From: Chloroflexota bacterium
Lineage (GTDB): Bacteria > Chloroflexota > Dehalococcoidia > Bin125
DNA: 64,000 nt
NCBI GenBank assembly: GCA_009838915.1
Contig: VXQT01000006.1
Location: 1 to 64,000, forward strand
Direction of reading: 5' to 3'
The position numbers were made by a program, and so were the translations under genes. The notes under the pieces are model-generated. The model saw nothing but the letters and a program-made list of their open reading frames with translations, was not told where the DNA came from and ran no database searches. Every line of letters starts with the position of its first letter. Position 1 is the first letter of the stretch. Below, one piece after another: positions 1 to 64,000 of this stretch.

Positions 1-50
1 AGGGCGGTCGCACGGTGGGCGCCGGCGCGGTCACCTCGATCCTGGAATAG
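1..50 (+). CDS. tuf: Elongation factor Tu, C-terminal end (partial)
   Basis: Only the last 15 codons are present. Reading from base 3, the frame gives GGRTVGAGAVTSILE and then TAG, which is the typical C-terminus of bacterial EF-Tu, the GTPase that delivers aminoacyl-tRNA to the ribosome. Its position 39 bp before rpsJ matches the common str-S10 arrangement in which tuf precedes the S10 operon. The rest of the gene lies outside the window. Confidence 0.88.
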   Translation, partial: GGRTVGAGAVTSILE

Positions 51-89
51 CGCCGCAACAGGACAGCCCCAGGGCAGAGAGACGACAAT

Positions 90-398
90 ATGGCTCGGCA
101 GAAGATTCGCATCCGGCTCAAGGCGTACGACCATCGCGTCCTGGATGAGTCGGCCGCCCACATCCTGGACACGGCGGAGAAGACTGGGGCCGGCGTAGCC
201 GGACCGATCCCGCTGCCGACCGAGATTCGCAAGTACACGGTGATTCGTTCGCCCTTCGTTCACAAGGACGGGCGCGAACAGTTCGAGATTCGCACGCACA
301 AGCGGATCATCGACATCATCGAACCCACCGGCAGGACCGTCGATTCGCTGATGCGGCTGCAACTGTCGTCCGGCGTCGACGTTGAGATCAAGCTCTAA
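90..398 (+). CDS. rpsJ: 30S ribosomal protein S10
   Basis: 102 residues, the usual length for S10. It opens with the family pattern [16 protein letters not shown] and carries [20 protein letters not shown] and the RTHKR segment in the middle. S10 sits in the head of the 30S subunit and is also the NusE partner in antitermination. A GAGAGA stretch lies shortly before the ATG. It is the first gene of the S10 cluster and lies 2 bp from rplC. Confidence 0.97.
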
Positions 399-400
399 CC

Positions 401-1051
401 ATGGCGATACCGGGCCTCCTAGGCAAGAAGTTGGGCATGGTCCAGGTGATCGGCGAGGACGGGGCGGTCGTCGGCTGCACCGTGCTCGAGGTCGGGCCGT
501 GTCCGGTGACGCAGATCATGACGGAATCGCGCGACGGCTACTCGGGCGTACAGGTGGGGTTCGGCGAGTCGCCGCCCTGGCGGATCAACAACGCCGAGCG
601 CGGCCACACAGGCGCCAACGGACCGCTCAAGCACCTGGCCGTGTTCCACGCCGGCGCGGAGGAAGTGGGCGAGCTTGAAGTGGGCACGGTGGTCAGCGCG
701 AGCGAAGTCTTCTCGGTGGGCGACCGGGTGGACGTCCAGGGGGTATCGAAGGGCAAGGGTTTTGCCGGCGTGGTCAAGCGGCACGGGTTCCGCGGCGGTC
801 CACGGACGCACGGTCAGAGCGACCGTCACCGAGCTCCGGGCTCGGTGGGCGCCGGGACGACGCCGGGCCGCGTGCTGAAAGGCACGAGGATGGCCGGGCG
901 GATGGGCGGCAAGACGACGACCTCGATGAATCTGGAAGTCGTGAATGTAAATGCGGATCGGCACCTGGTCTATATCAAGGGATCAGTGCCGGGCGCGACA
1001 AATGGTCTGGTTCGGATTCGGCAGACGAAGCGGCGAGGCGGCAAGCGATGA
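401..1051 (+). CDS. rplC: 50S ribosomal protein L3
   Basis: 216 residues. It begins GLLGKKLGMVQV and carries the L3 signature KGKGFAGVVKRHGF, followed by PGSVGAGTTPGRVLKG and TRMAGRMG, the loop that reaches toward the peptidyl transferase centre. L3 is an early 50S assembly protein. Its stop overlaps the rplD start by four bases (ATGA), so the two are translationally coupled. Confidence 0.97.
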   Translation: MAIPGLLGKKLGMVQVIGEDGAVVGCTVLEVGPCPVTQIMTESRDGYSGVQVGFGESPPWRINNAERGHTGANGPLKHLAVFHAGAEEVGELEVGTVVSASEVFSVGDRVDVQGVSKGKGFAGVVKRHGFRGGPRTHGQSDRHRAPGSVGAGTTPGRVLKGTRMAGRMGGKTTTSMNLEVVNVNADRHLVYIKGSVPGATNGLVRIRQTKRRGGKR

Positions 1052-1707
1052 GACTCCCCGTGATCGACGGACAGGGCAACGCAGCCGGCGAGATCGAGGC
1101 GGACGACTCGGTGTTCGGCATCGAGCCGAACCTGGCGGTGGTGCATCAGGCGGTCACTGCACAGCGGGCCAACGCGCGGCAAGGGAACAGTTCGACACTG
1201 AATCGGTCGGGCATCCGCCAGGCGTCGAAGAAGACGGGGCGGCAAAAGGGAGGCGGACGTGCGCGCATGGGCACGCCGTCGTCGCCGACGCGGATTGGCG
1301 GCGCAGTGGCTCACGGGCCGCATCCTCGTTCCTACCGCCAGCGGCTGCCGAAGCGCATGCGACGGCTGGCGATTCGCTCACTGCTCTCGCAGCGTGCGTC
1401 GGAGGGTGGCGTGATTGTCGCCGCGTCCGATGTGGAGTTTGATGCGAAGACGTCGGCGATGTCGAGTCTATGTCGGGCGCTGGGCGTCGAGCGGACGGCG
1501 CTGGTGGTCTCGGACGGTGTTGATGAGGCGTTGGTTCGGGGAACCCAGAATCTGCCCAACATCCAGGCGATGCCGGCCCAGACGCTGAACAGCTACCTGA
1601 TTCTGACGCACGATCAGTTGATCATGACCGAGGCTGCCGTGCGCCGCTGCGAGGCGATGTGGGCGGTGGGTTCGGATGGCGCAGACGAGGAGGCGGGCGA
1701 TGCCTAA
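1048..1707 (+). CDS. rplD: 50S ribosomal protein L4
   Basis: 219 residues, slightly longer than the usual roughly 200. The conserved basic loop KKTGRQKGGGRARMGTPSSP, which lines the peptide exit tunnel, is at about residues 54-73. The globular part follows with LPKRMRRLAIRSLLS. In many bacteria L4 represses its own operon through the S10 leader. No such leader can be judged here because the upstream gap is only 39 bp. Confidence 0.97.
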   Translation: MRLPVIDGQGNAAGEIEADDSVFGIEPNLAVVHQAVTAQRANARQGNSSTLNRSGIRQASKKTGRQKGGGRARMGTPSSPTRIGGAVAHGPHPRSYRQRLPKRMRRLAIRSLLSQRASEGGVIVAASDVEFDAKTSAMSSLCRALGVERTALVVSDGVDEALVRGTQNLPNIQAMPAQTLNSYLILTHDQLIMTEAAVRRCEAMWAVGSDGADEEAGDA

Positions 1708-1999
1708 GGACATTCATCCGTTCTCGGTGCTGCGCGAGCCGATCATCACCGAGAAATCGACCGAATTGGCTGAACAGGGCAAGTACGTGTTCGAGGTCGA
1801 TCCGCGCGCGAACAAGCTGCAGATCCGTGAGGCGATCGAGATCGCGTTTTCGGTGCAGGTGACGAAAGTGAATGTGATCAACGTGCGCGGGGCGACGCGG
1901 CGAATCGGTCGCGGCCGACCGGGCCGAGAGCGCGACTGGAAGAAGGCGATCGTCACGCTAGCCGACGGCTACGAGATTCGCCTGTTCGAGGGGGTCTGA
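1700..1999 (+). CDS. rplW: 50S ribosomal protein L23
   Basis: 99 residues from the ATG at 1700, which overlaps the end of rplD by 8 bp. An in-frame ATG 24 bp upstream would add an unconserved RR-rich octapeptide, so the later start is preferred. Family features are the [20 protein letters not shown] core and a C-terminal [15 protein letters not shown]23 lies at the tunnel exit and is the docking site for trigger factor and SRP. Confidence 0.95.
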
Positions 2000-2000
2000 C

Positions 2001-2837
2001 GTGCCGCTCAAGAATTTCAAGCCAACCTCACCCGGTCGCCGCAACTCCTCTGGCCATACGTTTGAGGAGATTACGAAGAAGAGGCCGGAGAAGAGCCTGC
2101 TCGCTCCGTTGAAGAAGAAGTCGGGCCGCAACAACAAGGGTCGCGTGACCGTACGCCATCGAGGCGGAGGCCACAAGCGGCGCTACCGGATCATCGACTG
2201 GAAGCGGCGGGACCGGATCGGCATTGAGGGCCGGGTCGCGGCGATCGAGTATGACCCGAACCGCACGGCGCGGATCGCGCTGGTCTTCTACACAGACGGG
2301 GTGAAGCGCTACATCGTGGCCCCGAACGGTCTGCACGTGGACGACCGGGTGATGTCGGGCCCCGATGCGCCGATTCGGGTAGGGAACGCGCTGCCGATGT
2401 CGGCGATTCCCAACGGCACGCAAGTGCATAATGTCGAACTGAACGAAGGTCGCGGCGCGCAGATGGTGCGCTCGGCCGGCGCGTCAGCGCAGATCATGGC
2501 CAAGGAAGGCGACTACGCGCTGCTGCGTCTGCCCTCGGGGGAGATGCGGCGCGTGCGCTCGGCCTGTTACGCGACGATCGGCCAGGTCGGCAACGTGGAA
2601 CACTCCAACATCAAGCTCGGCAAGGCGGGACGCAACCGACACCGCGGGCGGCGGCCGCAGGTCCGCGGGTCGGTGATGAACCCGGTCGACCACCCACACG
2701 GCGGCGGCGAGGGCAAGGCGCCGATTGGCCTGCCCGGACCAAAGTCGCCCTGGGGCTGGTACACGCTGGGCCGCCGCACGCGCGGCAAGAAGCAGTCCGA
2801 TAAGTACATCGTTCGCCGCCGCGGCCGACGGCGCTAA
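2001..2837 (+). CDS. rplB: 50S ribosomal protein L2
   Basis: 278 residues with a GTG start directly after the rplW stop. The N-terminal half has the RNR-type basic segment ([20 protein letters not shown]). The near C-terminal signature [17 protein letters not shown] contains the conserved histidine needed for peptidyl transferase centre assembly. The length is normal for L2, which bridges 50S and 30S. It is part of the S10 operon. Confidence 0.97.
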
Positions 2838-2858
2838 GGAAGACAGAGGTCTATTGCG

Positions 2859-3143
2859 ATGTCCCGATCGACGAAAAAGGGTCCATACGTGGACCGCAAA
2901 CTGATGCAGAAGGTGCAGCGGGTTCGTGCGGCCGGCGCGCGCACGGTGATCCAGACCTGGGCGCGGCCGTCGACGATTGTGCCGGAGATGGTCGGGCTGA
3001 CGATCGCGGTGCACGATGGCCGTCGCCATGTGCCGGTCTTCGTAACCGAAAACATGGTTGGGCACAAATTGGGCGAGTTCGCGCCGACGCGGACGTTCCG
3101 CGGGCACATCGGTCGCTCCGACCGTGGGACGCGGGTGCGCTGA
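2859..3143 (+). CDS. rpsS: 30S ribosomal protein S19
   Basis: 94 residues, a standard length. [12 protein letters not shown] at the start and [20 protein letters not shown] in the second half are diagnostic for S19, a head protein that pairs with S13 and contacts the A-site tRNA region. The stop TGA shares its last base with the ATG of rplV. Confidence 0.97.
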
Positions 3144-3484
3144 TGCAGGTACAGGCCAGCGCCAAGTTCGTACGTACGTCGCCGCGCAAGGTACGGCTGG
3201 TGATGCAAGGATTGCGCGGCATGGCGGTCGACGAAGCGCGGTTGCAGCTTCGTTTTACGCCCAAGCCAATCGCGCGGGACGTGGCCAAAGTGCTGGACTC
3301 GGCGGTCGCGAACGCGGAGAACAACTACGGGCTTGACGCTCGGGACCTGCACATTCACTCAATCGAGGCCGGGGACGGCCGCACGCTGCGCCGCTTCCGG
3401 GCCAAGGCTCGCGGGCGGGTTGGCAGGATTCTGAAGCGAACCGCGCACATCACCGTCGTCGTGTCCGACGGCAACGACCAGTAG
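3143..3484 (+). CDS. rplV: 50S ribosomal protein L22
   Basis: 113 residues. It starts with [16 protein letters not shown] and ends with the extended beta-hairpin region [25 protein letters not shown]. That hairpin forms part of the exit tunnel wall in known L22 proteins and is a common macrolide-resistance site. It overlaps rpsS by one base and is followed by rpsC 23 bp later. Confidence 0.97.
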
Positions 3485-3507
3485 GGACGCAGAGGACGGA
3501 CCAGGCC

Positions 3508-4218
3508 ATGGGACAGAAAGTACATCCCACCAGTTTTCGTATCGGCACCATCTACGAGTGGCGCTCGCAGTGGTACTCGGACAAGCAGTACGCGGAGTTG
3601 CTGGCTGAGGATCGGAAGATCCGCGACTTTATCGACGAGCGGCTGAACGAGGCGATGATCTCGCGGGTCGACATCGAGCGGAACGCGAACCAACTCGGCG
3701 TCAAGCTGCATACGGCAAAGCCGGGCATCGTGATCGGTCGGGGCGGACAGAACGTGGAAGAGCTGCGCAAGGATCTGGAGCGACTGATTGCTCGCCCGAT
3801 TCGGTTGCGTGTTGACGTCTCGGAGATTCGCGTCCCGGAGATGGACGCGCAGCTTGTTGCGCGCAACGTGGCGGAGCAGATGGAGCGTCGGATCGCGTTC
3901 CGCCGGGCGATCAAGCAAGCCGTGCAGCGGACGATGCAGCGCGGCGCACAGGGAGCGAAGATCATCATCTCCGGCCGACTGGGCGGCGCCGAAATGTCGC
4001 GCCGGGCGCAGGAGATGTCGGGTCGGGTGCCGCTGCACACGCTTCGGGCGGACATTGACTACGGGTTCGCTGAAGCGAACACGGTGTTCGGCAAGATTGG
4101 CGTCAAGGTGTGGATCTACAAGGGCGAGATTTTGCCGTTCGGCGCGGAACCGGAGAGCACAGGCGGGCCGGCCCAGGCGATTGAACCGCCGCTCGCCGGT
4201 GGACGGGGAGGCCGCTGA
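3508..4218 (+). CDS. rpsC: 30S ribosomal protein S3
   Basis: 236 residues. The start [13 protein letters not shown] is typical. A type II KH RNA-binding domain with the GxxG-like loop [12 protein letters not shown] lies at about residues 70-90. The C-terminal domain has [13 protein letters not shown] and [23 protein letters not shown] split across the expected positions. S3 lines the mRNA entry channel. The stop overlaps the rplP ATG. Confidence 0.97.
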
Positions 4219-4637
4219 TGCTACAGCCGAGGCGAGTCAAGTGGCGCAAGCATCATCGCGGTCGACGCCGGGGCATGGCGCAGTCGGGCAACTCGGTCGC
4301 GTTTGGCGAGATTGGCTTGCAGTCACTGGAGGCGGCCTGGATCGACGGTCGTCAAATCGAGGCGGCGCGTCGGGCGATTACACACTACGTCCGCCGCGGC
4401 GGCAAGGTCTGGATCCGGGTGTTCCCGGACAAGTCCGTGACTCAGAAGCCGGCCGAGACGCGGATGGGCAAAGGTAAGGGCGCTCCCGAGAAGTGGGTGG
4501 CCGTGGTCAAGCCCGGTCGCGTGTTGTTTGAGCTGGCCGGGGTCCCGGAAGCGGACGCGCGCGAGGCGCTGCGCCGTGCGAGCCACAAGCTGCCGGTGCG
4601 CACGCGCGTGGTCGTGCGAGAGGCGGAGGTGGTGTAA
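4218..4637 (+). CDS. rplP: 50S ribosomal protein L16
   Basis: 139 residues, a usual length. It opens [19 protein letters not shown] and carries the signature [23 protein letters not shown]-type segment near the middle, followed by [21 protein letters not shown]16 helps form the A-site tRNA contact of the large subunit. It is coupled to rpsC by a one-base overlap. Confidence 0.97.
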
Positions 4638-4639
4638 CG

Positions 4640-4972
4640 ATGCCGAATCCACTGGCCGACGAAGCCCGCGCGATGACGGACGCCGAGCTGGGCGAAGCGA
4701 TTAACGAGAGCTACCGCGAAGTCTTCAACCTGCAGTTCCAGAAGGGAACGCGGCAACTGCAGAATCCGATGGCGATGCGCCAGGCGAAGCGGCAGGTGGC
4801 GCGGCTGCGCACGATCCTGCGGGAACGGCAACTGGCCGAAGCGCGCGGTGAACCGATCGAGCCCCTGGCTCGGGTGGTTGACACCGAGGCGGACGAACCG
4901 GAACCCGAGATTGAGCACGAGACCGAGAACCAGGCGGAGCCGGACGACGGTTCGCCGAGCGAGGAAGCGTAA
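4640..4972 (+). CDS. rpmC: 50S ribosomal protein L29 with acidic C-terminal tail
   Basis: 110 residues, while the family is normally about 60-72. The core is recognisable at residues about 12-72: MTDAELGEAINE, FNLQFQKGTRQLQNP and KRQVARLRTILRER, the two-helix hairpin that sits at the tunnel exit beside L23. After about residue 75 comes an unusual tail very rich in Glu and Asp and without hydrophobic blocks, probably disordered. Its place between rplP and rpsQ supports the identity. The function of the tail is unknown. Confidence 0.93.
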   Translation: MPNPLADEARAMTDAELGEAINESYREVFNLQFQKGTRQLQNPMAMRQAKRQVARLRTILRERQLAEARGEPIEPLARVVDTEADEPEPEIEHETENQAEPDDGSPSEEA

Positions 4973-4975
4973 CCG

Positions 4976-5320
4976 ATGGCTCGCAAACGACGTATCGGAT
5001 TTGCCGTCGCCGATGCGCGGCACAAGACCGTGTCGGTTCACGTGGAACGCACCGTGCGGCATCCGCTGTACAAGAAAGTGATGCGTCGGCGCAAGCGCTA
5101 CCTCGCGCATGACGAACTGAACGACTGCAAGATCGGTGATCGCGTGGTGATCGAGGAGTGCCGCCCACTGTCGAAGCGCAAGTCGTGGCGCGTGGTCGAG
5201 ATCCTTGAGCGCCGCGAGGTGGCTGAGATTCAGCCTCAAGAGATTGGCGCGCCGTCGCTGGAGGAGGCTGCTTCGCCTGACGCCGGGGACGCCGACTCGG
5301 GGAGTGAGGAATCGGAGTGA
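4976..5320 (+). CDS. rpsQ: 30S ribosomal protein S17 with acidic C-terminal tail
   Basis: 114 residues against a usual 80-90. The OB-fold core at residues 1-80 shows [39 protein letters not shown] and [20 protein letters not shown], all typical of S17. The last 30 or so residues are dominated by E, D, S and A, like the tail on the preceding L29. S17 binds helix 11 of 16S rRNA early in assembly. It overlaps rplN by 4 bp (GTGA). Confidence 0.94.
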
Positions 5321-5688
5321 TCCAGCAGGAGTCATCCCTGCGCGTGGCGGACAACTCGGGCGCCCGGGTGATCAAGTGCATCCGCGTGTTGGGCGGGACG
5401 AAGCGACGCTACGCATCGGTCGGCGACACGATCGTCGCGACCGTCAAGCAGGCGGATCCGAATCGCGAAGTCCGCGCTGGCCAGGTGGTTCGCGCGGTGA
5501 TCGTGCGAGTAGCGAAGCAGTACCGGCGGGTCGACGGTTCCTACATCCGCTTCGACGACAATGCGGCGGTCATCCTGGGCGCCGACGGTCAGAACCCGAC
5601 CGGGACCCGCATCCTGGGACCGGTCGCGCGCGAGCTCCGAGAGCGTGACTTCATGCGGATCGTCTCGCTGGCGCCGGAGGTGGTCTAG
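5317..5688 (+). CDS. rplN: 50S ribosomal protein L14
   Basis: 123 residues, the standard length, with a GTG start inside the end of rps[21 protein letters not shown] at the N-terminus and [20 protein letters not shown] are diagnostic. L14 forms part of the 30S-50S interface (bridge B8) and of the factor-binding region. rplX starts at the next base after its stop. Confidence 0.97.
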
Positions 5689-6003
5689 ATGCGTCGAGTG
5701 CAACGAGACGACTTGGTCGAGGTACGCAGCGGCAAGGACCGCGGGCGGCGCGGCCAGGTTCGGCAGGTGCTGCCGAAGAACCAGCGCGTGATCGTGACCG
5801 GATTGAACATGGTCAAGCGGCACATGCAGGCGACTCAACTTGGCGCGCCGGCCGGAATCATCGAGCGCGAGGCGCCACTGCACGAGTCGAAGGTGGCTGT
5901 GGTCTGCCCGATCTGCGATCTGCCGACCCGAGTCGGATTCCGAGAGCGCGCGGACGGAGCGAAGACGCGCGTCTGCCGCAAGTGCGACGGAGATATCGAC
6001 TGA
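5689..6003 (+). CDS. rplX: 50S ribosomal protein L24
   Basis: 104 residues. A KOW motif lies at about residues 7-34 (DLVEVRSGKDRGRRGQV). The C-terminal part has four cysteines, C73, C76, C96 and C99, in CPIC and CRKC pairs. These form the zinc-ribbon-like end found in many L24 proteins, often with the sequence CPxC-PTRVGFR. L24 starts 50S assembly. It shares one base with rplE. Confidence 0.97.
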   Translation: MRRVQRDDLVEVRSGKDRGRRGQVRQVLPKNQRVIVTGLNMVKRHMQATQLGAPAGIIEREAPLHESKVAVVCPICDLPTRVGFRERADGAKTRVCRKCDGDID

Positions 6004-6587
6004 TGACGACACAGGCAACCGAGAACGGCGTCGAAAGCCCGCGTCTGAAGCAGCGCTTCGAGACGGAGATCGCTCCGCGCCTGTTTGATGAGTTCCGCTA
6101 TGGGAACGTGATGCAGGTGCCGCGGGTGGTCAAGGTGGTGGTCAACGCCGGCGTGGGCGAGGCACTGGGGCCGGGCGGTGCGGCGATCCTGGAGAATTGC
6201 GTTGCCGACATCACCACGATCACGGGGCAGAAGCCGGTGATTAACAAGGCGAAAAAGTCGATCGCGAACTTCAAACTTCGGGCCGGCAACAACGTCGGCG
6301 TCTCCTGCACGCTGCGCGGCGCGCGGATGTGGGAGTTTCTTGACCGCACGATCAACGCGGCGCTGCCGCGTATTCGGGACTTCCAGGGAGTCTCGCGAAC
6401 GGCGTTCGACGGACGCGGCAACTATTCGCTGGGGATTCGGGAACAGATCGTGTTTCCCGAGATCGATTACGGCAACGTCGACAAGGTGCGCTCGTTGCAG
6501 GTGAACATCATCACCACGGCGCGAACCGACGCGGAGGGTCGGCGGCTGTTGGAGCTGCTCGGCTTTCCGTTCGAGCGGACGCAGTGA
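6003..6587 (+). CDS. rplE: 50S ribosomal protein L5
   Basis: 194 residues from the ATG at 6003, which overlaps the rplX stop. An in-frame ATG 21 bp upstream lies inside rplX and is less likely. It carries NVMQVPRVVKVVVNAGVGEA, the GQKPVINKAKKSIANFKLR block and IREQIVFPEIDYGNVDKVR, all typical of L5. L5 binds 5S rRNA and contacts the P-site tRNA and S13. It is followed directly by rpsH; the usual rpsN is missing here. Confidence 0.96.
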   Translation: MTTQATENGVESPRLKQRFETEIAPRLFDEFRYGNVMQVPRVVKVVVNAGVGEALGPGGAAILENCVADITTITGQKPVINKAKKSIANFKLRAGNNVGVSCTLRGARMWEFLDRTINAALPRIRDFQGVSRTAFDGRGNYSLGIREQIVFPEIDYGNVDKVRSLQVNIITTARTDAEGRRLLELLGFPFERTQ

Positions 6588-6660
6588 GGGCGGACATGCA
6601 AGTGAGAACGTCCGGCACAGACAGGACCGCCAGGAGCTGTGCTAGCAGGCAGGATTCGTA

Positions 6661-7065
6661 ATGCCAGTGACTGATCCCGTCGCCGACATGCTGACGCGCA
6701 TTCGCAACGCGATCCACGCGGGGCATCCGCGCGTGGAGATTCCGGCGTCGAAGATGAAGATCTCGATCGCCAATGTGCTCGAAGAGGAAGGCTTCATACG
6801 TTCGTATGAGGTTCGCGAGCGCGTCGGTCGCGCCGGGCGCGATCTCGATGTCGAGTTGCTCTATGACGAAGAGGGCACTTCGGTCGTGACGGGTCTGAAG
6901 CGGGTATCGCGGCCGGGGTTGCGCGTGTATGTGCAGAAGCGCGAGATTCCGCGCCCGTACGGCGGGCTGGGGGTGGCGATTTTGACCACGCCTCGGGGTG
7001 TCATGACCGGGGCGCAGGCACGCCGCGAGAACGTGGGTGGAGAAGTGCTGTGCTTCGTCTGGTGA
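6661..7065 (+). CDS. rpsH: 30S ribosomal protein S8
   Basis: 134 residues. The start [20 protein letters not shown] and the C-terminal block [20 protein letters not shown] are classic S8 features. S8 binds the central domain of 16S rRNA and represses the spc operon in enterobacteria. The 73-bp gap before it is where rpsN normally sits. Confidence 0.97.
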
Positions 7066-7096
7066 TCCGTCGAGCAACCGGAACGGGAGCGGGACA

Positions 7097-7633
7097 ATGA
7101 GTCGAGTCGGTCGTTTGCCCGTGGCGGTCCCGTCGGGCGTGAGCGTGGAGATCGAACCGGGTCACGTGTCGGTCAAGGGACCGCGGGGCGAGTTGCAGCA
7201 GGACCTGCACCGCGACCTGCACGTCGCGCTGGACGATGGCGAAATCGTCGTGACGCGTCCGAGCGATCGGCGTGAACACCGTTCCCAGCACGGACTGGCA
7301 CGATCGCTGATCCAGAACATGGTGACCGGGGTGTCGGAGGGTTGGACGAAGACGCTGGAGATCCAGGGCACGGGCTACCGGGCCGAGATGGACGGCAAGA
7401 CACTTGTGCTGCGGGTGGGTTTTTCGCACCTGGTGTACAAGGAACCGCCGGACGGGATCGAGTTTGCCGTGGAAGGCCAACTCGTGCACGTGCGCGGTGC
7501 GAACAAACAGGTCGTCGGCCAACAGGCGGCGGAGATTCGCGCCGTGCGTCCGCCCGAGCCGTACAAGGGCAAAGGCATCCGCTACCAGGGCGAATGGGTC
7601 CGCCGCAAGCAAGGTAAGAGCGCGATCGGCTAG
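7097..7633 (+). CDS. rplF: 50S ribosomal protein L6
   Basis: 178 residues from the ATG at 7097, which gives the normal start MSRVGRLPVAVP. A longer reading from 7037 would run into rpsH. Features are VSVKGPRGEL in the first half, and GVSEGWTKTLEIQGTGYRA and the near C-terminal PEPYKGKGIRYQGE in the second. L6 lies near the sarcin-ricin loop and the factor-binding site. Confidence 0.96.
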   Translation: MSRVGRLPVAVPSGVSVEIEPGHVSVKGPRGELQQDLHRDLHVALDDGEIVVTRPSDRREHRSQHGLARSLIQNMVTGVSEGWTKTLEIQGTGYRAEMDGKTLVLRVGFSHLVYKEPPDGIEFAVEGQLVHVRGANKQVVGQQAAEIRAVRPPEPYKGKGIRYQGEWVRRKQGKSAIG

Positions 7634-7683
7634 GCGCATTGGCGTACGGTCCCGATAGCGCGTGTTGAGGTGGAGCGAGAGAG

Positions 7684-8067
7684 ATGACGATACGCAGCAA
7701 GCGGCTCACGAATCATGCCGCGCGCAAGCGGCGCCATCTGCGCGTGCGCAAGCGCGTGCACGGCACCGCGCAACGTCCGCGATTGTGCGTGTTTCGTTCG
7801 GCCCGGCACATCTACGGACAGATCATTGACGATGACCTCGGTGTGACGCTGGCCAGCGCCTCCGACCTGGGCAACGGATCGGCCGAGGCGACGGAGGACG
7901 ACGGATCGGGCAAGCGAGCGAACGCCCGCGCGGTGGGTCGCCAACTCGCACAGGCGGCGCAGGAGGCCGGCATCTCTGCCGTGGTCTTCGATCGCGCCGG
8001 ATATCAGTATCACGGACGCGTCCGCGCGCTGGCCGAGGCCGCGCGCGAGGCGGGACTCGTCTTCTAG
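7684..8067 (+). CDS. rplR: 50S ribosomal protein L18
   Basis: 127 residues, slightly longer than the usual 115-120 because of a Gly/Ser/Glu/Asp insertion around residues 60-78. [37 protein letters not shown] and [20 protein letters not shown] identify it. L18 joins L5 in binding 5S rRNA. A purine-rich GGAGCGAGAGAG stretch precedes the ATG. Confidence 0.96.
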
Positions 8068-8100
8068 CCGCCGGTCGAAGGCGAGAATCAGGAGCAGGAC

Positions 8101-8703
8101 ATGGTGCAACAGCGAGATGGCGGTCGCGGTCGAGGTCGTCGACGTGATCGCGACGAGCCGCAGGACGACACGATTGAGAAGGTGGTGTCCGTCTCGCGTG
8201 TGGCCAAAGTGGTCAAGGGCGGTCGGCGGTTTTCGTTCACGTCAGTGGTCGTGGTTGGCGACGGCGCCGGGCGCGTGGGCATCGGGATCGGTCGAGCCAA
8301 CGAGGTTCCGGATGCGATTCGCAAAGGTTCGACGATCGCGCGGCGCGAGATGGTCAGCGTGCCGATTCGCAACGGCACGATCCCGCACCCAATCACGGCG
8401 CGATTCTGCGCCTCGCAGGTATTGCTGAAGCCGGCGGCGCCGGGAACCGGCGTGATCGCCGGCGGCGGGGTGCGGGCCGTGCTGGAGGCGGCGGGGCTGC
8501 GCAATGTGCTGTCGAAGTCGCTCGGTTCGAACAATGTGGTCAACGTGGTGCAGGCAACGCTGAGGGCGCTGGAGCAGTTGCGCGATCCGGTCCAGGTGCG
8601 CCGCGAGCGGCTGCGGCTGGCCGGTCGTGTGCCTGCCGAGGTCGAGGCGCCTGCCGAGCCAGCGCCCGAGGCTGAGCTCGCCGCGGCCGGAACCAGCGAG
8701 TAA
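8101..8703 (+). CDS. rpsE: 30S ribosomal protein S5
   Basis: 200 residues, longer than the common 165-170 through an Arg/Gly/Asp-rich N-terminal segment of about 25 residues and a Pro/Ala/Glu-rich C-terminal stretch. The S5 double-stranded RNA-binding domain is clear in [18 protein letters not shown] and [19 protein letters not shown], and the C-terminal domain in [19 protein letters not shown]5 takes part in decoding accuracy. Confidence 0.96.
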
Positions 8704-8709
8704 CGGCGC

Positions 8710-8898
8710 ATGTCACAACTGAGGATCACGTACACCAAGTCGGCGATCGGCTATCGGGCTGACCAGGGCCATACGATTCGATCGCTGGGCCTGCGACGGC
8801 TTGGTCAGAGCACAATCAAGAATGACACTCCTGACGTGCGCGGGATGATCCAGAAGGTCTCGCATCTCGTCACGGTGACGGAAGTCGAGGACGCCTGA
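8710..8898 (+). CDS. rpmD: 50S ribosomal protein L30
   Basis: 62 residues, the normal size. [20 protein letters not shown], then [16 protein letters not shown] and [11 protein letters not shown], match the short bacterial L30. It shares one base with the rplO start (TGATG). L30 is a surface protein of the large subunit that is missing from some lineages. Confidence 0.95.
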
Positions 8899-9389
8899 TG
8901 GTGCTGCGGTTGAACGATCTGCGCCCGGCGCCGGGATCGAAGAAGAAGCGCAAGCGTGTCGGCCGGGGCAACGCCTCGGGGAAAGGCACCTATTCGGGCC
9001 GCGGCCTCAAGGGGCAGCTCTCGCGATCCGGTCGCGACTACAACTCTGTGTTCGAGGGCGGGGCGATGTCGATGATGCGCACGCTGCCGCGGCGCAAGGG
9101 CTTCAAGGCGCCCTTCAGGGTGGAGGCGCATCCGATCAACGTCGTCGAGCTCGATCGGCGCTTCGGGGATGGTGATACGGTCGATAGCGAATCGCTGGTC
9201 GCGGCCGGTCTGTTGCGGCGCGCGTCGCAACGGTTCAAGGTGCTGGCGGGCGGTGAGATTTCGACGGCGCTGCAGGTTCGCGTGGAGCGGATTTCACCGG
9301 CAGCGGAGGCGAAGATCGTTGCCGCCGGCGGCAGCGTTGAGGTGATCAATGCAGAGAGCCCAGACAGCGGCGGGGCCGACGAGGCCTAA
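8898..9389 (+). CDS. rplO: 50S ribosomal protein L15
   Basis: 163 residues. The glycine-rich N-terminal part (LNDLRPAPGSKKKRKRVGRG, then SGKGTYSGRGLKGQ) threads into 23S rRNA in known structures. The C-terminal globular part includes LPRRKGFKAPFRVE. It is longer than E. coli L15 by about 20 residues at the C-terminus, and that end overlaps secY by 41 bp. Confidence 0.95.
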   Translation: MVLRLNDLRPAPGSKKKRKRVGRGNASGKGTYSGRGLKGQLSRSGRDYNSVFEGGAMSMMRTLPRRKGFKAPFRVEAHPINVVELDRRFGDGDTVDSESLVAAGLLRRASQRFKVLAGGEISTALQVRVERISPAAEAKIVAAGGSVEVINAESPDSGGADEA

Positions 9390-11097
9390 GCTGCTGCAGG
9401 CCCTGGTCGACGCCTGGCGTCAGCCGGACGTTCGCCAGAAAGTCGCGTTCACCCTGGCCATGCTGGTCGTGTTCCGGCTGGTCGCGCACGTCCCGATTCC
9501 CGACATCAACAAGACCCAGCTCGAGAACGCGCTGGACAACAACCCGGTGTTGGGTTTCCTCAACCTGTTTTCGGGCGGAGGACTGGACAACCTGTCGATC
9601 GTTGCGCTGGGCGTCTATCCCTACATCACGGCGTCGATTGTGATGAACCTGATGCAGCCGGTCGTACCGCGCCTGCAAGCGCTGGCGCAGGAGGGCGAGT
9701 CGGGCCGCAACCGGATTCAGCTGTACACCTACTGGCTGGCTGTGCCGATGTCGCTGGTGCAGGGCTATGGGCAGTTGCTGCTGCTCGAGAACGCGCGCGC
9801 AATCACGGGCATCGGATTCGGGGCCGAGGAGTGGTTGCCCACGATCTCCGCCCTGATGACGATGACGGCCGGCACGATGTTCCTGATCTGGCTGGGCGAA
9901 CTGATCACCGAGAAGGGCGTCGGCAACGGCATCTCGCTGATCATCTTCGCCGGAATCGTGGCCAGCTTCCCGACGCTGTTCAACTCGGTGCGGCTGTCCG
10001 ACATTGGATGGTCGGGCATCGCCGTGGTGATCGCGATTGCAATTGCGCTGGTCGCGCTGATCGTGTTCTTCCAGGAGGCCCAGCGTCGGATCCCCGTTCA
10101 ATATGCCCGTTCGGTCTTCCGTGGAGGGAGGATGTACCGCCAGAGCGGTCAGTCCTACATTCCCTTGCGCGTGAACTCGGCCGGAATGATCCCGCTGATC
10201 TTCGCGTTTTCGATCATCATTTTCCCGTCCGTCCTGGCCGGTTGGGTGACAGGCGCCGCAGGCGAAGAAGCGCAGACCCAGGTCGCCGTCGAACTACCGT
10301 TCACGCGCGATGACGTCGAACAGCCGCTGGCCACGCTGCTGCCGGACCTCGATGACTCGGGCGAGTTCACGGTCAACGAGGGCATCATCGAGTGGGACAA
10401 GGAAGAGGACACGTTCCAGTCGCTGTTGGATCGGATCAATTCGAACTCCGACGCGAACGTCCTGACGCAGGTGGAGACGACCACGATCCAGACGACGCAG
10501 GAGACGCTGCACGCATGGCGGATCGACGCTAACGAGATCTCAGAGGATCCGATCCGTCTCTCCGACCGCGAGGGCAACTTCATTGCGGTTTCGGAGATCA
10601 AGACCCACGAGGATCCGCCGGACAATCCGTTGACTCCCGATATCGCCGAGGGCCAGACGCTGGGCGAGCGTCCCGGTTGGATTATCCGGGTCGCCGACTG
10701 GGTGCAGTTGAACCTCTCGCCGGGACGACCGGCGTACTGGGCGTTGTCGTTCGTGCTGGTCGTGGGTTTCACGTTCTTCTACACCTTCGTCACATTCCAA
10801 CAGCAAAACCTGGCCGAGAACTTGCAGAAGCAGGGCGGCTTCATTCCCGGCATCAGGCCGGGGCGTCCCACGCAGGACTACATCAACCGGGTGCTGGCGC
10901 GGATCACCTGGGCGGGAGCGTTGTTCTTGGGCTTTGTCGCGGTGGTGCCATTCCTGGCGACGGAGTTCATTCCCGATTCCACGGCGCTGACGATCTCGTC
11001 GACGGGTCTGTTGATTGTCGTCGGGGTGGCGCTGGACACAATGCGGCAGATTGAAGCGCAGCTGTTGATGCGCAACTACGAAGGGTTCATTCGCTGA
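9349..11097 (+). CDS. secY: Protein translocase subunit SecY with large outside-loop insertion
   Basis: 582 residues, whereas SecY is normally 420-445. It forms the channel of the Sec translocon. Ten membrane spans are readable, with familiar blocks such as LGVYPYITASIVMNLM, GELITEKGVGNGISLIIF, the cytoplasmic loop RRIPVQYARS and FIPGIRPGRPTQDYINRVLA. Between TM7 (ends about residue 300) and TM8 (starts about 460) lies a non-membrane, acid-rich stretch of about 135 extra residues on the outside face. Start: the ATG at 9349, inside rplO, has GAGGTG 5 bp upstream and therefore looks genuine. Confidence 0.95.
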   Translation: MQRAQTAAGPTRPKLLQALVDAWRQPDVRQKVAFTLAMLVVFRLVAHVPIPDINKTQLENALDNNPVLGFLNLFSGGGLDNLSIVALGVYPYITASIVMNLMQPVVPRLQALAQEGESGRNRIQLYTYWLAVPMSLVQGYGQLLLLENARAITGIGFGAEEWLPTISALMTMTAGTMFLIWLGELITEKGVGNGISLIIFAGIVASFPTLFNSVRLSDIGWSGIAVVIAIAIALVALIVFFQEAQRRIPVQYARSVFRGGRMYRQSGQSYIPLRVNSAGMIPLIFAFSIIIFPSVLAGWVTGAAGEEAQTQVAVELPFTRDDVEQPLATLLPDLDDSGEFTVNEGIIEWDKEEDTFQSLLDRINSNSDANVLTQVETTTIQTTQETLHAWRIDANEISEDPIRLSDREGNFIAVSEIKTHEDPPDNPLTPDIAEGQTLGERPGWIIRVADWVQLNLSPGRPAYWALSFVLVVGFTFFYTFVTFQQQNLAENLQKQGGFIPGIRPGRPTQDYINRVLARITWAGALFLGFVAVVPFLATEFIPDSTALTISSTGLLIVVGVALDTMRQIEAQLLMRNYEGFIR

Positions 11098-11123
11098 CCA
11101 TGTCAGACACCAAGGGCCGGACC

Positions 11124-11774
11124 ATGTACGTCATCCTGCTGGGGCCGCCGGGCGCGGGCAAGGGCACGCAGGCGGTGCAGACCGCCGAGCGAACCGGCTT
11201 GCTTCACCTGTCGACGGGCGACATGTTCCGCGAGAATCTGCGCAACGGTACCGAACTGGGAAATCTGGCCAAGACCTACATGGACGCCGGCGAGCTGGTC
11301 CCAGACGACGTCACGATCGGCATGCTGTTGGAGCGGATCGGCCGCGACGATGCGCGCGCCGGCTGCCTGTTCGACGGCTTTCCGCGTACAGTCGAGCAGG
11401 CCAGAGCGCTGGACGAGGCGCTGACGGCACAGGGGCAGGAGATCGCGGTCACAGTACTGATCGACGTCTCGAACGAGGAGATTACGCGGCGCCTGGGCGG
11501 ACGCGTGAGTTGCGCTACGTGCGGCAGCGTGTTTCACCAGGTCTTCAACCCTCCGGACGCGTCCAAGCCCTGTTGCGACGTGATCAAGTTGATCCAGCGC
11601 GACGACGACAAGCCGGAGGCGATTGCGAACCGGCTCCAGGTCTATGCCGACCAGACCGAGCCGCTGGTGGCCTACTACACGGCCGCGGACAAGCTGTCGA
11701 CAGTGAACGGCGAGCAGTCGCCCGAAGCCGTGGGCCAAGACTTGCTCTCGGCGCTCGAGGCGGTCAGCAACTAG
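11124..11774 (+). CDS. adk: Adenylate kinase, long lid form
   Basis: 216 residues from the ATG at 11124, which has AAGGG 7 bp upstream and gives the usual start MYVILLGPPGAGKGTQ. An earlier ATG at 11100 would add 8 residues. It interconverts ATP plus AMP with two ADP. The P-loop GPPGAGKGT is at about 7-15, and FDGFPRTVEQA lies in the core. The lid has Cys130, Cys133, Cys150 and Cys151. In the zinc-type lid the fourth ligand is normally at position 153, which is Val here. adk between secY and map is a common spc-operon order. Confidence 0.95.
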   Translation: MYVILLGPPGAGKGTQAVQTAERTGLLHLSTGDMFRENLRNGTELGNLAKTYMDAGELVPDDVTIGMLLERIGRDDARAGCLFDGFPRTVEQARALDEALTAQGQEIAVTVLIDVSNEEITRRLGGRVSCATCGSVFHQVFNPPDASKPCCDVIKLIQRDDDKPEAIANRLQVYADQTEPLVAYYTAADKLSTVNGEQSPEAVGQDLLSALEAVSN

Positions 11775-11783
11775 CCGGCAGCA

Positions 11784-12587
11784 ATGCAGGCACTGGAATC
11801 GGAACAGAGTGAGATGGCGAACGGGCAACGACCGCGGCAGGTAGTCCTCAAGACAGAGGACGAGATTGAGCAGATGCGTACAGCGGGCCAGATGGTCGGT
11901 GAGACGCTGAACGAGCTGTTTGAGATGGTCAAACCGGGCCGCAAGCTATCGGAGTTGGACCAGTATGTGCTGGACAAGTTCGGGCGGTTGGACATCGTCC
12001 CGACGTTCCTGGGCTACCAGGGCTTCCCGCACACGATTTGCGCGTCGGTGAACGAGGAGATCGTGCACGGCTTCGCGACCGACCGCGTGCTGGAAGACGG
12101 CGACATTCTCTCGATAGACCTGGGAGCGACGATTGACGGTTGGGTGGGCGACTCGGCGCGGACAGAGGGCGTGGGGACGATCTCGCCCGAGGCGCAACGG
12201 TTGCTCGAAGTGACATCGGAATCGTTGGCCGCGGGCATATCGGTTGCTCGCGTTGGCGTGCGTAAAGGCGATATCGGAGCAGCGATTCAGGAAGTGATAG
12301 AATCAGCAGGTTACGGAGTAGTCCGAGGGTACGTAGGGCATGGCGTGGGACGTGAGATGCACGAACCGCCGAGCATGCCCAACTATGGTCGGCATGGCTC
12401 CGGAATGACCATGCGCCGAGGAATGGTCGTCGCACTGGAACCGATGGCCACCACAGGCGACCCGGCGACGGCCGTGCTGGAGGATGGCTGGACGGTGGTC
12501 ACGGCGGACGGCAGTCTGTCGGCTCACTTTGAGCACACGGTCGCGCTTCGTGCGGATGAACCGGCGGAAATCCTGACCCAGGCCTGA
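11784..12587 (+). CDS. map: Methionine aminopeptidase type I
   Basis: 267 residues; the ATG at 11814 is an alternative start. It removes the initiator methionine from new proteins. The five metal ligands of the family can be placed: the two Asp in [19 protein letters not shown], His in [12 protein letters not shown], Glu in MVVALEPMA and Glu in [22 protein letters not shown] with its active-site His precedes them. It lies 9 bp after adk. Confidence 0.96.
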
Positions 12588-12616
12588 GCAGGCAAGGAAC
12601 AAGCAACGGGGGTTCG

Positions 12617-12901
12617 GTGGCGAGAAATCGGAACACGAGATCGGGACGGCGAGACCGGCGCGCGGCGTCGCCCTCGCCGCCGCCGAAGCAGGACAAGATC
12701 GAAGTCGAAGGCGTCGTCAAGGAACTGTTGCCGAACGCGACGTTCCGGGTCGAGCTTCCCAACGGTCACGAAGTGCTGGCGCACCTGGCGGGCAAGATGC
12801 GACAGCATCACATCCGGGTTCTGCGCGGGGATCGGGTGTTGGTTGAGCTGTCGGAGTACGACTTGACCCGCGGCCGGGTCGTGTATCGATTCAAGAGCTA
12901 A
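12617..12901 (+). CDS. infA: Translation initiation factor IF-1 with basic N-terminal extension
   Basis: 94 residues with a GTG start; IF-1 is usually about 72. The OB-fold starts at about residue 25: [20 protein letters not shown], then [19 protein letters not shown] and the usual C-terminal [13 protein letters not shown]. The first 23 residues are Arg/Ser/Pro-rich and resemble an rRNA-binding tail. IF-1 blocks the A site during initiation. In most bacteria rpmJ follows, but here the gap to rpsM is only 46 bp. Confidence 0.94.
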
Positions 12902-12947
12902 CGACAAGAACTGACGAACCGCGGATTGCGGCGAGAGGACTGGACGG

Positions 12948-13328
12948 ATGGCGAGAATCTCGGGCGTGGACGTCCCCGACAACAAGAAGGCGCCGTACGC
13001 GCTTCGCTACATCTACGGCATCGGCGCGACGCGGGCCAAGGAGATCGTGGACAAGGCGAACATCGACCCGGACGCCCGAATCCGAGAGCTCTCCGACGCC
13101 GATCTGGCGCGAGTACGCGAGATCGTCGACCGCGACTACCTGGTCGAAGGTGATCTACGCCGCGTCGTTCGCGGGAACGTCCAGCGACTGATCGACATCA
13201 ACTGCTATCGCGGCCAGCGCCACCGGCGGAATCTGCCGATGCACGGTCAGCGCACGCGAACCAACGCGCGCACGCGGCGCGGGGCCAAGAAGACGGTCGC
13301 TGGCCGTCGCCGCGCGGTCAAGCGCTAG
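12948..13328 (+). CDS. rpsM: 30S ribosomal protein S13
   Basis: 126 residues. ARISGVDVPDNKKAPYALRY and IYGIGATRAKEI in the N-terminal helix-two-turn-helix region, and a basic C-terminal tail containing RGQRHRRNLPMHGQRTRTNA, are diagnostic. S13 contacts the P-site tRNA and forms intersubunit bridges with L5. It is the first gene of the alpha operon segment. Confidence 0.97.
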   Translation: MARISGVDVPDNKKAPYALRYIYGIGATRAKEIVDKANIDPDARIRELSDADLARVREIVDRDYLVEGDLRRVVRGNVQRLIDINCYRGQRHRRNLPMHGQRTRTNARTRRGAKKTVAGRRRAVKR

Positions 13329-13385
13329 CGAGATGCGGTGAGGCGCTCGCCGCAACAAGCGCAGCGCTGACGAGAAGGGAATGGG

Positions 13386-13784
13386 ATGAGCACTCAACGA
13401 CGAGAACGGGCGCGTCGACGGCGCGAGCGCAAGAATGTGCCGCACGGCCGCGCGTACATCCAGTCGACCTACAACAACACGATCATCACGATGACCGACC
13501 TGGCAGGGAACCCGATTGCCTGGGCCTCGGCAGGCAGCACATCGGCGACGCGCGGCTCGCGCAAGGGCACGCCGTTCGCGGCGCAGCTTGCAGCGGAAGA
13601 CGCGGCGCAGAAGGCGATGAGTCACGGGATGCGCCAGGTGGATGTGTACGTCAAAGGACCGGGCCAGGGACGCGAGTCGGCGGTCCGCGCACTGCAGGCT
13701 CAGGGTTTGACTCTCTTGTCGATCCGCGACGTGACGCCGATTCCCCACAACGGATGCCGGCCGCGCAAGCGGCGTCGGGTCTAA
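13386..13784 (+). CDS. rpsK: 30S ribosomal protein S11
   Basis: 132 residues. The N-terminus is unusually Arg-rich. The body has [20 protein letters not shown], the [17 protein letters not shown] block and a C-terminal [17 protein letters not shown] that is nearly invariant in S11. The protein lies on the 30S platform near the E-site mRNA. GGGAATGGGATG gives a weak purine-rich signal before the start. Confidence 0.97.
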
Positions 13785-13843
13785 CCGCAAACTACGACCG
13801 GGCGCCACGCTCAACGCGAAGGGCTTCAGAAAGAGATACGCGC

Positions 13844-14470
13844 ATGGCTCGATACACCGGACCGGTCTGCCGCATTTGCCGTCGGGCGGGCGAGAAGTTG
13901 ATGCTGAAGGGCGAACGCTGCGTTGGCCCGAAGTGCGCGATCGAGCGCCGCAATCAGCCGCCCGGCCAGCGTTCGCCTCGGCGACGCAAGATTTCGGACT
14001 ACGGCGAGCAGGTGAAGGAGAAGCAGAAGGTTCGCAAGACCTACGGCGTGCTCGAGCGGCAGTTCCGGCGCATGTTCGCCGAGGCGAACCGGCGCCCCGG
14101 CGCGACCGGTGAGAACCTGCTGCAGATGCTCGAACTGCGCTACGACAACGTGGTCTACCGGCTGGGCATCGCCGAGTCGCGTGCCCAGGCCCGCCAGCTC
14201 GTGCGGCACGGTCACATCACGTTGAACGGCAAGAAGGCCGATGTTCCGTCGATTGAAACCCGGATTGGCGACAAGATCGGCTGGACCGATCGTGGCCGCA
14301 ACAGCAAGTTCTACGAGATGGCTCGGACCTGGCAGGGTTCTCGTGAGGTACCCGGCTGGCTGCGCATCGACCCGATTCAACTGGAAGGCGAGCTGACGGC
14401 CGTACCAGCCCGAGAAGACCTGGATATGCGAGTCGACGAGAACGCGATCGTCGAGTACTACTCGCGCTAA
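13844..14470 (+). CDS. rpsD: 30S ribosomal protein S4, cysteine (zinc) form
   Basis: 208 residues from the ATG at 13844. A longer reading through the end of rpsK is not supported. The N-terminal part has four cysteines (CRICRRAGEKL and RCVGPKCAIERR), the zinc-binding C+ form of S4. The S4 RNA-binding domain follows with YRLGIAESRAQARQLVRHGH and ITLNGKKADVPS. S4 starts 16S assembly and, with S5, affects decoding accuracy. Confidence 0.97.
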   Translation: MARYTGPVCRICRRAGEKLMLKGERCVGPKCAIERRNQPPGQRSPRRRKISDYGEQVKEKQKVRKTYGVLERQFRRMFAEANRRPGATGENLLQMLELRYDNVVYRLGIAESRAQARQLVRHGHITLNGKKADVPSIETRIGDKIGWTDRGRNSKFYEMARTWQGSREVPGWLRIDPIQLEGELTAVPAREDLDMRVDENAIVEYYSR

Positions 14471-14515
14471 CCCCGGCGCGCAGCACCCCACAGTCCCAGG
14501 GAGGGACGCAACAAC

Positions 14516-15688
14516 GTGATCCTGGCTACCGAAACTCCCCAGCTCTCGATTGAGGAAGAACGCGGCGACTACGTTCGGATCGCGGTCGAGCCGCTCACTC
14601 GAGGGTTCGCGCACACTGAGGGCAATGCGCTCAGGCGGGTGCTGCTCAGCGGCATTCGCGGCGCGGCGATCACATCCGTTCGGATCGATCAAGTGCAACA
14701 CGAATTCTCGACGATTCCGGAGATGAAAGAAGACACGACAGAGTTCCTGCTCAACCTGAGGGAGATCCGGATTCACGCGATCGCCGACCGTCCCGCCGAG
14801 ATGCATCTCAACGTCAGCGGCGCGACACAGGTGACGGCCGGTGACATCGAGGTGCCGGGTGACTACAAGATCGTCAATCCGGATCTTTACCTGGCCACGC
14901 TCGACAGCGAAGACGGCAAGCTCGACGTGGTCATGGATGTGGAGACCGGGTTTGGTTTCCGTCCCTCGGAACAGAACAAGAATGGGGAACACCTGCTGGG
15001 TCTAATTCCCTTGGACGCGGTGTTCACCCCGGTGCGCAAGGTGTCGTACGAAGTGCTTCCCGCCTCGGGCGGACGCGGCAGCGAGTACGAACAGTTGCTG
15101 ATCGAAGTCTGGACCGACGGCACCATCTCGGGAGTCGACGCGGTGCAGTCCGCGGCGAGATCGTTGAGGACCGAGTTGGAACTCTTCGAGACAATGGGCC
15201 AGCCGATCACGACGCGCCAGCTTCCGGCTCACGCGCGGGTTGGTCTGACGGCTGAGCAGTACGACATGCCAATCGAAGAACTGCAACTGTCGGTCCGGGC
15301 GCACAACTGCCTGAAGCGCAGCGGGCTGATGCTGGTGGGTCAGATCCTGGAAAAGAGCGACGACGAACTGTTGACGCTTCGCAACTTTGGCGAGAAATCG
15401 TACATCGAGCTGATCGACAAGCTGCTGGAAATGCAGCTGATCGACGAGGATGACGCTCGTGTCCGACGCGCGCGAGACGGCGTCTTTGCGCCGACCAGCG
15501 AGGAGGCGCTGACCAAGCTGCCTCCGCCGCAGGACGACACATCGACTGCGCCGACGCTGAGTTCGGCGGAGGCCGAAGAGGCTGAGCAGGTTGGCCAGAG
15601 TGAAGAGGATCCCGAGATTACCGGTTCGCTGGGCGCGGCGCTGCTGGAAGCGCTGCGCGAGGCCGGCAGCGGAGTCGACGAGCAATAG
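14516..15688 (+). CDS. rpoA: RNA polymerase alpha subunit with acidic C-terminal tail
   Basis: 390 residues with a GTG start; the usual length is 310-335. The N-terminal dimerisation domain has PLTRGFAHTEGNALRRVLLS. The C-terminal domain at about 250-315 shows PIEELQLSVRAHNCLKRSG and RNFGEKSYIELIDKL, the surface that contacts UP elements and activators. Beyond about residue 330 comes an added tail of about 60 residues rich in E, D, A, S and P. The place between rpsD and rplQ is standard. Confidence 0.96.
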   Translation: MILATETPQLSIEEERGDYVRIAVEPLTRGFAHTEGNALRRVLLSGIRGAAITSVRIDQVQHEFSTIPEMKEDTTEFLLNLREIRIHAIADRPAEMHLNVSGATQVTAGDIEVPGDYKIVNPDLYLATLDSEDGKLDVVMDVETGFGFRPSEQNKNGEHLLGLIPLDAVFTPVRKVSYEVLPASGGRGSEYEQLLIEVWTDGTISGVDAVQSAARSLRTELELFETMGQPITTRQLPAHARVGLTAEQYDMPIEELQLSVRAHNCLKRSGLMLVGQILEKSDDELLTLRNFGEKSYIELIDKLLEMQLIDEDDARVRRARDGVFAPTSEEALTKLPPPQDDTSTAPTLSSAEAEEAEQVGQSEEDPEITGSLGAALLEALREAGSGVDEQ

Positions 15689-15768
15689 ATAGGGACGGTG
15701 TCCGACCGTGCGCTACGCGACGCGGGCCGAGAGCGCGGCAGGTCGGGCAGGAATGAGGGAGTGAACGG

Positions 15769-16170
15769 ATGCGGCATCGAAAGAGCGGGCGCGCGCTGAG
15801 TCGCAGCCGATCACATCGCACGGCGTTGGTTCGCAACCAGGTGACCGACCTGCTGCGCCACGAAGCGATCGTCACAACCGAGGCGAAGGCCAAATCGATA
15901 CGTCCGGTCGCCGAGCGCATGATCACGCTCGGCAAGCGAGGCGACCTGCACTCGCGCCGACAGGCAGGCGCGGTCCTCACCGACCGCAAGGTGTTACGCA
16001 CGCTGTTCGACGAGATTGCGCCTCGGTTCGCGGAACGCAACGGGGGCTACACGCGGATCATCAAACTGGGACCTCGGCGCGGCGATGGCGCGCAGATGGC
16101 GCACATTGAACTGGTCGAGCGAGCTGCGCCGGTCGTCCTTGAGGACGAAGAAACGGGCGCGGAAGAGTAG
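15769..16170 (+). CDS. rplQ: 50S ribosomal protein L17
   Basis: 133 residues. [20 protein letters not shown] at the start, [20 protein letters not shown] and [20 protein letters not shown] are typical for L17, a protein of the tunnel exit region. A short acidic end (EDEETGAEE) echoes the tails on L29, S17 and RpoA. An 80-bp gap separates it from rpoA. Confidence 0.97.
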
Positions 16171-16185
16171 TCACGGAACTGTTCA

Positions 16186-16986
16186 GTGAGTCAGCGTTGG
16201 GCGCTGTTGCTGCAGTACGAGGGCACGGAGTTCGCAGGTTCGCAATGGCAACCGAATCGGCCAACCATTCAAGGCGCGCTGCAAGACGCGTTGAAGTCGC
16301 TGACAGGCGTCCCAACGCAGGTCTCGCTCGCCGGACGCACCGACGCGGGCGTACACGCGACCGGACAGGTCGGGTCGTGGGTCTCGGAGTGGGACGAGAC
16401 GGCGATGCCGGCGCGGCGTTGGGTTCGCGGCCTGAACCACTTCCTGCCGGACTCGATTGCCGTGCAAGCAGTGGCGGCGGCGCCGGACGAGTTCGATCCG
16501 CGCCGGGACGCGGTGTCACGCACGTACACATATCGAGTCCGACTAGCGCGCCAGCGGCAGCCGCTGTGGAGTCGGCGGGCCTGGGTTCTTTCGCCGCCGT
16601 TCGACACTCAGCCCGCGCGCGAGGTAGTGCAGGCGCTTGTGGGCGAGCACGACTTCGCGTCATTCACGCCGCCGAACACGGAGCGTTCCACGGTCCGCTA
16701 TCTGAGCGATGCGTCGCTGGAGAGGCGCGGCGAATCAGTATCGTTTCGGTTCTGCGCCGACGCGTTTCTGCAGCACCAGGTGAGGCGGATGGTCGGTGCG
16801 GTCTGCGAGGTCGCGCGGGGGCGAATGCCAGTAGAGCAGTTTCTGCGCGAGTTCGAGCGTACCGAGCCGGGATCGATGGGTCCGACTGCGCCGGCCTGCG
16901 GGCTTGTGCTAACCAGAGTCGACTATCGGCAACCGCTGTTCTCCTGTCTCGAAGGAGCAGCGCGTGAGATTGATGAATCAGCCTGA
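16186..16986 (+). CDS. truA: tRNA pseudouridine(38-40) synthase
   Basis: 266 residues with a GTG start. It converts uridines 38-40 of tRNA anticodon arms to pseudouridine. The catalytic Asp is D53 in AGRTDAGVHATGQ, and LQYEGTEFAGSQWQPN and FLQHQVRRMVGAVCEVARG are also family blocks. It follows rplQ by 15 bp and precedes rplM, as in many Gram-positive-type and Chloroflexota genomes. Confidence 0.95.
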   Translation: MSQRWALLLQYEGTEFAGSQWQPNRPTIQGALQDALKSLTGVPTQVSLAGRTDAGVHATGQVGSWVSEWDETAMPARRWVRGLNHFLPDSIAVQAVAAAPDEFDPRRDAVSRTYTYRVRLARQRQPLWSRRAWVLSPPFDTQPAREVVQALVGEHDFASFTPPNTERSTVRYLSDASLERRGESVSFRFCADAFLQHQVRRMVGAVCEVARGRMPVEQFLREFERTEPGSMGPTAPACGLVLTRVDYRQPLFSCLEGAAREIDESA

Positions 16987-17013
16987 GCAGGGCAACGCGA
17001 GGAAGGGTGCAGG

Positions 17014-17442
17014 ATGACGACCACGGTACTGGGGCCGCACCAGGTAGAGCGGCAATGGCACGTGATCGACGCGGCCGACCGGCCGCTGGGCCGAGTGGCG
17101 ACGCAGGTTGCGACGCTGCTGCGGGGCAAGCACAAGCCGGTGTTTCATCCGTCGCAGGATGTCGGCGACTATGTGATCGTCGTCAACGCGGGTAAGGTGG
17201 CGGTGACCGGCAAGAAGCTTGAGCAGAAGATCTACTACCGCCACTCGGGCTACCTGGGCGGACTGAAGGAGACATCGCTCAAGGAGATGCTGGCCAAACG
17301 GCCGGAGCGGGTGATTGAGCACGCGGTGCGCGGGATGCTGCCGAAGAACTCGCTTGGCCGCACGCAGTATCGACACCTTCGGGTCTACGCGGGGGCCGAT
17401 CACCCCCATGCCGGCCAGATGGCCGAACAAGGAGCGGAGTAA
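17014..17442 (+). CDS. rplM: 50S ribosomal protein L13
   Basis: 142 residues, the normal length. [20 protein letters not shown], the block [19 protein letters not shown] and [16 protein letters not shown] identify it. L13 is an early 50S assembly protein. The rplM-rpsI pair is conserved in almost all bacteria, and here it is attached to the end of the alpha operon. Confidence 0.97.
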
Positions 17443-17445
17443 TCG

Positions 17446-17847
17446 ATGACGACTGCGGCGGGCAACTACTACTACGGACTGGGACGCCGCAAGACGGCGA
17501 TTGCGCGGGTTCGGCTGTACCCGGGCAACGGCCAGATCACGGTCAATGGCAAGCCGGCCGAGGAGCTGTTCCAGCGCCCGGAACAGCGGCGTCTGATCGA
17601 AGAGCCGCTGCGTCACACAGGGATGCAGAACAGCTTCTCGGCGATGGTCCGCTGTACGGGCGGCGGAACAAACGGTTGGGCAGGCGCGATTCGCCTGGGC
17701 ATTGCCAGGGCGCTGCTGGCCAGCGACGAGACGCTGCGGCGTCCGCTCCGGCAAGCGGGAATGCTGACCCGCGATCCGCGGGCCAAGGAGCGGAAGAAGC
17801 CGGGATTGAAGCGGGCCCGCAAGGCGCCGCAGTACACGAAGCGCTAG
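17446..17847 (+). CDS. rpsI: 30S ribosomal protein S9
   Basis: 133 residues. YYGLGRRKTAIARVRLYPG, then NSFSAMVRCTGGGTNGWAGA and the extended C-terminal tail ending in GLKRARKAPQYTKR. The last Lys-Arg reaches the P-site tRNA in known S9 structures. It is the last gene of the plus-strand ribosomal block and faces metK tail to tail over 24 bp. Confidence 0.97.
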   Translation: MTTAAGNYYYGLGRRKTAIARVRLYPGNGQITVNGKPAEELFQRPEQRRLIEEPLRHTGMQNSFSAMVRCTGGGTNGWAGAIRLGIARALLASDETLRRPLRQAGMLTRDPRAKERKKPGLKRARKAPQYTKR

Positions 17848-17848
17848 A

Positions 17849-17864
17849 GCCAGTTCTATCTGGC
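17849..17864. terminator. Short hairpin between convergent rpsI and metK
   Basis: GCCAG and CTGGC pair around a TTCTAT loop, inside the 24-bp gap between two convergent genes. There is no T-tract. It may serve as a weak two-way stop, but the stem is only 5 bp. Confidence 0.3.
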
Positions 17865-17871
17865 AGGTGAG

Positions 17872-21241
<3,370 letters not shown>

Positions 21242-21250
21242 AGGGAAACG

Positions 21251-22222
21251 TTAACTTGTCTCCCCGATCGGCGTCGATCCATCCAGTTCACTGACCGTGA
21301 TCGCGCCTGCGCGGGCCGAGACGAGGCTTGGTGACGCTCGGAGCAGACCCTCGGTGCCGAAACGTTCGATGGCGAACGACGCGACGGCGCAACCCCAGAC
21401 CGCCGCCTCGATCAGGTCGGTACCTTGAGCCAGGCTGCTGAGCAGTCCGCCGGCGAAAGAATCGCCGGCGCCAGTCGGGTCGATTGTGTCCACGTCGGGC
21501 ACTGCGCCGATCTGAGTGCGGCGGTCGTTCTGAAAGACCTCAACGCCCTGGGACGCTTTCTTGAGGACGAAGGTGCGCGGGCCCAGGCTGCGGATGTCGG
21601 TCCAGGCGGCCTCGGCCAGCGCCGGGTCGTCCAGGCTGCCCGGCCACTGGATCAGGTGTGCGGCTTCGAGGGTGTTGATTGAGACCAGGTCGGCATGGCG
21701 GAGCTGGGCGCGAAACTCGTCGCGGCGTTCGGCGACTTCTCGCTCAATCGTGTCGATGGCAACGAGTTCGGGCTCGATGAGTTGCGCCATCGCGTGCCGG
21801 TTCTGGTCGGGATTGCCCGCAGTAAGGAGCGCAATGCGTGCGCGTCGGTGCAGCGGCGCGACAACCACCGGCACCGAGTCGTACACCCCGGCGCGGGTGT
21901 ACAGCGTTTCCCGGATGTCACCCGAGGCTGAGTATTGACAACCCCAGCGAAAGTTCGCTCCGTCGGCCTCAATGACGCTGTCAAAGCGGACCCCGCGATC
22001 ACGTAAGGGCTGGAGCAGTCCGCGGTCTAGATCGTCGCCGATGACCGAGACCGGCGCGCAGGTGGTCAACAGCGATGCAGCCAGGCATGCGTAGACCGCC
22101 GAACCACCAAGTAGCTGGTCGATGTCTCCCGCCTGGCTGTGGATTTCGTCGAGCGCAATCGCGCCGACGACTGCGAGATCGATATCGCTTGGCTCGTCGA
22201 TTGTGCGATCGGCCGCGATCAC
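21251..22222 (-). CDS. PfkB-family kinase, likely adenosine kinase-like
   Basis: 323 residues, GTG start, overlapping mtnP by four bases (GTGA). The N-terminal GGSAVYACLAASLL matches PfkB signature 1 (GGxxxN/Y type). The C-terminal DPTGAGDSFAGGLLSSLAQG is signature 2, with the catalytic Asp and the anion hole. The family phosphorylates sugars or nucleosides. Because it lies between MTA phosphorylase and SAH hydrolase, phosphorylation of adenosine to AMP is the most sensible role, but a ribokinase-like sugar substrate (for example methylthioribose-derived) cannot be excluded. Confidence 0.88.
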   Translation of the reverse strand: MIAADRTIDEPSDIDLAVVGAIALDEIHSQAGDIDQLLGGSAVYACLAASLLTTCAPVSVIGDDLDRGLLQPLRDRGVRFDSVIEADGANFRWGCQYSASGDIRETLYTRAGVYDSVPVVVAPLHRRARIALLTAGNPDQNRHAMAQLIEPELVAIDTIEREVAERRDEFRAQLRHADLVSINTLEAAHLIQWPGSLDDPALAEAAWTDIRSLGPRTFVLKKASQGVEVFQNDRRTQIGAVPDVDTIDPTGAGDSFAGGLLSSLAQGTDLIEAAVWGCAVASFAIERFGTEGLLRASPSLVSARAGAITVSELDGSTPIGETS

Positions 22223-23097
22223 GGCAGGCGGCCTGCAATCAACAGTTCATAGCGAGCGCGAGTGGACTCGGGAATGCGACGAGGATCGGTCATGATCGCG
22301 CCGATCAGCGCGCCCTCGGCGGTTGAGGTCCAGGCGGCTGGTAGGTGCTCGGCGAGGTCGGCGATGATGCGTTGAGCATTCTGCACGTTATGGGCAACGA
22401 CCTGAGCGACTGCGTCGGCGCTGACATCGGCCTCGGATTCGTGCCAGACGTCGTAGTCGGTGGCCGTCGCCAGCATGGCGTAGGCAATCTCCGCCTCTCG
22501 GGCGAGCTTGGCTTCGGGCAGCGCGGTCATGCCGATGATGGAGGCGCCCCAGGATCGGTACAGGTGCGACTCGGCGCGGGTACTGAAGAGGGGGCCCTCC
22601 ATGGCGATGTATGCGCCGCCCGCATGGACGGTCTGCCCGACGCGCCCGGCGCTCTCGGTGAGCCGCGCGCTCAGGTCGGCGCAGAACGGGTCGGCAAAGC
22701 CGACATGCGCGACCATGCCGTCGCCAAAGAAGGTCGTAGGTCGGGAACCGCGGGTTCGGTCGATGATCTGGTCGGGGACGACCATGTGTCCTGGCACGAT
22801 TTCCTGTCGCAGCGAGCCGACAGCGGAGACGGCGAGGATGCCCTGGACACCGAGCGACTTGAGGGCCCAGATGTTGGCGCGGACGGGAATCTCGTGGGGC
22901 ATCAGGCGGTGGCCGACGCCGTGTCGAGGGAGGAATGCGACTCGCTTTCCGTGCAAGCTGCCGATCACGATCTCGTCGGACGGCGGGCCGAACGGGGTGT
23001 CGGTGGTCCAGTGTTGGACCTCGCTGAGTCCGGGCATCCAGTAGAAGCCTGAGCCGCCAATGACGGCGAGGTGGGCGGTCGGTTGATCGCTGGTCAT
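22219..23097 (-). CDS. mtnP: S-methyl-5'-thioadenosine phosphorylase
   Basis: 292 residues. It phosphorolyses methylthioadenosine to adenine and methylthioribose-1-phosphate. HLAVIGGSGFYWMPGL at the N-terminus, FLPRHGVGHRLMPHEIPVRA with the phosphate-binding RH, and MEGPLFSTRAESHLYRSWGA with the purine-site Met-Glu are family blocks. ATDYDVWH carries the Asp that favours adenine over guanine substrates. It lies between apt and the kinase in the SAM-recycling operon. Confidence 0.94.
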   Translation of the reverse strand: MTSDQPTAHLAVIGGSGFYWMPGLSEVQHWTTDTPFGPPSDEIVIGSLHGKRVAFLPRHGVGHRLMPHEIPVRANIWALKSLGVQGILAVSAVGSLRQEIVPGHMVVPDQIIDRTRGSRPTTFFGDGMVAHVGFADPFCADLSARLTESAGRVGQTVHAGGAYIAMEGPLFSTRAESHLYRSWGASIIGMTALPEAKLAREAEIAYAMLATATDYDVWHESEADVSADAVAQVVAHNVQNAQRIIADLAEHLPAAWTSTAEGALIGAIMTDPRRIPESTRARYELLIAGRLP

Positions 23098-23116
23098 GCA
23101 GGGCGCCTCGCAAGGA

Positions 23117-23647
23117 CTAGTAGACGAGCATCGAGTCGACGGGGTGCGGTCGTAGTCGTTCGCGGCCGTTCAACGCTTCGAGTTCGATCAGGAATGCCAC
23201 CTGGTCGACCGTTGCGCCGGACTGCAGGATCAGTTGGATCGCCGCCTCGGCGGTGCCGCCTGTCGCAAGCAGGTCATCGATCAGGGCGACTCGGTGTCCA
23301 GCGGCCAGCGCGTCGGCGTGCATCTCAATCGTGGCGGAGCCGTACTCGAGATCGTACGAACGCGCGATCTTATCGGCGGGCAACTTGCCGGCCTTGCGGA
23401 TCGGCACGAAGGGCAGGCCCAGTCGCTGCGCCACCGGCGCTCCCAGAATGAAGCCGCGGGACTCGACGCCGACCACGGCGTCGGCGCCTTCGCAGGACTC
23501 GGCAAGCCAGTCGAGCACGCGTGCGAAGGCGTCGGGTTCGGCCAGCAACGGCGTGATGTCGCGAAACATGATGCCCGGTTCGGGAAAGTCGGGAACCGCA
23601 CGAATGTACCGGGCGACGAGGTCGCTGGAGGTCGGGGAGTCGGTCAT
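23117..23647 (-). CDS. apt: Adenine phosphoribosyltransferase
   Basis: 176 residues from the ATG at 23647, the length of most APRTs. It makes AMP from adenine and PRPP. FPEPGIMFRDITPLLAEPDA near the start, VVGVESRGFILGAPVAQRLG in the middle and the PRPP loop RVALIDDLLATGGTAEAA are diagnostic. It is the first gene of the operon and takes up the adenine released by mtnP just downstream. Confidence 0.96.
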   Translation of the reverse strand: MTDSPTSSDLVARYIRAVPDFPEPGIMFRDITPLLAEPDAFARVLDWLAESCEGADAVVGVESRGFILGAPVAQRLGLPFVPIRKAGKLPADKIARSYDLEYGSATIEMHADALAAGHRVALIDDLLATGGTAEAAIQLILQSGATVDQVAFLIELEALNGRERLRPHPVDSMLVY

Positions 23648-23749
23648 GGGGGCAGCGTACCAACAGACCACGGCAACGAGCGTCGGGTTGGTGTCCGGTT
23701 TCACTGGTAGGCTGAGATTGAGCGCCGAGGCGGGCGAGCGGAGGCCACG

Positions 23750-24571
23750 TTGGATGATCCCCTGCTCTGGTCGTCAACCGATCAGGAGCGCGCGCTGCGC
23801 GTCATTGCCCGCTGGTATGACCTCGACTTCGGCTCGATGACCGACGATGTAGAGATGATCCTCGAGCTCGCCTCAGGCCGTGAGCGGGTCCTGGAGCTTG
23901 GTGTCGGCAGCGGTCGTATTGCGGCCTTGTTGGCGCGCGCGGGCCATCGAGTGACGGGCGTCGATTCGTCCGAGGCGATGCTGGAATCCGGCGCTCAGCG
24001 GTTGCGGGAGTCGGGCGTCAACGTTGAGCGAGGCGACATGCGCTGCCTCGATCTGGATGAACGATTCGAGCTCGTGTTCTTCGGGCTGTCGACGTTTCAG
24101 CACATGTTGCGCCGCGAAGATCAGCTCGCCGCCCTGCGTTCGGCGCGAGCACACCTGGTTCAAGAGGGACGTTTAGTTATCGACTGGACCGCTCCGAGGC
24201 CGGACGACCTGGTGCCGACTCCGCGTGCGTTGCAGGTTGAGTGGATGCGCGAGTCGGACGACGGCCGTTGGGTGACCAAGCAGGCGATGCAGGAGTTGGC
24301 CCTCGTCCGCGAGTGCGGCAGCGCGCTCGACCGTTCGTCGCCGATTGCCTGGATCACCTATCAGTACGACTCGGTCGAGAATTCGGGGTCTCTGCATAGG
24401 TCGCTGGCCCGATTTCCGCTGCGGGTCAACCTGAGCACCGGCGAAATGGCTGGGCTGCTCGCTGAGGCGGGACTCCGGGCCGTTGAGTGGTTCGGTTCCT
24501 GGGATTTCGATGAGCCTGGTGATGGAGACCGGCTGATTGTCGTGGCCGTTGGGGCGGAGGAGGCGGCATGA
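23750..24571 (+). CDS. Class I SAM-dependent methyltransferase
   Basis: 273 residues with a TTG start. SAM-binding motif I is VLELGVGSGRIAALLARAGH at about residues 47-66, followed by the acidic TGVDSSEAMLESG and by FFGLSTFQHMLRRED in the motif IV/V region. The substrate is not apparent. It is divergent from the apt operon across about 100 bp and overlaps the following lipoprotein gene by four bases (ATGA), which couples the two. Confidence 0.88.
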   Translation: MDDPLLWSSTDQERALRVIARWYDLDFGSMTDDVEMILELASGRERVLELGVGSGRIAALLARAGHRVTGVDSSEAMLESGAQRLRESGVNVERGDMRCLDLDERFELVFFGLSTFQHMLRREDQLAALRSARAHLVQEGRLVIDWTAPRPDDLVPTPRALQVEWMRESDDGRWVTKQAMQELALVRECGSALDRSSPIAWITYQYDSVENSGSLHRSLARFPLRVNLSTGEMAGLLAEAGLRAVEWFGSWDFDEPGDGDRLIVVAVGAEEAA

Positions 24572-25851
24572 CACGGGCATTGACCGCAATCTCCGTGTTG
24601 CTGTTCCTCGCGTTGGCTGTGGTCGCATGCGCCGAAAATCCAAACGAGCACGTGCAGTCGAACGAGTTCTTCCGCCCTGCAGCCGACACCCGTAGCCAAG
24701 AGCAAGAGGGTGCAGCGTCCGACGCTGCGGCGCAACAATCGCAGGGCGAGGATCAGCTTTCGGAACAGGACGAGGCGGGCAATGCGGGAGAACAAGCGAC
24801 TGAGCAGGGCGAAGCGTCGGAAGGGTCAGACGAGGAGCCGGTTCCACAGGATTCGCAACAGGCCGGTGGCGAACAACAGGAGGACGAGTCAGAGGAGGGG
24901 TCGGACGGCGTGCCGCTGCAGACGGCGGAGGACGTCATTCGTCGATACACCAATCCGACCTATGGCTATTCGATCGAGCTGATCTGCTCACCGTTCTGTG
25001 CGCCGACGTCTAACGGAATCGACCGAGTGTCGTTCGGATCGGAGACCGGTCGAGCGTTAATCGGTGTTGATGTGTTTCTCGACGAGCAGCTCGATTCCGA
25101 GCCGTTGGTTCGATCGCTGCTGGACCTGGAACGGGTTGAGTTCTCGTCGATCGACGCCACGACGACGATCACCGGGGAGAAAGCGGAGCGATTCAACTGG
25201 GAGGAAGACCGACGTGCGACCGGCGGCTTCCAGGTGCGCTGGCACGCGGTGCTGGTACGTGTGAACGGACTGGCGATCGTGCTGCGTGCCGGCGCGGTGC
25301 TGGAAGACTACGACGACGTGTCGGATGCGCTGGAGCGGGCGATCGACTCGTTCTTCCTGCCGCTGGAGATCGCCGCCCGCCCGGGCCGCTACGAGCGTTT
25401 CGACTTCGCACTCAACTACGACACGGGCGATTTCGCGCAGGAGTTCGGCCAGCCGACGGACAATCCGCCGAGCGATCAGGCCGGCATCTTCGTGCTGCAG
25501 TCGACAACGGCACTCAAGGCGGTGTTGTCCTGGCAGACGTTGGGTGAAGCGTTCTACGACGGCGACACCGCGATTACACAGTCGCTGCGGGACTCGCTGG
25601 GGATCGAAAACGTGAGCGGATTCGTCGACGCGGGGACGATTGATGGTCGTCCGGCGCGCAGCGGTGAGACCGAAACGCCGTTCGGTACTGGCGTGATGAT
25701 GATTCGCTCCTACGCCTGGTATTGCAACGACAGCGGTCGAGAGTTTGTGCTGCACGTGCTCGATCCGGAGGAGCCGGAGGCGGTTGCGTTACCGTTGATC
25801 GCGGGATTCCGATGCAGCGTCGAAGACGATGCTGAGGAGGGTGTTCGCTAG
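24568..25851 (+). CDS. Lipoprotein with Q/E-rich linker, unknown function
   Basis: 427 residues. A hydrophobic leader ends in a lipobox, LAVVAC, with Cys21 as the lipid site. Residues about 25-115 are low-complexity, dominated by Q, E, S, A, D and G. From about 120 there are two similar-looking beta-rich domains, each beginning with an F/Y-N-Y/P-G-type strand (YTNPTYGYSIEL and RFDFALNYDTGDFAQ). They resemble the loosely conserved surface-protein folds seen in other lipoproteins, but no known family is recognised. The protein is probably exported and anchored outside the membrane. It is coupled to the upstream methyltransferase. Confidence 0.82.
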   Translation: MTRALTAISVLLFLALAVVACAENPNEHVQSNEFFRPAADTRSQEQEGAASDAAAQQSQGEDQLSEQDEAGNAGEQATEQGEASEGSDEEPVPQDSQQAGGEQQEDESEEGSDGVPLQTAEDVIRRYTNPTYGYSIELICSPFCAPTSNGIDRVSFGSETGRALIGVDVFLDEQLDSEPLVRSLLDLERVEFSSIDATTTITGEKAERFNWEEDRRATGGFQVRWHAVLVRVNGLAIVLRAGAVLEDYDDVSDALERAIDSFFLPLEIAARPGRYERFDFALNYDTGDFAQEFGQPTDNPPSDQAGIFVLQSTTALKAVLSWQTLGEAFYDGDTAITQSLRDSLGIENVSGFVDAGTIDGRPARSGETETPFGTGVMMIRSYAWYCNDSGREFVLHVLDPEEPEAVALPLIAGFRCSVEDDAEEGVR

Positions 25852-25913
25852 GCGAGTCAGGTTCGTGTTGAGCGGACTGGTTGGCGCGCTCATGACCGGT
25901 TGATGGGGGCAAC

Positions 25914-27017
25914 ATGCAGCGAAGGGTTGACGACGGGCAAAGGCGGCGTCCGATCACGGTGGCCGTAGACGCGATGGGCGGGGATCACGCGCCGGCGGCG
26001 ATTGTCAGGGGCGCGATGAGCGCGGCGCGAGATCTTGACGTCGACATCATCCTGGTGGGACGTGGACGCGAAATTCGCAGCTTGATGCCAGCGGCACAGC
26101 GCAACCTGCGCATCCAGGAAGCCTCGGAGGCGATCTCCATGGACGCGCCGCCGACGGCGGTACGGCGGATGCAGGATTCCTCGATCATGGTTGGTCTTCG
26201 CCTGCTCGCCGACGGCGAGGCGGATGCGTTTCTCTCGTTCGGCAACACCGGCGCGGTGATGGCCGGATCACTGTTCACTCTGGGCCGAATTCCGGGAGTC
26301 GCGCGCCCCGCACTGGGAGCACTGTTCCGCAACGGTCGCGGCACAACCTCGCTGCTGCTCGATGTGGGTGCAAACGTGGAGGCGCGGCCGCAGCACCTCT
26401 GCCAGTTCGCGACGATGGGACGGGCTTACGTGGAACGCGTGCTGCGGCATCGCAACCCCAGCGTGGGCCTGCTAAACGTGGGCGAGGAGGAGTTGAAGGG
26501 CACCGGACTGCACCAGGAGGCGTATCAGCGCCTGGCGCGCCAAGAGCCAAACTTCGTAGGCAACATCGAGGCGAACCGGATGGTCGCAGGCGCAGCCGAC
26601 GTGATTGTCTCGGACGGGTTCACCGGCAATGTGGCGGTCAAACTGACTGAAGGCGTCGCGGAGCAGCTCTTTGGCGAGCTTCGCCGCAGCATTGAGGCGA
26701 ATGTTCTGCACATGGCCGGCGCCTGGCTGATGCGCGGCGCGTTCCGCAGCCTGCGCTCGCACTGGGACTACGCCAAAGTCGGCTCGGCGCCGCTGTTCGG
26801 GATCGACGGCGCGGTGCTGGTCGGACATGGCCGGGCGAATGCCGAGGCGGTGACCAGCGGCATCCGCTCGGCGCGCAGCGTGGTGCAGTCCGGAGTGGTC
26901 CAGGCAATTGGCGATGCGGTCGCCGGGACTGCGCCCGTGGAGGACGACACCGAGTTGTCCGAACCGCAGCGATCCGATGGTGAGGTGAGCGACACTTGGC
27001 GCTACGAGCGGCGCTGA
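25914..27017 (+). CDS. plsX: Phosphate acyltransferase PlsX
   Basis: 367 residues. It makes acyl-phosphate from acyl-ACP for phospholipid synthesis. The diagnostic VAVDAMGGDHAP lies at about residues 16-27. FGNTGAVMAGSLFTLGRIPG, LLLDVGANVEARPQHLCQFA and VIVSDGFTGNVAVKLTEGV follow in order. It is not followed by the usual fabD/fabG/acpP genes; trxA comes next. Confidence 0.95.
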   Translation: MQRRVDDGQRRRPITVAVDAMGGDHAPAAIVRGAMSAARDLDVDIILVGRGREIRSLMPAAQRNLRIQEASEAISMDAPPTAVRRMQDSSIMVGLRLLADGEADAFLSFGNTGAVMAGSLFTLGRIPGVARPALGALFRNGRGTTSLLLDVGANVEARPQHLCQFATMGRAYVERVLRHRNPSVGLLNVGEEELKGTGLHQEAYQRLARQEPNFVGNIEANRMVAGAADVIVSDGFTGNVAVKLTEGVAEQLFGELRRSIEANVLHMAGAWLMRGAFRSLRSHWDYAKVGSAPLFGIDGAVLVGHGRANAEAVTSGIRSARSVVQSGVVQAIGDAVAGTAPVEDDTELSEPQRSDGEVSDTWRYERR

Positions 27018-27098
27018 TCATCGCACGAGTCGGCGCGCGGATACGATACATTTGACAGGTCAGAGACCGATTGACTGCAGACTGCTTGGAGGAGTCAG

Positions 27099-27425
27099 AT
27101 GGCAAAGCCCCAGGAAGTGACGGACGCGAGCTTCCAGGTCGACGTGAAGGACAACGACCTGCCGGTGCTGGTCGACTTCTGGGCGCCATGGTGCGGACCC
27201 TGCCGCATGGTTGCGCCGATCGTCGACGAGCTCTCCGAGGAGTATGACGGCCGAGTCGCCTTCTACAAGTTGAACACCGACGAGAACCCGGGCATCGCGA
27301 CCGAGTACGGGATCCGCAGCATCCCGACGCTGCTCGTGTTCAAGGGCGGTGAAGTGGCCGGACAGATCGTTGGCTTCCGCCCGAAGAGCGATCTTGCCAA
27401 GCGCCTGGACGAAGTGCTGACTTAA
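27099..27425 (+). CDS. trxA: Thioredoxin
   Basis: 108 residues, standard. The active site is WCGPC with Cys32 and Cys35 inside LVDFWAPWCGPCRM. The cis-Pro lies in IRSIPTLLVFKGGEV. It reduces protein disulfides in the cytoplasm. A strong GGAGGAG ribosome-binding site lies 5 bp before the ATG. A TTGACA hexamer at 27052 could be a -35 box, but no good -10 box lies at the right distance. Confidence 0.97.
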   Translation: MAKPQEVTDASFQVDVKDNDLPVLVDFWAPWCGPCRMVAPIVDELSEEYDGRVAFYKLNTDENPGIATEYGIRSIPTLLVFKGGEVAGQIVGFRPKSDLAKRLDEVLT

Positions 27426-27453
27426 TCAGCCAGTCCCCGTAGAGACCGGATTC

Positions 27454-27481
27454 GGGCCGACGGCGCTCACGCTGCCGGCCC
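27454..27481 (+). terminator. GC-rich hairpin after trxA
   Basis: GGGCCG-A-CGGC pairs with GCTG-C-CGGCCC around a GCTCAC loop, giving an 11-bp stem with one mismatch and one G-T pair. It starts about 28 bp after the trxA stop. No T-run follows, so termination is only suggested. Confidence 0.4.
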
Positions 27482-27541
27482 GCTTCGCGTATCCTGCGCG
27501 AGTCATACGCGATACTCCAACCCCGAAATGAGGCATCCCAG

Positions 27542-28714
27542 ATGAAAGTCGGCGTCCACTTCAACTTCCAGAACTACACGGATTGGGATCGGTTCGAGGC
27601 GCATGCCGTTTCGGAAGCGATGCCGATCAGCGATCAGCAGATATATGAGGAAGACCTGCACCTCGGCGGACTGGTGGAGCCGCTGGGCTTCGACTCCTAC
27701 TGGTGCATCGATCACCATTTCTCGCCCTACATCATGACTTCGGGCGCGTTGCAAAACCTGACCTACTTCGCGGGTAAGACCGAGCGGATCGACTTTGGCA
27801 CGATGGTGATCGTGCTGCCTTGGTACGACCCGGTCGCCATCACCGAGCAAATCACGGTGCTGGACAACATGCTCCAGGGCCGCAAGCTCACGCTGGGTCT
27901 GGGCCGTGGCGCGGCCAAGCGGGAGTTCGAAGCCTTCCGCTCGCCGATGGGCGAGTCGCGCGACCGCTTCATGGAGTCGCTTGAAGTGGTGCGCAAGGGT
28001 TTGACCCAGGAGTACTTCTCGCACGAGGGCGACTTCTACACGATTCCCGAGACGACGATCCGGCCGCGGCCGCGCAATCCGCAGCAGTTGCTGGACTCGA
28101 TGCGGGTCGCCTGGATCTCGCCGGAGACGCTGGAGATCGCGGCCAACGCCGGGCTGGGGATGCTGTTCACCAACTCGAAGAAGTGGGAGGAGTACCAGGA
28201 AGACGTCAAGCGCTTCAACGAGATCCGGGTTGGCAATGGTTGGGAGCCTCGCCAGCCAACCGTCGTGGCGAACGTGGCCTGCTTCGACACCGAGGAAGAG
28301 GCTTGGGACGTCATGGTGCAGCACACCGGCGAGTTCCAGGAGAGCGTCGAGCGGCACTACCTGTTCAGCGAGTCGGCCCGCTTCGAGCAGACCAAGGGCT
28401 ACAAGTACTACGCCGAGTTCGGCAAGACGAACGCGAAGACGACGCCCGAGCAGCGGGCCCGCTTCGCGGCGACCCCGCAGGCCTGGGGCACTCCCGACCA
28501 AGTGATCGAGAAGCTCAAGCACATCCAGCAGATGACAGCGGCGGAAGAGATGATCATGAACTTCCGCATCTCCGGTGGGATGCCGGCGGACACCGCCGAG
28601 CGCAGCATGCGACTGTTCGCCTCGGATGTGCTGCCCGCGATCCATGAGCTTGAAGGCACGATGCGAGAAGAGCTGTCCGGCCGGTCGGTCGCCGAGCCGG
28701 TCTCTGCGGACTAG
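27542..28714 (+). CDS. Luciferase-like (LLM) flavin/F420-dependent oxidoreductase
   Basis: 390 residues. It has the TIM-barrel features of the bacterial luciferase family: LGFDSYWCIDHHFSPY near residue 55, RIDFGTMVIVLPWYDPVAIT, LTLGLGRGAAKREFEAFRSP and RPRPRNPQQ. The C-terminal TPDQVIEKLKHI is also standard. Members use FMN or coenzyme F420 to oxidise small organic molecules. F420 is plausible because cofE and npdG lie in this window, but cofactor and substrate cannot be read from sequence. It is followed 4 bp later by a serine hydrolase. Confidence 0.87.
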   Translation: MKVGVHFNFQNYTDWDRFEAHAVSEAMPISDQQIYEEDLHLGGLVEPLGFDSYWCIDHHFSPYIMTSGALQNLTYFAGKTERIDFGTMVIVLPWYDPVAITEQITVLDNMLQGRKLTLGLGRGAAKREFEAFRSPMGESRDRFMESLEVVRKGLTQEYFSHEGDFYTIPETTIRPRPRNPQQLLDSMRVAWISPETLEIAANAGLGMLFTNSKKWEEYQEDVKRFNEIRVGNGWEPRQPTVVANVACFDTEEEAWDVMVQHTGEFQESVERHYLFSESARFEQTKGYKYYAEFGKTNAKTTPEQRARFAATPQAWGTPDQVIEKLKHIQQMTAAEEMIMNFRISGGMPADTAERSMRLFASDVLPAIHELEGTMREELSGRSVAEPVSAD

Positions 28715-28718
28715 ATCG

Positions 28719-29855
28719 ATGGACGCTGTCGAACTGCACGGCGACTGCGCACCGCGCTTCGGCGCGGTGCGCGATGCGTTTGCAGCGAACTGGTCCCAGC
28801 ACGGCGAGGTTGGCGCCTCGCTCTGTGTGAACGTCGGCGGTGAGACCGTCGTCGATCTGTGGGGCGGATTCGCAGACGAAGCGCGTTCTCGACCTTGGGA
28901 GCGCGACACGATTGCCAACGTCTACTCCTCGACCAAGGGCGTCGCCGCGGTTGCCGCGGCGATGCTGGTGGATCGGGGTGAACTTGACGTGGAGCGACCG
29001 GTCGTCGATTACTGGCCCGAGTTCGGTCAGTCCGGCAAGTCGAAGATTCCGGTTCGCCACCTGTTGACACACGAGGCGGGCCTGGCCGGGTTGGACGAGA
29101 AGATGCCCGACGGCGCGGCGCTCGACTGGGACCTGATGGTCGGGGCATTTGAGCGCCAGGCGCCGATGTGGACTCCCGGCGAGGGGATGGGATATCACGC
29201 TATCTCGTACGGCTGGCTGGTCGGCGAAGTGATTCGGCGGATCGACGGACGCACATGTGGCGAATTCGTACGCGATGAGATCGCTCAACAGCTGGGGGTC
29301 GACTTCTACATCGGATTGCCGGAATCAGAGGATAGGCGCACGGCGGACCTGATCGCCGCGCCGGGCGCGCCCCCGATTGGCGAGAGCGCCGACGACAACC
29401 TTGCGGCGAAAGCGCTTGGTCTGGCCGCCCCGCGATTGGCAGGCGCGGTGAACTCGCGAGAGTGGCGGGCGGCGGAGTATCCGGCGGCCAACGGTCACGG
29501 CAACGGGCGCTCGTTGGCAACGATCTACGCCGCGCTCGCGCAGGGCGGCGGCGAACTGATGTCGGCGGCGACGATGGAAGCGTGCGGACCGACCGAGCGA
29601 GTCGGTCGCGAGGACCTGGTGCTGGGATTCCTGGTGCGGCGATCGTTGGGTTTTATCCTGAGCACGGCCGGGGGACGCTACGAGTGGGGCCCGAATCCAC
29701 GAACCTTCGGACACTCCGGCGCGGGCGGATCGCTGGGCTTCGCCGACCCCGACGCTGGCATCGGCTTCGGCTACGTAATGAACCAGATGTCTGCCGGACT
29801 GGGCGCGGATCCACGATGGAAGCCGATGATCGACGCGGTCTACGCAAGCCTGTAG
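28719..29855 (+). CDS. Serine hydrolase of the beta-lactamase/esterase (class C) family
   Basis: 378 residues from the ATG at 28719. The nucleophile motif S-x-x-K is in VYSSTKGVAAVAAAMLVDRG at about residue 68. The YxN-like second motif is in YHAISYGWLVGEVIRRIDG, and HSGAGGSLGFADP near the end takes the place of the third (H/KTG-like) motif. No signal peptide is seen, which suggests a cytoplasmic esterase or amidase. It follows the LLM protein so closely that both are probably in one transcript. Confidence 0.9.
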   Translation: MDAVELHGDCAPRFGAVRDAFAANWSQHGEVGASLCVNVGGETVVDLWGGFADEARSRPWERDTIANVYSSTKGVAAVAAAMLVDRGELDVERPVVDYWPEFGQSGKSKIPVRHLLTHEAGLAGLDEKMPDGAALDWDLMVGAFERQAPMWTPGEGMGYHAISYGWLVGEVIRRIDGRTCGEFVRDEIAQQLGVDFYIGLPESEDRRTADLIAAPGAPPIGESADDNLAAKALGLAAPRLAGAVNSREWRAAEYPAANGHGNGRSLATIYAALAQGGGELMSAATMEACGPTERVGREDLVLGFLVRRSLGFILSTAGGRYEWGPNPRTFGHSGAGGSLGFADPDAGIGFGYVMNQMSAGLGADPRWKPMIDAVYASL

Positions 29856-29866
29856 CGTCCGCGCGT

Positions 29867-30706
29867 TCAGGCGGCGAGCTGGCGTCCGCCCTGGTTCAGG
29901 TAGCTGCGCAACTCCCGCTCGACGCGGGTCCTTCGCGCCTCCGTCCAACCCAACTCGTCGGCAATGGCGAGCGCGGGCCGGCGCGTACCCGATGCGAATG
30001 GGCCGGATGCCTCGTGGAACGTGTTGATGTGGACTCGCGAGACGCCGGTCTCGAGGATGCGCTCGGCGAATGACTGCGGGTCCGCGAGCGGGAGCAACGG
30101 CGCGACGTTGAGCCTGGTGCGGAAGCCTGCCTCGTTGAGTTCGCGCAGCGCCGCGAATCGACGGTCGATGCTGGCGCACTGCGGTTCAAAGCGCTTGCGC
30201 ACCTCGTCATCATCGGTGGTGATGCTCAGCGTGATGTTGATCCGCTCGAAGGTCTTGAACAGGTCGATGTCGCGGGTCACGAGCGGGCTGCGTGAGAGCA
30301 CTGCCAGATTCGCGCCGCGGTCGGCGAGCAAGGGCAGGAGCGAGCGGGTGAGTTCGAGTTTGGCTTCGATCGGCTGATAGGGATCTGTGGCGCTGCTCAT
30401 CAGGACGGTCTTGCCGCGCAGATCCTGGCGCGAGTTGCGCAGCTTGGCAATGGCGTTGGTCTTGACGCGGACCCACTGTCCCCAGCGCTCGCGCTGTTCC
30501 TCCTCCGGGACGAAGAAGGCGGCGTAGCAGTATGTGCAGGCAAACGTGCAGCCCTGGTAGGGATTGATGACGAAGTCCAGGTCGGCGAGCCGCCCGGTCG
30601 GCCGCGCGAGGATGGCGGAGGCGTCGGCGTAGATGACGTCGGCGTTGCCCTGGGTTGCGGGTCGGGTAGGAGCCGGATTGGGGTCGAAGAGGGAGAGTTG
30701 CAGCAT
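29867..30706 (-). CDS. Radical SAM protein, SPL/Rv2578c-like
   Basis: 279 residues. The radical SAM cluster motif is GCTFACTYCYA with Cys53, Cys57 and Cys60. VINPYQGCTFACTYCYAAFF and MSSATDPYQPIEAKLELTR, followed by a second barrel half with FRTRLNVAPLLPLADPQSFA, are typical of the spore photoproduct lyase-like radical SAM group. Reaction unknown. The N-terminal tail (MLQLSLFDPN) is Pro-rich. It lies tail to tail with the serine hydrolase. Confidence 0.87.
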   Translation of the reverse strand: MLQLSLFDPNPAPTRPATQGNADVIYADASAILARPTGRLADLDFVINPYQGCTFACTYCYAAFFVPEEEQRERWGQWVRVKTNAIAKLRNSRQDLRGKTVLMSSATDPYQPIEAKLELTRSLLPLLADRGANLAVLSRSPLVTRDIDLFKTFERINITLSITTDDDEVRKRFEPQCASIDRRFAALRELNEAGFRTRLNVAPLLPLADPQSFAERILETGVSRVHINTFHEASGPFASGTRRPALAIADELGWTEARRTRVERELRSYLNQGGRQLAA

Positions 30707-30757
30707 GGAGTAAAGAGTACATATGTTCTATCAATCAGTCAAGATCAGACGGTCGGA

Positions 30758-30807
30758 CCCCCCTCTGCCTTTGGCATCTCCCCCCGCTGCGCGGGGGGAG
30801 AGGGGAA
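30758..30807 (+). repeat. GC-rich foldable repeat, copy A
   Basis: CCCCCCTCT, then a GCC-TTT-GGC mini-hairpin, then CCCCCCGC-TGC-GCGGGGGG, then AGAGGGGA. The outer CCCCTCT pairs with AGAGGGG, so the element folds as a three-way junction. It lies in the gap between the 3' end of the amidohydrolase gene and the start of the radical SAM gene. Confidence 0.85.
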
Positions 30808-30821
30808 GTGGGAACTCTGGG

Positions 30822-32531
30822 TCAGCGCGCGCCGCGGATGAGTTGGCCGGGGCGGGCGCCGGTTTCCTCGCCGTGGCGGGAGATCACCTCGCCGCTGACA
30901 ATCGTGGCGACGTAGCCTCTCGACTTCTGGATCAGGCGCATCGCGTCGGTAGGGAGGTCGTGGACGGCCTCGGGTTGTTCGAGCTGCAGGGCGTCGTAGT
31001 CGATGACGTTGACGTCGCCCTTCTTGCCCACTTCGAGCGTGCCGCGGTCGCCGAGTCCGTACAGCTGCGCGGTGTCGTAGGTCATGCGCTTGACGACCCA
31101 TTCGAGCGGCAGGGTCTCGCCACGGCTGCGGCCGCGTGACCAGTGAGTGAGCATGAACGTGGGCATGCCGGCGTCGCAGATCACGCCGCAGTGCGCGCCA
31201 CCGTCGGAGAGCCCCATGGCGACGCGCGGGTGAAGCATCATCTCGCGCGTGGCGTCGAGGTTGTTGTGGGCGTAGTTGAACAGCGGCGCGAAGAGCACCT
31301 GCTCTCCGTCGCCCTGGCTGAGGAAGTCGTAGGCGAACTCGAGCGGCGTCTGACCGGCGGCCTCGGCGCGCGCCGCGACCGACTCCTCTGCTGTCGGCTC
31401 GTAGTTGGGCGGGTTGGACATCGGGTAGAGCTTGTGCCACATGATGAAGCCGAGCGCGGCGTCGGGCGCCTCGACCTCGGCGAGGATCTGCTCCTTGCGC
31501 TGCGGGTCGCGCATCGCTTCGGCGCGCACAGCCCAGTCGAGGTCGTCCAGCTCGCGGTAGCTGGGCGAGTGGATGAAGGGGTGGCGTCCGCGTAGCGTGA
31601 GCAGCAGCGAGATGCCGCGCGCGGCGACCTGCGGATATAGCTCCGCGCCGTCTTCGAGCGCTTCGAGCGAACGGTCGAGCGCGTCGCGCCAGGCCTCGGG
31701 GTCGTTGTCGAACTGGACCATGGCGAAGCTGACCGGGCGCTCGATCTCGGCCGAGAGCTTGCGCATCCACGCGATTTCGAGCTCGGGCGCGTTGGCGTCA
31801 TCGCCGGTGACGCCGGCCGGGGCGACCTCGTAGACGCCGGCGCCGACTTCCTTAAGCGCGCGTCCGATGCCGAACAGCTCGTCCTCGGCGGCGAAGGTGC
31901 CGGGCACGGGCTCGCCGTCGATGGCGCGGTGGGCCAGGGTGCGCGATGTGCTGAAGCCGAGGGCGCCGGCTTCCAGCCCTTCCTTGACGATTGCCGCCAT
32001 CTCCTGGATGTCCTCGGGGTTGGCGTCCTCGTTGCGCGCGCCGCGGTCGCCCATCACGTAGGCACGGACTGCGCCGTGCGGCACCTGGGTGCCGATGTCG
32101 ATCGCCTTGGGCAGCGTGTCGAGGAAGTCGAGGTACTCGGGGAAGGACTCCCAGTTCCACTGGATGCCCTCGGCCAGGGCGGATCCGGGGATGTCCTCGA
32201 CGCCCTCCATCAGGCCGATCAGCCAGTCGCGGCGGTTGGGCGCGGCGGGCGCGAAGCCAACGCCGCAGTTGCCGAAGACGACCGTGGTGACGCCGTGCCA
32301 GAAGGAGGGCGTGAGCAGCGGGTCCCACGTGATCTGGCCGTCGAAGTGGGTGTGGATGTCGACGAAGCCCGGCGTGACCAGCAGGCCGTCGGCGTCGATT
32401 TCCTCACGGCCGATGTCGTTGATTTCACCGACGGCGGCGACGACGCCGTCCGAGATGGCGACGTCGGCCTTGCGGGCGGGCGCGCCGGTGCCGTCGACGA
32501 CGAGTCCGTTGCGGATGACGAGATCGAGCAT
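30822..32531 (-). CDS. Amidohydrolase of the N-acyl-D-amino-acid deacylase family
   Basis: 569 residues from the ATG at 32531. It opens with LDLVIRNGLVVDGTGAP and has the metal-binding GFVDIHTHFDGQITWDP at about residue 60, the HxH of the amidohydrolase barrel. NCGVGFAP follows, and GGAHCGVICDAGMPTF and EVGKKGDVNVIDYD close the family pattern. Such enzymes hydrolyse N-acyl-D-amino acids, dihydropyrimidine-like or related amides. The exact substrate is not known. Its neighbours on the same strand include a damaged transporter. Confidence 0.9.
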   Translation of the reverse strand: MLDLVIRNGLVVDGTGAPARKADVAISDGVVAAVGEINDIGREEIDADGLLVTPGFVDIHTHFDGQITWDPLLTPSFWHGVTTVVFGNCGVGFAPAAPNRRDWLIGLMEGVEDIPGSALAEGIQWNWESFPEYLDFLDTLPKAIDIGTQVPHGAVRAYVMGDRGARNEDANPEDIQEMAAIVKEGLEAGALGFSTSRTLAHRAIDGEPVPGTFAAEDELFGIGRALKEVGAGVYEVAPAGVTGDDANAPELEIAWMRKLSAEIERPVSFAMVQFDNDPEAWRDALDRSLEALEDGAELYPQVAARGISLLLTLRGRHPFIHSPSYRELDDLDWAVRAEAMRDPQRKEQILAEVEAPDAALGFIMWHKLYPMSNPPNYEPTAEESVAARAEAAGQTPLEFAYDFLSQGDGEQVLFAPLFNYAHNNLDATREMMLHPRVAMGLSDGGAHCGVICDAGMPTFMLTHWSRGRSRGETLPLEWVVKRMTYDTAQLYGLGDRGTLEVGKKGDVNVIDYDALQLEQPEAVHDLPTDAMRLIQKSRGYVATIVSGEVISRHGEETGARPGQLIRGAR

Positions 32532-32598
32532 GGGGAAGTCCTTCATATGGCCGATAGGTGTCGCGGTAGGCACAGTATGGCAGATCGGACTGAACCGA

Positions 32599-34299
32599 CT
32601 ATGCTTCTCGCGCTCCGTTGGACTGAGCGAAGCGGTCGAGCTTGAGTACTTCTGAGCGGGCGATCTCGTAGGCCGCTTCGGTGTTGGCGGCGAAGTGGGT
32701 GTCAGGCGCGTCGTTGAGTTCGATTAGGCCTCGAAGCATCCGTCCGACGTTGGGCGCCAGCGACGCCACGATCACAACGAGACGCCCGTTCTGTTGTCCC
32801 ACACGAAGCAGCTCGGCAATCATTGTGGCGCCGGAGTCATCGATCACCCTGGTGCGCGAGGCGTCGAGGATGGCGATCCGGTGGCCTTCCAGATCGGGGC
32901 GCAGGGAGAGCTTGAGCTGTCTCGCCGATGCGGCGGTCACGCGTTCGGGTAGCACGATCAGACCGCAATGCGCGTCATATGGGTCTCGCCTGGAGATTTC
33001 GGAGCCGCGGAACAGCACCACGTCGAGGAGTGGAACGGAGATCAGCCCGGCGAGTTCATGCCGTTCATCTCGACGGGAGTTGAGCATCAGCGTGAGGATC
33101 GCGCCGACCAGCACGGCATCGACAAAGCTGACGAAGACCGTGCAGAGCATGGTCGCGACCATGCTGAAGGCGTATGAGTTTTCCATCCGCGGAATGCAGC
33201 GGAGGAAGCGCCAATCAACCATCTGCCACGCAGTGGCGATCATGATGAACGAGATGATCGCCAGTGGGATCTGCTGAATCACACCCTCAAGCACTGTGAC
33301 GGCGGCGATCACGACGAGGAGCACAGCCACGCAGCCGACGGCGGTGCGTCCGCCGTTGTAGGTGTAGACGAAGCTGGCCGGCCCGATTCCACCGGGCAGA
33401 CCTCCGAGCGACGACACGGCGACGGTACCGAGTCCCAGGCCGAAGGTGAACCGATTCGGATGATGGTCGGATCCGCTGACCAGGTCACACTTGATCGCCC
33501 CGGTCAGCGCCACGAGGGTGTTGAGCAGTGCCACGAGGATGGCGGGCTCAATGATCTCGACGAAGAGATCAGCCGTGAGCCCGGCAAACTGGAGTCCCGG
33601 GGGTTCGATCGTCAGCGACGGGACGGGCGGCGCGGCGCCGAACCAGATTGCTCCCAGCAAGGTTCCCAGAATGAGGATGATCAGTGCGCTCGGCAGCTTC
33701 GACGCGATCCTGCCGCGCCAGGCGAGGGCGATGGCGAGGCTGATCAGAGTGAGGGCGACAGCATCGCCGTTGCGGTTGCCGATTTGTCCGATCGCCTCGT
33801 CCACCACCGGAACCACGCCTGAAGTGGTCAGCTCGATCCCAATGGCATGCCCGAGTTGACTGACCAACAAGAGGATGCCGAGGCCAGAGAAGAATCCCGT
33901 CAGCACCTAGTGAGGCAGATAGGCGATGTAGCGACCCAGACCCAGAGCGGCGAAGACCATCTGGATGACGCCGGCCAGCACGCCGATCGCCACGGCCTCG
34001 ATGGCCGAGTCGCTGTATTGGGCGAGAATCATTGAGACAGCGAGGGCCGGAGACGTGAGGATGCCTCGCCCGCCGCCGACGATGGCGGATGTCAGGGCAA
34101 GCCCGATCGAGCCGTACATGCCGGCGACCGGTCCGAGGCCGGAGAGGATGCCAAATCCCATGGCAAAGGGGATCGAGGTCACGCCGGCGAGCAGACCGCC
34201 GATCAAGTCCCCGCGCAGATCGTCAAGACCGTAACCCGGTGGTCGTAGGCGCAGCGAAGGCCTCAATGGCCGGCCCGTCGGCGACATAACTACCCGCAC
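32599..34299 (-). pseudogene. SulP-family anion transporter with STAS domain, interrupted by in-frame TAG
   Basis: Two readings join in one frame. Residues 1-130 (34299 down to 33910) hold DDLRGDLIGGLLAGVTSIPF, GPVAGMYGSIGLALTSAIVG and the segment ending GLGRYIAYLPH. TAG at 33907-33909 follows. The frame then goes on with VLTGFFSGLGILLLVSQLGH and 435 residues that contain the remaining membrane spans and a C-terminal STAS domain (IAILDASRTRVIDDSGATMI). The product would be a 566-residue SulP transporter for sulfate, bicarbonate or another anion. A true nonsense mutation, read-through or a sequencing error are the options. Confidence 0.85.
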
Positions 34300-34499
34300 C
34301 AGCGAGCTGCTTTCCTTAGAACCCGTTGCACTGCGGTATCACCCTCGGCAGACAAGGGACGGAGGTTGTAAACCATGCTGTAATCGCGGCTGAGGCGGTG
34401 TGACTACGTCTAACCGATGTGGCGCTAACAGACCACTACCCGAGCCTGTCCTTCTTCAAGTGATAGGCAGGCAGCCGCAGGAGTTGGGCACGGAGGGGT
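34300..34499. other. Gap with no recognised feature
   Basis: About 200 bp between the start of the SulP gene and the end of a small membrane-protein gene, both on the minus strand. It has no recognisable ORF, tRNA or repeat. A promoter for the SulP gene would be expected here, but no convincing -35/-10 pair was found. Confidence 0.5.
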
Positions 34500-34844
34500 C
34501 TAGGGACGCCTGAGTTCGGGGGCTACGGCCAGGAAGGGGAAGAGGGCGATGAAAGTGAGCAGGCTGGCGAGTCCCCAGCGGACGGGGTCGCGGCCCTTGA
34601 TCCGGGCGAGCCAGGCGGCGAGGGCGGCGTAGCCGACCCAGAGCACCCCCCAGGTCCAGCCGACAGTCTCCGCGAAGTCGTCGGGTTCTTCTTCCTCAAC
34701 GCGGACCTCGGCAGTCGTCTGATCCTCGTTGTTGTCGTCGACGTACATGACGAGCACGACGATGAATGGGATCCAGATTGCGTAGAGCAGGATCGCGACA
34801 GCAAGCCGGTCGCGGGGCCAGAGGAGGTTGCGGAGAGCTTGCAT
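34500..34844 (-). CDS. Small three-span membrane protein, unknown
   Basis: 114 residues. Hydrophobic segments lie at about 14-36 (LAVAILLYAIWIPFIVVLVM), 63-82 (WGVLWVGYAALAAWLA) and 90-108 (LASLLTFIALFPFLAVA). Between the first and second is an acidic loop (VEEEEPDDFAE). No family is recognised. The regular pattern of spans and the isolated position support a real gene, but there is no functional clue. Confidence 0.6.
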   Translation of the reverse strand: MQALRNLLWPRDRLAVAILLYAIWIPFIVVLVMYVDDNNEDQTTAEVRVEEEEPDDFAETVGWTWGVLWVGYAALAAWLARIKGRDPVRWGLASLLTFIALFPFLAVAPELRRP

Positions 34845-34857
34845 ACGCCGAGCGTAG

Positions 34858-34929
34858 CCCCCCTCTGCCCCCCGCCTTCGCGGGGGCAGGCTTTCGGCAT
34901 CTCCCCCCGCAGAGCGGGGGGAGAGGGGA
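34858..34929 (+). repeat. GC-rich foldable repeat, copy B with extra hairpin
   Basis: The same element as copy A, CCCCCCTCTGCC to GCGGGGGGAGAGGGGA, but with an additional CCCCCGCCTTCGCGGGGG hairpin inserted after the first GCC. It lies directly behind the 3' end of the SMP-30 gene. Confidence 0.85.
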
Positions 34930-34937
34930 TCGCTTCG

Positions 34938-35900
34938 CTAACGCTGGTGGACGAGGGGCTCGCCGGGGATGGGGGAGCGGGCGTGGACGACGTAGTCGCT
35001 GCGGATCGAGCCGATGTAGAGGTCGCACATGTCGTCGCCGCCCCAACTGACGTTGGTGGGCGCCTGCATGATCTCGCCCTCGAGGTCCTCGATCATCGTG
35101 ACGACCTCGAACTGCGGAGTGATCGCAACGACCTTGTTCGACATCGGCAGGGTGACCCAGAGGTTGCCCTCCTGGTCGAAGCCGCAGCCGTCGGTGAGGC
35201 CGAGTTCTCCGCGCTGTTCGGCGCTCAGCGGCCGCATGGCGGCGAGATCGGCGACCGACTTGCCGAGCTGCGGGCCGTAGACCTCCGGCTCGCCAAGCGA
35301 ACCGTCGGCGTGGATCGGGTAGCGCAGGACGTGGCAGCCGGTGGTCGAGCAGACGTAGGCTTGTTCCTCGCGCGGGTCGAGCGTGATCCCGTTGGCGAAC
35401 TCGATCTCGGTGGCGAGCATGGTCAGCGAACCGTCGGTCTCGATTCGGAAGAGGAAACCGTCGGGATCGCCGGAGAAGGCGTCGCCGCCCGAGCGCGAGG
35501 TCGAGTGCGTGACCCAGATCCGTCCCCGGGAGTCGACGTGCGGATAGTTGGAGGCGACCAACGGGATGCCGTCGATCTGGTCGGCGAGGATCTCGATCTC
35601 GCCGGTGTCGACATCGAGCCGCTGCACGGGTCCGGTACCACTATCGTCGGAACCCTGGCCGTCGAGTCCGCCGACGTTGGCGATGATGATCCGGCCCTCG
35701 GTGTCCATGTTGTTGCCGTTGGGCGCGCCGCCGGCGTTGCCGACTCGGTTGAGCGTGCCGTCGGGCAGCGCCTCGGCCGCCGCCGAGGCCTGGTCCGACA
35801 TCCAGACGCGGCCGTCGCGGGAGACGACGACATCCTCGGGTCGCTGGACGCCGAGTCCGACTTTGCTGAGCTGGTCGTTGCGGATTGGAGTGAGGGGCAT
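34938..35900 (-). CDS. SMP-30/gluconolactonase-like beta-propeller protein
   Basis: 320 residues from the ATG at 35900. It contains repeated blade-like blocks with Asp and Gly turns: RPEDVVVSRDGRVWMSDQAS, PHVDSRGRIWVTHSTSR, FANGITLDPREEQAYVCSTT and GCGFDQEGNLWVTLPMSN. The order of Glu, Asn and Asp positions fits the SMP-30 family, which hydrolyses sugar lactones or related esters with a divalent metal ion. It is 13 bp after the carboxylesterase gene, so the pair is likely co-transcribed. Confidence 0.85.
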   Translation of the reverse strand: MPLTPIRNDQLSKVGLGVQRPEDVVVSRDGRVWMSDQASAAAEALPDGTLNRVGNAGGAPNGNNMDTEGRIIIANVGGLDGQGSDDSGTGPVQRLDVDTGEIEILADQIDGIPLVASNYPHVDSRGRIWVTHSTSRSGGDAFSGDPDGFLFRIETDGSLTMLATEIEFANGITLDPREEQAYVCSTTGCHVLRYPIHADGSLGEPEVYGPQLGKSVADLAAMRPLSAEQRGELGLTDGCGFDQEGNLWVTLPMSNKVVAITPQFEVVTMIEDLEGEIMQAPTNVSWGGDDMCDLYIGSIRSDYVVHARSPIPGEPLVHQR

Positions 35901-35913
35901 GGGTTGTTCCTCT

Positions 35914-37443
35914 CTACGAGATGACGTTGTCCCAGACGCTGAGTTCGGGGCCTCGCCAGTCGTGTTCGACGCGGATGTTGGGGCCGAGGACCAGGAGCGG
36001 CTTGCTCTGCGTGTCCCAGACCGGCGCTTGGGCGGCGTCTGAGTTGGGATTGCCGGTGCGGGCGAAGGCGAGCCAGGTGTCCATGGTCGCCTCGGCGAAG
36101 GCGTCGGCCTCGGGTCCCGAGCCGGCGAACTCGGGCGCAACGTCGTGCGTGCCGAAGACAAAGGGCAGCTCGAGCGCGTGGCAGGAGCCCAGCGCGCCGT
36201 TCATGCCGGGCGATTTCCAGTCGAACAGGTATGCGAAGGTGGGCGCGCGCGTGGTCTGGGCGTCAGCCAGGCGCAGGCCGGGGACGCGAAGCATCACGTC
36301 GCCGATCGCGGCGACGAAGATTTCGTTCGCCGAGTCGTCCTCGCCGCGTTCGCGCCGCGCGGCGCGGTAGCTGGCGTAGGCCGACTCGCCGTCGGGGTGG
36401 ATCATGCCGAAGACCGCGATCGCCGCCTCGTCAGTCATCGGCTCGGCGGGACCGGCGGCGGCGAGGAGCTTCATCTCTTCATCAAGCGATCCGACCAGCG
36501 TCGGGATGCCGTCGGCCGAGCCCTGGCGGATGTGATCGATCGGCAGGACCGAGAGGAACTCGCCGTCGATCACGGGCTGGAACGGCATCTGCGGGGTCGC
36601 GGATGCGCCGGCGTCGGCCATGTCGGAGGCGGACTCGGCGCTGGCGATCGGATCGACCGCGACCGAGGCAGCGAGGATGTCGGCGGGGTCGGCAGCCATG
36701 AGCGCGTCGACGTCGTCGGGATCGACGCCGAGCGCCCGGCAGAACTTGAGCGCGGTGGCGTTGGTTTCCTCGACGCTGAGCGCGTTGTGTCCGGCGCCGC
36801 TCTGCGGGATCGCCTTCTGGAACAGACCGGCCGCCTCGGGCGAGGCCATCAGCGAGGCGACGCTCATGCCGCCGGCCGACTCGCCGAAGATGGTGACGTT
36901 GCCGGGGTCGCCGCCGAAGCCGGCGATGTTGTCCCGGACCCACTTCAATGCCGCCACCTGGTCGCGCATGCCGAAGTTGGTCTCGCCTAGCGCGGGCAGG
37001 TTGAGGAATCCGAGCGCGCCGAGCCGGTAGTTGATCGTGACGATCACGACATCGCCGCGCGCGGCGAGGTTGGCGCCGTCGTAGTAGTCCTCGCTGCCCG
37101 AGCCGATCGTGAACGCGCCGCCGTGGATCCAGACCATGACAGGCCGGGCGGCATCGTCAAGTCCGGGCGTCCAGACGTTGAGATAGAGACAGTCCTCGCT
37201 CTGTGGCTGCGGCGGATCGGAGACCGGCAGCAGCGCTTCCAGCATCTCGTTGGGCGCCTGCAGGGAGATCGGTCCGAACGTCTTGGCTTCGCGGACGCCG
37301 TCCCAGGGCTCGACCGGCTGCGGAGCCTTGAAGCGAAGGTCGCCGACCGGCGGGGCGGCGAACGGGATGCCTCGGAAGACGCAGAGGCCGTGCTCTTCGC
37401 TTCCTTCGACTCTGCCTGCGATGGTCTGTGCGATGGCGCTCAT
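35914..37443 (-). CDS. Carboxylesterase type B
   Basis: 509 residues. GLCVFRGIPFAAPPVGDLRF, EDCLYLNVWTPG and the nucleophile motif IFGESAGGMSVASLMAS (about residue 180) are the family signatures. WIHGGAFTIGSGSEDYY forms the oxyanion hole, and the catalytic His lies in GALGSCHALELPFVFG. No signal peptide. It cleaves carboxylic esters, substrate unknown, and is paired with SMP-30. Confidence 0.93.
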   Translation of the reverse strand: MSAIAQTIAGRVEGSEEHGLCVFRGIPFAAPPVGDLRFKAPQPVEPWDGVREAKTFGPISLQAPNEMLEALLPVSDPPQPQSEDCLYLNVWTPGLDDAARPVMVWIHGGAFTIGSGSEDYYDGANLAARGDVVIVTINYRLGALGFLNLPALGETNFGMRDQVAALKWVRDNIAGFGGDPGNVTIFGESAGGMSVASLMASPEAAGLFQKAIPQSGAGHNALSVEETNATALKFCRALGVDPDDVDALMAADPADILAASVAVDPIASAESASDMADAGASATPQMPFQPVIDGEFLSVLPIDHIRQGSADGIPTLVGSLDEEMKLLAAAGPAEPMTDEAAIAVFGMIHPDGESAYASYRAARRERGEDDSANEIFVAAIGDVMLRVPGLRLADAQTTRAPTFAYLFDWKSPGMNGALGSCHALELPFVFGTHDVAPEFAGSGPEADAFAEATMDTWLAFARTGNPNSDAAQAPVWDTQSKPLLVLGPNIRVEHDWRGPELSVWDNVIS

Positions 37444-37495
37444 GATTGGTCTCCGTGATCGGGGTTGAAACGATGTGAGGCTACATCTTCTGGAG

Positions 37496-38185
37496 TCATG
37501 AATAGAGGAAGTCGTCGGCGGCGGGGCAACGGTCGAGCAGGACGCAGTCGCCGCACCTGGGTCGTTGCTTGTGGCAGATACGGCGGCCGTGTCGGATCAG
37601 GGTGACGTGGAAGTCGTAGTACATGTCGGGCGGGAGTTGGGCCTCGAGCATGTCGTGAGCGGGGACGGCAGCGACCTTGGATCCGATCAGTCCGAGGCGC
37701 TGGGCGACGCGGTGGACGTGCGTGTCGACGGGCAGGGCGGGCCGGCCGAGCGAGAAGAGCAGCACGCAGGCGGCGGTCTTTGGACCGACGCCCGGTAGCT
37801 CGGTGAGCCAGGTCTTGGCTTGGTCGATCGGCATCTCTTCCAGCCGCGAGGCGTCCCAGTCGGGACCAAGGCGTTCGCGCAACATGGTCAGTAGCGCCTG
37901 CATCCTCGGCGCCTTGGTTCTGGCCAGCCCGCCGGGTCGGATGGTCTCTTCCAGCTCCTCAACCGGCGCTTCGAGCACGGCGTCCCAGTCGGGGTAGCGC
38001 TTCAAGAGCTGCTGGAATGCGCGCCCCGAGTTGGTGTCGGAGGTGTTCTGCGAGAGCAGGGTGAGAACCAGCTCGGTGACCGGATCATTGGTCGCGCGCC
38101 AGGGCGTGAGCGGCGCCTCGCGGATCAGCCGCTTGATGATCGCGGTCGGTCGGAGCGGTTTGGGCGTACGTCGTCGGCGGGGCAT
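37496..38185 (-). CDS. nth: Endonuclease III-like DNA glycosylase/lyase
   Basis: 229 residues from the ATG at 38185. The helix-hairpin-helix is LPGVGPKTAACVLLFSLG with catalytic-type Lys136, and Asp154 is in LPVDTHVHRVAQRLGL. The [4Fe-4S] cysteines C204, C211, C214 and C220 follow the C-x6-C-x2-C-x5-C spacing. It removes oxidised pyrimidines and nicks the abasic site. LSQNTSDTNSGRAFQQL is the usual N-terminal block. It overlaps the geranylgeranyl-reductase-like gene by one base. Confidence 0.92.
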   Translation of the reverse strand: MPRRRRTPKPLRPTAIIKRLIREAPLTPWRATNDPVTELVLTLLSQNTSDTNSGRAFQQLLKRYPDWDAVLEAPVEELEETIRPGGLARTKAPRMQALLTMLRERLGPDWDASRLEEMPIDQAKTWLTELPGVGPKTAACVLLFSLGRPALPVDTHVHRVAQRLGLIGSKVAAVPAHDMLEAQLPPDMYYDFHVTLIRHGRRICHKQRPRCGDCVLLDRCPAADDFLYS

Positions 38186-39342
38186 TACGCGTGTCCGCTC
38201 AAGGTTCGAGTGATTGTTCCGGAGAAGGGCAGGGAAGACAGCTCCTCCGCGTACGTCGAGTCCCCGCGCATGACTCGGAAGAAGGCTCGCCAGAGGTAGT
38301 TGATGTGCTTGGAGGTCTTGAGCGCCAACCAGGGCCAGGTGGTGAGGCACCAGTAGTAAAGGCGGGAGATGGTGCGCGCGGCGTCGAGTTCGGGTTGGAT
38401 GTGAAGGTTGATTGCGTCCGCGTAGATGGCTGCGGGATCGCCGCCGCTGAGCACCGCGTCGGCGGCGAGGTTGGCAGAGTGGACGGCGTAGGCGATGCCC
38501 TCGGCGGTGAACTCGTCGGCCAGACCGGCGGCGTCTCCGAGCAGCAGCGCGCGGCCGCTGGCGACCGGTTCCCCGACCGAGCGGCGGTATCGGATCGGGT
38601 GTCCTTGCACGTTGATGACTTCAACGTCGGCGAGTCCCAGGCGAGACAGATAGCGGTCTGTCTGCTTTCGGATCGCGCGGCCTCGCGCGGGCGCGGTGAC
38701 GACGCCGACGGAAAGCTTGCCCTGCTTGGGGAAGACCCAGCCGTAGCCCCACGGTCGGTAGCCGACATCAACATTGGCGGCCCGATGCCAGCGCTCGAGC
38801 GCGGAGCGAGGCGCCGCGACCTCGACCTCGTAGGCGGCGCTCCTTGTCGGGGCGGAGTCGATGCCGAGCCACCGCGCGGTCGGGCCGGTTGCGCCGTCGG
38901 CGGCGAGCAGATGACGCGCCTGAACGGACCCGGTTGGCGTCTCAACCTCGAAGCGGTCGTCATGTTCGACAATCGACTGCACCGGCGCCGCGTCGCGGAT
39001 GCTGGCGCCCGATCCAGCGGCGAGATCGACGAGGTACTGGTCGAAGCGGTCCCGCATGACCATCCAGGCCAATGGACGTTTCGACGATTTGCGGAACTGG
39101 GCTTGTCCGAAGCGCGAGATGTCGATGGTGTCGACGTTGCCCTCGCTGACCGGCGAGATGTCGAGGCCGCCGAGGAGATCGATGGTGCGCGCGGGCACGC
39201 CGCCGCCGCAGGCCTTGTAGCGAGGCAGGGGCTGTTTCTCCAGCAGCAGTGTCGATGCGCCGGCGTCGGCAAGCCGTCTGGCGGCGGTCGCGCCGGCCGG
39301 TCCGGCGCCGATGATCACGGCGTCCCACACCTCGGAGGTCAT
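38185..39342 (-). CDS. Geranylgeranyl reductase-family FAD-dependent oxidoreductase
   Basis: 385 residues from the ATG at 39342. The FAD-binding turn is VIIGAGPAGATAARRLADAG at the N-terminus. PLPRYKACGGGVP with its Cys is the family feature near residue 45, and LLLGDAAGLADEFTAEGIAY contacts FAD near residue 280. The group saturates isoprenoid chains of lipids or chlorophyll, or acts on other terpenoids. With hopanoid genes a few kb away an isoprenoid substrate is attractive but unproven. Confidence 0.88.
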   Translation of the reverse strand: MTSEVWDAVIIGAGPAGATAARRLADAGASTLLLEKQPLPRYKACGGGVPARTIDLLGGLDISPVSEGNVDTIDISRFGQAQFRKSSKRPLAWMVMRDRFDQYLVDLAAGSGASIRDAAPVQSIVEHDDRFEVETPTGSVQARHLLAADGATGPTARWLGIDSAPTRSAAYEVEVAAPRSALERWHRAANVDVGYRPWGYGWVFPKQGKLSVGVVTAPARGRAIRKQTDRYLSRLGLADVEVINVQGHPIRYRRSVGEPVASGRALLLGDAAGLADEFTAEGIAYAVHSANLAADAVLSGGDPAAIYADAINLHIQPELDAARTISRLYYWCLTTWPWLALKTSKHINYLWRAFFRVMRGDSTYAEELSSLPFSGTITRTLSGHA

Positions 39343-39365
39343 GGTGTCAGCGTAGTGGCGGCCTG

Positions 39366-39416
39366 CCCCCCTCTGCCTCCGGCATCTCCCCCCGCTCACG
39401 CGGGGGGAGAGTGGGA
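39366..39416 (+). repeat. GC-rich foldable repeat, copy C
   Basis: CCCCCCTCT-GCC-TCC-GGC-ATCT-CCCCCCGC-TCAC-GCGGGGGG-AGAGTGGGA. It has the same plan as copies A and B, with one extra T in the outer arm. It lies in the divergent gap between the flavoprotein and acyl-CoA dehydrogenase genes. Confidence 0.85.
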
Positions 39417-39465
39417 TGGGGCGGCAGAGCCCTCATGCCAGCGGGGGTAGTAGCGATGAGCGATC

Positions 39466-39471
39466 TATACT
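39466..39471 (+). promoter_or_regulatory. Possible -10 box for acyl-CoA dehydrogenase
   Basis: TATACT, five of six consensus bases, 38 bp before the GTG start at 39510. No clear -35 hexamer lies 16-18 bp upstream, so the call rests on the -10 alone. Confidence 0.28.
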
Positions 39472-39509
39472 TTGTGCGCTGTTGAGTGCATGAGCCTGAG
39501 GAGCCGAAC

Positions 39510-40688
39510 GTGGACTATCAATTCACCGAATCCGACAACGCCTTCCGCACGGAGGTGGTGAACTTCATCGACGACAACTGGGTGCCGGCGTCGGCGTCGG
39601 ACGACAACCCCGACGCAGGGTTTGAGGCCGAGCGCGCGTTCGAGAAGCGGGCGGCGTCCAAGGGTTGGCTGACGATGGCCTGGCCGGAGGAGTACGGCGG
39701 CCGCGGCGCGAGCCACATCCAGCAGATGATCTACCGTGAGGAAGCGGCCTATCGCGGCGCGCCCGGCTCGGGCGGGCAGGGCATCTCGATGGTCGGCCCC
39801 TGTCTGATGCTGCATGGCAGCGAGGAACAGCGCCGCGAGCACTTGCCGCGTATCGCCAACGCCGAGTCCTACTGGGCGCAGGGCTTCTCCGAGCCGGGCA
39901 ACGGCTCGGACCTCGCCGGTCTGCAAACCCGCGCCGTGCGCGACGGCGACGACTTCGTGATCAACGGCCAGAAGATCTGGACCTCGGGCGCGCAGCACGC
40001 CGACTGGATTCACGTGCTGACGCGCACCGATCCCGAAGCGCCCAAGCACCGCGGCATCTCCTACTTCCTGCTCGACATGAACACGCCGGGTATCGAGGTG
40101 CGCCCGTTGATCAACATGCTCGACGAGCACAGCTTCAACGAGGTCTATTTCACCGATGTGCGCGTACCCGCTTCGAACATGATGGGCGAGTACAACCGCG
40201 GCTGGTACGTCGCGGCGACGCTGCTCGACTTCGAGCGCTCGGGCGTGGCCTGGTCGGCGACGTCGCGCAAGAGCGTCGAGCTGATGTCCGAGTACGCCGC
40301 CGAGCGTCCTGGCCGCCAGGGCGGGGGCAAGCTGATCGACGACCCGGGTGTGCGCAACGGACTCGCCAACCTGATGATCGAGTCGGAAATTGCGAAGCTG
40401 ATCTCTTACCGCGTCGTCTGGATGCAGTCGCAGGAACTGGTCCCGAACCACGAGGCATCAATGTCGAAGATGTTCGGCTCGGAGCTGGGCCAGCGGGTGG
40501 CCCGCTTCGGCGTCAACATGATGGGCCTGCACTCGCAGCGGATCGACCCGGAGGACCCGGGCGCGCCGATTGCGGCGAGGATCGGACGGGCCTACATGTC
40601 GACCGTGCCGAGCACCATCGCAGCCGGTACGTCCGAGATTCAGCGCAACATCATCGCCACGCGAGGTTTGCAGCTTCCGCGTCAGTAG
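39510..40688 (+). CDS. Acyl-CoA dehydrogenase
   Basis: 392 residues from the GTG at 39510, preceded at 5-6 bp by GAGGAG. A GTG 24 bp earlier would add eight residues. It oxidises acyl-CoA to enoyl-CoA with FAD. The first domain has WLTMAWPEEYGGRGASHIQQ. YWAQGFSEPGNGSDLAGLQT is the FAD/substrate block, and STIAAGTSEIQRNIIATRGL closes the family pattern. A crotonase 3 kb downstream could act on the product, but the two are not in one operon. Confidence 0.92.
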   Translation: MDYQFTESDNAFRTEVVNFIDDNWVPASASDDNPDAGFEAERAFEKRAASKGWLTMAWPEEYGGRGASHIQQMIYREEAAYRGAPGSGGQGISMVGPCLMLHGSEEQRREHLPRIANAESYWAQGFSEPGNGSDLAGLQTRAVRDGDDFVINGQKIWTSGAQHADWIHVLTRTDPEAPKHRGISYFLLDMNTPGIEVRPLINMLDEHSFNEVYFTDVRVPASNMMGEYNRGWYVAATLLDFERSGVAWSATSRKSVELMSEYAAERPGRQGGGKLIDDPGVRNGLANLMIESEIAKLISYRVVWMQSQELVPNHEASMSKMFGSELGQRVARFGVNMMGLHSQRIDPEDPGAPIAARIGRAYMSTVPSTIAAGTSEIQRNIIATRGLQLPRQ

Positions 40689-40695
40689 CGGGATC

Positions 40696-41193
40696 TCAGT
40701 CTGCCCGCGCGCCGTGGAGCAGGTCGTTGACGTGCTCGCGAACGTGGCCGACGGCGACGCCTTCGAGCACGTCAAGGAGCGTCCCTTCGACGCCGCCGGC
40801 TGAGCGGGTCGGCTGCTTGAGCAGCTCTTCGTCGGCGGCCCGGATCGCGTCGATCGTCTCGGCTCGGTTGCGGCGGAACTCGGTCAGCAGTTGCTCGACC
40901 GGCTGGTCGTCGCGGCGGGCGACCTGCTTGGCGTTGTAGGCGTCCATGTCGAAACCGGCGCCGCCTCCCTGGGGGACATCTGCTCCTGAAGCACGTTGCT
41001 CAGCTCGCTCAATCAGGCGCGGGTAGGTCCACTCGATCGCGGCGATGTGCGCCAGCAGTTGTCGCGCGTTCCAGCCTTGCTCGTAGACGCCGCGCTCGAA
41101 CGCCTCTGCGGGAAGTTGCGCGACTGCCTCCTGGAACTCTTCGCTGTCCTGTTGCAGCGCGGCGATCAGGTCTTCGCGGCTTGAGCTCGTCAT
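40696..41193 (-). CDS. DinB-family four-helix protein
   Basis: 165 residues from the ATG at 41193. The metal-binding histidines of the DinB/YfiT fold can be placed in QLLAHIAAIEWTYPRLIERA and AVGHVREHVNDLLHG. The family includes thiol transferases for mycothiol or bacillithiol and maleylpyruvate isomerases. No specific activity can be assigned. It is the last gene of the HpnG-HpnA-SDR-DinB transcript and overlaps the SDR by four bases. Confidence 0.85.
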   Translation of the reverse strand: MTSSSREDLIAALQQDSEEFQEAVAQLPAEAFERGVYEQGWNARQLLAHIAAIEWTYPRLIERAEQRASGADVPQGGGAGFDMDAYNAKQVARRDDQPVEQLLTEFRRNRAETIDAIRAADEELLKQPTRSAGGVEGTLLDVLEGVAVGHVREHVNDLLHGARAD

Positions 41194-42056
41194 GAGGCCG
41201 GCCACTCCGCTCCGGTGATCTCGTTGGACAGATCCCAGAGGCGTTCGGCGGCCTCACGGTCGTTCGCGTGTGGTTGCTGCTGCGTCAGGGTGTGACGGTC
41301 GAAGTACTCGCCGGCGTCGGCGCGTCGAGCTGACTCAGTGACCAGCTCGACAACCGGCGCGGCTCCCTGCTCGGGACTGCGCAGCAATGGTCGCAGGAGC
41401 TTGAGTCCCACCCGAAATGCAGGCGGAAAGTTCTGCGCGAAGTTGGTCGCTACAACTCCCGGGTGGACTGAGAAGGTCGCCAGCCCGGCGTCGTGCGTGC
41501 GTCGGTGCAGTTCGTTGGTGAAGAGGATGTTGGCCAGCTTGGTGGCGCAGTACGGTCTGATTCCGCCCCAGTAGTGCTCGAAATTGAGGTCGTCCAGCGG
41601 CATCGCATCGATACGTTCGTAGACGCGCGAGCTGACGTTGACGACGCGCGCATCGTCCGACTCGAGCAACTTGGGCAGCAGCAGCGAGGTGAGCAGGACG
41701 GGTGAGAGGTGATTCGTCTGCATCATCGTCTCGTGACCGTCGCCGGTGAGTCGACGGTCGTTGAGAGTGAGGCCGGCGTTGTTGACGAGCACGTCGAGTC
41801 GATCGGTGCGCTCCAACAGTTCGTCAACGGCGCGTCGGACGGAGGCGAATGATGTGAGGTCCATCTCCAGCAGTTCGACGGCGATCGAGCCGCTGTCCTT
41901 CTGGATCTGAGAGACGGCGGCCTGACCTCGCTCGACCGAGCGGGCGGCCGCGAACACTTGCCAGCCGCGTCGGGCGAGCTCGGTCGCGGCCGCCTTGCCG
42001 ATGCCGCTGTTGGATCCGGTGATCAGGACCACGGGTGGTGTTGATTGGTCGTTCAT
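41190..42056 (-). CDS. Short-chain dehydrogenase/reductase, retinol dehydrogenase-like
   Basis: 288 residues. The NAD(P)-binding turn is LITGSNSGIGKAAATELARR, NNAG is in VLVNNAGLTLNDRR, and the catalytic pair is Tyr and Lys in PYCATKLANILFTNELHRR. This YxxxK-plus-LANILF pattern is typical of retinol dehydrogenase/WW-oxidoreductase-like members. It overlaps HpnA upstream and DinB downstream by four bases each, so it belongs to the hopanoid operon. A role in modifying the hopanoid side chain is only inferred. Confidence 0.88.
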   Translation of the reverse strand: MNDQSTPPVVLITGSNSGIGKAAATELARRGWQVFAAARSVERGQAAVSQIQKDSGSIAVELLEMDLTSFASVRRAVDELLERTDRLDVLVNNAGLTLNDRRLTGDGHETMMQTNHLSPVLLTSLLLPKLLESDDARVVNVSSRVYERIDAMPLDDLNFEHYWGGIRPYCATKLANILFTNELHRRTHDAGLATFSVHPGVVATNFAQNFPPAFRVGLKLLRPLLRSPEQGAAPVVELVTESARRADAGEYFDRHTLTQQQPHANDREAAERLWDLSNEITGAEWPAS

Positions 42057-43054
42057 GGACTGTCTTTCTGAAACCAGGCTGCCGCTTCGTTGAATGTCTC
42101 GTCCAAATCGGTCTGCGGCAACTGCAGTTCCTCGATCGCCTTCTGGCAGTCGAAGTATTGCCGCTGGCGGGCGAGCCGGACTCCCGCAATAGTCGCCCGT
42201 GGCTGCTGTCTGGTCAAAGCGCTGAGCAGAAACTCATCGATCAGGGCAGCCGCGAAGGCGACAGTTGATGGGAGCGGAATCCGTGGAGGAGACGTGTCCC
42301 CCGACAGTGCTGCGCGTTCGATGATCTCTCGCAAGGCCAGATTGCCGTCCTGGTGACCGAGGATGTAGCGCTCCCCGACGCGGCCCATGTTCGCCGCGTT
42401 GACGTGACCGATCGCGACGTCCTGAACATGCACGACGTTGAGTCCTGCGCTTCGGATGTAGGCGGGCATGGCGCCGTTGGCGGCGTCGCGAATCAGCCGC
42501 CCGGTCGGCGTGGGCTTGAAGTCGAGCGGGCCAATGGGCGCCGTCGGCAAGACGCAGACTGCCGGCAGCGAATCGTCAGCGACCAGTTCGTGGACGAGTC
42601 GTTCGCTGAGAATCTTGGTCTCCTCGTAAGGTCCCGGCGCGCCCTTGACCTGCGCCCACTGACGCTCGTCGGCCGGTCGGGAGGGTTCGCTCGGCGGTCC
42701 GACGGCTGCGACGGAAGAGGTGTGGACCACTCGATCGACCTGTGCTCGCAGGGCGGCGTGCATCAGCTGCCTCGTGCCGTCGACGTTGACGCGATGGGCA
42801 TCGCGTCTCGCCCGACGGCTGAGGTCGTAGCGGGCGGCGACGTTGAACAGGGTGTCGATGCCGGCCAGGGCGTGTTCGATGGACGACGTGTTGGTCAGGT
42901 CGCCGTGGACAATCTCAACGGGCAAGCCTGCGAGGCTGCGTTGGTCGCTGCCCTGACGCACCATTGCCCGGACTTCAGCGCCAGCGCCGAGCGCGGCGCG
43001 CACCACGTGGGCGCCGATGAAGCCGTTGGCGCCGGTGACCAGGGCGCGGTTCAC
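42053..43054 (-). CDS. hpnA: Hopanoid-associated sugar epimerase HpnA-like
   Basis: 333 residues. It is an extended SDR with TGANGFIGAHVVRAALGAGA at the start and YxxxK in PYEETKILSERLVHELV. The blocks TAPIGPLDFKPTPTGRLIRD, AGLNVVHVQDVAIGHVNAAN and ERYILGHQDGNLALREII match the HpnA subgroup closely. HpnA is found with hopanoid genes, and its exact reaction is unsettled. It lies 6 bp after the HpnG-like gene and overlaps the SDR. Confidence 0.87.
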   Translation of the reverse strand: MNRALVTGANGFIGAHVVRAALGAGAEVRAMVRQGSDQRSLAGLPVEIVHGDLTNTSSIEHALAGIDTLFNVAARYDLSRRARRDAHRVNVDGTRQLMHAALRAQVDRVVHTSSVAAVGPPSEPSRPADERQWAQVKGAPGPYEETKILSERLVHELVADDSLPAVCVLPTAPIGPLDFKPTPTGRLIRDAANGAMPAYIRSAGLNVVHVQDVAIGHVNAANMGRVGERYILGHQDGNLALREIIERAALSGDTSPPRIPLPSTVAFAAALIDEFLLSALTRQQPRATIAGVRLARQRQYFDCQKAIEELQLPQTDLDETFNEAAAWFQKDSP

Positions 43055-43060
43055 AATTCG

Positions 43061-43759
43061 TCAATTGGGAGCGAGACCCGGTATGAGGACAGTTAGTGCG
43101 CGCTCGAGCTCTTGCAATGCAGCTCGGCGTTGCAGGCCTAGCTGAGCCAGTTCGCGAAGGAGGCGAGGCCGCCGTATTGCGCCCATGGCGATATCCATTG
43201 CGGTTGGCACGTCGCGCCGCCACTCGCCGAACTCGACTGGAATGTCGTCGTCCAGGGCATCCAGTACGACCCGCAATGCAATGAATGGCAGGTCCTTGGA
43301 GGCGCACACCTCTGCCCATTCGCTGTCTTCCATTTGCACTATCTGCGCTCCTGTGGCAGCGGCGGCCACTTTTTCGGGCCGGGTAAAGAGCACGTGCGGA
43401 GTCGTGATGCTAATCGCCGGACGCCAGTAGAAATCGGTTTGATTGAGAGTCCACTGAGCTTTCCGGTAGAGCGGGCCTTCGAGATCCCACTGTGCCTGAT
43501 CAGACTGGCGCACGACCGGCGTGGGAAGAGTCAGCGCCGGGCGACGCATGTCGTTCGTTAAGCCTCCCGCCACGCCGACGCTGAGGACCGCCGTGATTTC
43601 GCTCGAATCCGTGGTGTCAAACAACTGCTCGGCGGCGTTACGGGCTCGGACGGGACCAATGCCGCTTGTGATTAGGCGGACCCGTTGCCTTCCGGCGATC
43701 GCTGCGCCGGCGCGCGCGGTCTGCGCCTCCCAGGGCAATGCTGTCGCGACGATCAACAT
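43061..43759 (-). CDS. hpnG: HpnG-like nucleoside phosphorylase (hopanoid side chain)
   Basis: 232 residues from the ATG at 43759. It shows the nucleoside phosphorylase pattern: LIVATALPWEAQTARAG, AVLSVGVAGGLTNDMRRPAL and the purine-site block IVQMEDSEWAEVCASKDLPF, followed by IALRVVLDALDDDIP. HpnG phosphorolyses adenosylhopane to ribosylhopane phosphate and adenine. The assignment rests on the family plus neighbours HpnA and HpnH. MTA/SAH nucleosidase is the alternative. The sequence is short and divergent. Confidence 0.78.
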   Translation of the reverse strand: MLIVATALPWEAQTARAGAAIAGRQRVRLITSGIGPVRARNAAEQLFDTTDSSEITAVLSVGVAGGLTNDMRRPALTLPTPVVRQSDQAQWDLEGPLYRKAQWTLNQTDFYWRPAISITTPHVLFTRPEKVAAAATGAQIVQMEDSEWAEVCASKDLPFIALRVVLDALDDDIPVEFGEWRRDVPTAMDIAMGAIRRPRLLRELAQLGLQRRAALQELERALTVLIPGLAPN

Positions 43760-43846
43760 GCCCAGAGTGTCGCATAGATCAGCGGTTCGGTCGCAGTCGT
43801 AAACTGGTCGCAACACCGGTTGCGCACCTGGATACTGGGAGCCTGC

Positions 43847-44635
43847 ATGACTTACGAGACGCTTCTGTACGAGGTTGAAGACGGCATCTGCACGATCACC
43901 CTGAATCGACCCGAGTCGCTCAACGCACTCAACGGAACCATGTTGAACGAGCTACCGCTGGCGTGCGAGCAGGCTGCTGCCGACGACGAAGTCCGGGTCG
44001 TGATCCTGACCGGTGCGGGTCGCCTGTTCTGTGCAGGCGGCGACCTGAAGGACACGGGACGCGGGGATATCCGCAATCTCGAGCAGAGCATCTATTCGCT
44101 GACCAACCAGGAGCGCGCATCGGTGTTGCTTCACCAGATGCCGAAGCCGACGATCGCGGCGATCAACGGCGGCGCGGCTGGGGCCGGATGCTCGCTCACC
44201 CTGGCCTGCGACTTGCGCTACATGTCGACGACGGCCTATCTCTACACCGCCTTTCTCAAGGTCGGATTTTCCGGCGACTTCGGCGGTACCTGGACGCTGC
44301 CGCGCCTGGTCGGGATGGGCAAGGCCCGCGAAATGTACCTGCTGCCCGACCGTGTGCATGCGGAAGAAGCGCTCTCCCTGGGCCTGACCAACGGCGTCTA
44401 TGACCCTGAAGAGCTAATGCCCAACGTCCTTCAGATCGCAGCGCAGCTCAGGGACTCCCATCCCGGCGCAATCGCGCAGATCAAGAACAACCTGAACGAC
44501 GCATTCACGATCCCGCTCTCCGAGGCCGTCCGGCGCGAAGCCGACCGGATGCGCCGTGTCGGCGAGAGTGAAGACTCAATCGAAGCACGACGGGCGTTCG
44601 TCGAGAAGCGGCGCCCTGTGTTCAAGGGACGGTGA
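43847..44635 (+). CDS. Enoyl-CoA hydratase/isomerase (crotonase)
   Basis: 262 residues from the ATG at 43847. GICTITLNRPESLNALNGTM, the oxyanion loop LFCAGGDLKDTGRGD and AAINGGAAGAGCSLTLACDL are the crotonase signatures. It hydrates enoyl-CoA in fatty acid or branched acid breakdown. It is divergent from the HpnG gene across 87 bp and followed by a VOC protein 43 bp later. Confidence 0.9.
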   Translation: MTYETLLYEVEDGICTITLNRPESLNALNGTMLNELPLACEQAAADDEVRVVILTGAGRLFCAGGDLKDTGRGDIRNLEQSIYSLTNQERASVLLHQMPKPTIAAINGGAAGAGCSLTLACDLRYMSTTAYLYTAFLKVGFSGDFGGTWTLPRLVGMGKAREMYLLPDRVHAEEALSLGLTNGVYDPEELMPNVLQIAAQLRDSHPGAIAQIKNNLNDAFTIPLSEAVRREADRMRRVGESEDSIEARRAFVEKRRPVFKGR

Positions 44636-44678
44636 ATCAACAGGTCCGCTGAGGCCGACAGTCCGAAAGAGGTGCCCC

Positions 44679-45446
44679 ATGTTGCGAATGCGGCAGATCT
44701 GCCTCATTGCTGAAGATCTCGACATGATCGAGGCGCACCTGCGAGGCGTCTTCGGACTTGAGGTCTGTCACCGTGATCCGGGCGTCGGACGCTTCGGGCT
44801 TCACAATTTTCTCATGCCAGTCGGCAACTCGTTCCTCGAGGTCGTCTCGCCGATGACGCCCGGTACGGCAGGCGGTCGGTTCCTCAGGCGTCGCGGCGGC
44901 GACGGCGGTTACATGGTGATCATGCAGTGCGGCGACATCGCTGCGCGGCGAGCACATGTGGCCAACCTGGGAATCCGACTCATCACGGATTCGGCAAACG
45001 ATCAGACCGACGGGATCCAGCTCCACCCGAAGGATGTGCCCGGAGCGATCGCCGAGTTGCGCTGGAACACGGGAGATGACCAGCTTGACGGCCCCTGGAA
45101 TCCCGCCGGTGATCACTGGCTGCCGGCGAAGCGGGAGCACGTAGTCACCGCAATGACGGCGGCCGAGCTGCAAAGCGATGACCCGTTCGGTATGGCGGCG
45201 CGATGGTCTGAAGTGCTGGAGATCCCGCTCGGTTCGGACGGCGACGGCCATCCGACCATCGCGCTGGACGATGCGACGCTGCGCTTCGTCGAGGCGTCCG
45301 ACGGCCGCGGCGACGGGCTGGGCGGGCTGGACGTGGCGACCGTCGACCGCGGACACGTCGTGACGACAGCGCGCCATCACGATCTTGAGGTGTCGGAGGA
45401 CGAGTCGATGGTGATGCTCTGCGGCATCAGGTTCCGGCTGGTCTAG
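44679..45446 (+). CDS. VOC-superfamily (glyoxalase-like) protein
   Basis: 255 residues from the ATG at 44679. The first beta-alpha-beta module has RMRQICLIAEDLDMIEAHLR, FGLHNFLMPVGNSFLEVVSP and HVANLGIRLI. A second, more diverged module follows after residue 150 (LQSDDPFGMAARWSEVLEIP). Such proteins bind a metal and include glyoxalases, dioxygenases and epimerases. Probably co-transcribed with the crotonase. Its last four bases overlap the end of hpnH on the other strand. Confidence 0.85.
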   Translation: MLRMRQICLIAEDLDMIEAHLRGVFGLEVCHRDPGVGRFGLHNFLMPVGNSFLEVVSPMTPGTAGGRFLRRRGGDGGYMVIMQCGDIAARRAHVANLGIRLITDSANDQTDGIQLHPKDVPGAIAELRWNTGDDQLDGPWNPAGDHWLPAKREHVVTAMTAAELQSDDPFGMAARWSEVLEIPLGSDGDGHPTIALDDATLRFVEASDGRGDGLGGLDVATVDRGHVVTTARHHDLEVSEDESMVMLCGIRFRLV

Positions 45447-46450
45447 CGAATCGAGCCGACGAAGCTGCGCAGGCCGGCCTTGAGGTTAGTGGTGGCGTCG
45501 ATCACGGCGGATGCTTCGTACCCGGAGTGGACCATGCAGTCGACGCACTTGGGGTTGCCCGAGGCGACGCCGTAGTTCTCCCACTCGGTCTCTTCGATTA
45601 GTTCCTGCCAGCTCTCCGCGTAGCCCTCATCCATCAGGTAGCAGGGCCGCTGCCAGCCGAACACGGTGTATGTCGGGTTGCCCCAGGGCGTGCAGTCGTA
45701 CTCGATTTCTCCTTTGAGGAAATCGAGGAACAGCTCGGAATGGTTGAACTTCCAGTGTTTGGGAGGGTCGTTGAGGATGTCGCGGAAGAGCTCCTTCGTC
45801 TGGTTGCGGGCGAGGAAGTGCTCCTGGTCGGGCGCCTTTTCGTAGGGGTAGCCGGGGGAGATCATCAGGCCGTCGACGCCGATCTCCATCAGCCTGTCGA
45901 ACATCGTGCGGATGCGGCCAGGCTGCGCGCCAAGGAAGAAGGTGCTGTTGGTGGTCACGCGGAACCCGCGCGCTTTGGCGGCTTCGATGGCGCGGATCGC
46001 GACATCCCAGACGCCGTCGCGGCAGACGGAATCGTCGTGGTCCTGTTCGAGTCCATCAACGTGGACCGAGAACGTTAAGTAGGGATTGGGATCGAACTCG
46101 GGCAACTTGCGTTCGAGCAGGATGGCGTTGGTGCAGAGGTAGACGAACTTCTTGCGATCGGTGAAGCCGTTGGCGATCTCGACAATGTCCTGGTGGATCA
46201 ATGGCTCGCCGCCGGCGATGGCGACCACGGGCGCGCCGCACTCCTCAACGGCGTCCCAGCATTGCTGGGGCGTGAGGCGGCGGCGGAGGATATCGGTGGG
46301 ATGCTGAATCTTGCCGCAGCCGGCGCACTCGAGGTTGCACTGCAGCAGCGGCTCGAGCATCAGGACCAGCGGATAGCGCTCAGTTCGTCGCAGTTGCTGT
46401 CCGACGACGTACTTGCCGACCTGGATCGTTTGCTTCAAGGGTGTGGCCAT
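45443..46450 (-). CDS. hpnH: Adenosyl-hopene transferase HpnH
   Basis: 335 residues from the ATG at 46450. The start MATPLKQTIQVGKYVVGQQL and PLVLMLEPLLQCNLECAGCG (Cys38, Cys42, Cys45) are characteristic of HpnH. IAGGEPLIHQDIVEIANGF, YLTFSVHVDGLEQDHD, LMISPGYPYEKAPDQEHF and PCYLMDEGY follow in the family order. It joins the 5'-deoxyadenosyl group of SAM to diploptene, the first step of hopanoid side-chain synthesis. A longer reading to 46906 runs into the mobA-like gene and is rejected. Confidence 0.95.
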   Translation of the reverse strand: MATPLKQTIQVGKYVVGQQLRRTERYPLVLMLEPLLQCNLECAGCGKIQHPTDILRRRLTPQQCWDAVEECGAPVVAIAGGEPLIHQDIVEIANGFTDRKKFVYLCTNAILLERKLPEFDPNPYLTFSVHVDGLEQDHDDSVCRDGVWDVAIRAIEAAKARGFRVTTNSTFFLGAQPGRIRTMFDRLMEIGVDGLMISPGYPYEKAPDQEHFLARNQTKELFRDILNDPPKHWKFNHSELFLDFLKGEIEYDCTPWGNPTYTVFGWQRPCYLMDEGYAESWQELIEETEWENYGVASGNPKCVDCMVHSGYEASAVIDATTNLKAGLRSFVGSIR

Positions 46451-46490
46451 TGAGCGTCCACTCTGGCTTGCGAGGCTGTCGCATCGAACG

Positions 46491-46505
46491 GCGCCTTGAA
46501 GGCGC
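46491..46505. terminator. Small hairpin between mobA-like gene and hpnH
   Basis: GCGCC-TTGAA-GGCGC in the 83-bp gap between the end of the mobA-like gene and hpnH, both on the minus strand. No T-tract. It may be a weak terminator or chance. Confidence 0.25.
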
Positions 46506-46533
46506 ATGACGATTGGTGCGTACCCGGTGCAGT

Positions 46534-47124
46534 TTAGAGCAGCGTCAGGGCGTTTTGGTAGGCCTCGTGCGTGTTGAGGTTGAGCGTCACAATCGGATCG
46601 TCCACATTGACGAACATTGTGTGCTCCGCATGGCGTCGTCGTACCTCTCGCAGACCCTCGTGGCGTTCGGTGACGCTCTGCAGTTCGGGCAGCAACGACG
46701 CATCGAACAGCGGCGGATGACCGTTGCGCCCGTCGTGTCGCGGAACTGCGATACGCGCAGTCGGATTGGATTGCAGCGCCTCGGCCAGACGCGTGACTAC
46801 CTCGGGCCTGGTCGGTTGATCGACGGAGCTGACGAGCACGGCGTCCACTGAAGAGGGCACGGCTCGCGCTCCGGCGCGAATCGATGAGGCGCGTCCGGTA
46901 CTCCATTGTCGATTCGTGGCGATCTGCACGTCGGCGCGAACGGGAATCGCGCTGCGGACGCGTTGCTCGTGCGCGCCGAGCACGAGGACGACCGGGCGGC
47001 AGCCTGCGGCGAGCAAGGTCTCAACCTGGGCAGTGACCAGCGGGGTACCGCCCCAATCGAGCAGTTGCTTGGGTCTGCCCATGCGGGCGGATTCACCGGC
47101 GGCGAGGAGGATGGCGGCGATCAT
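46534..47124 (-). CDS. MobA/MocA-like nucleotidyltransferase
   Basis: 196 residues from the ATG at 47124. AAILLAAGESARMGRPKQLL is the nucleotide-binding start of MocA/MobA proteins, which add CMP or GMP to molybdopterin. VLVSSVDQPTRPEVVTRLAE contains the metal-binding Asp region. PRHDGRNGHPPLFDASLLPE matches the MocA-type block. It lies at the end of an operon with a molybdo-flavoprotein-like fragment, which favours molybdenum cofactor work over sugar activation. It overlaps that gene by 32 bp. Confidence 0.85.
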   Translation of the reverse strand: MIAAILLAAGESARMGRPKQLLDWGGTPLVTAQVETLLAAGCRPVVLVLGAHEQRVRSAIPVRADVQIATNRQWSTGRASSIRAGARAVPSSVDAVLVSSVDQPTRPEVVTRLAEALQSNPTARIAVPRHDGRNGHPPLFDASLLPELQSVTERHEGLREVRRRHAEHTMFVNVDDPIVTLNLNTHEAYQNALTLL

Positions 47125-47743
47125 GGGGTTGCGCTTCGTCGAACCGGTCTCGGAGGCGGCGAAACAGTCGCCGGACCGCGTCTTCCACATTGTCCACTGC
47201 AAGTGTGTCCGTGAGGTCGCCCACGCCGTACGGTTGCGCCTCGCTGCGCGCGGTCTGGGCGGCAAGGTCGATCACTCGATCGGAGAGCTGCCGTCCGCGT
47301 ACGGCGGATTCGATCTGACGGGCGCGGATCGGGTGGGTCGCGACGCCCGCCAGGACGACGGCGGCGTCGCCGTTGAGCGAGAGTCGGGCGGACGCGCTGA
47401 GGTCGGAATTGGCCTTCGCGGCGGCGCTGGCGGTGTGCGCGCCGCGGGGCATTCGAGGGATGTGTAGGTCGGTCGCCGCGGCGGCGCCTTCCCGGCCGTC
47501 GATATCGACGCCGCCGGCTTCGAGCAGCCGCGCGTCGAGGTGCACGCTGTCGCCGTCGGTCAGGGCGAGCTGGGCGTCGTGCACGATCAGGGCCGCGGCA
47601 AGTCCGTGATGGGCAGAGTCCTCGAGACAGATGCGAATGGTGGTCACCGAGTTGGAAAAAGAGAACCAGTCGTTGATCGCGTTGTCGCCATCGCTCTGGA
47701 GGTCGAGCACGGAGTAGTTGAGCGGGATGCGCTGCTCGTTCAC
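47093..47743 (-). CDS. Truncated FAD-subunit-like protein of molybdenum hydroxylases
   Basis: 216 residues; the CoxM/XdhB FAD subunits are usually about 280-290. The C-terminal CO-dehydrogenase flavoprotein domain is readable: AVVLAGVATHPIRARQIESA and GRQLSDRVIDLAAQTARSEA, then VEDAVRRLFRRLRD. The middle strand pattern AALIVHDAQLALTDGD also fits. The N-terminal FAD-binding part with its AGG loop is missing, so the protein may bind no FAD by itself. It overlaps the NifU-like gene by four bases (ATGA). Confidence 0.65.
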   Translation of the reverse strand: MNEQRIPLNYSVLDLQSDGDNAINDWFSFSNSVTTIRICLEDSAHHGLAAALIVHDAQLALTDGDSVHLDARLLEAGGVDIDGREGAAAATDLHIPRMPRGAHTASAAAKANSDLSASARLSLNGDAAVVLAGVATHPIRARQIESAVRGRQLSDRVIDLAAQTARSEAQPYGVGDLTDTLAVDNVEDAVRRLFRRLRDRFDEAQPHDRRHPPRRR

Positions 47744-48144
47744 GCGGACAAGCTGGCCGGAGACTGGGATCGGTAGTGGGCGAGCGCCTTCTTCAGCGCG
47801 GCGGCGGCGAGCACCGAACAGTGAATCTTGGCCTTGGGCAGCCCGCCGACGGCGTCGACGAAGTCCTGCCGCCTGAGCCGCGCCGCGTCCTCGATCGTCA
47901 TCCCGGTAAGCACGACGGTAGCCATGCTGCTGGTGGCGATCGCTGCCGGGCAGCCGCGGGTCTGGAAGCGGGCCTCGGCGATCTCGTCCGCGTCGATGCG
48001 CAGCATGAGCTTCATGTGGTCGCCGCAGACCGGATTGCGGTCTTCGCCGACTGCGTTGGCGTCGTCGAGCGGCCCCGCGTTGCGGGGATGCTGGAAGTGG
48101 TCAATCACGATGTCGCTGTAGGCGCGCAGGTCGTCGTCGGGCAT
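47740..48144 (-). CDS. NifU/IscU-like Fe-S scaffold protein
   Basis: 134 residues. The three scaffold cysteines are present: Cys40 in RNPVCGDHMKL, Cys65 in TRGCPAAIATSSMA and Cys109 in KIHCSVLAAAALK. The start YSDIVIDHFQHPRNAG is typical. These proteins assemble Fe-S clusters for target enzymes. No cysteine desulfurase is near. The position in front of a molybdo-flavoprotein fragment suggests it serves a molybdenum hydroxylase. Confidence 0.9.
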   Translation of the reverse strand: MPDDDLRAYSDIVIDHFQHPRNAGPLDDANAVGEDRNPVCGDHMKLMLRIDADEIAEARFQTRGCPAAIATSSMATVVLTGMTIEDAARLRRQDFVDAVGGLPKAKIHCSVLAAAALKKALAHYRSQSPASLSA

Positions 48145-48153
48145 GTGATCAGT

Positions 48154-49329
48154 CTACCCAGCGTCCGAGCCGGCCAGAGCGATCAGTGTCCGGGCGATGA
48201 CGCGCAGCGAGCGCGCGCGATCGGTCGGGTCGAACCACTCGCGGATGCTGTGCTGGTTGTCGGAGCGTCCGCCCCAGCTCATGGCAATGGCGGGGATGCC
48301 GGCGGCGATTGCGGCGTTAGCGTCGGTCGATGCGGCGATTAGTCGAGGCTGCAGACCTTCCGCTTCGAGTGCGGTTCGGGCGGCGCGCACCAGGTCGGAG
48401 TCGTCCGGCGTTGTGCCGGCGGGGCGATCTCCAATCCTGGTGACGATTGGGTCGAGTGCGCCCGCGGCCCGTCGTCGTAGCTCCTTGTCGTGGCCACGCT
48501 GGATGATCTCCAGCAGGTCGGCGTCGAGACGCTCAAGTTGGTCGGGCGACTCGCTGCGCAGGTCGACATCCATCTGGGCGAGCTCGGGGATGGCGTTGAC
48601 TGTCTCGCCGCCTTGGACGACGCCTACGTTGTAGGTAGTGCGGGGACTGCGCGGCAGCCGGATGTCGGCGAGGCGGTCGGATGCGGCGGCGAGCGCGAAG
48701 GCCGGGTTGTAGCGGCCGAAGTGCGCCCAGCTGTGGCCGCCGCTGCTGCGGAAGCGGACGTTGTAGCGGCGGGAGCCGATACCGCGATGCACGATCGCCG
48801 AGGCGTCGGAGTGATCGATGGTGATGAACACGCGGGCCGAACGTCCGAGGCGGGAGTTGCAGAAGTGACGCGCGCCGCGCAGATCACCGCGCCCTTCCTC
48901 GCCCACCGTGGCCAGGTAGAGCATGTGCCGCTCCGCCTTGGACCCGCTTAGCACACGGGCGACTGCAAGTACTGCTGCAAGGCCGGCCGCTGCATCGGAA
49001 ATGCCCGGCGCGTGGTACTCGCCTTCTGGAACGGCTTCACCGGCTCGATAAGGATTGGGTTGTCCGGGCCGGGCGACGGCTACGGGCTGATCGGCTCCGA
49101 ACACAGTGTCGAGGTGCGCGCTGAGCACGATGGGGTTGTTGACGGGGTCGGGATGCTGGGCAATCAGATTGCCGACTTCGTCTTGCTGGACGGAGAGACC
49201 GATGGCGGCCAGGCGGCGCTGGACCTCGTCCGCGCGATCCTGCTCCATGGCGGTCGGTGCGGGGATCTCGCAGATCGCGATCTGCTCCTCCAGGATCGCG
49301 TCCGCCTGCTGGTCAAATCCGGCGAGCAT
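48154..49329 (-). CDS. M20-family metallopeptidase/amidohydrolase
   Basis: 391 residues. The metal site has His and Asp in IVLSAHLDTVFGADQ and the catalytic Glu pair in LATVGEEGRGDLRGARHF. GHSWAHFGRYNPAFALAAA lies in the dimerisation lid. Substrates of the family are peptides, N-acyl amino acids or carbamoyl compounds; this one cannot be told. It shares one base with the peroxiredoxin gene (TAATG) and precedes the NifU-like gene by 9 bp. Confidence 0.9.
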   Translation of the reverse strand: MLAGFDQQADAILEEQIAICEIPAPTAMEQDRADEVQRRLAAIGLSVQQDEVGNLIAQHPDPVNNPIVLSAHLDTVFGADQPVAVARPGQPNPYRAGEAVPEGEYHAPGISDAAAGLAAVLAVARVLSGSKAERHMLYLATVGEEGRGDLRGARHFCNSRLGRSARVFITIDHSDASAIVHRGIGSRRYNVRFRSSGGHSWAHFGRYNPAFALAAASDRLADIRLPRSPRTTYNVGVVQGGETVNAIPELAQMDVDLRSESPDQLERLDADLLEIIQRGHDKELRRRAAGALDPIVTRIGDRPAGTTPDDSDLVRAARTALEAEGLQPRLIAASTDANAAIAAGIPAIAMSWGGRSDNQHSIREWFDPTDRARSLRVIARTLIALAGSDAG

Positions 49330-49760
49330 TAGATGTCCAGTCCCAGGGCCTGGAAGATGCGCTGATAGTCGTCGAGGTTGTTCGGTTGGTAGAAGGGAAT
49401 CGCAAGTCGGACGACGCCGTCGGCGTCGGCGACGAAGGCGGCCCGCTGGGCACGCTTGCTCGCCTCGTCGGTGACGCCGAATGCTCCCGCTGCCTCGAGG
49501 TCGGGATCGGAGAGCAGCGGAAAGGGCAGCAAGTGCTCGCGTTTGAACTGTTCCAACACATCGGGCGGGTCGCTTGAGATCGCCACGATCGAGGCGTCGA
49601 GTTCGAGGATCATCTCCTCGTCGTCGCGGAAGGCGCAGAGCTGTTGGGTACAGAGCGGCGTCTCGGCCTCGGTGTAGAACAGCACGAGCAACGGACCCGC
49701 GCCGAGATAGCTGCGCAGGTTGAGGCCGGTGTCGGGGAGCTGGTCGCCGGTTTCGATCAT
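49329..49760 (-). CDS. Peroxiredoxin, BCP/AhpC-TSA type
   Basis: 143 residues. The peroxidatic cysteine is Cys37 in TPLCTQQLCAFRDDE, and Cys42 five residues later can be the resolving cysteine, as in BCP proteins. LLVLFYTEAET precedes it. The family motif is usually PxxxTxxC. Here Thr30 lies in the expected position, while the residue just before C37 is Leu. It is coupled to midA and the M20 gene by overlaps. Confidence 0.88.
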   Translation of the reverse strand: MIETGDQLPDTGLNLRSYLGAGPLLVLFYTEAETPLCTQQLCAFRDDEEMILELDASIVAISSDPPDVLEQFKREHLLPFPLLSDPDLEAAGAFGVTDEASKRAQRAAFVADADGVVRLAIPFYQPNNLDDYQRIFQALGLDI

Positions 49761-50887
49761 TGCGACGCCCAGCCCGGCAAGGGTGGAAGTTCCCCTCGCG
49801 TGAAGCCGAGCACGGCGATCCGCCCCAACCCGGCAGGATCGGTCAGCGTCTCAACAGCGCGGCGGGCGGCGAGATAGGCGGCCTTGTCTCCGTCGGCATC
49901 GGCGACCGCTGGCAGCGCCGCCGCGCCCAATTGGTGCAACCACACGGACTGGGTCAGCTCCGGCATTGGCTGCAGTCCAGCGGCCTGTGCGCTCTCGGTT
50001 ACCTGGTCAATGTCGATGTGGCACGTAATGTCTTGTTCGCCGGGATGCGTGAGCGGATCGTCGCCCGCCACGTGTTTGCGGAAGGTCATCAGCGTTCCGT
50101 CCCGCCGCCACGGCGCGTAGAGTCGATCGCGTCGGTAGCCGTAGTCGAAGAGCAGCAGCAGGCCCCGTTCTGCGACCGTCCGACTGAGCGTGCTGACAAT
50201 CTCGCCGCGTTCGGGAGCAACCTCGGCGACCAGCCCGTCGGCAGGCGCGACATCGCGCACGGTCTCGAGCAACCGCTCATTGTCGAGCGCTCGTGAGCAG
50301 AGCCGGAAGCCGGATTCGGGGGAGTACTCGACATAACGTTCTCGCCAGTGTCCGTCTTCGAATCCGAGCAGGTGAACTGGCACGGCGTCGAGCAGCTCAT
50401 TGGCGAAGACGAACTGATGACCGGTCCCGAGGTGGGAGATCGCCGGCAAATGGGCAACGCCAGAGAAGTGGGCGAGCCGTCGGCGCTGTGAGTCGGCGGC
50501 CTGGTCGTCGGTTTCGACCAGGGTGTATTCGATCGCGTCGAGCAGCTCGGGATCCCTCGCGCCGATATGGCTGAGCATCGACTCGGCCAGCGCGCCTGTT
50601 CCTGGGCCAACTTCAGCCACAGACATCGCGCTGGGTCGGCCCAGCGAGTACCAGAGTTCGCCAAGCAAGTGTCCAAGCGCTGCGCCGAAGAGCGGATGCA
50701 CTTCGGGACTGGTGAGGAAGTCGCCTTCGCGTCCGACGGTTGGTTGGCCGCGTCGGTAGTAACCGAGTTCGTGGTGATAGAGACAGACATCCATCCAGTC
50801 GCGGAAACTGATTGGCCCGTCACGGCGGATGCGCTTGGCGAGGCTGCGCGCGAGCGGGGTGTCGGGCGTCGCCCGAACGGCGCTCAT
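49757..50887 (-). CDS. MidA/NDUFAF7-like SAM-dependent methyltransferase
   Basis: 376 residues from the ATG at 50887; an ATG at 50929 would add 14 residues. RDWMDVCLYHHELGYYRRGQ, GDFLTSPEVHPLFGAALGHL and the SAM-binding VAEVGPGTGALAESMLSHIG are typical of the MidA family, which methylates an arginine of respiratory complex I in mitochondria. HIDIDQVTESAQAAGL follows in the second half. The bacterial target is not known. It is the first gene of a tight operon with a peroxiredoxin and Fe-S/molybdenum genes. Confidence 0.9.
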   Translation of the reverse strand: MSAVRATPDTPLARSLAKRIRRDGPISFRDWMDVCLYHHELGYYRRGQPTVGREGDFLTSPEVHPLFGAALGHLLGELWYSLGRPSAMSVAEVGPGTGALAESMLSHIGARDPELLDAIEYTLVETDDQAADSQRRRLAHFSGVAHLPAISHLGTGHQFVFANELLDAVPVHLLGFEDGHWRERYVEYSPESGFRLCSRALDNERLLETVRDVAPADGLVAEVAPERGEIVSTLSRTVAERGLLLLFDYGYRRDRLYAPWRRDGTLMTFRKHVAGDDPLTHPGEQDITCHIDIDQVTESAQAAGLQPMPELTQSVWLHQLGAAALPAVADADGDKAAYLAARRAVETLTDPAGLGRIAVLGFTRGELPPLPGWASQ

Positions 50888-51020
50888 CGGATCAAACGTG
50901 GCTGAGCCGCGCAGGGACAGCGGAGACATGTGTCGAGTATACGAACGACCGCCCCGGCGGATGCCGAGGCGGTCGTGGTTGGGTTGCGTTCCGCAGGCTG
51001 TGCGGGCGCGCTTGCCCGGG

Positions 51021-51542
51021 CTACTCGCCGGGGACTCCGAGCACCGTCACGCTGACGCGGCGGTCGCGCGATTCGTCGAGTTCGACCAGGAATATGGACT
51101 GGAACTCGCCGATGTGCAGATCGCCGCTGAGCACGGGAATAGTCTCGGAAGTGCCCAGCATCATGTGTTGGACATGCGAGTGGCCGTTCTCGGGCTCGTT
51201 CTCGTGCATGTTGACGGTGCGGATCTCGAAGTCGTTGTGCCGGTAGTAGATCTCCGGCGGACCCCACGCGATCAGGCGATCGCGCAGGTCATCGAGGAGC
51301 AGTGGTTCGTGCTCCTGCAGGATGATGGCAGCGGTCGTGTGCTGCGAGAACACCGAGACCTGCCCAAAGCCGACACCAGAGCGATGCACGATCTCGCGCA
51401 CCTCTTCGGTGATGTCACGGAACGACGGACCATCTTCGGTGCGATACCGGAGTTCGTCATGGATGTGACGGAAGGCGTTGGCAGGCACTTCGCTGTTCGA
51501 CACAGCCCCATTGACACTGCGCAGGGCTGTTGCGTTGGCCAT
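51021..51542 (-). CDS. YjbQ-family protein (UPF0047)
   Basis: 173 residues from the ATG at 51542, which has AAAGGGGA just upstream; the reading up to 51716 is Arg-rich and unconserved. FSQHTTAAIILQEHEPLLLD, IYYRHND, HENEPENGHSHVQHMMLGTS and LHIGEFQSIFLVELDESRDR carry the conserved His, Asp and Glu positions. YjbQ proteins show weak thiamine-phosphate synthase-type activity, but their real role is unclear. It stands alone on the minus strand. Confidence 0.9.
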   Translation of the reverse strand: MANATALRSVNGAVSNSEVPANAFRHIHDELRYRTEDGPSFRDITEEVREIVHRSGVGFGQVSVFSQHTTAAIILQEHEPLLLDDLRDRLIAWGPPEIYYRHNDFEIRTVNMHENEPENGHSHVQHMMLGTSETIPVLSGDLHIGEFQSIFLVELDESRDRRVSVTVLGVPGE

Positions 51543-51755
51543 TCCCCTTTGGTTTCCCAGGCTGCGAGATGATCGGATGAAGAATGAAGACCGGAGCGTC
51601 GGTTGCAGCATTCCCGACGACCGCCACGTCTGAATATAGCGGAAAACCGTTCGCCGCTGCTCACGGAGTCCACATCGGATAGCCGGCCTGCGGGCGTTTG
51701 TGACTTCGTGCGTCATCTCGCCTAAGCGATTGGGGACGCGCCAGGCGGCTGGATG

Positions 51756-52628
51756 TCAGTGGCTGCCTTCGGCGATTCGCACGCGGACGCGTTCAATGAA
51801 CTCGGCGACGCGCTCTGAGTCCGGCGCGTCGGCGGCGTGTTCGTGGTACTGCTGCAGGTCGTCGAGCGCTTCGATGAACTGGCCGGTCTGGTAGCAGAGC
51901 AGGCCGCGATCACGGCGGTCCTCCAGCGACCAGGGCGAGAGGGCGAGCAGGAAGTCGGTGGCGGAGATCGCCGCCTGGTAGTCGCGCTTGCGGACAGCGG
52001 CGCCCTTGAGATTGGTCAGGATGCGCTGCAGCATCTGCCGCTTGGTGACCGCCGCGAGAAACGACTCCGGCTCGGGTCCGACGCCGCGGTGCATGGCGTT
52101 CAGTCGCTCGAAGAGCGCATCGCGATCGATCTCGCGGCCGCCGCGGAACGGGTCCAGGAAGTGTTCTCGGCCATCGTCCGGATCGTGATACTTGACGATG
52201 AAGTGGAACGGCGCGCCGACGCCCTGCAGTTCCAACCCCACGCGCCTGCCGACCTCGATCATCAGCACCGCCAGCGTAATCGGCATGCCACGGCCGTTCT
52301 CGAGCGTGGCATGCAGGCAGCAGTTGTCTGGCTCGTAGTAGGTGTCTGTGTCGCCGCGGAACCCACGCTCTTCGAAGAGAACCGCGCAGAGTCGCTCGAT
52401 TCTCGACGAAACGGACGCGGCCGTGTCGGCTCGAGCTTCGCCGGCAAGCTGTTCCAGGCGGGTCAGCGCCTCGAGCTGGTCGAATGCCGGATCGACGATT
52501 CGACCGATCAACAGGCAACAGAGATCGAGCCGGATCGCCTGAGGATTGCCCCGGGCGAGCGCGCCGAATTGCCGAGCCAGGCGTAGTTCGTCAGGTTTTA
52601 CTAAACGTTGCGTCAATTCGTCGGCCAT
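51756..52628 (-). CDS. SirB1-like transglutaminase-fold protein
   Basis: 290 residues. FEERGFRGDTDTYYEPDNCC, LENGRGMPITLAVLMIEVGR and GVGAPFHFIVKYHDP are the conserved SirB1 (DUF2380-like transglutaminase) blocks. The last 90 residues look like TPR-type helices (RDRGLLCYQTGQFIEALDDL). The family has no firmly established function. It is divergent from the GltD-like gene. Confidence 0.88.
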   Translation of the reverse strand: MADELTQRLVKPDELRLARQFGALARGNPQAIRLDLCCLLIGRIVDPAFDQLEALTRLEQLAGEARADTAASVSSRIERLCAVLFEERGFRGDTDTYYEPDNCCLHATLENGRGMPITLAVLMIEVGRRVGLELQGVGAPFHFIVKYHDPDDGREHFLDPFRGGREIDRDALFERLNAMHRGVGPEPESFLAAVTKRQMLQRILTNLKGAAVRKRDYQAAISATDFLLALSPWSLEDRRDRGLLCYQTGQFIEALDDLQQYHEHAADAPDSERVAEFIERVRVRIAEGSH

Positions 52629-52644
52629 GATTCGAGGCTAGCAG

Positions 52645-52672
52645 CCGACAACCGGGTCTTGAGCCGTATGAT
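52645..52672 (+). promoter_or_regulatory. Possible promoter for the GltD-like gene
   Basis: CCGACA at 52645-52650 and TATGAT at 52667-52672 with a 16-bp spacer match sigma-70-type -35 (4 of 6) and -10 (5 of 6) boxes. The GTG start lies 33 bp after the -10 box. It sits in the divergent gap between the SirB1 and GltD-like genes. Confidence 0.4.
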
Positions 52673-52704
52673 GGAGGAGAGTCGCACGGTTCAGAGCGAG
52701 AGGC

Positions 52705-54258
52705 GTGTTGGCTGAGATGCCGGACGAGACGACGGAATCCAGCAGTGACGAGCCGGAACAGCCGGCCCCACGAGCAGAGACAGACAGGCCGAAGCGGACG
52801 CGGAAGCAGCAACTGACGAGCGCCGGGCAGCCCATTGACCGCCGGCAGCGGCTGCGGATCCCGCCGCATCATGTGACCAAGCAGACGCCGCACGACCGGG
52901 TCCGCAACTGGGACGAGGTGTACTTCGGCTACACCGCCGGACCGGCGATGTTCGAGGCGCAGCGCTGCATCCAGTGTCCGGCTGCGCCGTGCACGGTGGC
53001 CTGTCCGATCGACAACGACATTCCCGGCGCGCTGGCCTACCTGGAGCTGGGCAAGCTGGCCGATGCCGCGGCGGTGTTCCGGCAGACATCGGAGATGCCC
53101 GAGCTGTGCGGCCGCTTGTGTCCGCAGGAGGCGCTGTGCGAGGGCGTCTGCGTGATCGCAAAGAATGCCAAACCAGTGGCGATTGGCAAGCTTGAGGCCT
53201 TCCTAGGCGACTGGGACCGCAAGCAACGAGGCGGCTTTCCTGTGCCCACTCCGTCGCAGGAGAGTGGACAGCGGGTGGCGGTGGTCGGCGCGGGCCCGGC
53301 GGGATTGGCCGTGGCCGAGCAGATGCGGGCAGCCGGTCATGGCGTGACGGTGTTCGACGCCTGGCCAGCCGCAGGCGGTGTGCTGCGCTACGGCATTCCC
53401 AACTTCAAGACGGCGAAGGACATCGTGGACGAGAAGGCCGAGGCGCTCTGCCAGGCTGGAGTCCGATTCCAGTTCGAGACGCGCGTCGGCGTTGACATCG
53501 GCTGGGCGGAGCTGTCGCAGTACGACGCGGTGTTCCTGGGACATGGGGCGAGCGTGGGCAAACGGCTGGGACTGGACGGAGAGCGGCTGCCCCGGGTCTA
53601 CAGCGCCACCGAGTTCCTGGTCCGGGCGAATCTCGACGATGACATGCTGCCCGCGGCGCTGCGCTCGACGCCGGATGTGGGCCGCAGCGTGGTCGTGGTC
53701 GGCGGCGGGGATACGTCAATGGACTGCGTGCGCTCGGCGATCCGGCTGGGCGCCGAGCAGGTGACCTTGCTCTACCGCCGCACCGAGAACGAGATGCTGG
53801 GCCGCGAGGAGGAACGTCGCCACGCTCGCGAGGAGGGCGTGATCTTCGAGTACCTGACCACGCCGGTCGGGCTGATCGAGCAGGACGGCGCTGTCGTTGG
53901 CGTCGAGTGCGTACGCATGAGCCTGGGTGAAGCGGACGCGAGCGGGCGGCGTCGCCCCGCGCCGCTGCCCGGCTCGGAGTTTGTGATTGACTGCGACGCG
54001 TTTGTCGTCGCAGTGGGCTACGACGTGGGCCGGGACGTGTACGGCGACTCGGGCATCGACGTCAATGACTGGGGCGAAGTGATCGTTGACCAGTTCGGCC
54101 GCACCTCGCAGCCCGGGGTCTTCGCCGGCGGGGACAACGTGATCGGCGCCGATCTGGTGGTGACCGCCCTGGCGGGCGCGCACGAGGCGATCCCGACAAT
54201 GCTTGACTACCTACAGGAACTACAGGCCGAACGCTCGATGGCGATGGCGGCCGGCTAA
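52705..54258 (+). CDS. GltD-like NADPH oxidoreductase (glutamate synthase small-subunit family)
   Basis: 517 residues, GTG start; the usual GltD length is about 470-490. The N-terminal 60 residues are a charged linker. The Fe-S domain has RCIQCPAAPCTVACPIDNDI and LCGRLCPQEALCEGVC. FAD-binding VAVVGAGPAGLAVAEQMRAA and NADPH-binding SVVVVGGGDTSMDCVRSA follow, with VFAGGDNVIGADLVVTALAG at the end. It moves electrons from NADPH to a partner. The usual large GltB subunit is not nearby, so it could serve another acceptor. Confidence 0.92.
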   Translation: MLAEMPDETTESSSDEPEQPAPRAETDRPKRTRKQQLTSAGQPIDRRQRLRIPPHHVTKQTPHDRVRNWDEVYFGYTAGPAMFEAQRCIQCPAAPCTVACPIDNDIPGALAYLELGKLADAAAVFRQTSEMPELCGRLCPQEALCEGVCVIAKNAKPVAIGKLEAFLGDWDRKQRGGFPVPTPSQESGQRVAVVGAGPAGLAVAEQMRAAGHGVTVFDAWPAAGGVLRYGIPNFKTAKDIVDEKAEALCQAGVRFQFETRVGVDIGWAELSQYDAVFLGHGASVGKRLGLDGERLPRVYSATEFLVRANLDDDMLPAALRSTPDVGRSVVVVGGGDTSMDCVRSAIRLGAEQVTLLYRRTENEMLGREEERRHAREEGVIFEYLTTPVGLIEQDGAVVGVECVRMSLGEADASGRRRPAPLPGSEFVIDCDAFVVAVGYDVGRDVYGDSGIDVNDWGEVIVDQFGRTSQPGVFAGGDNVIGADLVVTALAGAHEAIPTMLDYLQELQAERSMAMAAG

Positions 54259-54273
54259 CGGAGGCGTCCGCCT

Positions 54274-54720
54274 TTACTCGGCCGGGGAGCAGCCCGGTGC
54301 GCCGGGGATGTCGACCTCGGCCACGATTTCCTCGGCGGCGTTACGGCAGAGGACGACCTCGGCCTCTCGATCCTGGCGTGGGTTGCTGAGCTGGTGGATC
54401 GATCTCGGCGGGACGTAGAGGAAGTCGCCGCTCTCGCAGCGGTGGACGTGCTCGAGTTGCTCGCCGTAGGCCATCTCAACCGGACCCTGCAGGATGTAGA
54501 TTGCGGTCTCGCAGTTGACGTGCCAGTGCGGCGTGGAATACATCCCCGGGGGAATCTTCTGCCGAGTCATGAAGACCTGGCTTGAACCAGAGAGATCGCC
54601 CGAGACGCCGAACTGAATCGACATGCCGGAGCGATGGTTGGACCAGTCGGCGTCGGCGCCGTTCGTCATGACGATGACTTCGTCAAGCGGTCCGTCGGCG
54701 TCATGCGGTTGCTCGGTCAT
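54274..54720 (-). CDS. Cupin-domain protein
   Basis: 148 residues from the ATG at 54720. The two cupin motifs are TPHWHVNCETAIYILQGPVE (HxH and Glu ligands) and GDFLYVPPRSIHQLSN (His ligand), so a single metal-binding barrel is expected. Substrate unknown. It is convergent with the GltD-like gene over 15 bp. Confidence 0.88.
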   Translation of the reverse strand: MTEQPHDADGPLDEVIVMTNGADADWSNHRSGMSIQFGVSGDLSGSSQVFMTRQKIPPGMYSTPHWHVNCETAIYILQGPVEMAYGEQLEHVHRCESGDFLYVPPRSIHQLSNPRQDREAEVVLCRNAAEEIVAEVDIPGAPGCSPAE

Positions 54721-54832
54721 TGAGACATGCTCCACCGGATGCGGGCTGGGTGCTCGAAAGATACGCAGTGACAATATCAGCAAGGTCCGCCGAACATCCG
54801 CCCGGTGAAGCGTGCGAGCGGGTCGCGAGTCG

Positions 54833-56197
54833 TTAGCTCGGTGGACCGATGCTGTGCGCCCAGTCGTCGACCAGCCAGCGGCCGCCGAGTTGGATCAGCT
54901 CGAAGCGCATCCAGTCGTCCTCGCTGAACTGGAAGTAGACGCGGCCTCGAGCCGAGTGCAGCACGTCTCCGAACGCAACGGATTGCAGGATCTCACCGCC
55001 GAGGTCGATCGATTGGATCTTCTGAACGTCGCGGCCTACGTCGTCGGCGTTGTCCCAGCCCCAGATCGTGAGGGCTTCGGGACCGGCCAGCGCGAGGATT
55101 GTGAGCGTGTCGCCGCCACGCAGCGCTTCGAGGAAGGTCAGCGCCGCGGCCGCAAGGTCGCCTGCGACCGCTTCGTTGACGGCGTTAGTCGGCAGTCCGG
55201 TTTCAACCGTCACCCGGTAGGCGCCGATCAGCTGGCGCTGGCCGACCTTGTTCGAGGCGGGCCAGACTTCGAGACGCCAGAGCCCTGCCTCGTCGGCGGT
55301 GAAGTAAATCTCGGAGTCCAGCCCGTGACCGCCATCGTCGTCGATCTGGAGCAGATCACCGCTCGGCTGGAAGAGCTGGGCGAATACATCAACGCCGGTG
55401 TCGCCGTCGACGAGGACGAACACCTGCTGGCCCTGTTCGACCTGGAACTCGAACACGTCGACATCGCCGGGCGCGTTGAGCCGACCGTCGGCGCTGGAGC
55501 CGACGGCGATGATGGCGTTGTCATCGTCCGCGCCGATAGTGATGGTCTGGGCCTGGATGATGAAGTCGCCCCGGCTGTTGGAGTCGAACGGTTGCACGCG
55601 GATGAACTGCAGTCCCTCGGTGGGCACCTGGGCGATCAGCAGGGAGTCGCGGTTGGTGGTCGAGAGATCGTCATTGACGGCGATTTCGACTCCCTCGGGG
55701 TCGAGCAAGGTGACGACCGGATCCATTCCGTCTTTGCCGTCCACGAAGATACGCAGCCATGCGCTGGCGGCGGCCTGGAAGCGGAAGGTGCGCTCCGTTT
55801 CGTCGGGCCCGATCGTCGAGGTGAAGAGCTCGCCGTCCAGCAGCGTGTCACGGTCGGGATCGCTCACCGGTTGTTCGGTCTGCGATTCCTGGCCCTGTTC
55901 GGGAGCATCCTGTTCGGCTGCCTCGCTCTGTTGCGGTTCTGCCTGCTCCTGCGCGGGGGCGGCCTGTTGGTCAGGCTGTGATTCGGACTGCTGCTCTGCG
56001 GCGTCGATCGGCTGCGCCTGCTGCTCTGTCTGAGTGGCGGCGGCCGCCTGGTCGGCCTGCTGGGTCTGCTCGGCTTGCTGGGTGTCGGTAGAGTCGGGGC
56101 TATCGTCGCCGCAGGCTGCGGCGAACGCGGAAAGGAGAGCAAGTCCGAGGGTGAAGGCGAGCAGGGTTCGAGGCCCACGCATAAGTCTGCGACGCAT
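54833..56197 (-). CDS. Lipoprotein with Q/E-rich linker and two pre-peptidase-like domains
   Basis: 454 residues from the ATG at 56197. A Arg-rich start and hydrophobic leader end in lipobox AFAAAC with Cys29. Then comes about 90 residues of Q/A/E-rich low complexity. Two beta-sandwich repeats follow, with FRFQAAASAWLRIFVDGKDG and VFEFQVEQGQQVFVLVDGDT as matching strands; they resemble PPC-type domains often found C-terminal of secreted peptidases. A last domain after about 340 looks like an NTF2-like fold. It is probably surface-exposed, with unknown function. Confidence 0.83.
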   Translation of the reverse strand: MRRRLMRGPRTLLAFTLGLALLSAFAAACGDDSPDSTDTQQAEQTQQADQAAAATQTEQQAQPIDAAEQQSESQPDQQAAPAQEQAEPQQSEAAEQDAPEQGQESQTEQPVSDPDRDTLLDGELFTSTIGPDETERTFRFQAAASAWLRIFVDGKDGMDPVVTLLDPEGVEIAVNDDLSTTNRDSLLIAQVPTEGLQFIRVQPFDSNSRGDFIIQAQTITIGADDDNAIIAVGSSADGRLNAPGDVDVFEFQVEQGQQVFVLVDGDTGVDVFAQLFQPSGDLLQIDDDGGHGLDSEIYFTADEAGLWRLEVWPASNKVGQRQLIGAYRVTVETGLPTNAVNEAVAGDLAAAALTFLEALRGGDTLTILALAGPEALTIWGWDNADDVGRDVQKIQSIDLGGEILQSVAFGDVLHSARGRVYFQFSEDDWMRFELIQLGGRWLVDDWAHSIGPPS

Positions 56198-56341
56198 AAT
56201 GTCTACCAATCCCGACCGCCTCACAATCACTATAGGAGCATACGGGGCGAGCGGATGAACGGTTGCTCAACCGATTGAACGCTGATTCATGCTGTGGATA
56301 TACTCGACGCAGGTTGCACCGGGAGCGCAGAGGAGCCGGTA

Positions 56342-56839
56342 GTGGCATACGACATCGTAGAAACCTGCATCGGCTGTACTGCCTGCACGAATCGCTGTCC
56401 GACCAATGCGATCTGGGGCGAACGCAACGCGATCCACTACATCGATCCGGCGCTCTGCATCGATTGCGGCGCTTGCGGCGCGGTTTGCCCGGTCGAGTGC
56501 ATTCTCGACGAGGATGGGGACATCTGCCGCAAGTTTGCGAAGAAGGAGTGGCCCAAGGCAGAGGTCGATGCGGACAAGTGCATTGGCTCGGGCTGCGAAA
56601 TCTGCATCAACGTCTGCCCCTTCGACGCGCTGGAGCTGGACTTCACCGACGCCGCTTCCGACTTCTTCGGCCAGGCGGTCGTGATCGAGAAGAACTGCAC
56701 GGGTTGCAGGTTGTGCGAGCAGTCCTGCGGCTGGGACGCCGTCCACATTTTCCCGCGTCGCCCGATGCTGAAGAAGCTCCACTACCCCGACGACAAGCCG
56801 ACGCCGGGCCAGGAGAAGTTCCTCCGTACCCGGGCCTGA
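56342..56839 (+). CDS. Ferredoxin-like protein with four 4Fe-4S motifs
   Basis: 165 residues from the GTG at 56342, which has GAGGAG 6 bp upstream. A GTG at 56294 would add 16 residues. Cys motifs C-x2-C-x2-C-x3-C at 9-19, 39-49 and 119-129, and C-x4-C-x2-C-x3-C at 80-92, suggest four [4Fe-4S] clusters. Pro follows the first, second and third. Electron carrier role is likely, and the partner is unknown; the GltD-like enzyme 2 kb upstream is one possibility. Confidence 0.9.
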   Translation: MAYDIVETCIGCTACTNRCPTNAIWGERNAIHYIDPALCIDCGACGAVCPVECILDEDGDICRKFAKKEWPKAEVDADKCIGSGCEICINVCPFDALELDFTDAASDFFGQAVVIEKNCTGCRLCEQSCGWDAVHIFPRRPMLKKLHYPDDKPTPGQEKFLRTRA

Positions 56840-56862
56840 TCGAACCGGCGCAATCCTCCCGA

Positions 56863-56910
56863 TCCCCTCTCCCCCCGCGAGGCGCGAGGAGATGCCGAAG
56901 GCAGAGGGGG
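56863..56910 (-). repeat. GC-rich foldable repeat, copy D (inverted)
   Basis: Read on the minus strand it is CCCCTCT-GCC-TTC-GGC-ATCT followed by a CCTCGCG/CGCGGGGGG arm and AGAGGGGA. It is the most degenerate of the four copies. It lies between the convergent ferredoxin and ABC binding-protein genes. Confidence 0.8.
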
Positions 56911-56934
56911 CGGCCGGTGGGTGCTCGCGAGCGT

Positions 56935-58002
56935 TTAGCGGTGGATGTCTTCGAGGAACGAACGGTCGATGGCGTTCTCAATGTCGATCGGATTCTCAAG
57001 CGCGCCGTAGTCGAACAGCACATCGGCCAGGGCCCGGAACTGCTGTTGGGTGAACCAGCCGACGCCGTTGGCGCGGGTCAGATCGCTGAGCGCGTTCTCG
57101 ATCTCGGTGTCAAGGATGAAGCGTTCGTGAACCAGGTCGGGCGGCGGGTCTTCGGCGAGGAACTTCTCCGTGGACTCGATCGCGGCTGCGGGGTCGTTGA
57201 CCGAGAATTCGAACGCGCGCACCGTGGCTCTGAGGAATCGGGCAAGCTTCTCGCGGTTGGTCTCGTCCTGGAGAAACTCCTCGGTCACCAGGTAGACGAC
57301 ACCGAGAGTGGGCACACCGTAGTCGGCGGCTTCGAAGACGGTGATCTCCTGGTTGAGGGAGCGCGTCAGGGTGTCCGGTTCGTTGGACAGGAAGACCGGG
57401 TAGACATCGACCTGCTGCTCGACCAGCACGACCGGATTGAATCCGACGTCCTTCATCGTCATGTCTTCGGTGGTCAGGTCGTGTGCGGCGAGCATGGCGT
57501 GAAACTCGGACTGGACGATGCCCTTGTAGCCCACGTTGCGGCCGGCGAAGTCGGCTGGCGACGTTATGCCCGAGGAGTTCAGCACCGCGTAGCCGAAGTC
57601 TCCGCGCTGGCCGAAGAGCATCACTGCCACGTAGGGCGCGCCTGAGTTCGCGCGGACCTCGAGCATCTCGGAGGCGGGCAGCGTCGTGATGTCGATTTCG
57701 CCGGCCAGGATCAGGCTCTTGTGACTGCCGGTGAATCCGGCGTGCTGGATGTCGACTTCAAGGCCTTCGTCGGCGAAGAAGCCCTGGTCCTCGGCGACGT
57801 AAACGGCGACGAAAGGGAGATTGGACTGGGGAACGAAGCCGCCCATGTATGTCATCTGCAGCGTGTCGCCCGATCCGGAGTCGGACGAGTCGCCGCAGGC
57901 GGCGGCGACCGCGCCGATCAGGCTTACGCAGACAAGCAGGAGGCATGCTGCGCGAATACCGCGGCGGCGGAAGATGTCGGAGAAGCGGGCCAATGTGGGC
58001 AT
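56935..58002 (-). CDS. ABC transporter substrate-binding lipoprotein, NMT1/THI5-like
   Basis: 355 residues. The leader ends in AVAAAC with Cys36 as the lipid site. YVAEDQGFFADEGLEVDIQH and SLILAGEIDITTLPASEMLE, then FAGRNVGYKGIVQSEFHAML, are the NMT1/THI5 (SsuA/TauA/ThiY) pattern. The family binds sulfonates, nitrate or thiamine pyrimidine precursors, and the ligand cannot be told from sequence. The permease and ATPase genes lie upstream on the same strand. Confidence 0.9.
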   Translation of the reverse strand: MPTLARFSDIFRRRGIRAACLLLVCVSLIGAVAAACGDSSDSGSGDTLQMTYMGGFVPQSNLPFVAVYVAEDQGFFADEGLEVDIQHAGFTGSHKSLILAGEIDITTLPASEMLEVRANSGAPYVAVMLFGQRGDFGYAVLNSSGITSPADFAGRNVGYKGIVQSEFHAMLAAHDLTTEDMTMKDVGFNPVVLVEQQVDVYPVFLSNEPDTLTRSLNQEITVFEAADYGVPTLGVVYLVTEEFLQDETNREKLARFLRATVRAFEFSVNDPAAAIESTEKFLAEDPPPDLVHERFILDTEIENALSDLTRANGVGWFTQQQFRALADVLFDYGALENPIDIENAIDRSFLEDIHR

Positions 58003-58154
58003 GATCGGAGGCTCCCAGGCTGGACGGACGCCGGGCGAGTCTCAATGCCGGGCCGGCTAGCCGGAGCCGCTTCCACGGGGTTGCCGCGGCGATAGCGACC
58101 GTAGACAGCGTATGAATGTGACCAATGTCGGGCAAGTTGGCCGGAACGGAACGC

Positions 58155-58430
58155 TCAGGAATCAGTATCGATACGTTGCGGCTCGGAAATGACCGAGGAC
58201 TTGTACCACCAGCCGTCGACGGCGTCGCGGCGGAATTCGGCGATCAGCCGATGCTCGTTGCGAACCTTGAGATCGGTGCCGAGGTCGACGTCGTCGCCCT
58301 CGAGTTCGAGGACCAGTCCATCGTTGGAGAATTTGATGACGACAGCGTCGGCTTGCCTCGCCTCCTGCTGCTGGGGCAGGCGGTGATCGGTGTTCTCGGA
58401 GTCATCCAGGGACGAGTCGGGCGTAGTCAT
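58155..58430 (-). CDS. Small hypothetical protein between ABC transporter genes
   Basis: 91 residues, strongly acidic at the start (DSSLDDSENTD) and without a signal peptide or membrane span. The second half has an alternating strand-like pattern (AVVIKFSNDGLVLELEGDDV, then VDGWWYKSSVIS). No family is recognised. It lies 42 bp after the permease and before the binding-protein gene on the same strand. Confidence 0.55.
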   Translation of the reverse strand: MTTPDSSLDDSENTDHRLPQQQEARQADAVVIKFSNDGLVLELEGDDVDLGTDLKVRNEHRLIAEFRRDAVDGWWYKSSVISEPQRIDTDS

Positions 58431-58472
58431 GGCTGCTCCAGCAGTTGAGCTTACGTGAGCCTACGTGTGAGC

Positions 58473-59333
58473 TTACGAGGCGGTGACGGGTTGGTCGAGA
58501 CGCCAGGAGAAGAGTCGTTCGGCGACGACCACCGCGGTGGACAGAGTGACGCCGATGATGGTCAGCATCAGCACCGAGGCAAACACCTGCTCGAGCCGCA
58601 GACTGTTCTGCTCAATCCAGATCACCGCGCCGAGCCCGCCCTGTCCGGAGAGAAAGAACTCGGCCACCACCGCGCCGATCAGCGACAGTGTGACCGAGAT
58701 CTTGAGCGAGGCGAACAGGTAGGGCACGGCGGCCGGCCAGCGCAGATGCCGGAAGATCTCCCAGGTCGAGGCGTTGACCGAGCGGAAGAAATCGTGCATG
58801 CGCGGATCAACGTCGCGGAATCCCGCGATCGCGTTGATCAGCACGGGGAAGTAGGTGATCAGCGCGGCGATGGCGATCTTCGGGTTCCAGCCGTGACCTA
58901 GCCAGATGATGAACAGCGGAATCAGCGCGACAACCGGGGTGACCTTGACCATGATCGCGATTGGCAGGACAGCGCGTTCGAGCATCTGGGAGTGGGCTAC
59001 GCCGGCGGCGAGCAGGGTGGCTGCCGCGGTGCCGATCGCCAGGCCGCCCAGCGACACGGCGAGAGTCTTGAGTCCTTCATTGAAGTAGCGCCCGAAATCG
59101 ACGAAGAAGCTCTCAATCACCGTGGTCGGACGCGGCATCAGCCAGATCGAGACATCGCCGAGGCGCACCCAGAGTTCGACGGCCACGGCCAACAGCAGCA
59201 GCGCGACCAGCGGCGGCAGGATCCAGGTGAGCGTAGGGCGCAGGTCGGGACGGCTGAGTCGGCGACTGCGCGGCTCGGGGCCATCAAGGGTGTCCAGATC
59301 GGGGATCGGTTCGGAGATCATGGCAATCGTCAA
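58473..59333 (-). CDS. ABC transporter permease, SsuC/ThiX-like
   Basis: 286 residues with about six membrane spans (for example WILPPLVALLLLAVAVELWV and GLAIGTAAATLLAAGVAHSQ). The permease EAA-like loop is NASTWEIFRHLRWPAAVPYL. FFRSVNASTWE and LKISVTLSLIGAVVAEFF complete the SsuC/TauC pattern. It imports the ligand of the NMT1-like binding protein and overlaps the ATPase gene by four bases (ATGA). Confidence 0.92.
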   Translation of the reverse strand: MTIAMISEPIPDLDTLDGPEPRSRRLSRPDLRPTLTWILPPLVALLLLAVAVELWVRLGDVSIWLMPRPTTVIESFFVDFGRYFNEGLKTLAVSLGGLAIGTAAATLLAAGVAHSQMLERAVLPIAIMVKVTPVVALIPLFIIWLGHGWNPKIAIAALITYFPVLINAIAGFRDVDPRMHDFFRSVNASTWEIFRHLRWPAAVPYLFASLKISVTLSLIGAVVAEFFLSGQGGLGAVIWIEQNSLRLEQVFASVLMLTIIGVTLSTAVVVAERLFSWRLDQPVTAS

Positions 59334-60199
59334 GCGGCGTCGAGCGGCACGGCGGGAGTAGTGGGAGACCGGAGCGCTGCCCGCACAATGGCGGTGTCGT
59401 TGATGAAGCGGTCGGAGTGTTCGTGTTCAGGCCGCCGGGGTCGTGGGGTCGAAACCGGGATGTCGGCGACGATGCGACCGGGACGCGGAGACATGACGAG
59501 CACGCGGTCGGCGATGGCAACGGCTTCGGGCACGGAGTGTGTGACGAAGATGGCCGAGCGCGGCGGCTCGGTGGGATCGTGCGAGATGCCCCACAGGCGT
59601 TGCACTTCGTAGCGCATCTGCTCGCGGGTGATCTCGTCCAGCGCGGCGAACGGCTCGTCGAGCAGCAGCAGCGGCGGATCGATTGCCAGCGCGCGAGCCA
59701 GCGCCACGCGTTGTTGCATCCCGCCGGAGAGCTCGGCTGGGCGGTAGCGTTCGAATCCACGCAGGCCAACCATCTCGATCAGCTCGTCGATTTCCGTGGA
59801 GGAGTGCGTCTCGCGGGGGTTGAGTTGCAGGCCGAGGCGAATGTTGTCAGCGACGCTGCGCCAGGCGAGCAAGGCCGGCTCCTGGAAGACGAGGCCGAGC
59901 CGCTTGTGTTGCTGCGCCACCTTGGGCGGTTGACCAAACACGGCGACTTCGCCTCCGGACGGAGGAGTCAGCCCGGCGATGATGCGTAGCAGCGATGTCT
60001 TGCCGCAGCCCGAGGGTCCGACCAGCGCCGTCATTTCGCCGGCGCGGATGGTCAACGTAGTCGGATCGACGGCGTCGAGCCGCTTGCCCTCCTTGGTCTC
60101 ATAAGTCAGCCGCACGTCGTTGAGTCGCACGGCCGGCTCGGCATCCGGCTCGATCGGGTGCTTGATCACGAGGTGAGCGCGGGAGGATTGGCTTGACAC
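59330..60199 (-). CDS. ABC transporter ATP-binding protein, SsuB/TauB-like
   Basis: 289 residues with a GTG start. Walker A is GPSGCGKT at 61-68. The signature ELSGGMQQRVALARALAIDP and Walker B LLLLDEPFAALDEITREQM are intact, and FVTHSVPEAVAIADRVLVMS is the switch His region. It powers the permease encoded just downstream and starts the operon. Confidence 0.95.
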   Translation of the reverse strand: MSSQSSRAHLVIKHPIEPDAEPAVRLNDVRLTYETKEGKRLDAVDPTTLTIRAGEMTALVGPSGCGKTSLLRIIAGLTPPSGGEVAVFGQPPKVAQQHKRLGLVFQEPALLAWRSVADNIRLGLQLNPRETHSSTEIDELIEMVGLRGFERYRPAELSGGMQQRVALARALAIDPPLLLLDEPFAALDEITREQMRYEVQRLWGISHDPTEPPRSAIFVTHSVPEAVAIADRVLVMSPRPGRIVADIPVSTPRPRRPEHEHSDRFINDTAIVRAALRSPTTPAVPLDAA

Positions 60200-60293
60200 G
60201 GTCTGCGAAGAGTCTCAGGGGCTTGGGCGTTAGCCTTGATGTCGTGCGTGCGGCGCGAACCGCTTTCAGTTTAGGCGTAGATCAGGAGTGGGC

Positions 60294-60959
60294 ATGGCGA
60301 CGATTGGTTTCATCGGAGGCACGGGGCCGGAAGGCCTGGGTCTGGCAATGCGTCTGGCCATGGCCGGCGAGCGAGTGCTGATCGGCTCGCGCAGGATCGA
60401 ACGGGCCGAGGACGCCGCCCAGACGATTCGCGATGCCGTCGCCGAAGCAGGCGCCTCGGCCGATGCGGGCGGCGGCGTCAACCGCGACGTCGTTGAGCAG
60501 TCCGATGTCGTGATCGTGGTGGTGCCGTTCGACGGGCACGAGGCGACGCTCAACGACCTGCGCGACGCGATCGGCGGCAAGCTGGTGATCGACGCGGCCG
60601 TGCCGTTGACGATGGAGAATCGAGTGCCGGGCATCTCCGACGTGCCCCAGGGTTCGGCCACCGAGCAGGCGCAGGCGTTGCTGCCCGACGCGAGGGTCGT
60701 CGGCGCGTTCCATAATCTCAGCGCGCGCAAGCTGCAGAAGCTCGCCGATCCGATGGAGGGCGACGTCCTGGTTACGGGCGACGATGACGACGCCAAGCAG
60801 CAGGTGGTCGAACTGATTGGGAAGATGCCCGATCTGAGACCGATCGACGCCGGGCCGCTGTCGATGTCGAAGTTCGTCGAGGACCTGACGGCGCTGATCA
60901 TCGCCATGAACATGCGTTACAAGACGCAGGCGGCGGTGCGCATGGTGGGGATCGACTGA
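60294..60959 (+). CDS. npdG: NADPH-dependent F420 reductase
   Basis: 221 residues from the ATG at 60294, 6 bp behind AGGAG. The dinucleotide-binding turn TIGFIGGTGPEGLGLAMRLA is followed by VLIGSRRIERAEDAA with the NADPH-preferring Arg pair. VVGAFHNLSARKLQKL is the conserved F420-site block. It passes hydride between NADPH and coenzyme F420. It shares one base with cofE. Confidence 0.93.
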   Translation: MATIGFIGGTGPEGLGLAMRLAMAGERVLIGSRRIERAEDAAQTIRDAVAEAGASADAGGGVNRDVVEQSDVVIVVVPFDGHEATLNDLRDAIGGKLVIDAAVPLTMENRVPGISDVPQGSATEQAQALLPDARVVGAFHNLSARKLQKLADPMEGDVLVTGDDDDAKQQVVELIGKMPDLRPIDAGPLSMSKFVEDLTALIIAMNMRYKTQAAVRMVGID

Positions 60960-61720
60960 TGGCCGCGCCGTCCGAGTACCGCGTCTTCGCCGTAGGCGGC
61001 ATACCGGAGGTCGTTGAGGGCGACAATCTGGCCGAACTGATCGACGCCGCCCTGACGGCCCAGGAGACTCCGCTCGAGGCGGGCGACGTGCTGGTCGTGA
61101 CCCAGAAGATCGTGTCCAAGGCCGAGGGTCGAGTTGTGCCGCTCGAAGGAGTCACAGCCGGGCTCTTCGCCCAGGACTGGGCCGACGACTGGGAGAAGGA
61201 CGCCCGCGCTGTGGAGCTCGTGCTCCAGGAGTCCAAGCGAATCGTGCGTATGACCCGCGGCCTGATCCTCTCCGAGACGCGTCACGGCTGGGTCTGTGCC
61301 AACGCCGGCGTGGACCAGTCCAACGTCGGCGGCGGTGATGCTGTCGCGTTACTGCCGATCGACTCGTCGGCCTCAGCGCTGGCGATTCGACAGGGGCTGG
61401 TCCGCCGCGGTCAGGTTGACGTGCCGGTGATCGTCTCCGACACATTCGGCCGGCCCTGGCGCAACGGGCTGACCAATGTCGCGATCGGCGTCAGCGGGAT
61501 GAATCCGATTCGTTCCTACGTCGGTGAGGTTGATGCCGAGGGCTATGACCTGAAGGTGACCGAGATGGCCATCGTGGACGAACTCGCCTCGGCGGCTGAA
61601 CCGGTGATGAACAAGCTCGACGCCGTCCCGGTTGCAGTGGTTCGCGGCCTCGACATTCCAATCGAAGACTACGATCACTCCGCGCTGGTGCGACCGGCCG
61701 AGATGGATCTGTTCCGCTAG
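60959..61720 (+). CDS. cofE: Coenzyme F420-0:L-glutamate ligase
   Basis: 253 residues. It adds glutamates to F420-0 using GTP. GDVLVVTQKIVSKAEGRVVP near residue 40, MTRGLILSETRHGWVCANAG and DVPVIVSDTFGRPWRNGLTN are the family blocks. GMNPIRSYVGEVDAEGYDLK follows. It does not carry the extra C-terminal nitroreductase domain seen in FbiB. The gene next to npdG confirms an F420 metabolism. Confidence 0.95.
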   Translation: MAAPSEYRVFAVGGIPEVVEGDNLAELIDAALTAQETPLEAGDVLVVTQKIVSKAEGRVVPLEGVTAGLFAQDWADDWEKDARAVELVLQESKRIVRMTRGLILSETRHGWVCANAGVDQSNVGGGDAVALLPIDSSASALAIRQGLVRRGQVDVPVIVSDTFGRPWRNGLTNVAIGVSGMNPIRSYVGEVDAEGYDLKVTEMAIVDELASAAEPVMNKLDAVPVAVVRGLDIPIEDYDHSALVRPAEMDLFR

Positions 61721-61729
61721 GACACACCC

Positions 61730-62185
61730 ATGGCAGCCGCATTCAGCATTGAAGCCGACTTCGATTGCTCCCTGGACCGCCTTTGGGCATATGTGTCGCA
61801 CGTGCCCAACCAGGATCACTGGGTCTTCGGCATGTCCGACTCCGAGGTGGTTGGCGGGGGTGAAATCGGCGTCGGCTCCGAAATCGTTGGCACCTCGACC
61901 GAGCAAGGCAAATCACTGCGGGTCACGATGACGGTCAGGGAATACGACCCGCCATCGCGAATCTCCTGGGACAACACCGACGGGCACACCCCCTTCCTGA
62001 CGGAGGTCACCTGCTCCGGTGACGAGTCCAAGTCGCGGATGAGCTACCAGGTCACGCTCTATCCGACCGCGTTCCTGATGAAAGTCTTCATGGGCCCGCT
62101 GCGCCCGCTGGGAACCATCATCGCCAACAGGATGCTGCGACAGGAGATCGTCCATTTGCGCCGGGCCCTCGGACTGCAAGCCTGA
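61730..62185 (+). CDS. SRPBCC-fold protein 1
   Basis: 151 residues. The N-terminal strand-helix FSIEADFDCSLDRLWAYVSH and the blocks NQDHWVFGMSDSEVVGGGEI and YDPPSRISWDNTDGHTPFLT are typical of the polyketide cyclase/START-like (SRPBCC) fold, which holds a hydrophobic cavity. Its ligand is unknown. Nine bp after cofE; the next gene is a paralogue. Confidence 0.88.
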   Translation: MAAAFSIEADFDCSLDRLWAYVSHVPNQDHWVFGMSDSEVVGGGEIGVGSEIVGTSTEQGKSLRVTMTVREYDPPSRISWDNTDGHTPFLTEVTCSGDESKSRMSYQVTLYPTAFLMKVFMGPLRPLGTIIANRMLRQEIVHLRRALGLQA

Positions 62186-62643
62186 TGGTCAGCCTGAGCG
62201 CGGCCGCACAGATCACGATCGAGCGCGAGCCGGCCGATGTCTGGGCCTACGTGTCCGATGTCACCAATCAGGACCACTGGGTCGACGGCATGTCCAACTC
62301 TGAGATCGTCGGCCGCGAACCGATCGGTCGGGGAACGCAGATCCGAGGCGTCTACACCTACGGAGGCAATGACGGCCCGGTCGAGATGACCGTCATTGAG
62401 TTTCGAGATGGCCGGGAACTCGCCATCGAAGCGTCGGAAGGTCCTTTCCCCTTCACCGGCCGCTTGACCCTCGAGCGATCTGGTCCTTCAACGATTGTGA
62501 CCAACTCGATGACTGCCGGCAGTGATCACGTCGTCACCTCGATCATGTTCGCTGTCCTCCGGCCGTTGATGAGGATGATGATGAGTCGTCAGATGCGCAA
62601 AGAACTCGGCCAGCTCAAGGCGATCCTCGAAGCTCGCGAGTGA
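62185..62643 (+). CDS. SRPBCC-fold protein 2, paralogue of protein 1
   Basis: 152 residues. It shares with the preceding gene the pattern YVSxVxNQDHWVxGMSxSE and an ending with LRPLxxxxxxRxxRxExxxL, so the two arose by duplication. It starts in the stop codon of the first (TGATG). Together with cofE and npdG it forms a four-gene transcript. Confidence 0.88.
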   Translation: MVSLSAAAQITIEREPADVWAYVSDVTNQDHWVDGMSNSEIVGREPIGRGTQIRGVYTYGGNDGPVEMTVIEFRDGRELAIEASEGPFPFTGRLTLERSGPSTIVTNSMTAGSDHVVTSIMFAVLRPLMRMMMSRQMRKELGQLKAILEARE

Positions 62644-62654
62644 TCGCCAGTTCC

Positions 62655-62717
62655 GTCATTCCCGCGCCCACCACCGTCACTCCCGCGCCCACCACCGTCA
62701 TTCGCGCGCCCACCACC
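62655..62717 (+). repeat. Three tandem 21-bp units, left side of inverted element
   Basis: Three 21-bp units of the type GTCATTCCCGCGCCCACCACC, differing by one base each, run directly into the palindrome that follows. The core ATTCCCGC is a widely spread intergenic motif in bacteria. Confidence 0.85.
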
Positions 62718-62744
62718 GTCATTCCCGCGCAGGCGGGAATCCAT
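62718..62744 (+). repeat. 27-bp arm of a perfect inverted repeat, left
   Basis: This arm contains the palindrome ATTCCCGC-GCAG-GCGGGAAT at 62721-62740. It is the exact reverse complement of 62838-62864; about 93 bp lie between the arms. Confidence 0.9.
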
Positions 62745-62837
62745 CCAGAACCAGGTTCGAGCGCATGACGACCCTCGCCGGTGTCTCGGCCTCTCCACCC
62801 ACACAATCGACTGAGGGGAAGGCCGACGCTTTGCTGT

Positions 62838-62864
62838 ATGGATTCCCGCCTGCGCGGGAATGAC
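62838..62864 (-). repeat. 27-bp arm of a perfect inverted repeat, right
   Basis: Exact reverse complement of 62718-62744, with the same palindrome at 62842-62861. The 93-bp middle has no recognised gene. Confidence 0.9.
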
Positions 62865-62938
62865 GAGAGAAGTGCGGGCGGGACTGACGAGAGGAGAGTG
62901 GGCGGGAATGACGAGAGAAGTGTGGGCAGGGGTGACGA
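62865..62938 (-). repeat. Degenerate tandem units, right side of inverted element
   Basis: Three units of 21-24 bp, each carrying a TGACGAGAG-type box and a GGGCGGG-type run, continue outward from the right arm. Read on the minus strand they hold the same GTCATTCCCGC core as the left units, but are more diverged. Confidence 0.65.
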
Positions 62939-62954
62939 CGGCTGTCCGCGCGTG

Positions 62955-63533
62955 TCAGGGTGCGCGTTCGTCGGTGAAGGCGACTTGGAAGTCCTCGAAC
63001 AGTGCCGCCGCATCCGACGCGGCCTCCAGCGTTTGCTCGTGCGCCGACAGGAACGCGTCCCGGTTATTGTCCTGGAGCGCGGTGAACTGCGCGTTGTAGC
63101 CGCTGTGGAGGAAGGCGACCGCCCGCAGATAGCGCTGGTGCCAATCGTCGGCGTGCTTAGGCGGCTCCAGGTCGAAGAGGGCGTCGCGGAAGCGCTCGCT
63201 GGTCGGCAGTCCCTGGCGCAGGTTCTCGCGGTGCAGGCGGCAAACGTTTTCCTGCTCCGCGCATTGTGCAGCCGTCTCCCGATCGATCGCGGTCTGGACT
63301 TCGACGGTCGCCCGTGCGACGAGGTTGCAGAGCTGGTCGAAGTAACTACCGACCGGGTATTCACAGGACTCGTTGACCTGCAGCCCGATCGGCGCGGGAT
63401 CGCCCTCAAAGATGTCCAGCTCGCGCAGCAGGAAGAGTGCGGCGATGAAGCCGATGATCATGCCAATGATGGGGAACAGCAGCGAGGACTTGCCTCGCGC
63501 GCTGCGGCGGGACGATGAGCCGCTAGAGGACAT
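62955..63533 (-). CDS. Membrane-anchored extracytoplasmic protein, unknown
   Basis: 192 residues from the ATG at 63533. A single hydrophobic anchor (SLLFPIIGMIIGFIAALFLL) follows a short Ser/Arg-rich start. The outside part is helical, with four cysteines (in VNESCEYPVG, QLCNLVARA and CAEQENVC) that could form disulfides. The family is not recognised. It overlaps the end of the alpha/beta hydrolase gene by 11 bp. Confidence 0.7.
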   Translation of the reverse strand: MSSSGSSSRRSARGKSSLLFPIIGMIIGFIAALFLLRELDIFEGDPAPIGLQVNESCEYPVGSYFDQLCNLVARATVEVQTAIDRETAAQCAEQENVCRLHRENLRQGLPTSERFRDALFDLEPPKHADDWHQRYLRAVAFLHSGYNAQFTALQDNNRDAFLSAHEQTLEAASDAAALFEDFQVAFTDERAP

Positions 63534-64000
63534 CGCTGAGGAAGTCCCGCACCGCTTCGCTGAACGCCTCGGGCTGGTCGCCAGCGACCGAGTGGCCCGC
63601 GTCCGGGATCGTGACCAGTCGCACGACTTCGACTCGGTCGGCAAACTCCTCTGCCTGTTCGCGCTTGAGCACCGGGCTGTTCTCGCCATGGAGCAGGAGC
63701 GTGGGCATCGTGAGGGCGTTCGCCGTCTCCCAGATACCGTCGCGTCCGTCGGCGACGCCGCGGAAGTCGGCCTCGCGGAAGCGTTCGTCGAACATCTTGG
63801 CCATCTTGCCCTCGGGCGTCTCCCGCAGCGATACCTCCAGCCGCTTGCGGATGCCCTCCTTGGAGCGGAACGGGTAGTACTGGTGCGTCATGTCGACCCA
63901 CGCGTCGAGCGAGTCCATCTCGTACGGTCCCTGGACGAACTGGCGCACCTGTTGGACGCCGTCGACGCTGACGCCGGGACCCACGTCGATCAGAACCAGC
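63523..64000 (-). CDS. Alpha/beta hydrolase, C-terminal part
   Basis: The gene runs off the end of the window; 158 residues are visible. LVLIDVGPGVSVDG, the block LTMPTLLLHGENSPVLKREQ and the catalytic His in IPDAGHSVAGDQPEAFSEAV are typical of alpha/beta hydrolases. The nucleophile elbow lies outside the window, so substrate class cannot be told. Confidence 0.88.
   Translation of the reverse strand, partial: LVLIDVGPGVSVDGVQQVRQFVQGPYEMDSLDAWVDMTHQYYPFRSKEGIRKRLEVSLRETPEGKMAKMFDERFREADFRGVADGRDGIWETANALTMPTLLLHGENSPVLKREQAEEFADRVEVVRLVTIPDAGHSVAGDQPEAFSEAVRDFLSDVL

What the first reader, a model, noticed from the sequence alone, without database searches (positions are those of the whole stretch)
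33907..33909. Single amber codon interrupts an otherwise intact SulP transporter
Upstream and downstream parts are in the same frame and join across TAG without loss of conserved residues (GRYIAYLPH, stop, VLTGFFSGLGI). The distal part begins with GTG right after the TAG. The gene could be freshly inactivated, read through, made as two pieces, or be a base error: TCG, TGG, CAG and TAC all lie one change away.
Basis: partly seen in the sequence, partly recalled or inferred. Interest (0 to 1): 0.52.

Follow-up and report, generated by a model that had tools for sequence, protein, structure and literature searches.

The report
Freshly interrupted accessory anion-transporter gene
In one assembled bacterial genome, a dispensable anion-transporter gene carries one stop codon in the middle; close relatives have an uninterrupted copy or no copy at all, so it looks like an ordinary recent loss-of-function change or a base error, not a new way of reading genes.

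Summary
On the minus strand, TAG at 33907-33909 is codon 127 of a SulP (Pfam Sulfate_transp) frame, ATG 34287 to TAG 32599, with complementary parts of the Pfam model on each side. Of 36 homologous places aligned from other genomes, 0 have a stop there; 23 have serine, including all 5 same-genus orthologues. It is the only stop among 562 codons, there is no indel, and the lineage shows no relaxed selection, so the stop is very recent or not real. The GTG after the stop is the ordinary valine codon of all 5 orthologues, with no ribosome-binding sequence before it, so it did not evolve as a restart. No amber-suppressor tRNA was found among 42 tRNA genes, release factor 1 is present, and TAG ends 25 of 86 conserved ORFs of the contig, so read-through is unlikely. 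The gene is accessory: 7 of 7 assessable congeners without the orthologue lack it cleanly at the same site. Best explanation: a fresh nonsense mutation in a dispensable transporter. A base error in the assembly is the main rival and cannot be excluded without reads. Ordinary; low interest.

The parts
33910..34287 (-). Proximal part of the SulP frame, 126 codons, ATG start
   Evidence: PF00916 positions 1-112 of 380
33907..33909 (-). In-frame TAG, codon 127; serine in all 5 orthologues
32599..33906 (-). Distal part, 435 codons plus terminal TAG (32599-32601); first codon GTG is an ordinary valine codon in relatives; rest of the transport domain and a weak STAS_2 match
   Evidence: PF00916 positions 115-379, STAS_2 below cut-off
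30822..32573 (-). Conserved downstream neighbour, amidohydrolase family (Amidohydro_3); one border of the SulP site in relatives
34503..34847 (-). Small conserved upstream ORF (115 aa), other border of the SulP site
   Evidence: Translated and matched in 11 of 12 loci compared
34938..36161 (-). SMP-30/gluconolactonase-like gene (SGL), conserved neighbour

Best explanation
A single substitution recently turned a serine codon at the entry of a transmembrane segment (topology by recall) into an amber stop in the only SulP-family anion transporter gene found in this genome. Translation ends after 126 residues, and the 435-codon remainder has no evolved start, so no working transporter is expected. 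The loss is tolerated because the gene is accessory in this genus: at the same chromosomal site, between a small ORF and an amidohydrolase gene, some species carry it and others do not. Shown: the stop, serine in relatives, a single copy, the patchy presence, no relaxed selection before the stop, no suppressor tRNA found. Inferred: that the stop is real in the organism, that the product is inactive, and that it is recent.
For: Only one internal stop and no gap in 562 codons. 0 of 36 aligned homologous places have a stop there; 5 of 5 orthologues have serine, codon TCG in 4 and TCC in 1, so TAG is one substitution from the commonest form. Pairwise dN/dS to the nearest orthologue 0.10. Lineage-specific changes: 30 nonsynonymous (stop excluded) to 98 synonymous, against 34 to 61 in the sister, so no sign of relaxation; at most about 7-8% of the branch could have been neutral under assumed baselines of 0.27-0.30. 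The orthologue is present in 5 of 14 congeners; 7 of the other 9 have a resolved site with both borders and no SulP. No suppressor tRNA found, RF1 present.
Against: A very fresh mutation and a base error leave the same trace. Only one genome of the species is held and no reads could be seen. The gene is otherwise immaculate, which is also what an error would give. The baseline chosen for the neutral-fraction bound is an assumption, and no bound could be set with the sister's own ratio of 0.56, which is already higher than observed.
Confidence: 0.68

Rival explanations
1. Base error in the assembled consensus, or a minority variant picked by the assembler; the living population has an intact gene.
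For: Everything else in the gene is intact and under purifying selection; one substitution suffices; the genome is in 38 contigs with 95% completeness and 1.8% contamination, and two of its relatives are metagenome-assembled genomes by their record titles.
Against: No second interrupted gene among the conserved genes of 104 kb of this contig, so errors are not common here; the gene hit is an accessory one, as expected for a real tolerated mutation.
Confidence: 0.23
2. Two-piece expression: release at TAG and reinitiation at the adjoining GTG give two fragments that assemble into a transporter.
For: GTG follows the stop directly, and the two parts match complementary parts of PF00916.
Against: GTG is at that place in all 5 uninterrupted orthologues, so it needs no explanation as a start; no Shine-Dalgarno-like stretch in the 30 bases before it (by eye); folding of the 107 bases from GTG on is unremarkable, z -0.81; none of the 36 other places aligned is split there.
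Confidence: 0.05
3. Amber read-through or suppression restores a full-length protein.
For: Frame kept and sequence conserved on both sides.
Against: 42 tRNA genes found, none with anticodon CTA; RF1 present; TAG is the natural stop of 25 of 86 conserved ORF ends on the contig, and of this gene. The genome is about 95% complete, so an unseen tRNA is possible.
Confidence: 0.04

Closest known systems
Recent nonsense allele / unitary pseudogene (ordinary gene inactivation)
   Same: One substitution makes a stop in an otherwise conserved accessory gene; relatives are intact or lack the gene.
   Different: No secondary decay yet; not shown to be fixed or expressed.
SulP/SLC26 anion transporters; nearest solved sequence 6ki1 (BicA by my recall, named 'Low affinity sulfate transporter' in the table), also 5iof/5da0
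   Same: Aligns over residues 23-392 with 6ki1, E 5e-36; the residue there is threonine in 6ki1 and serine in 5iof and 5da0.
   Different: Interrupted by TAG at codon 127; substrate unknown.
Translational read-through or pyrrolysine/suppressor recoding of TAG
   Same: In-frame TAG in a conserved gene.
   Different: No suppressor tRNA found, RF1 present, serine in relatives, TAG a common terminator.

Membership tests
SulP family (PF00916) | Match to the Sulfate_transp model over its length | tested here: met
   Read with X at the stop: positions 1-379 of 380, 135.5 bits against a cut-off of 23.2
SulP family (PF00916) | C-terminal STAS domain (usual, not universal; by recall) | tested here: inconclusive
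   STAS_2 24.5 bits, below the cut-off of 29.2
SulP family (PF00916) | Anion transport activity | not testable with these tools
   No experiment possible
Recent nonsense pseudogene | Intact orthologues in near relatives at the same site | tested here: met
   5 congeners, same neighbours
Recent nonsense pseudogene | Inactivating change present in the organism, not an error | not testable with these tools
   No reads and no second genome of the species available
Amber read-through or recoding | tRNA with anticodon CTA | tested here: not met
   None among 42 tRNA genes from loci over 41 Rfam places; genome about 95% complete
Amber read-through or recoding | RF1 lost, or TAG rare as a terminator | tested here: not met
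   RF1 at 494 bits against 423; TAG at 25 of 86 conserved ORF ends
Split gene with reinitiation | Start site that arose with, or is kept for, the distal piece | tested here: not met
   GTG present in all 5 uninterrupted orthologues; no Shine-Dalgarno-like stretch

The most novel reading that the evidence does not exclude
The amber codon is real and fixed, and the gene still works, as two co-translated fragments that assemble or by unusual amber decoding, which would explain why the rest of the gene shows no decay.
Probability: 0.05. Interest if true: 0.5.

Novelty: new member of a known kind. Interest (0 to 1): 0.1.

Why it matters
Little on its own. If real, it is a snapshot of the first step of gene loss in an accessory transporter that comes and goes at one chromosomal site in this genus. 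It also shows that an in-frame stop followed directly by GTG can be pure coincidence, which relatives reveal at once.

Tried and rejected
Recurrent stops in relatives: one search lists internal stops for several homologues, which at first looked like recurring interruptions. On codon alignment each lies within the first 4 or last 6 residues of the match, that is at the natural ends. Rejected.

A second interrupted gene on the contig: one search gave 19 rows where both 30-residue flanks were at least 60% identical; 5 are SulP, one per relative. The other 14 fall in antisense or other frames of another ORF, in front of an ORF's start, or on a natural end (the ORF list was chosen by me). The one with the highest flanks (window 260, TGA) is antisense to a ribosomal S10-like gene (S10 recognised by recall). 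Rejected.

Pyrrolysine or selenocysteine: not searched as such; serine in relatives and the ordinary tRNA set made it unpromising.

RNA structure after the stop: nothing unusual. No Rfam family in the window.

Papers: one search for Chloroflexota, sponge and SulP (29 papers, listing only) and one for premature stops in sponge symbiont genomes (2 papers, listing only); none was opened and nothing is taken from them.

Full report
What is there. On the minus strand, TAG at window 33907-33909 is codon 127 of a reading frame that runs from ATG at 34287 to TAG at 32599-32601. The two sides match complementary parts of the Pfam Sulfate_transp model, positions 1-112 before the stop and 115-379 after it, each above the curated cut-off; a C-terminal STAS_2 match is below its cut-off.

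Source. The window is contig C13, positions 1-64000, of a 2.87 Mb genome in 38 contigs, completeness 95.16 and contamination 1.78. Two same-genus genomes can be named through the genome collection: contig lengths tie G004 to JAPPJZ010000078.1 (RHO2_bin_60) and G002 to JAPPNI010000015.1 (RHO3_bin_68), both 'MAG: Chloroflexota bacterium'. That RHO stands for a sponge is my guess from recall.

Relatives. One search of 197 genomes gave matches in 32, own included, at 44 places. I aligned 37 of these 44 places, the window's own included; the 7 left out are four weak or partial ones (G033, G172, two of G101), a fragment that lacks the region (G009:C45) and two further copies of G025. None of the 36 others has a stop at this position: 23 serine, 5 proline, 4 threonine, 3 leucine, 1 alanine. 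The five same-genus orthologues, 75-88% identical, all have serine, with codon TCG in four and TCC in one. The stops that one search reports for other genomes lie at the natural ends of the genes. In solved SulP sequences the aligned residue is threonine (6ki1) or serine (5iof, 5da0).

The GTG. All five orthologues have GTG right after the serine codon. It is therefore an old valine codon, and its place next to the stop is coincidence. The 30 bases before it contain nothing like a Shine-Dalgarno sequence (by eye), and the RNA from GTG onward folds no better than shuffles, z -0.81.

Decoding. The tRNA family gave 41 places in the genome; ARAGORN on the loci covering them gave 42 tRNA genes, none with anticodon CTA (my count with overlapping loci merged). 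RF1 is present at 494 bits against a cut-off of 423. Among 86 distinct ORF ends of the contig that are conserved with a relative, 38 are TGA, 25 TAG and 23 TAA (ORFs were chosen mechanically, so some of the 86 may be shadow frames). TAG is thus an ordinary terminator, and general suppression would be costly. The genome is not complete, so a missing tRNA is possible.

Age. Against the nearest orthologue dN/dS is 0.10 over the gene, 0.06 before and 0.11 after the stop. Lineage-specific changes, with G002 as outgroup, are 30 nonsynonymous (stop excluded) to 98 synonymous in this genome and 34 to 61 in its sister G004 (Fisher p 0.05, in the direction of stronger constraint here). If the baseline ratio is 0.27-0.30, no more than 7-8% of the branch can have been neutral; with the sister's 0.56 as baseline no fraction fits, because the observed ratio is already lower. 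There is no gap in this copy, and 332 of 342 columns invariant in the five orthologues are kept. The stop is recent, or not real.

The gene is accessory. It is the only SulP match in this genome. The orthologue is in 5 of 14 other genomes of the genus; 4 more have only distant SulP genes and 5 have none. In 7 of the 9 without the orthologue the site could be read: amidohydrolase, the small ORF and the SGL gene are there, and SulP is not, by protein or DNA comparison. The other two, G003 and G012, could not be assessed (no close amidohydrolase match; contig end). On a tree of the amidohydrolase the presence of SulP needs 5 changes, at least 2 forced by well-supported branches. That tree puts this genome with G014, G010, G005 and G013 (95/97), whereas the SulP tree pairs it with G004 (97/99), and in G014 SulP sits on the other side of the small ORF. 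Gain, loss and exchange at one site fit; single-gene trees with many open forks do not settle it.

Neighbourhood check. Comparing ORFs of five relatives with 104 kb of the contig gave 19 rows with a stop between well-conserved flanks: 5 are this SulP stop, and the other 14 fall in other frames, before a start or at a natural end. SulP is the only interrupted gene seen there; the rest of the genome was not examined this way.

Verdict. A fresh nonsense mutation in a dispensable anion transporter is most likely (0.68); a consensus error is the main rival (0.23). Two-piece expression (0.05) and read-through (0.04) have tested features against them. It is an ordinary finding.

Noticed in passing
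window 32599-34287 and loci L124-L130, L002-L006: SulP is a presence/absence gene at one conserved site in the genus: 6 genomes with it (own included), 7 with a clean empty site; in G014 (L004) it sits on the other side of the small ORF, and its tree disagrees with the neighbour's.
   Followed up: partly
window 90-1707 (+): Ribosomal protein genes at the window start: an S10-like ORF (recognised by recall), then L3 and L4 (Pfam).
   Followed up: no
L127 2785-5120: In G001 the SGL gene appears as two tandem copies next to the empty SulP site.
   Followed up: no
L075 (G000:C13:66243-66410): A short release-factor-like match (RF1 model positions 224-279) in a 261-codon open frame on the same contig, perhaps an ArfB-type rescue factor (recall).
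   Followed up: no
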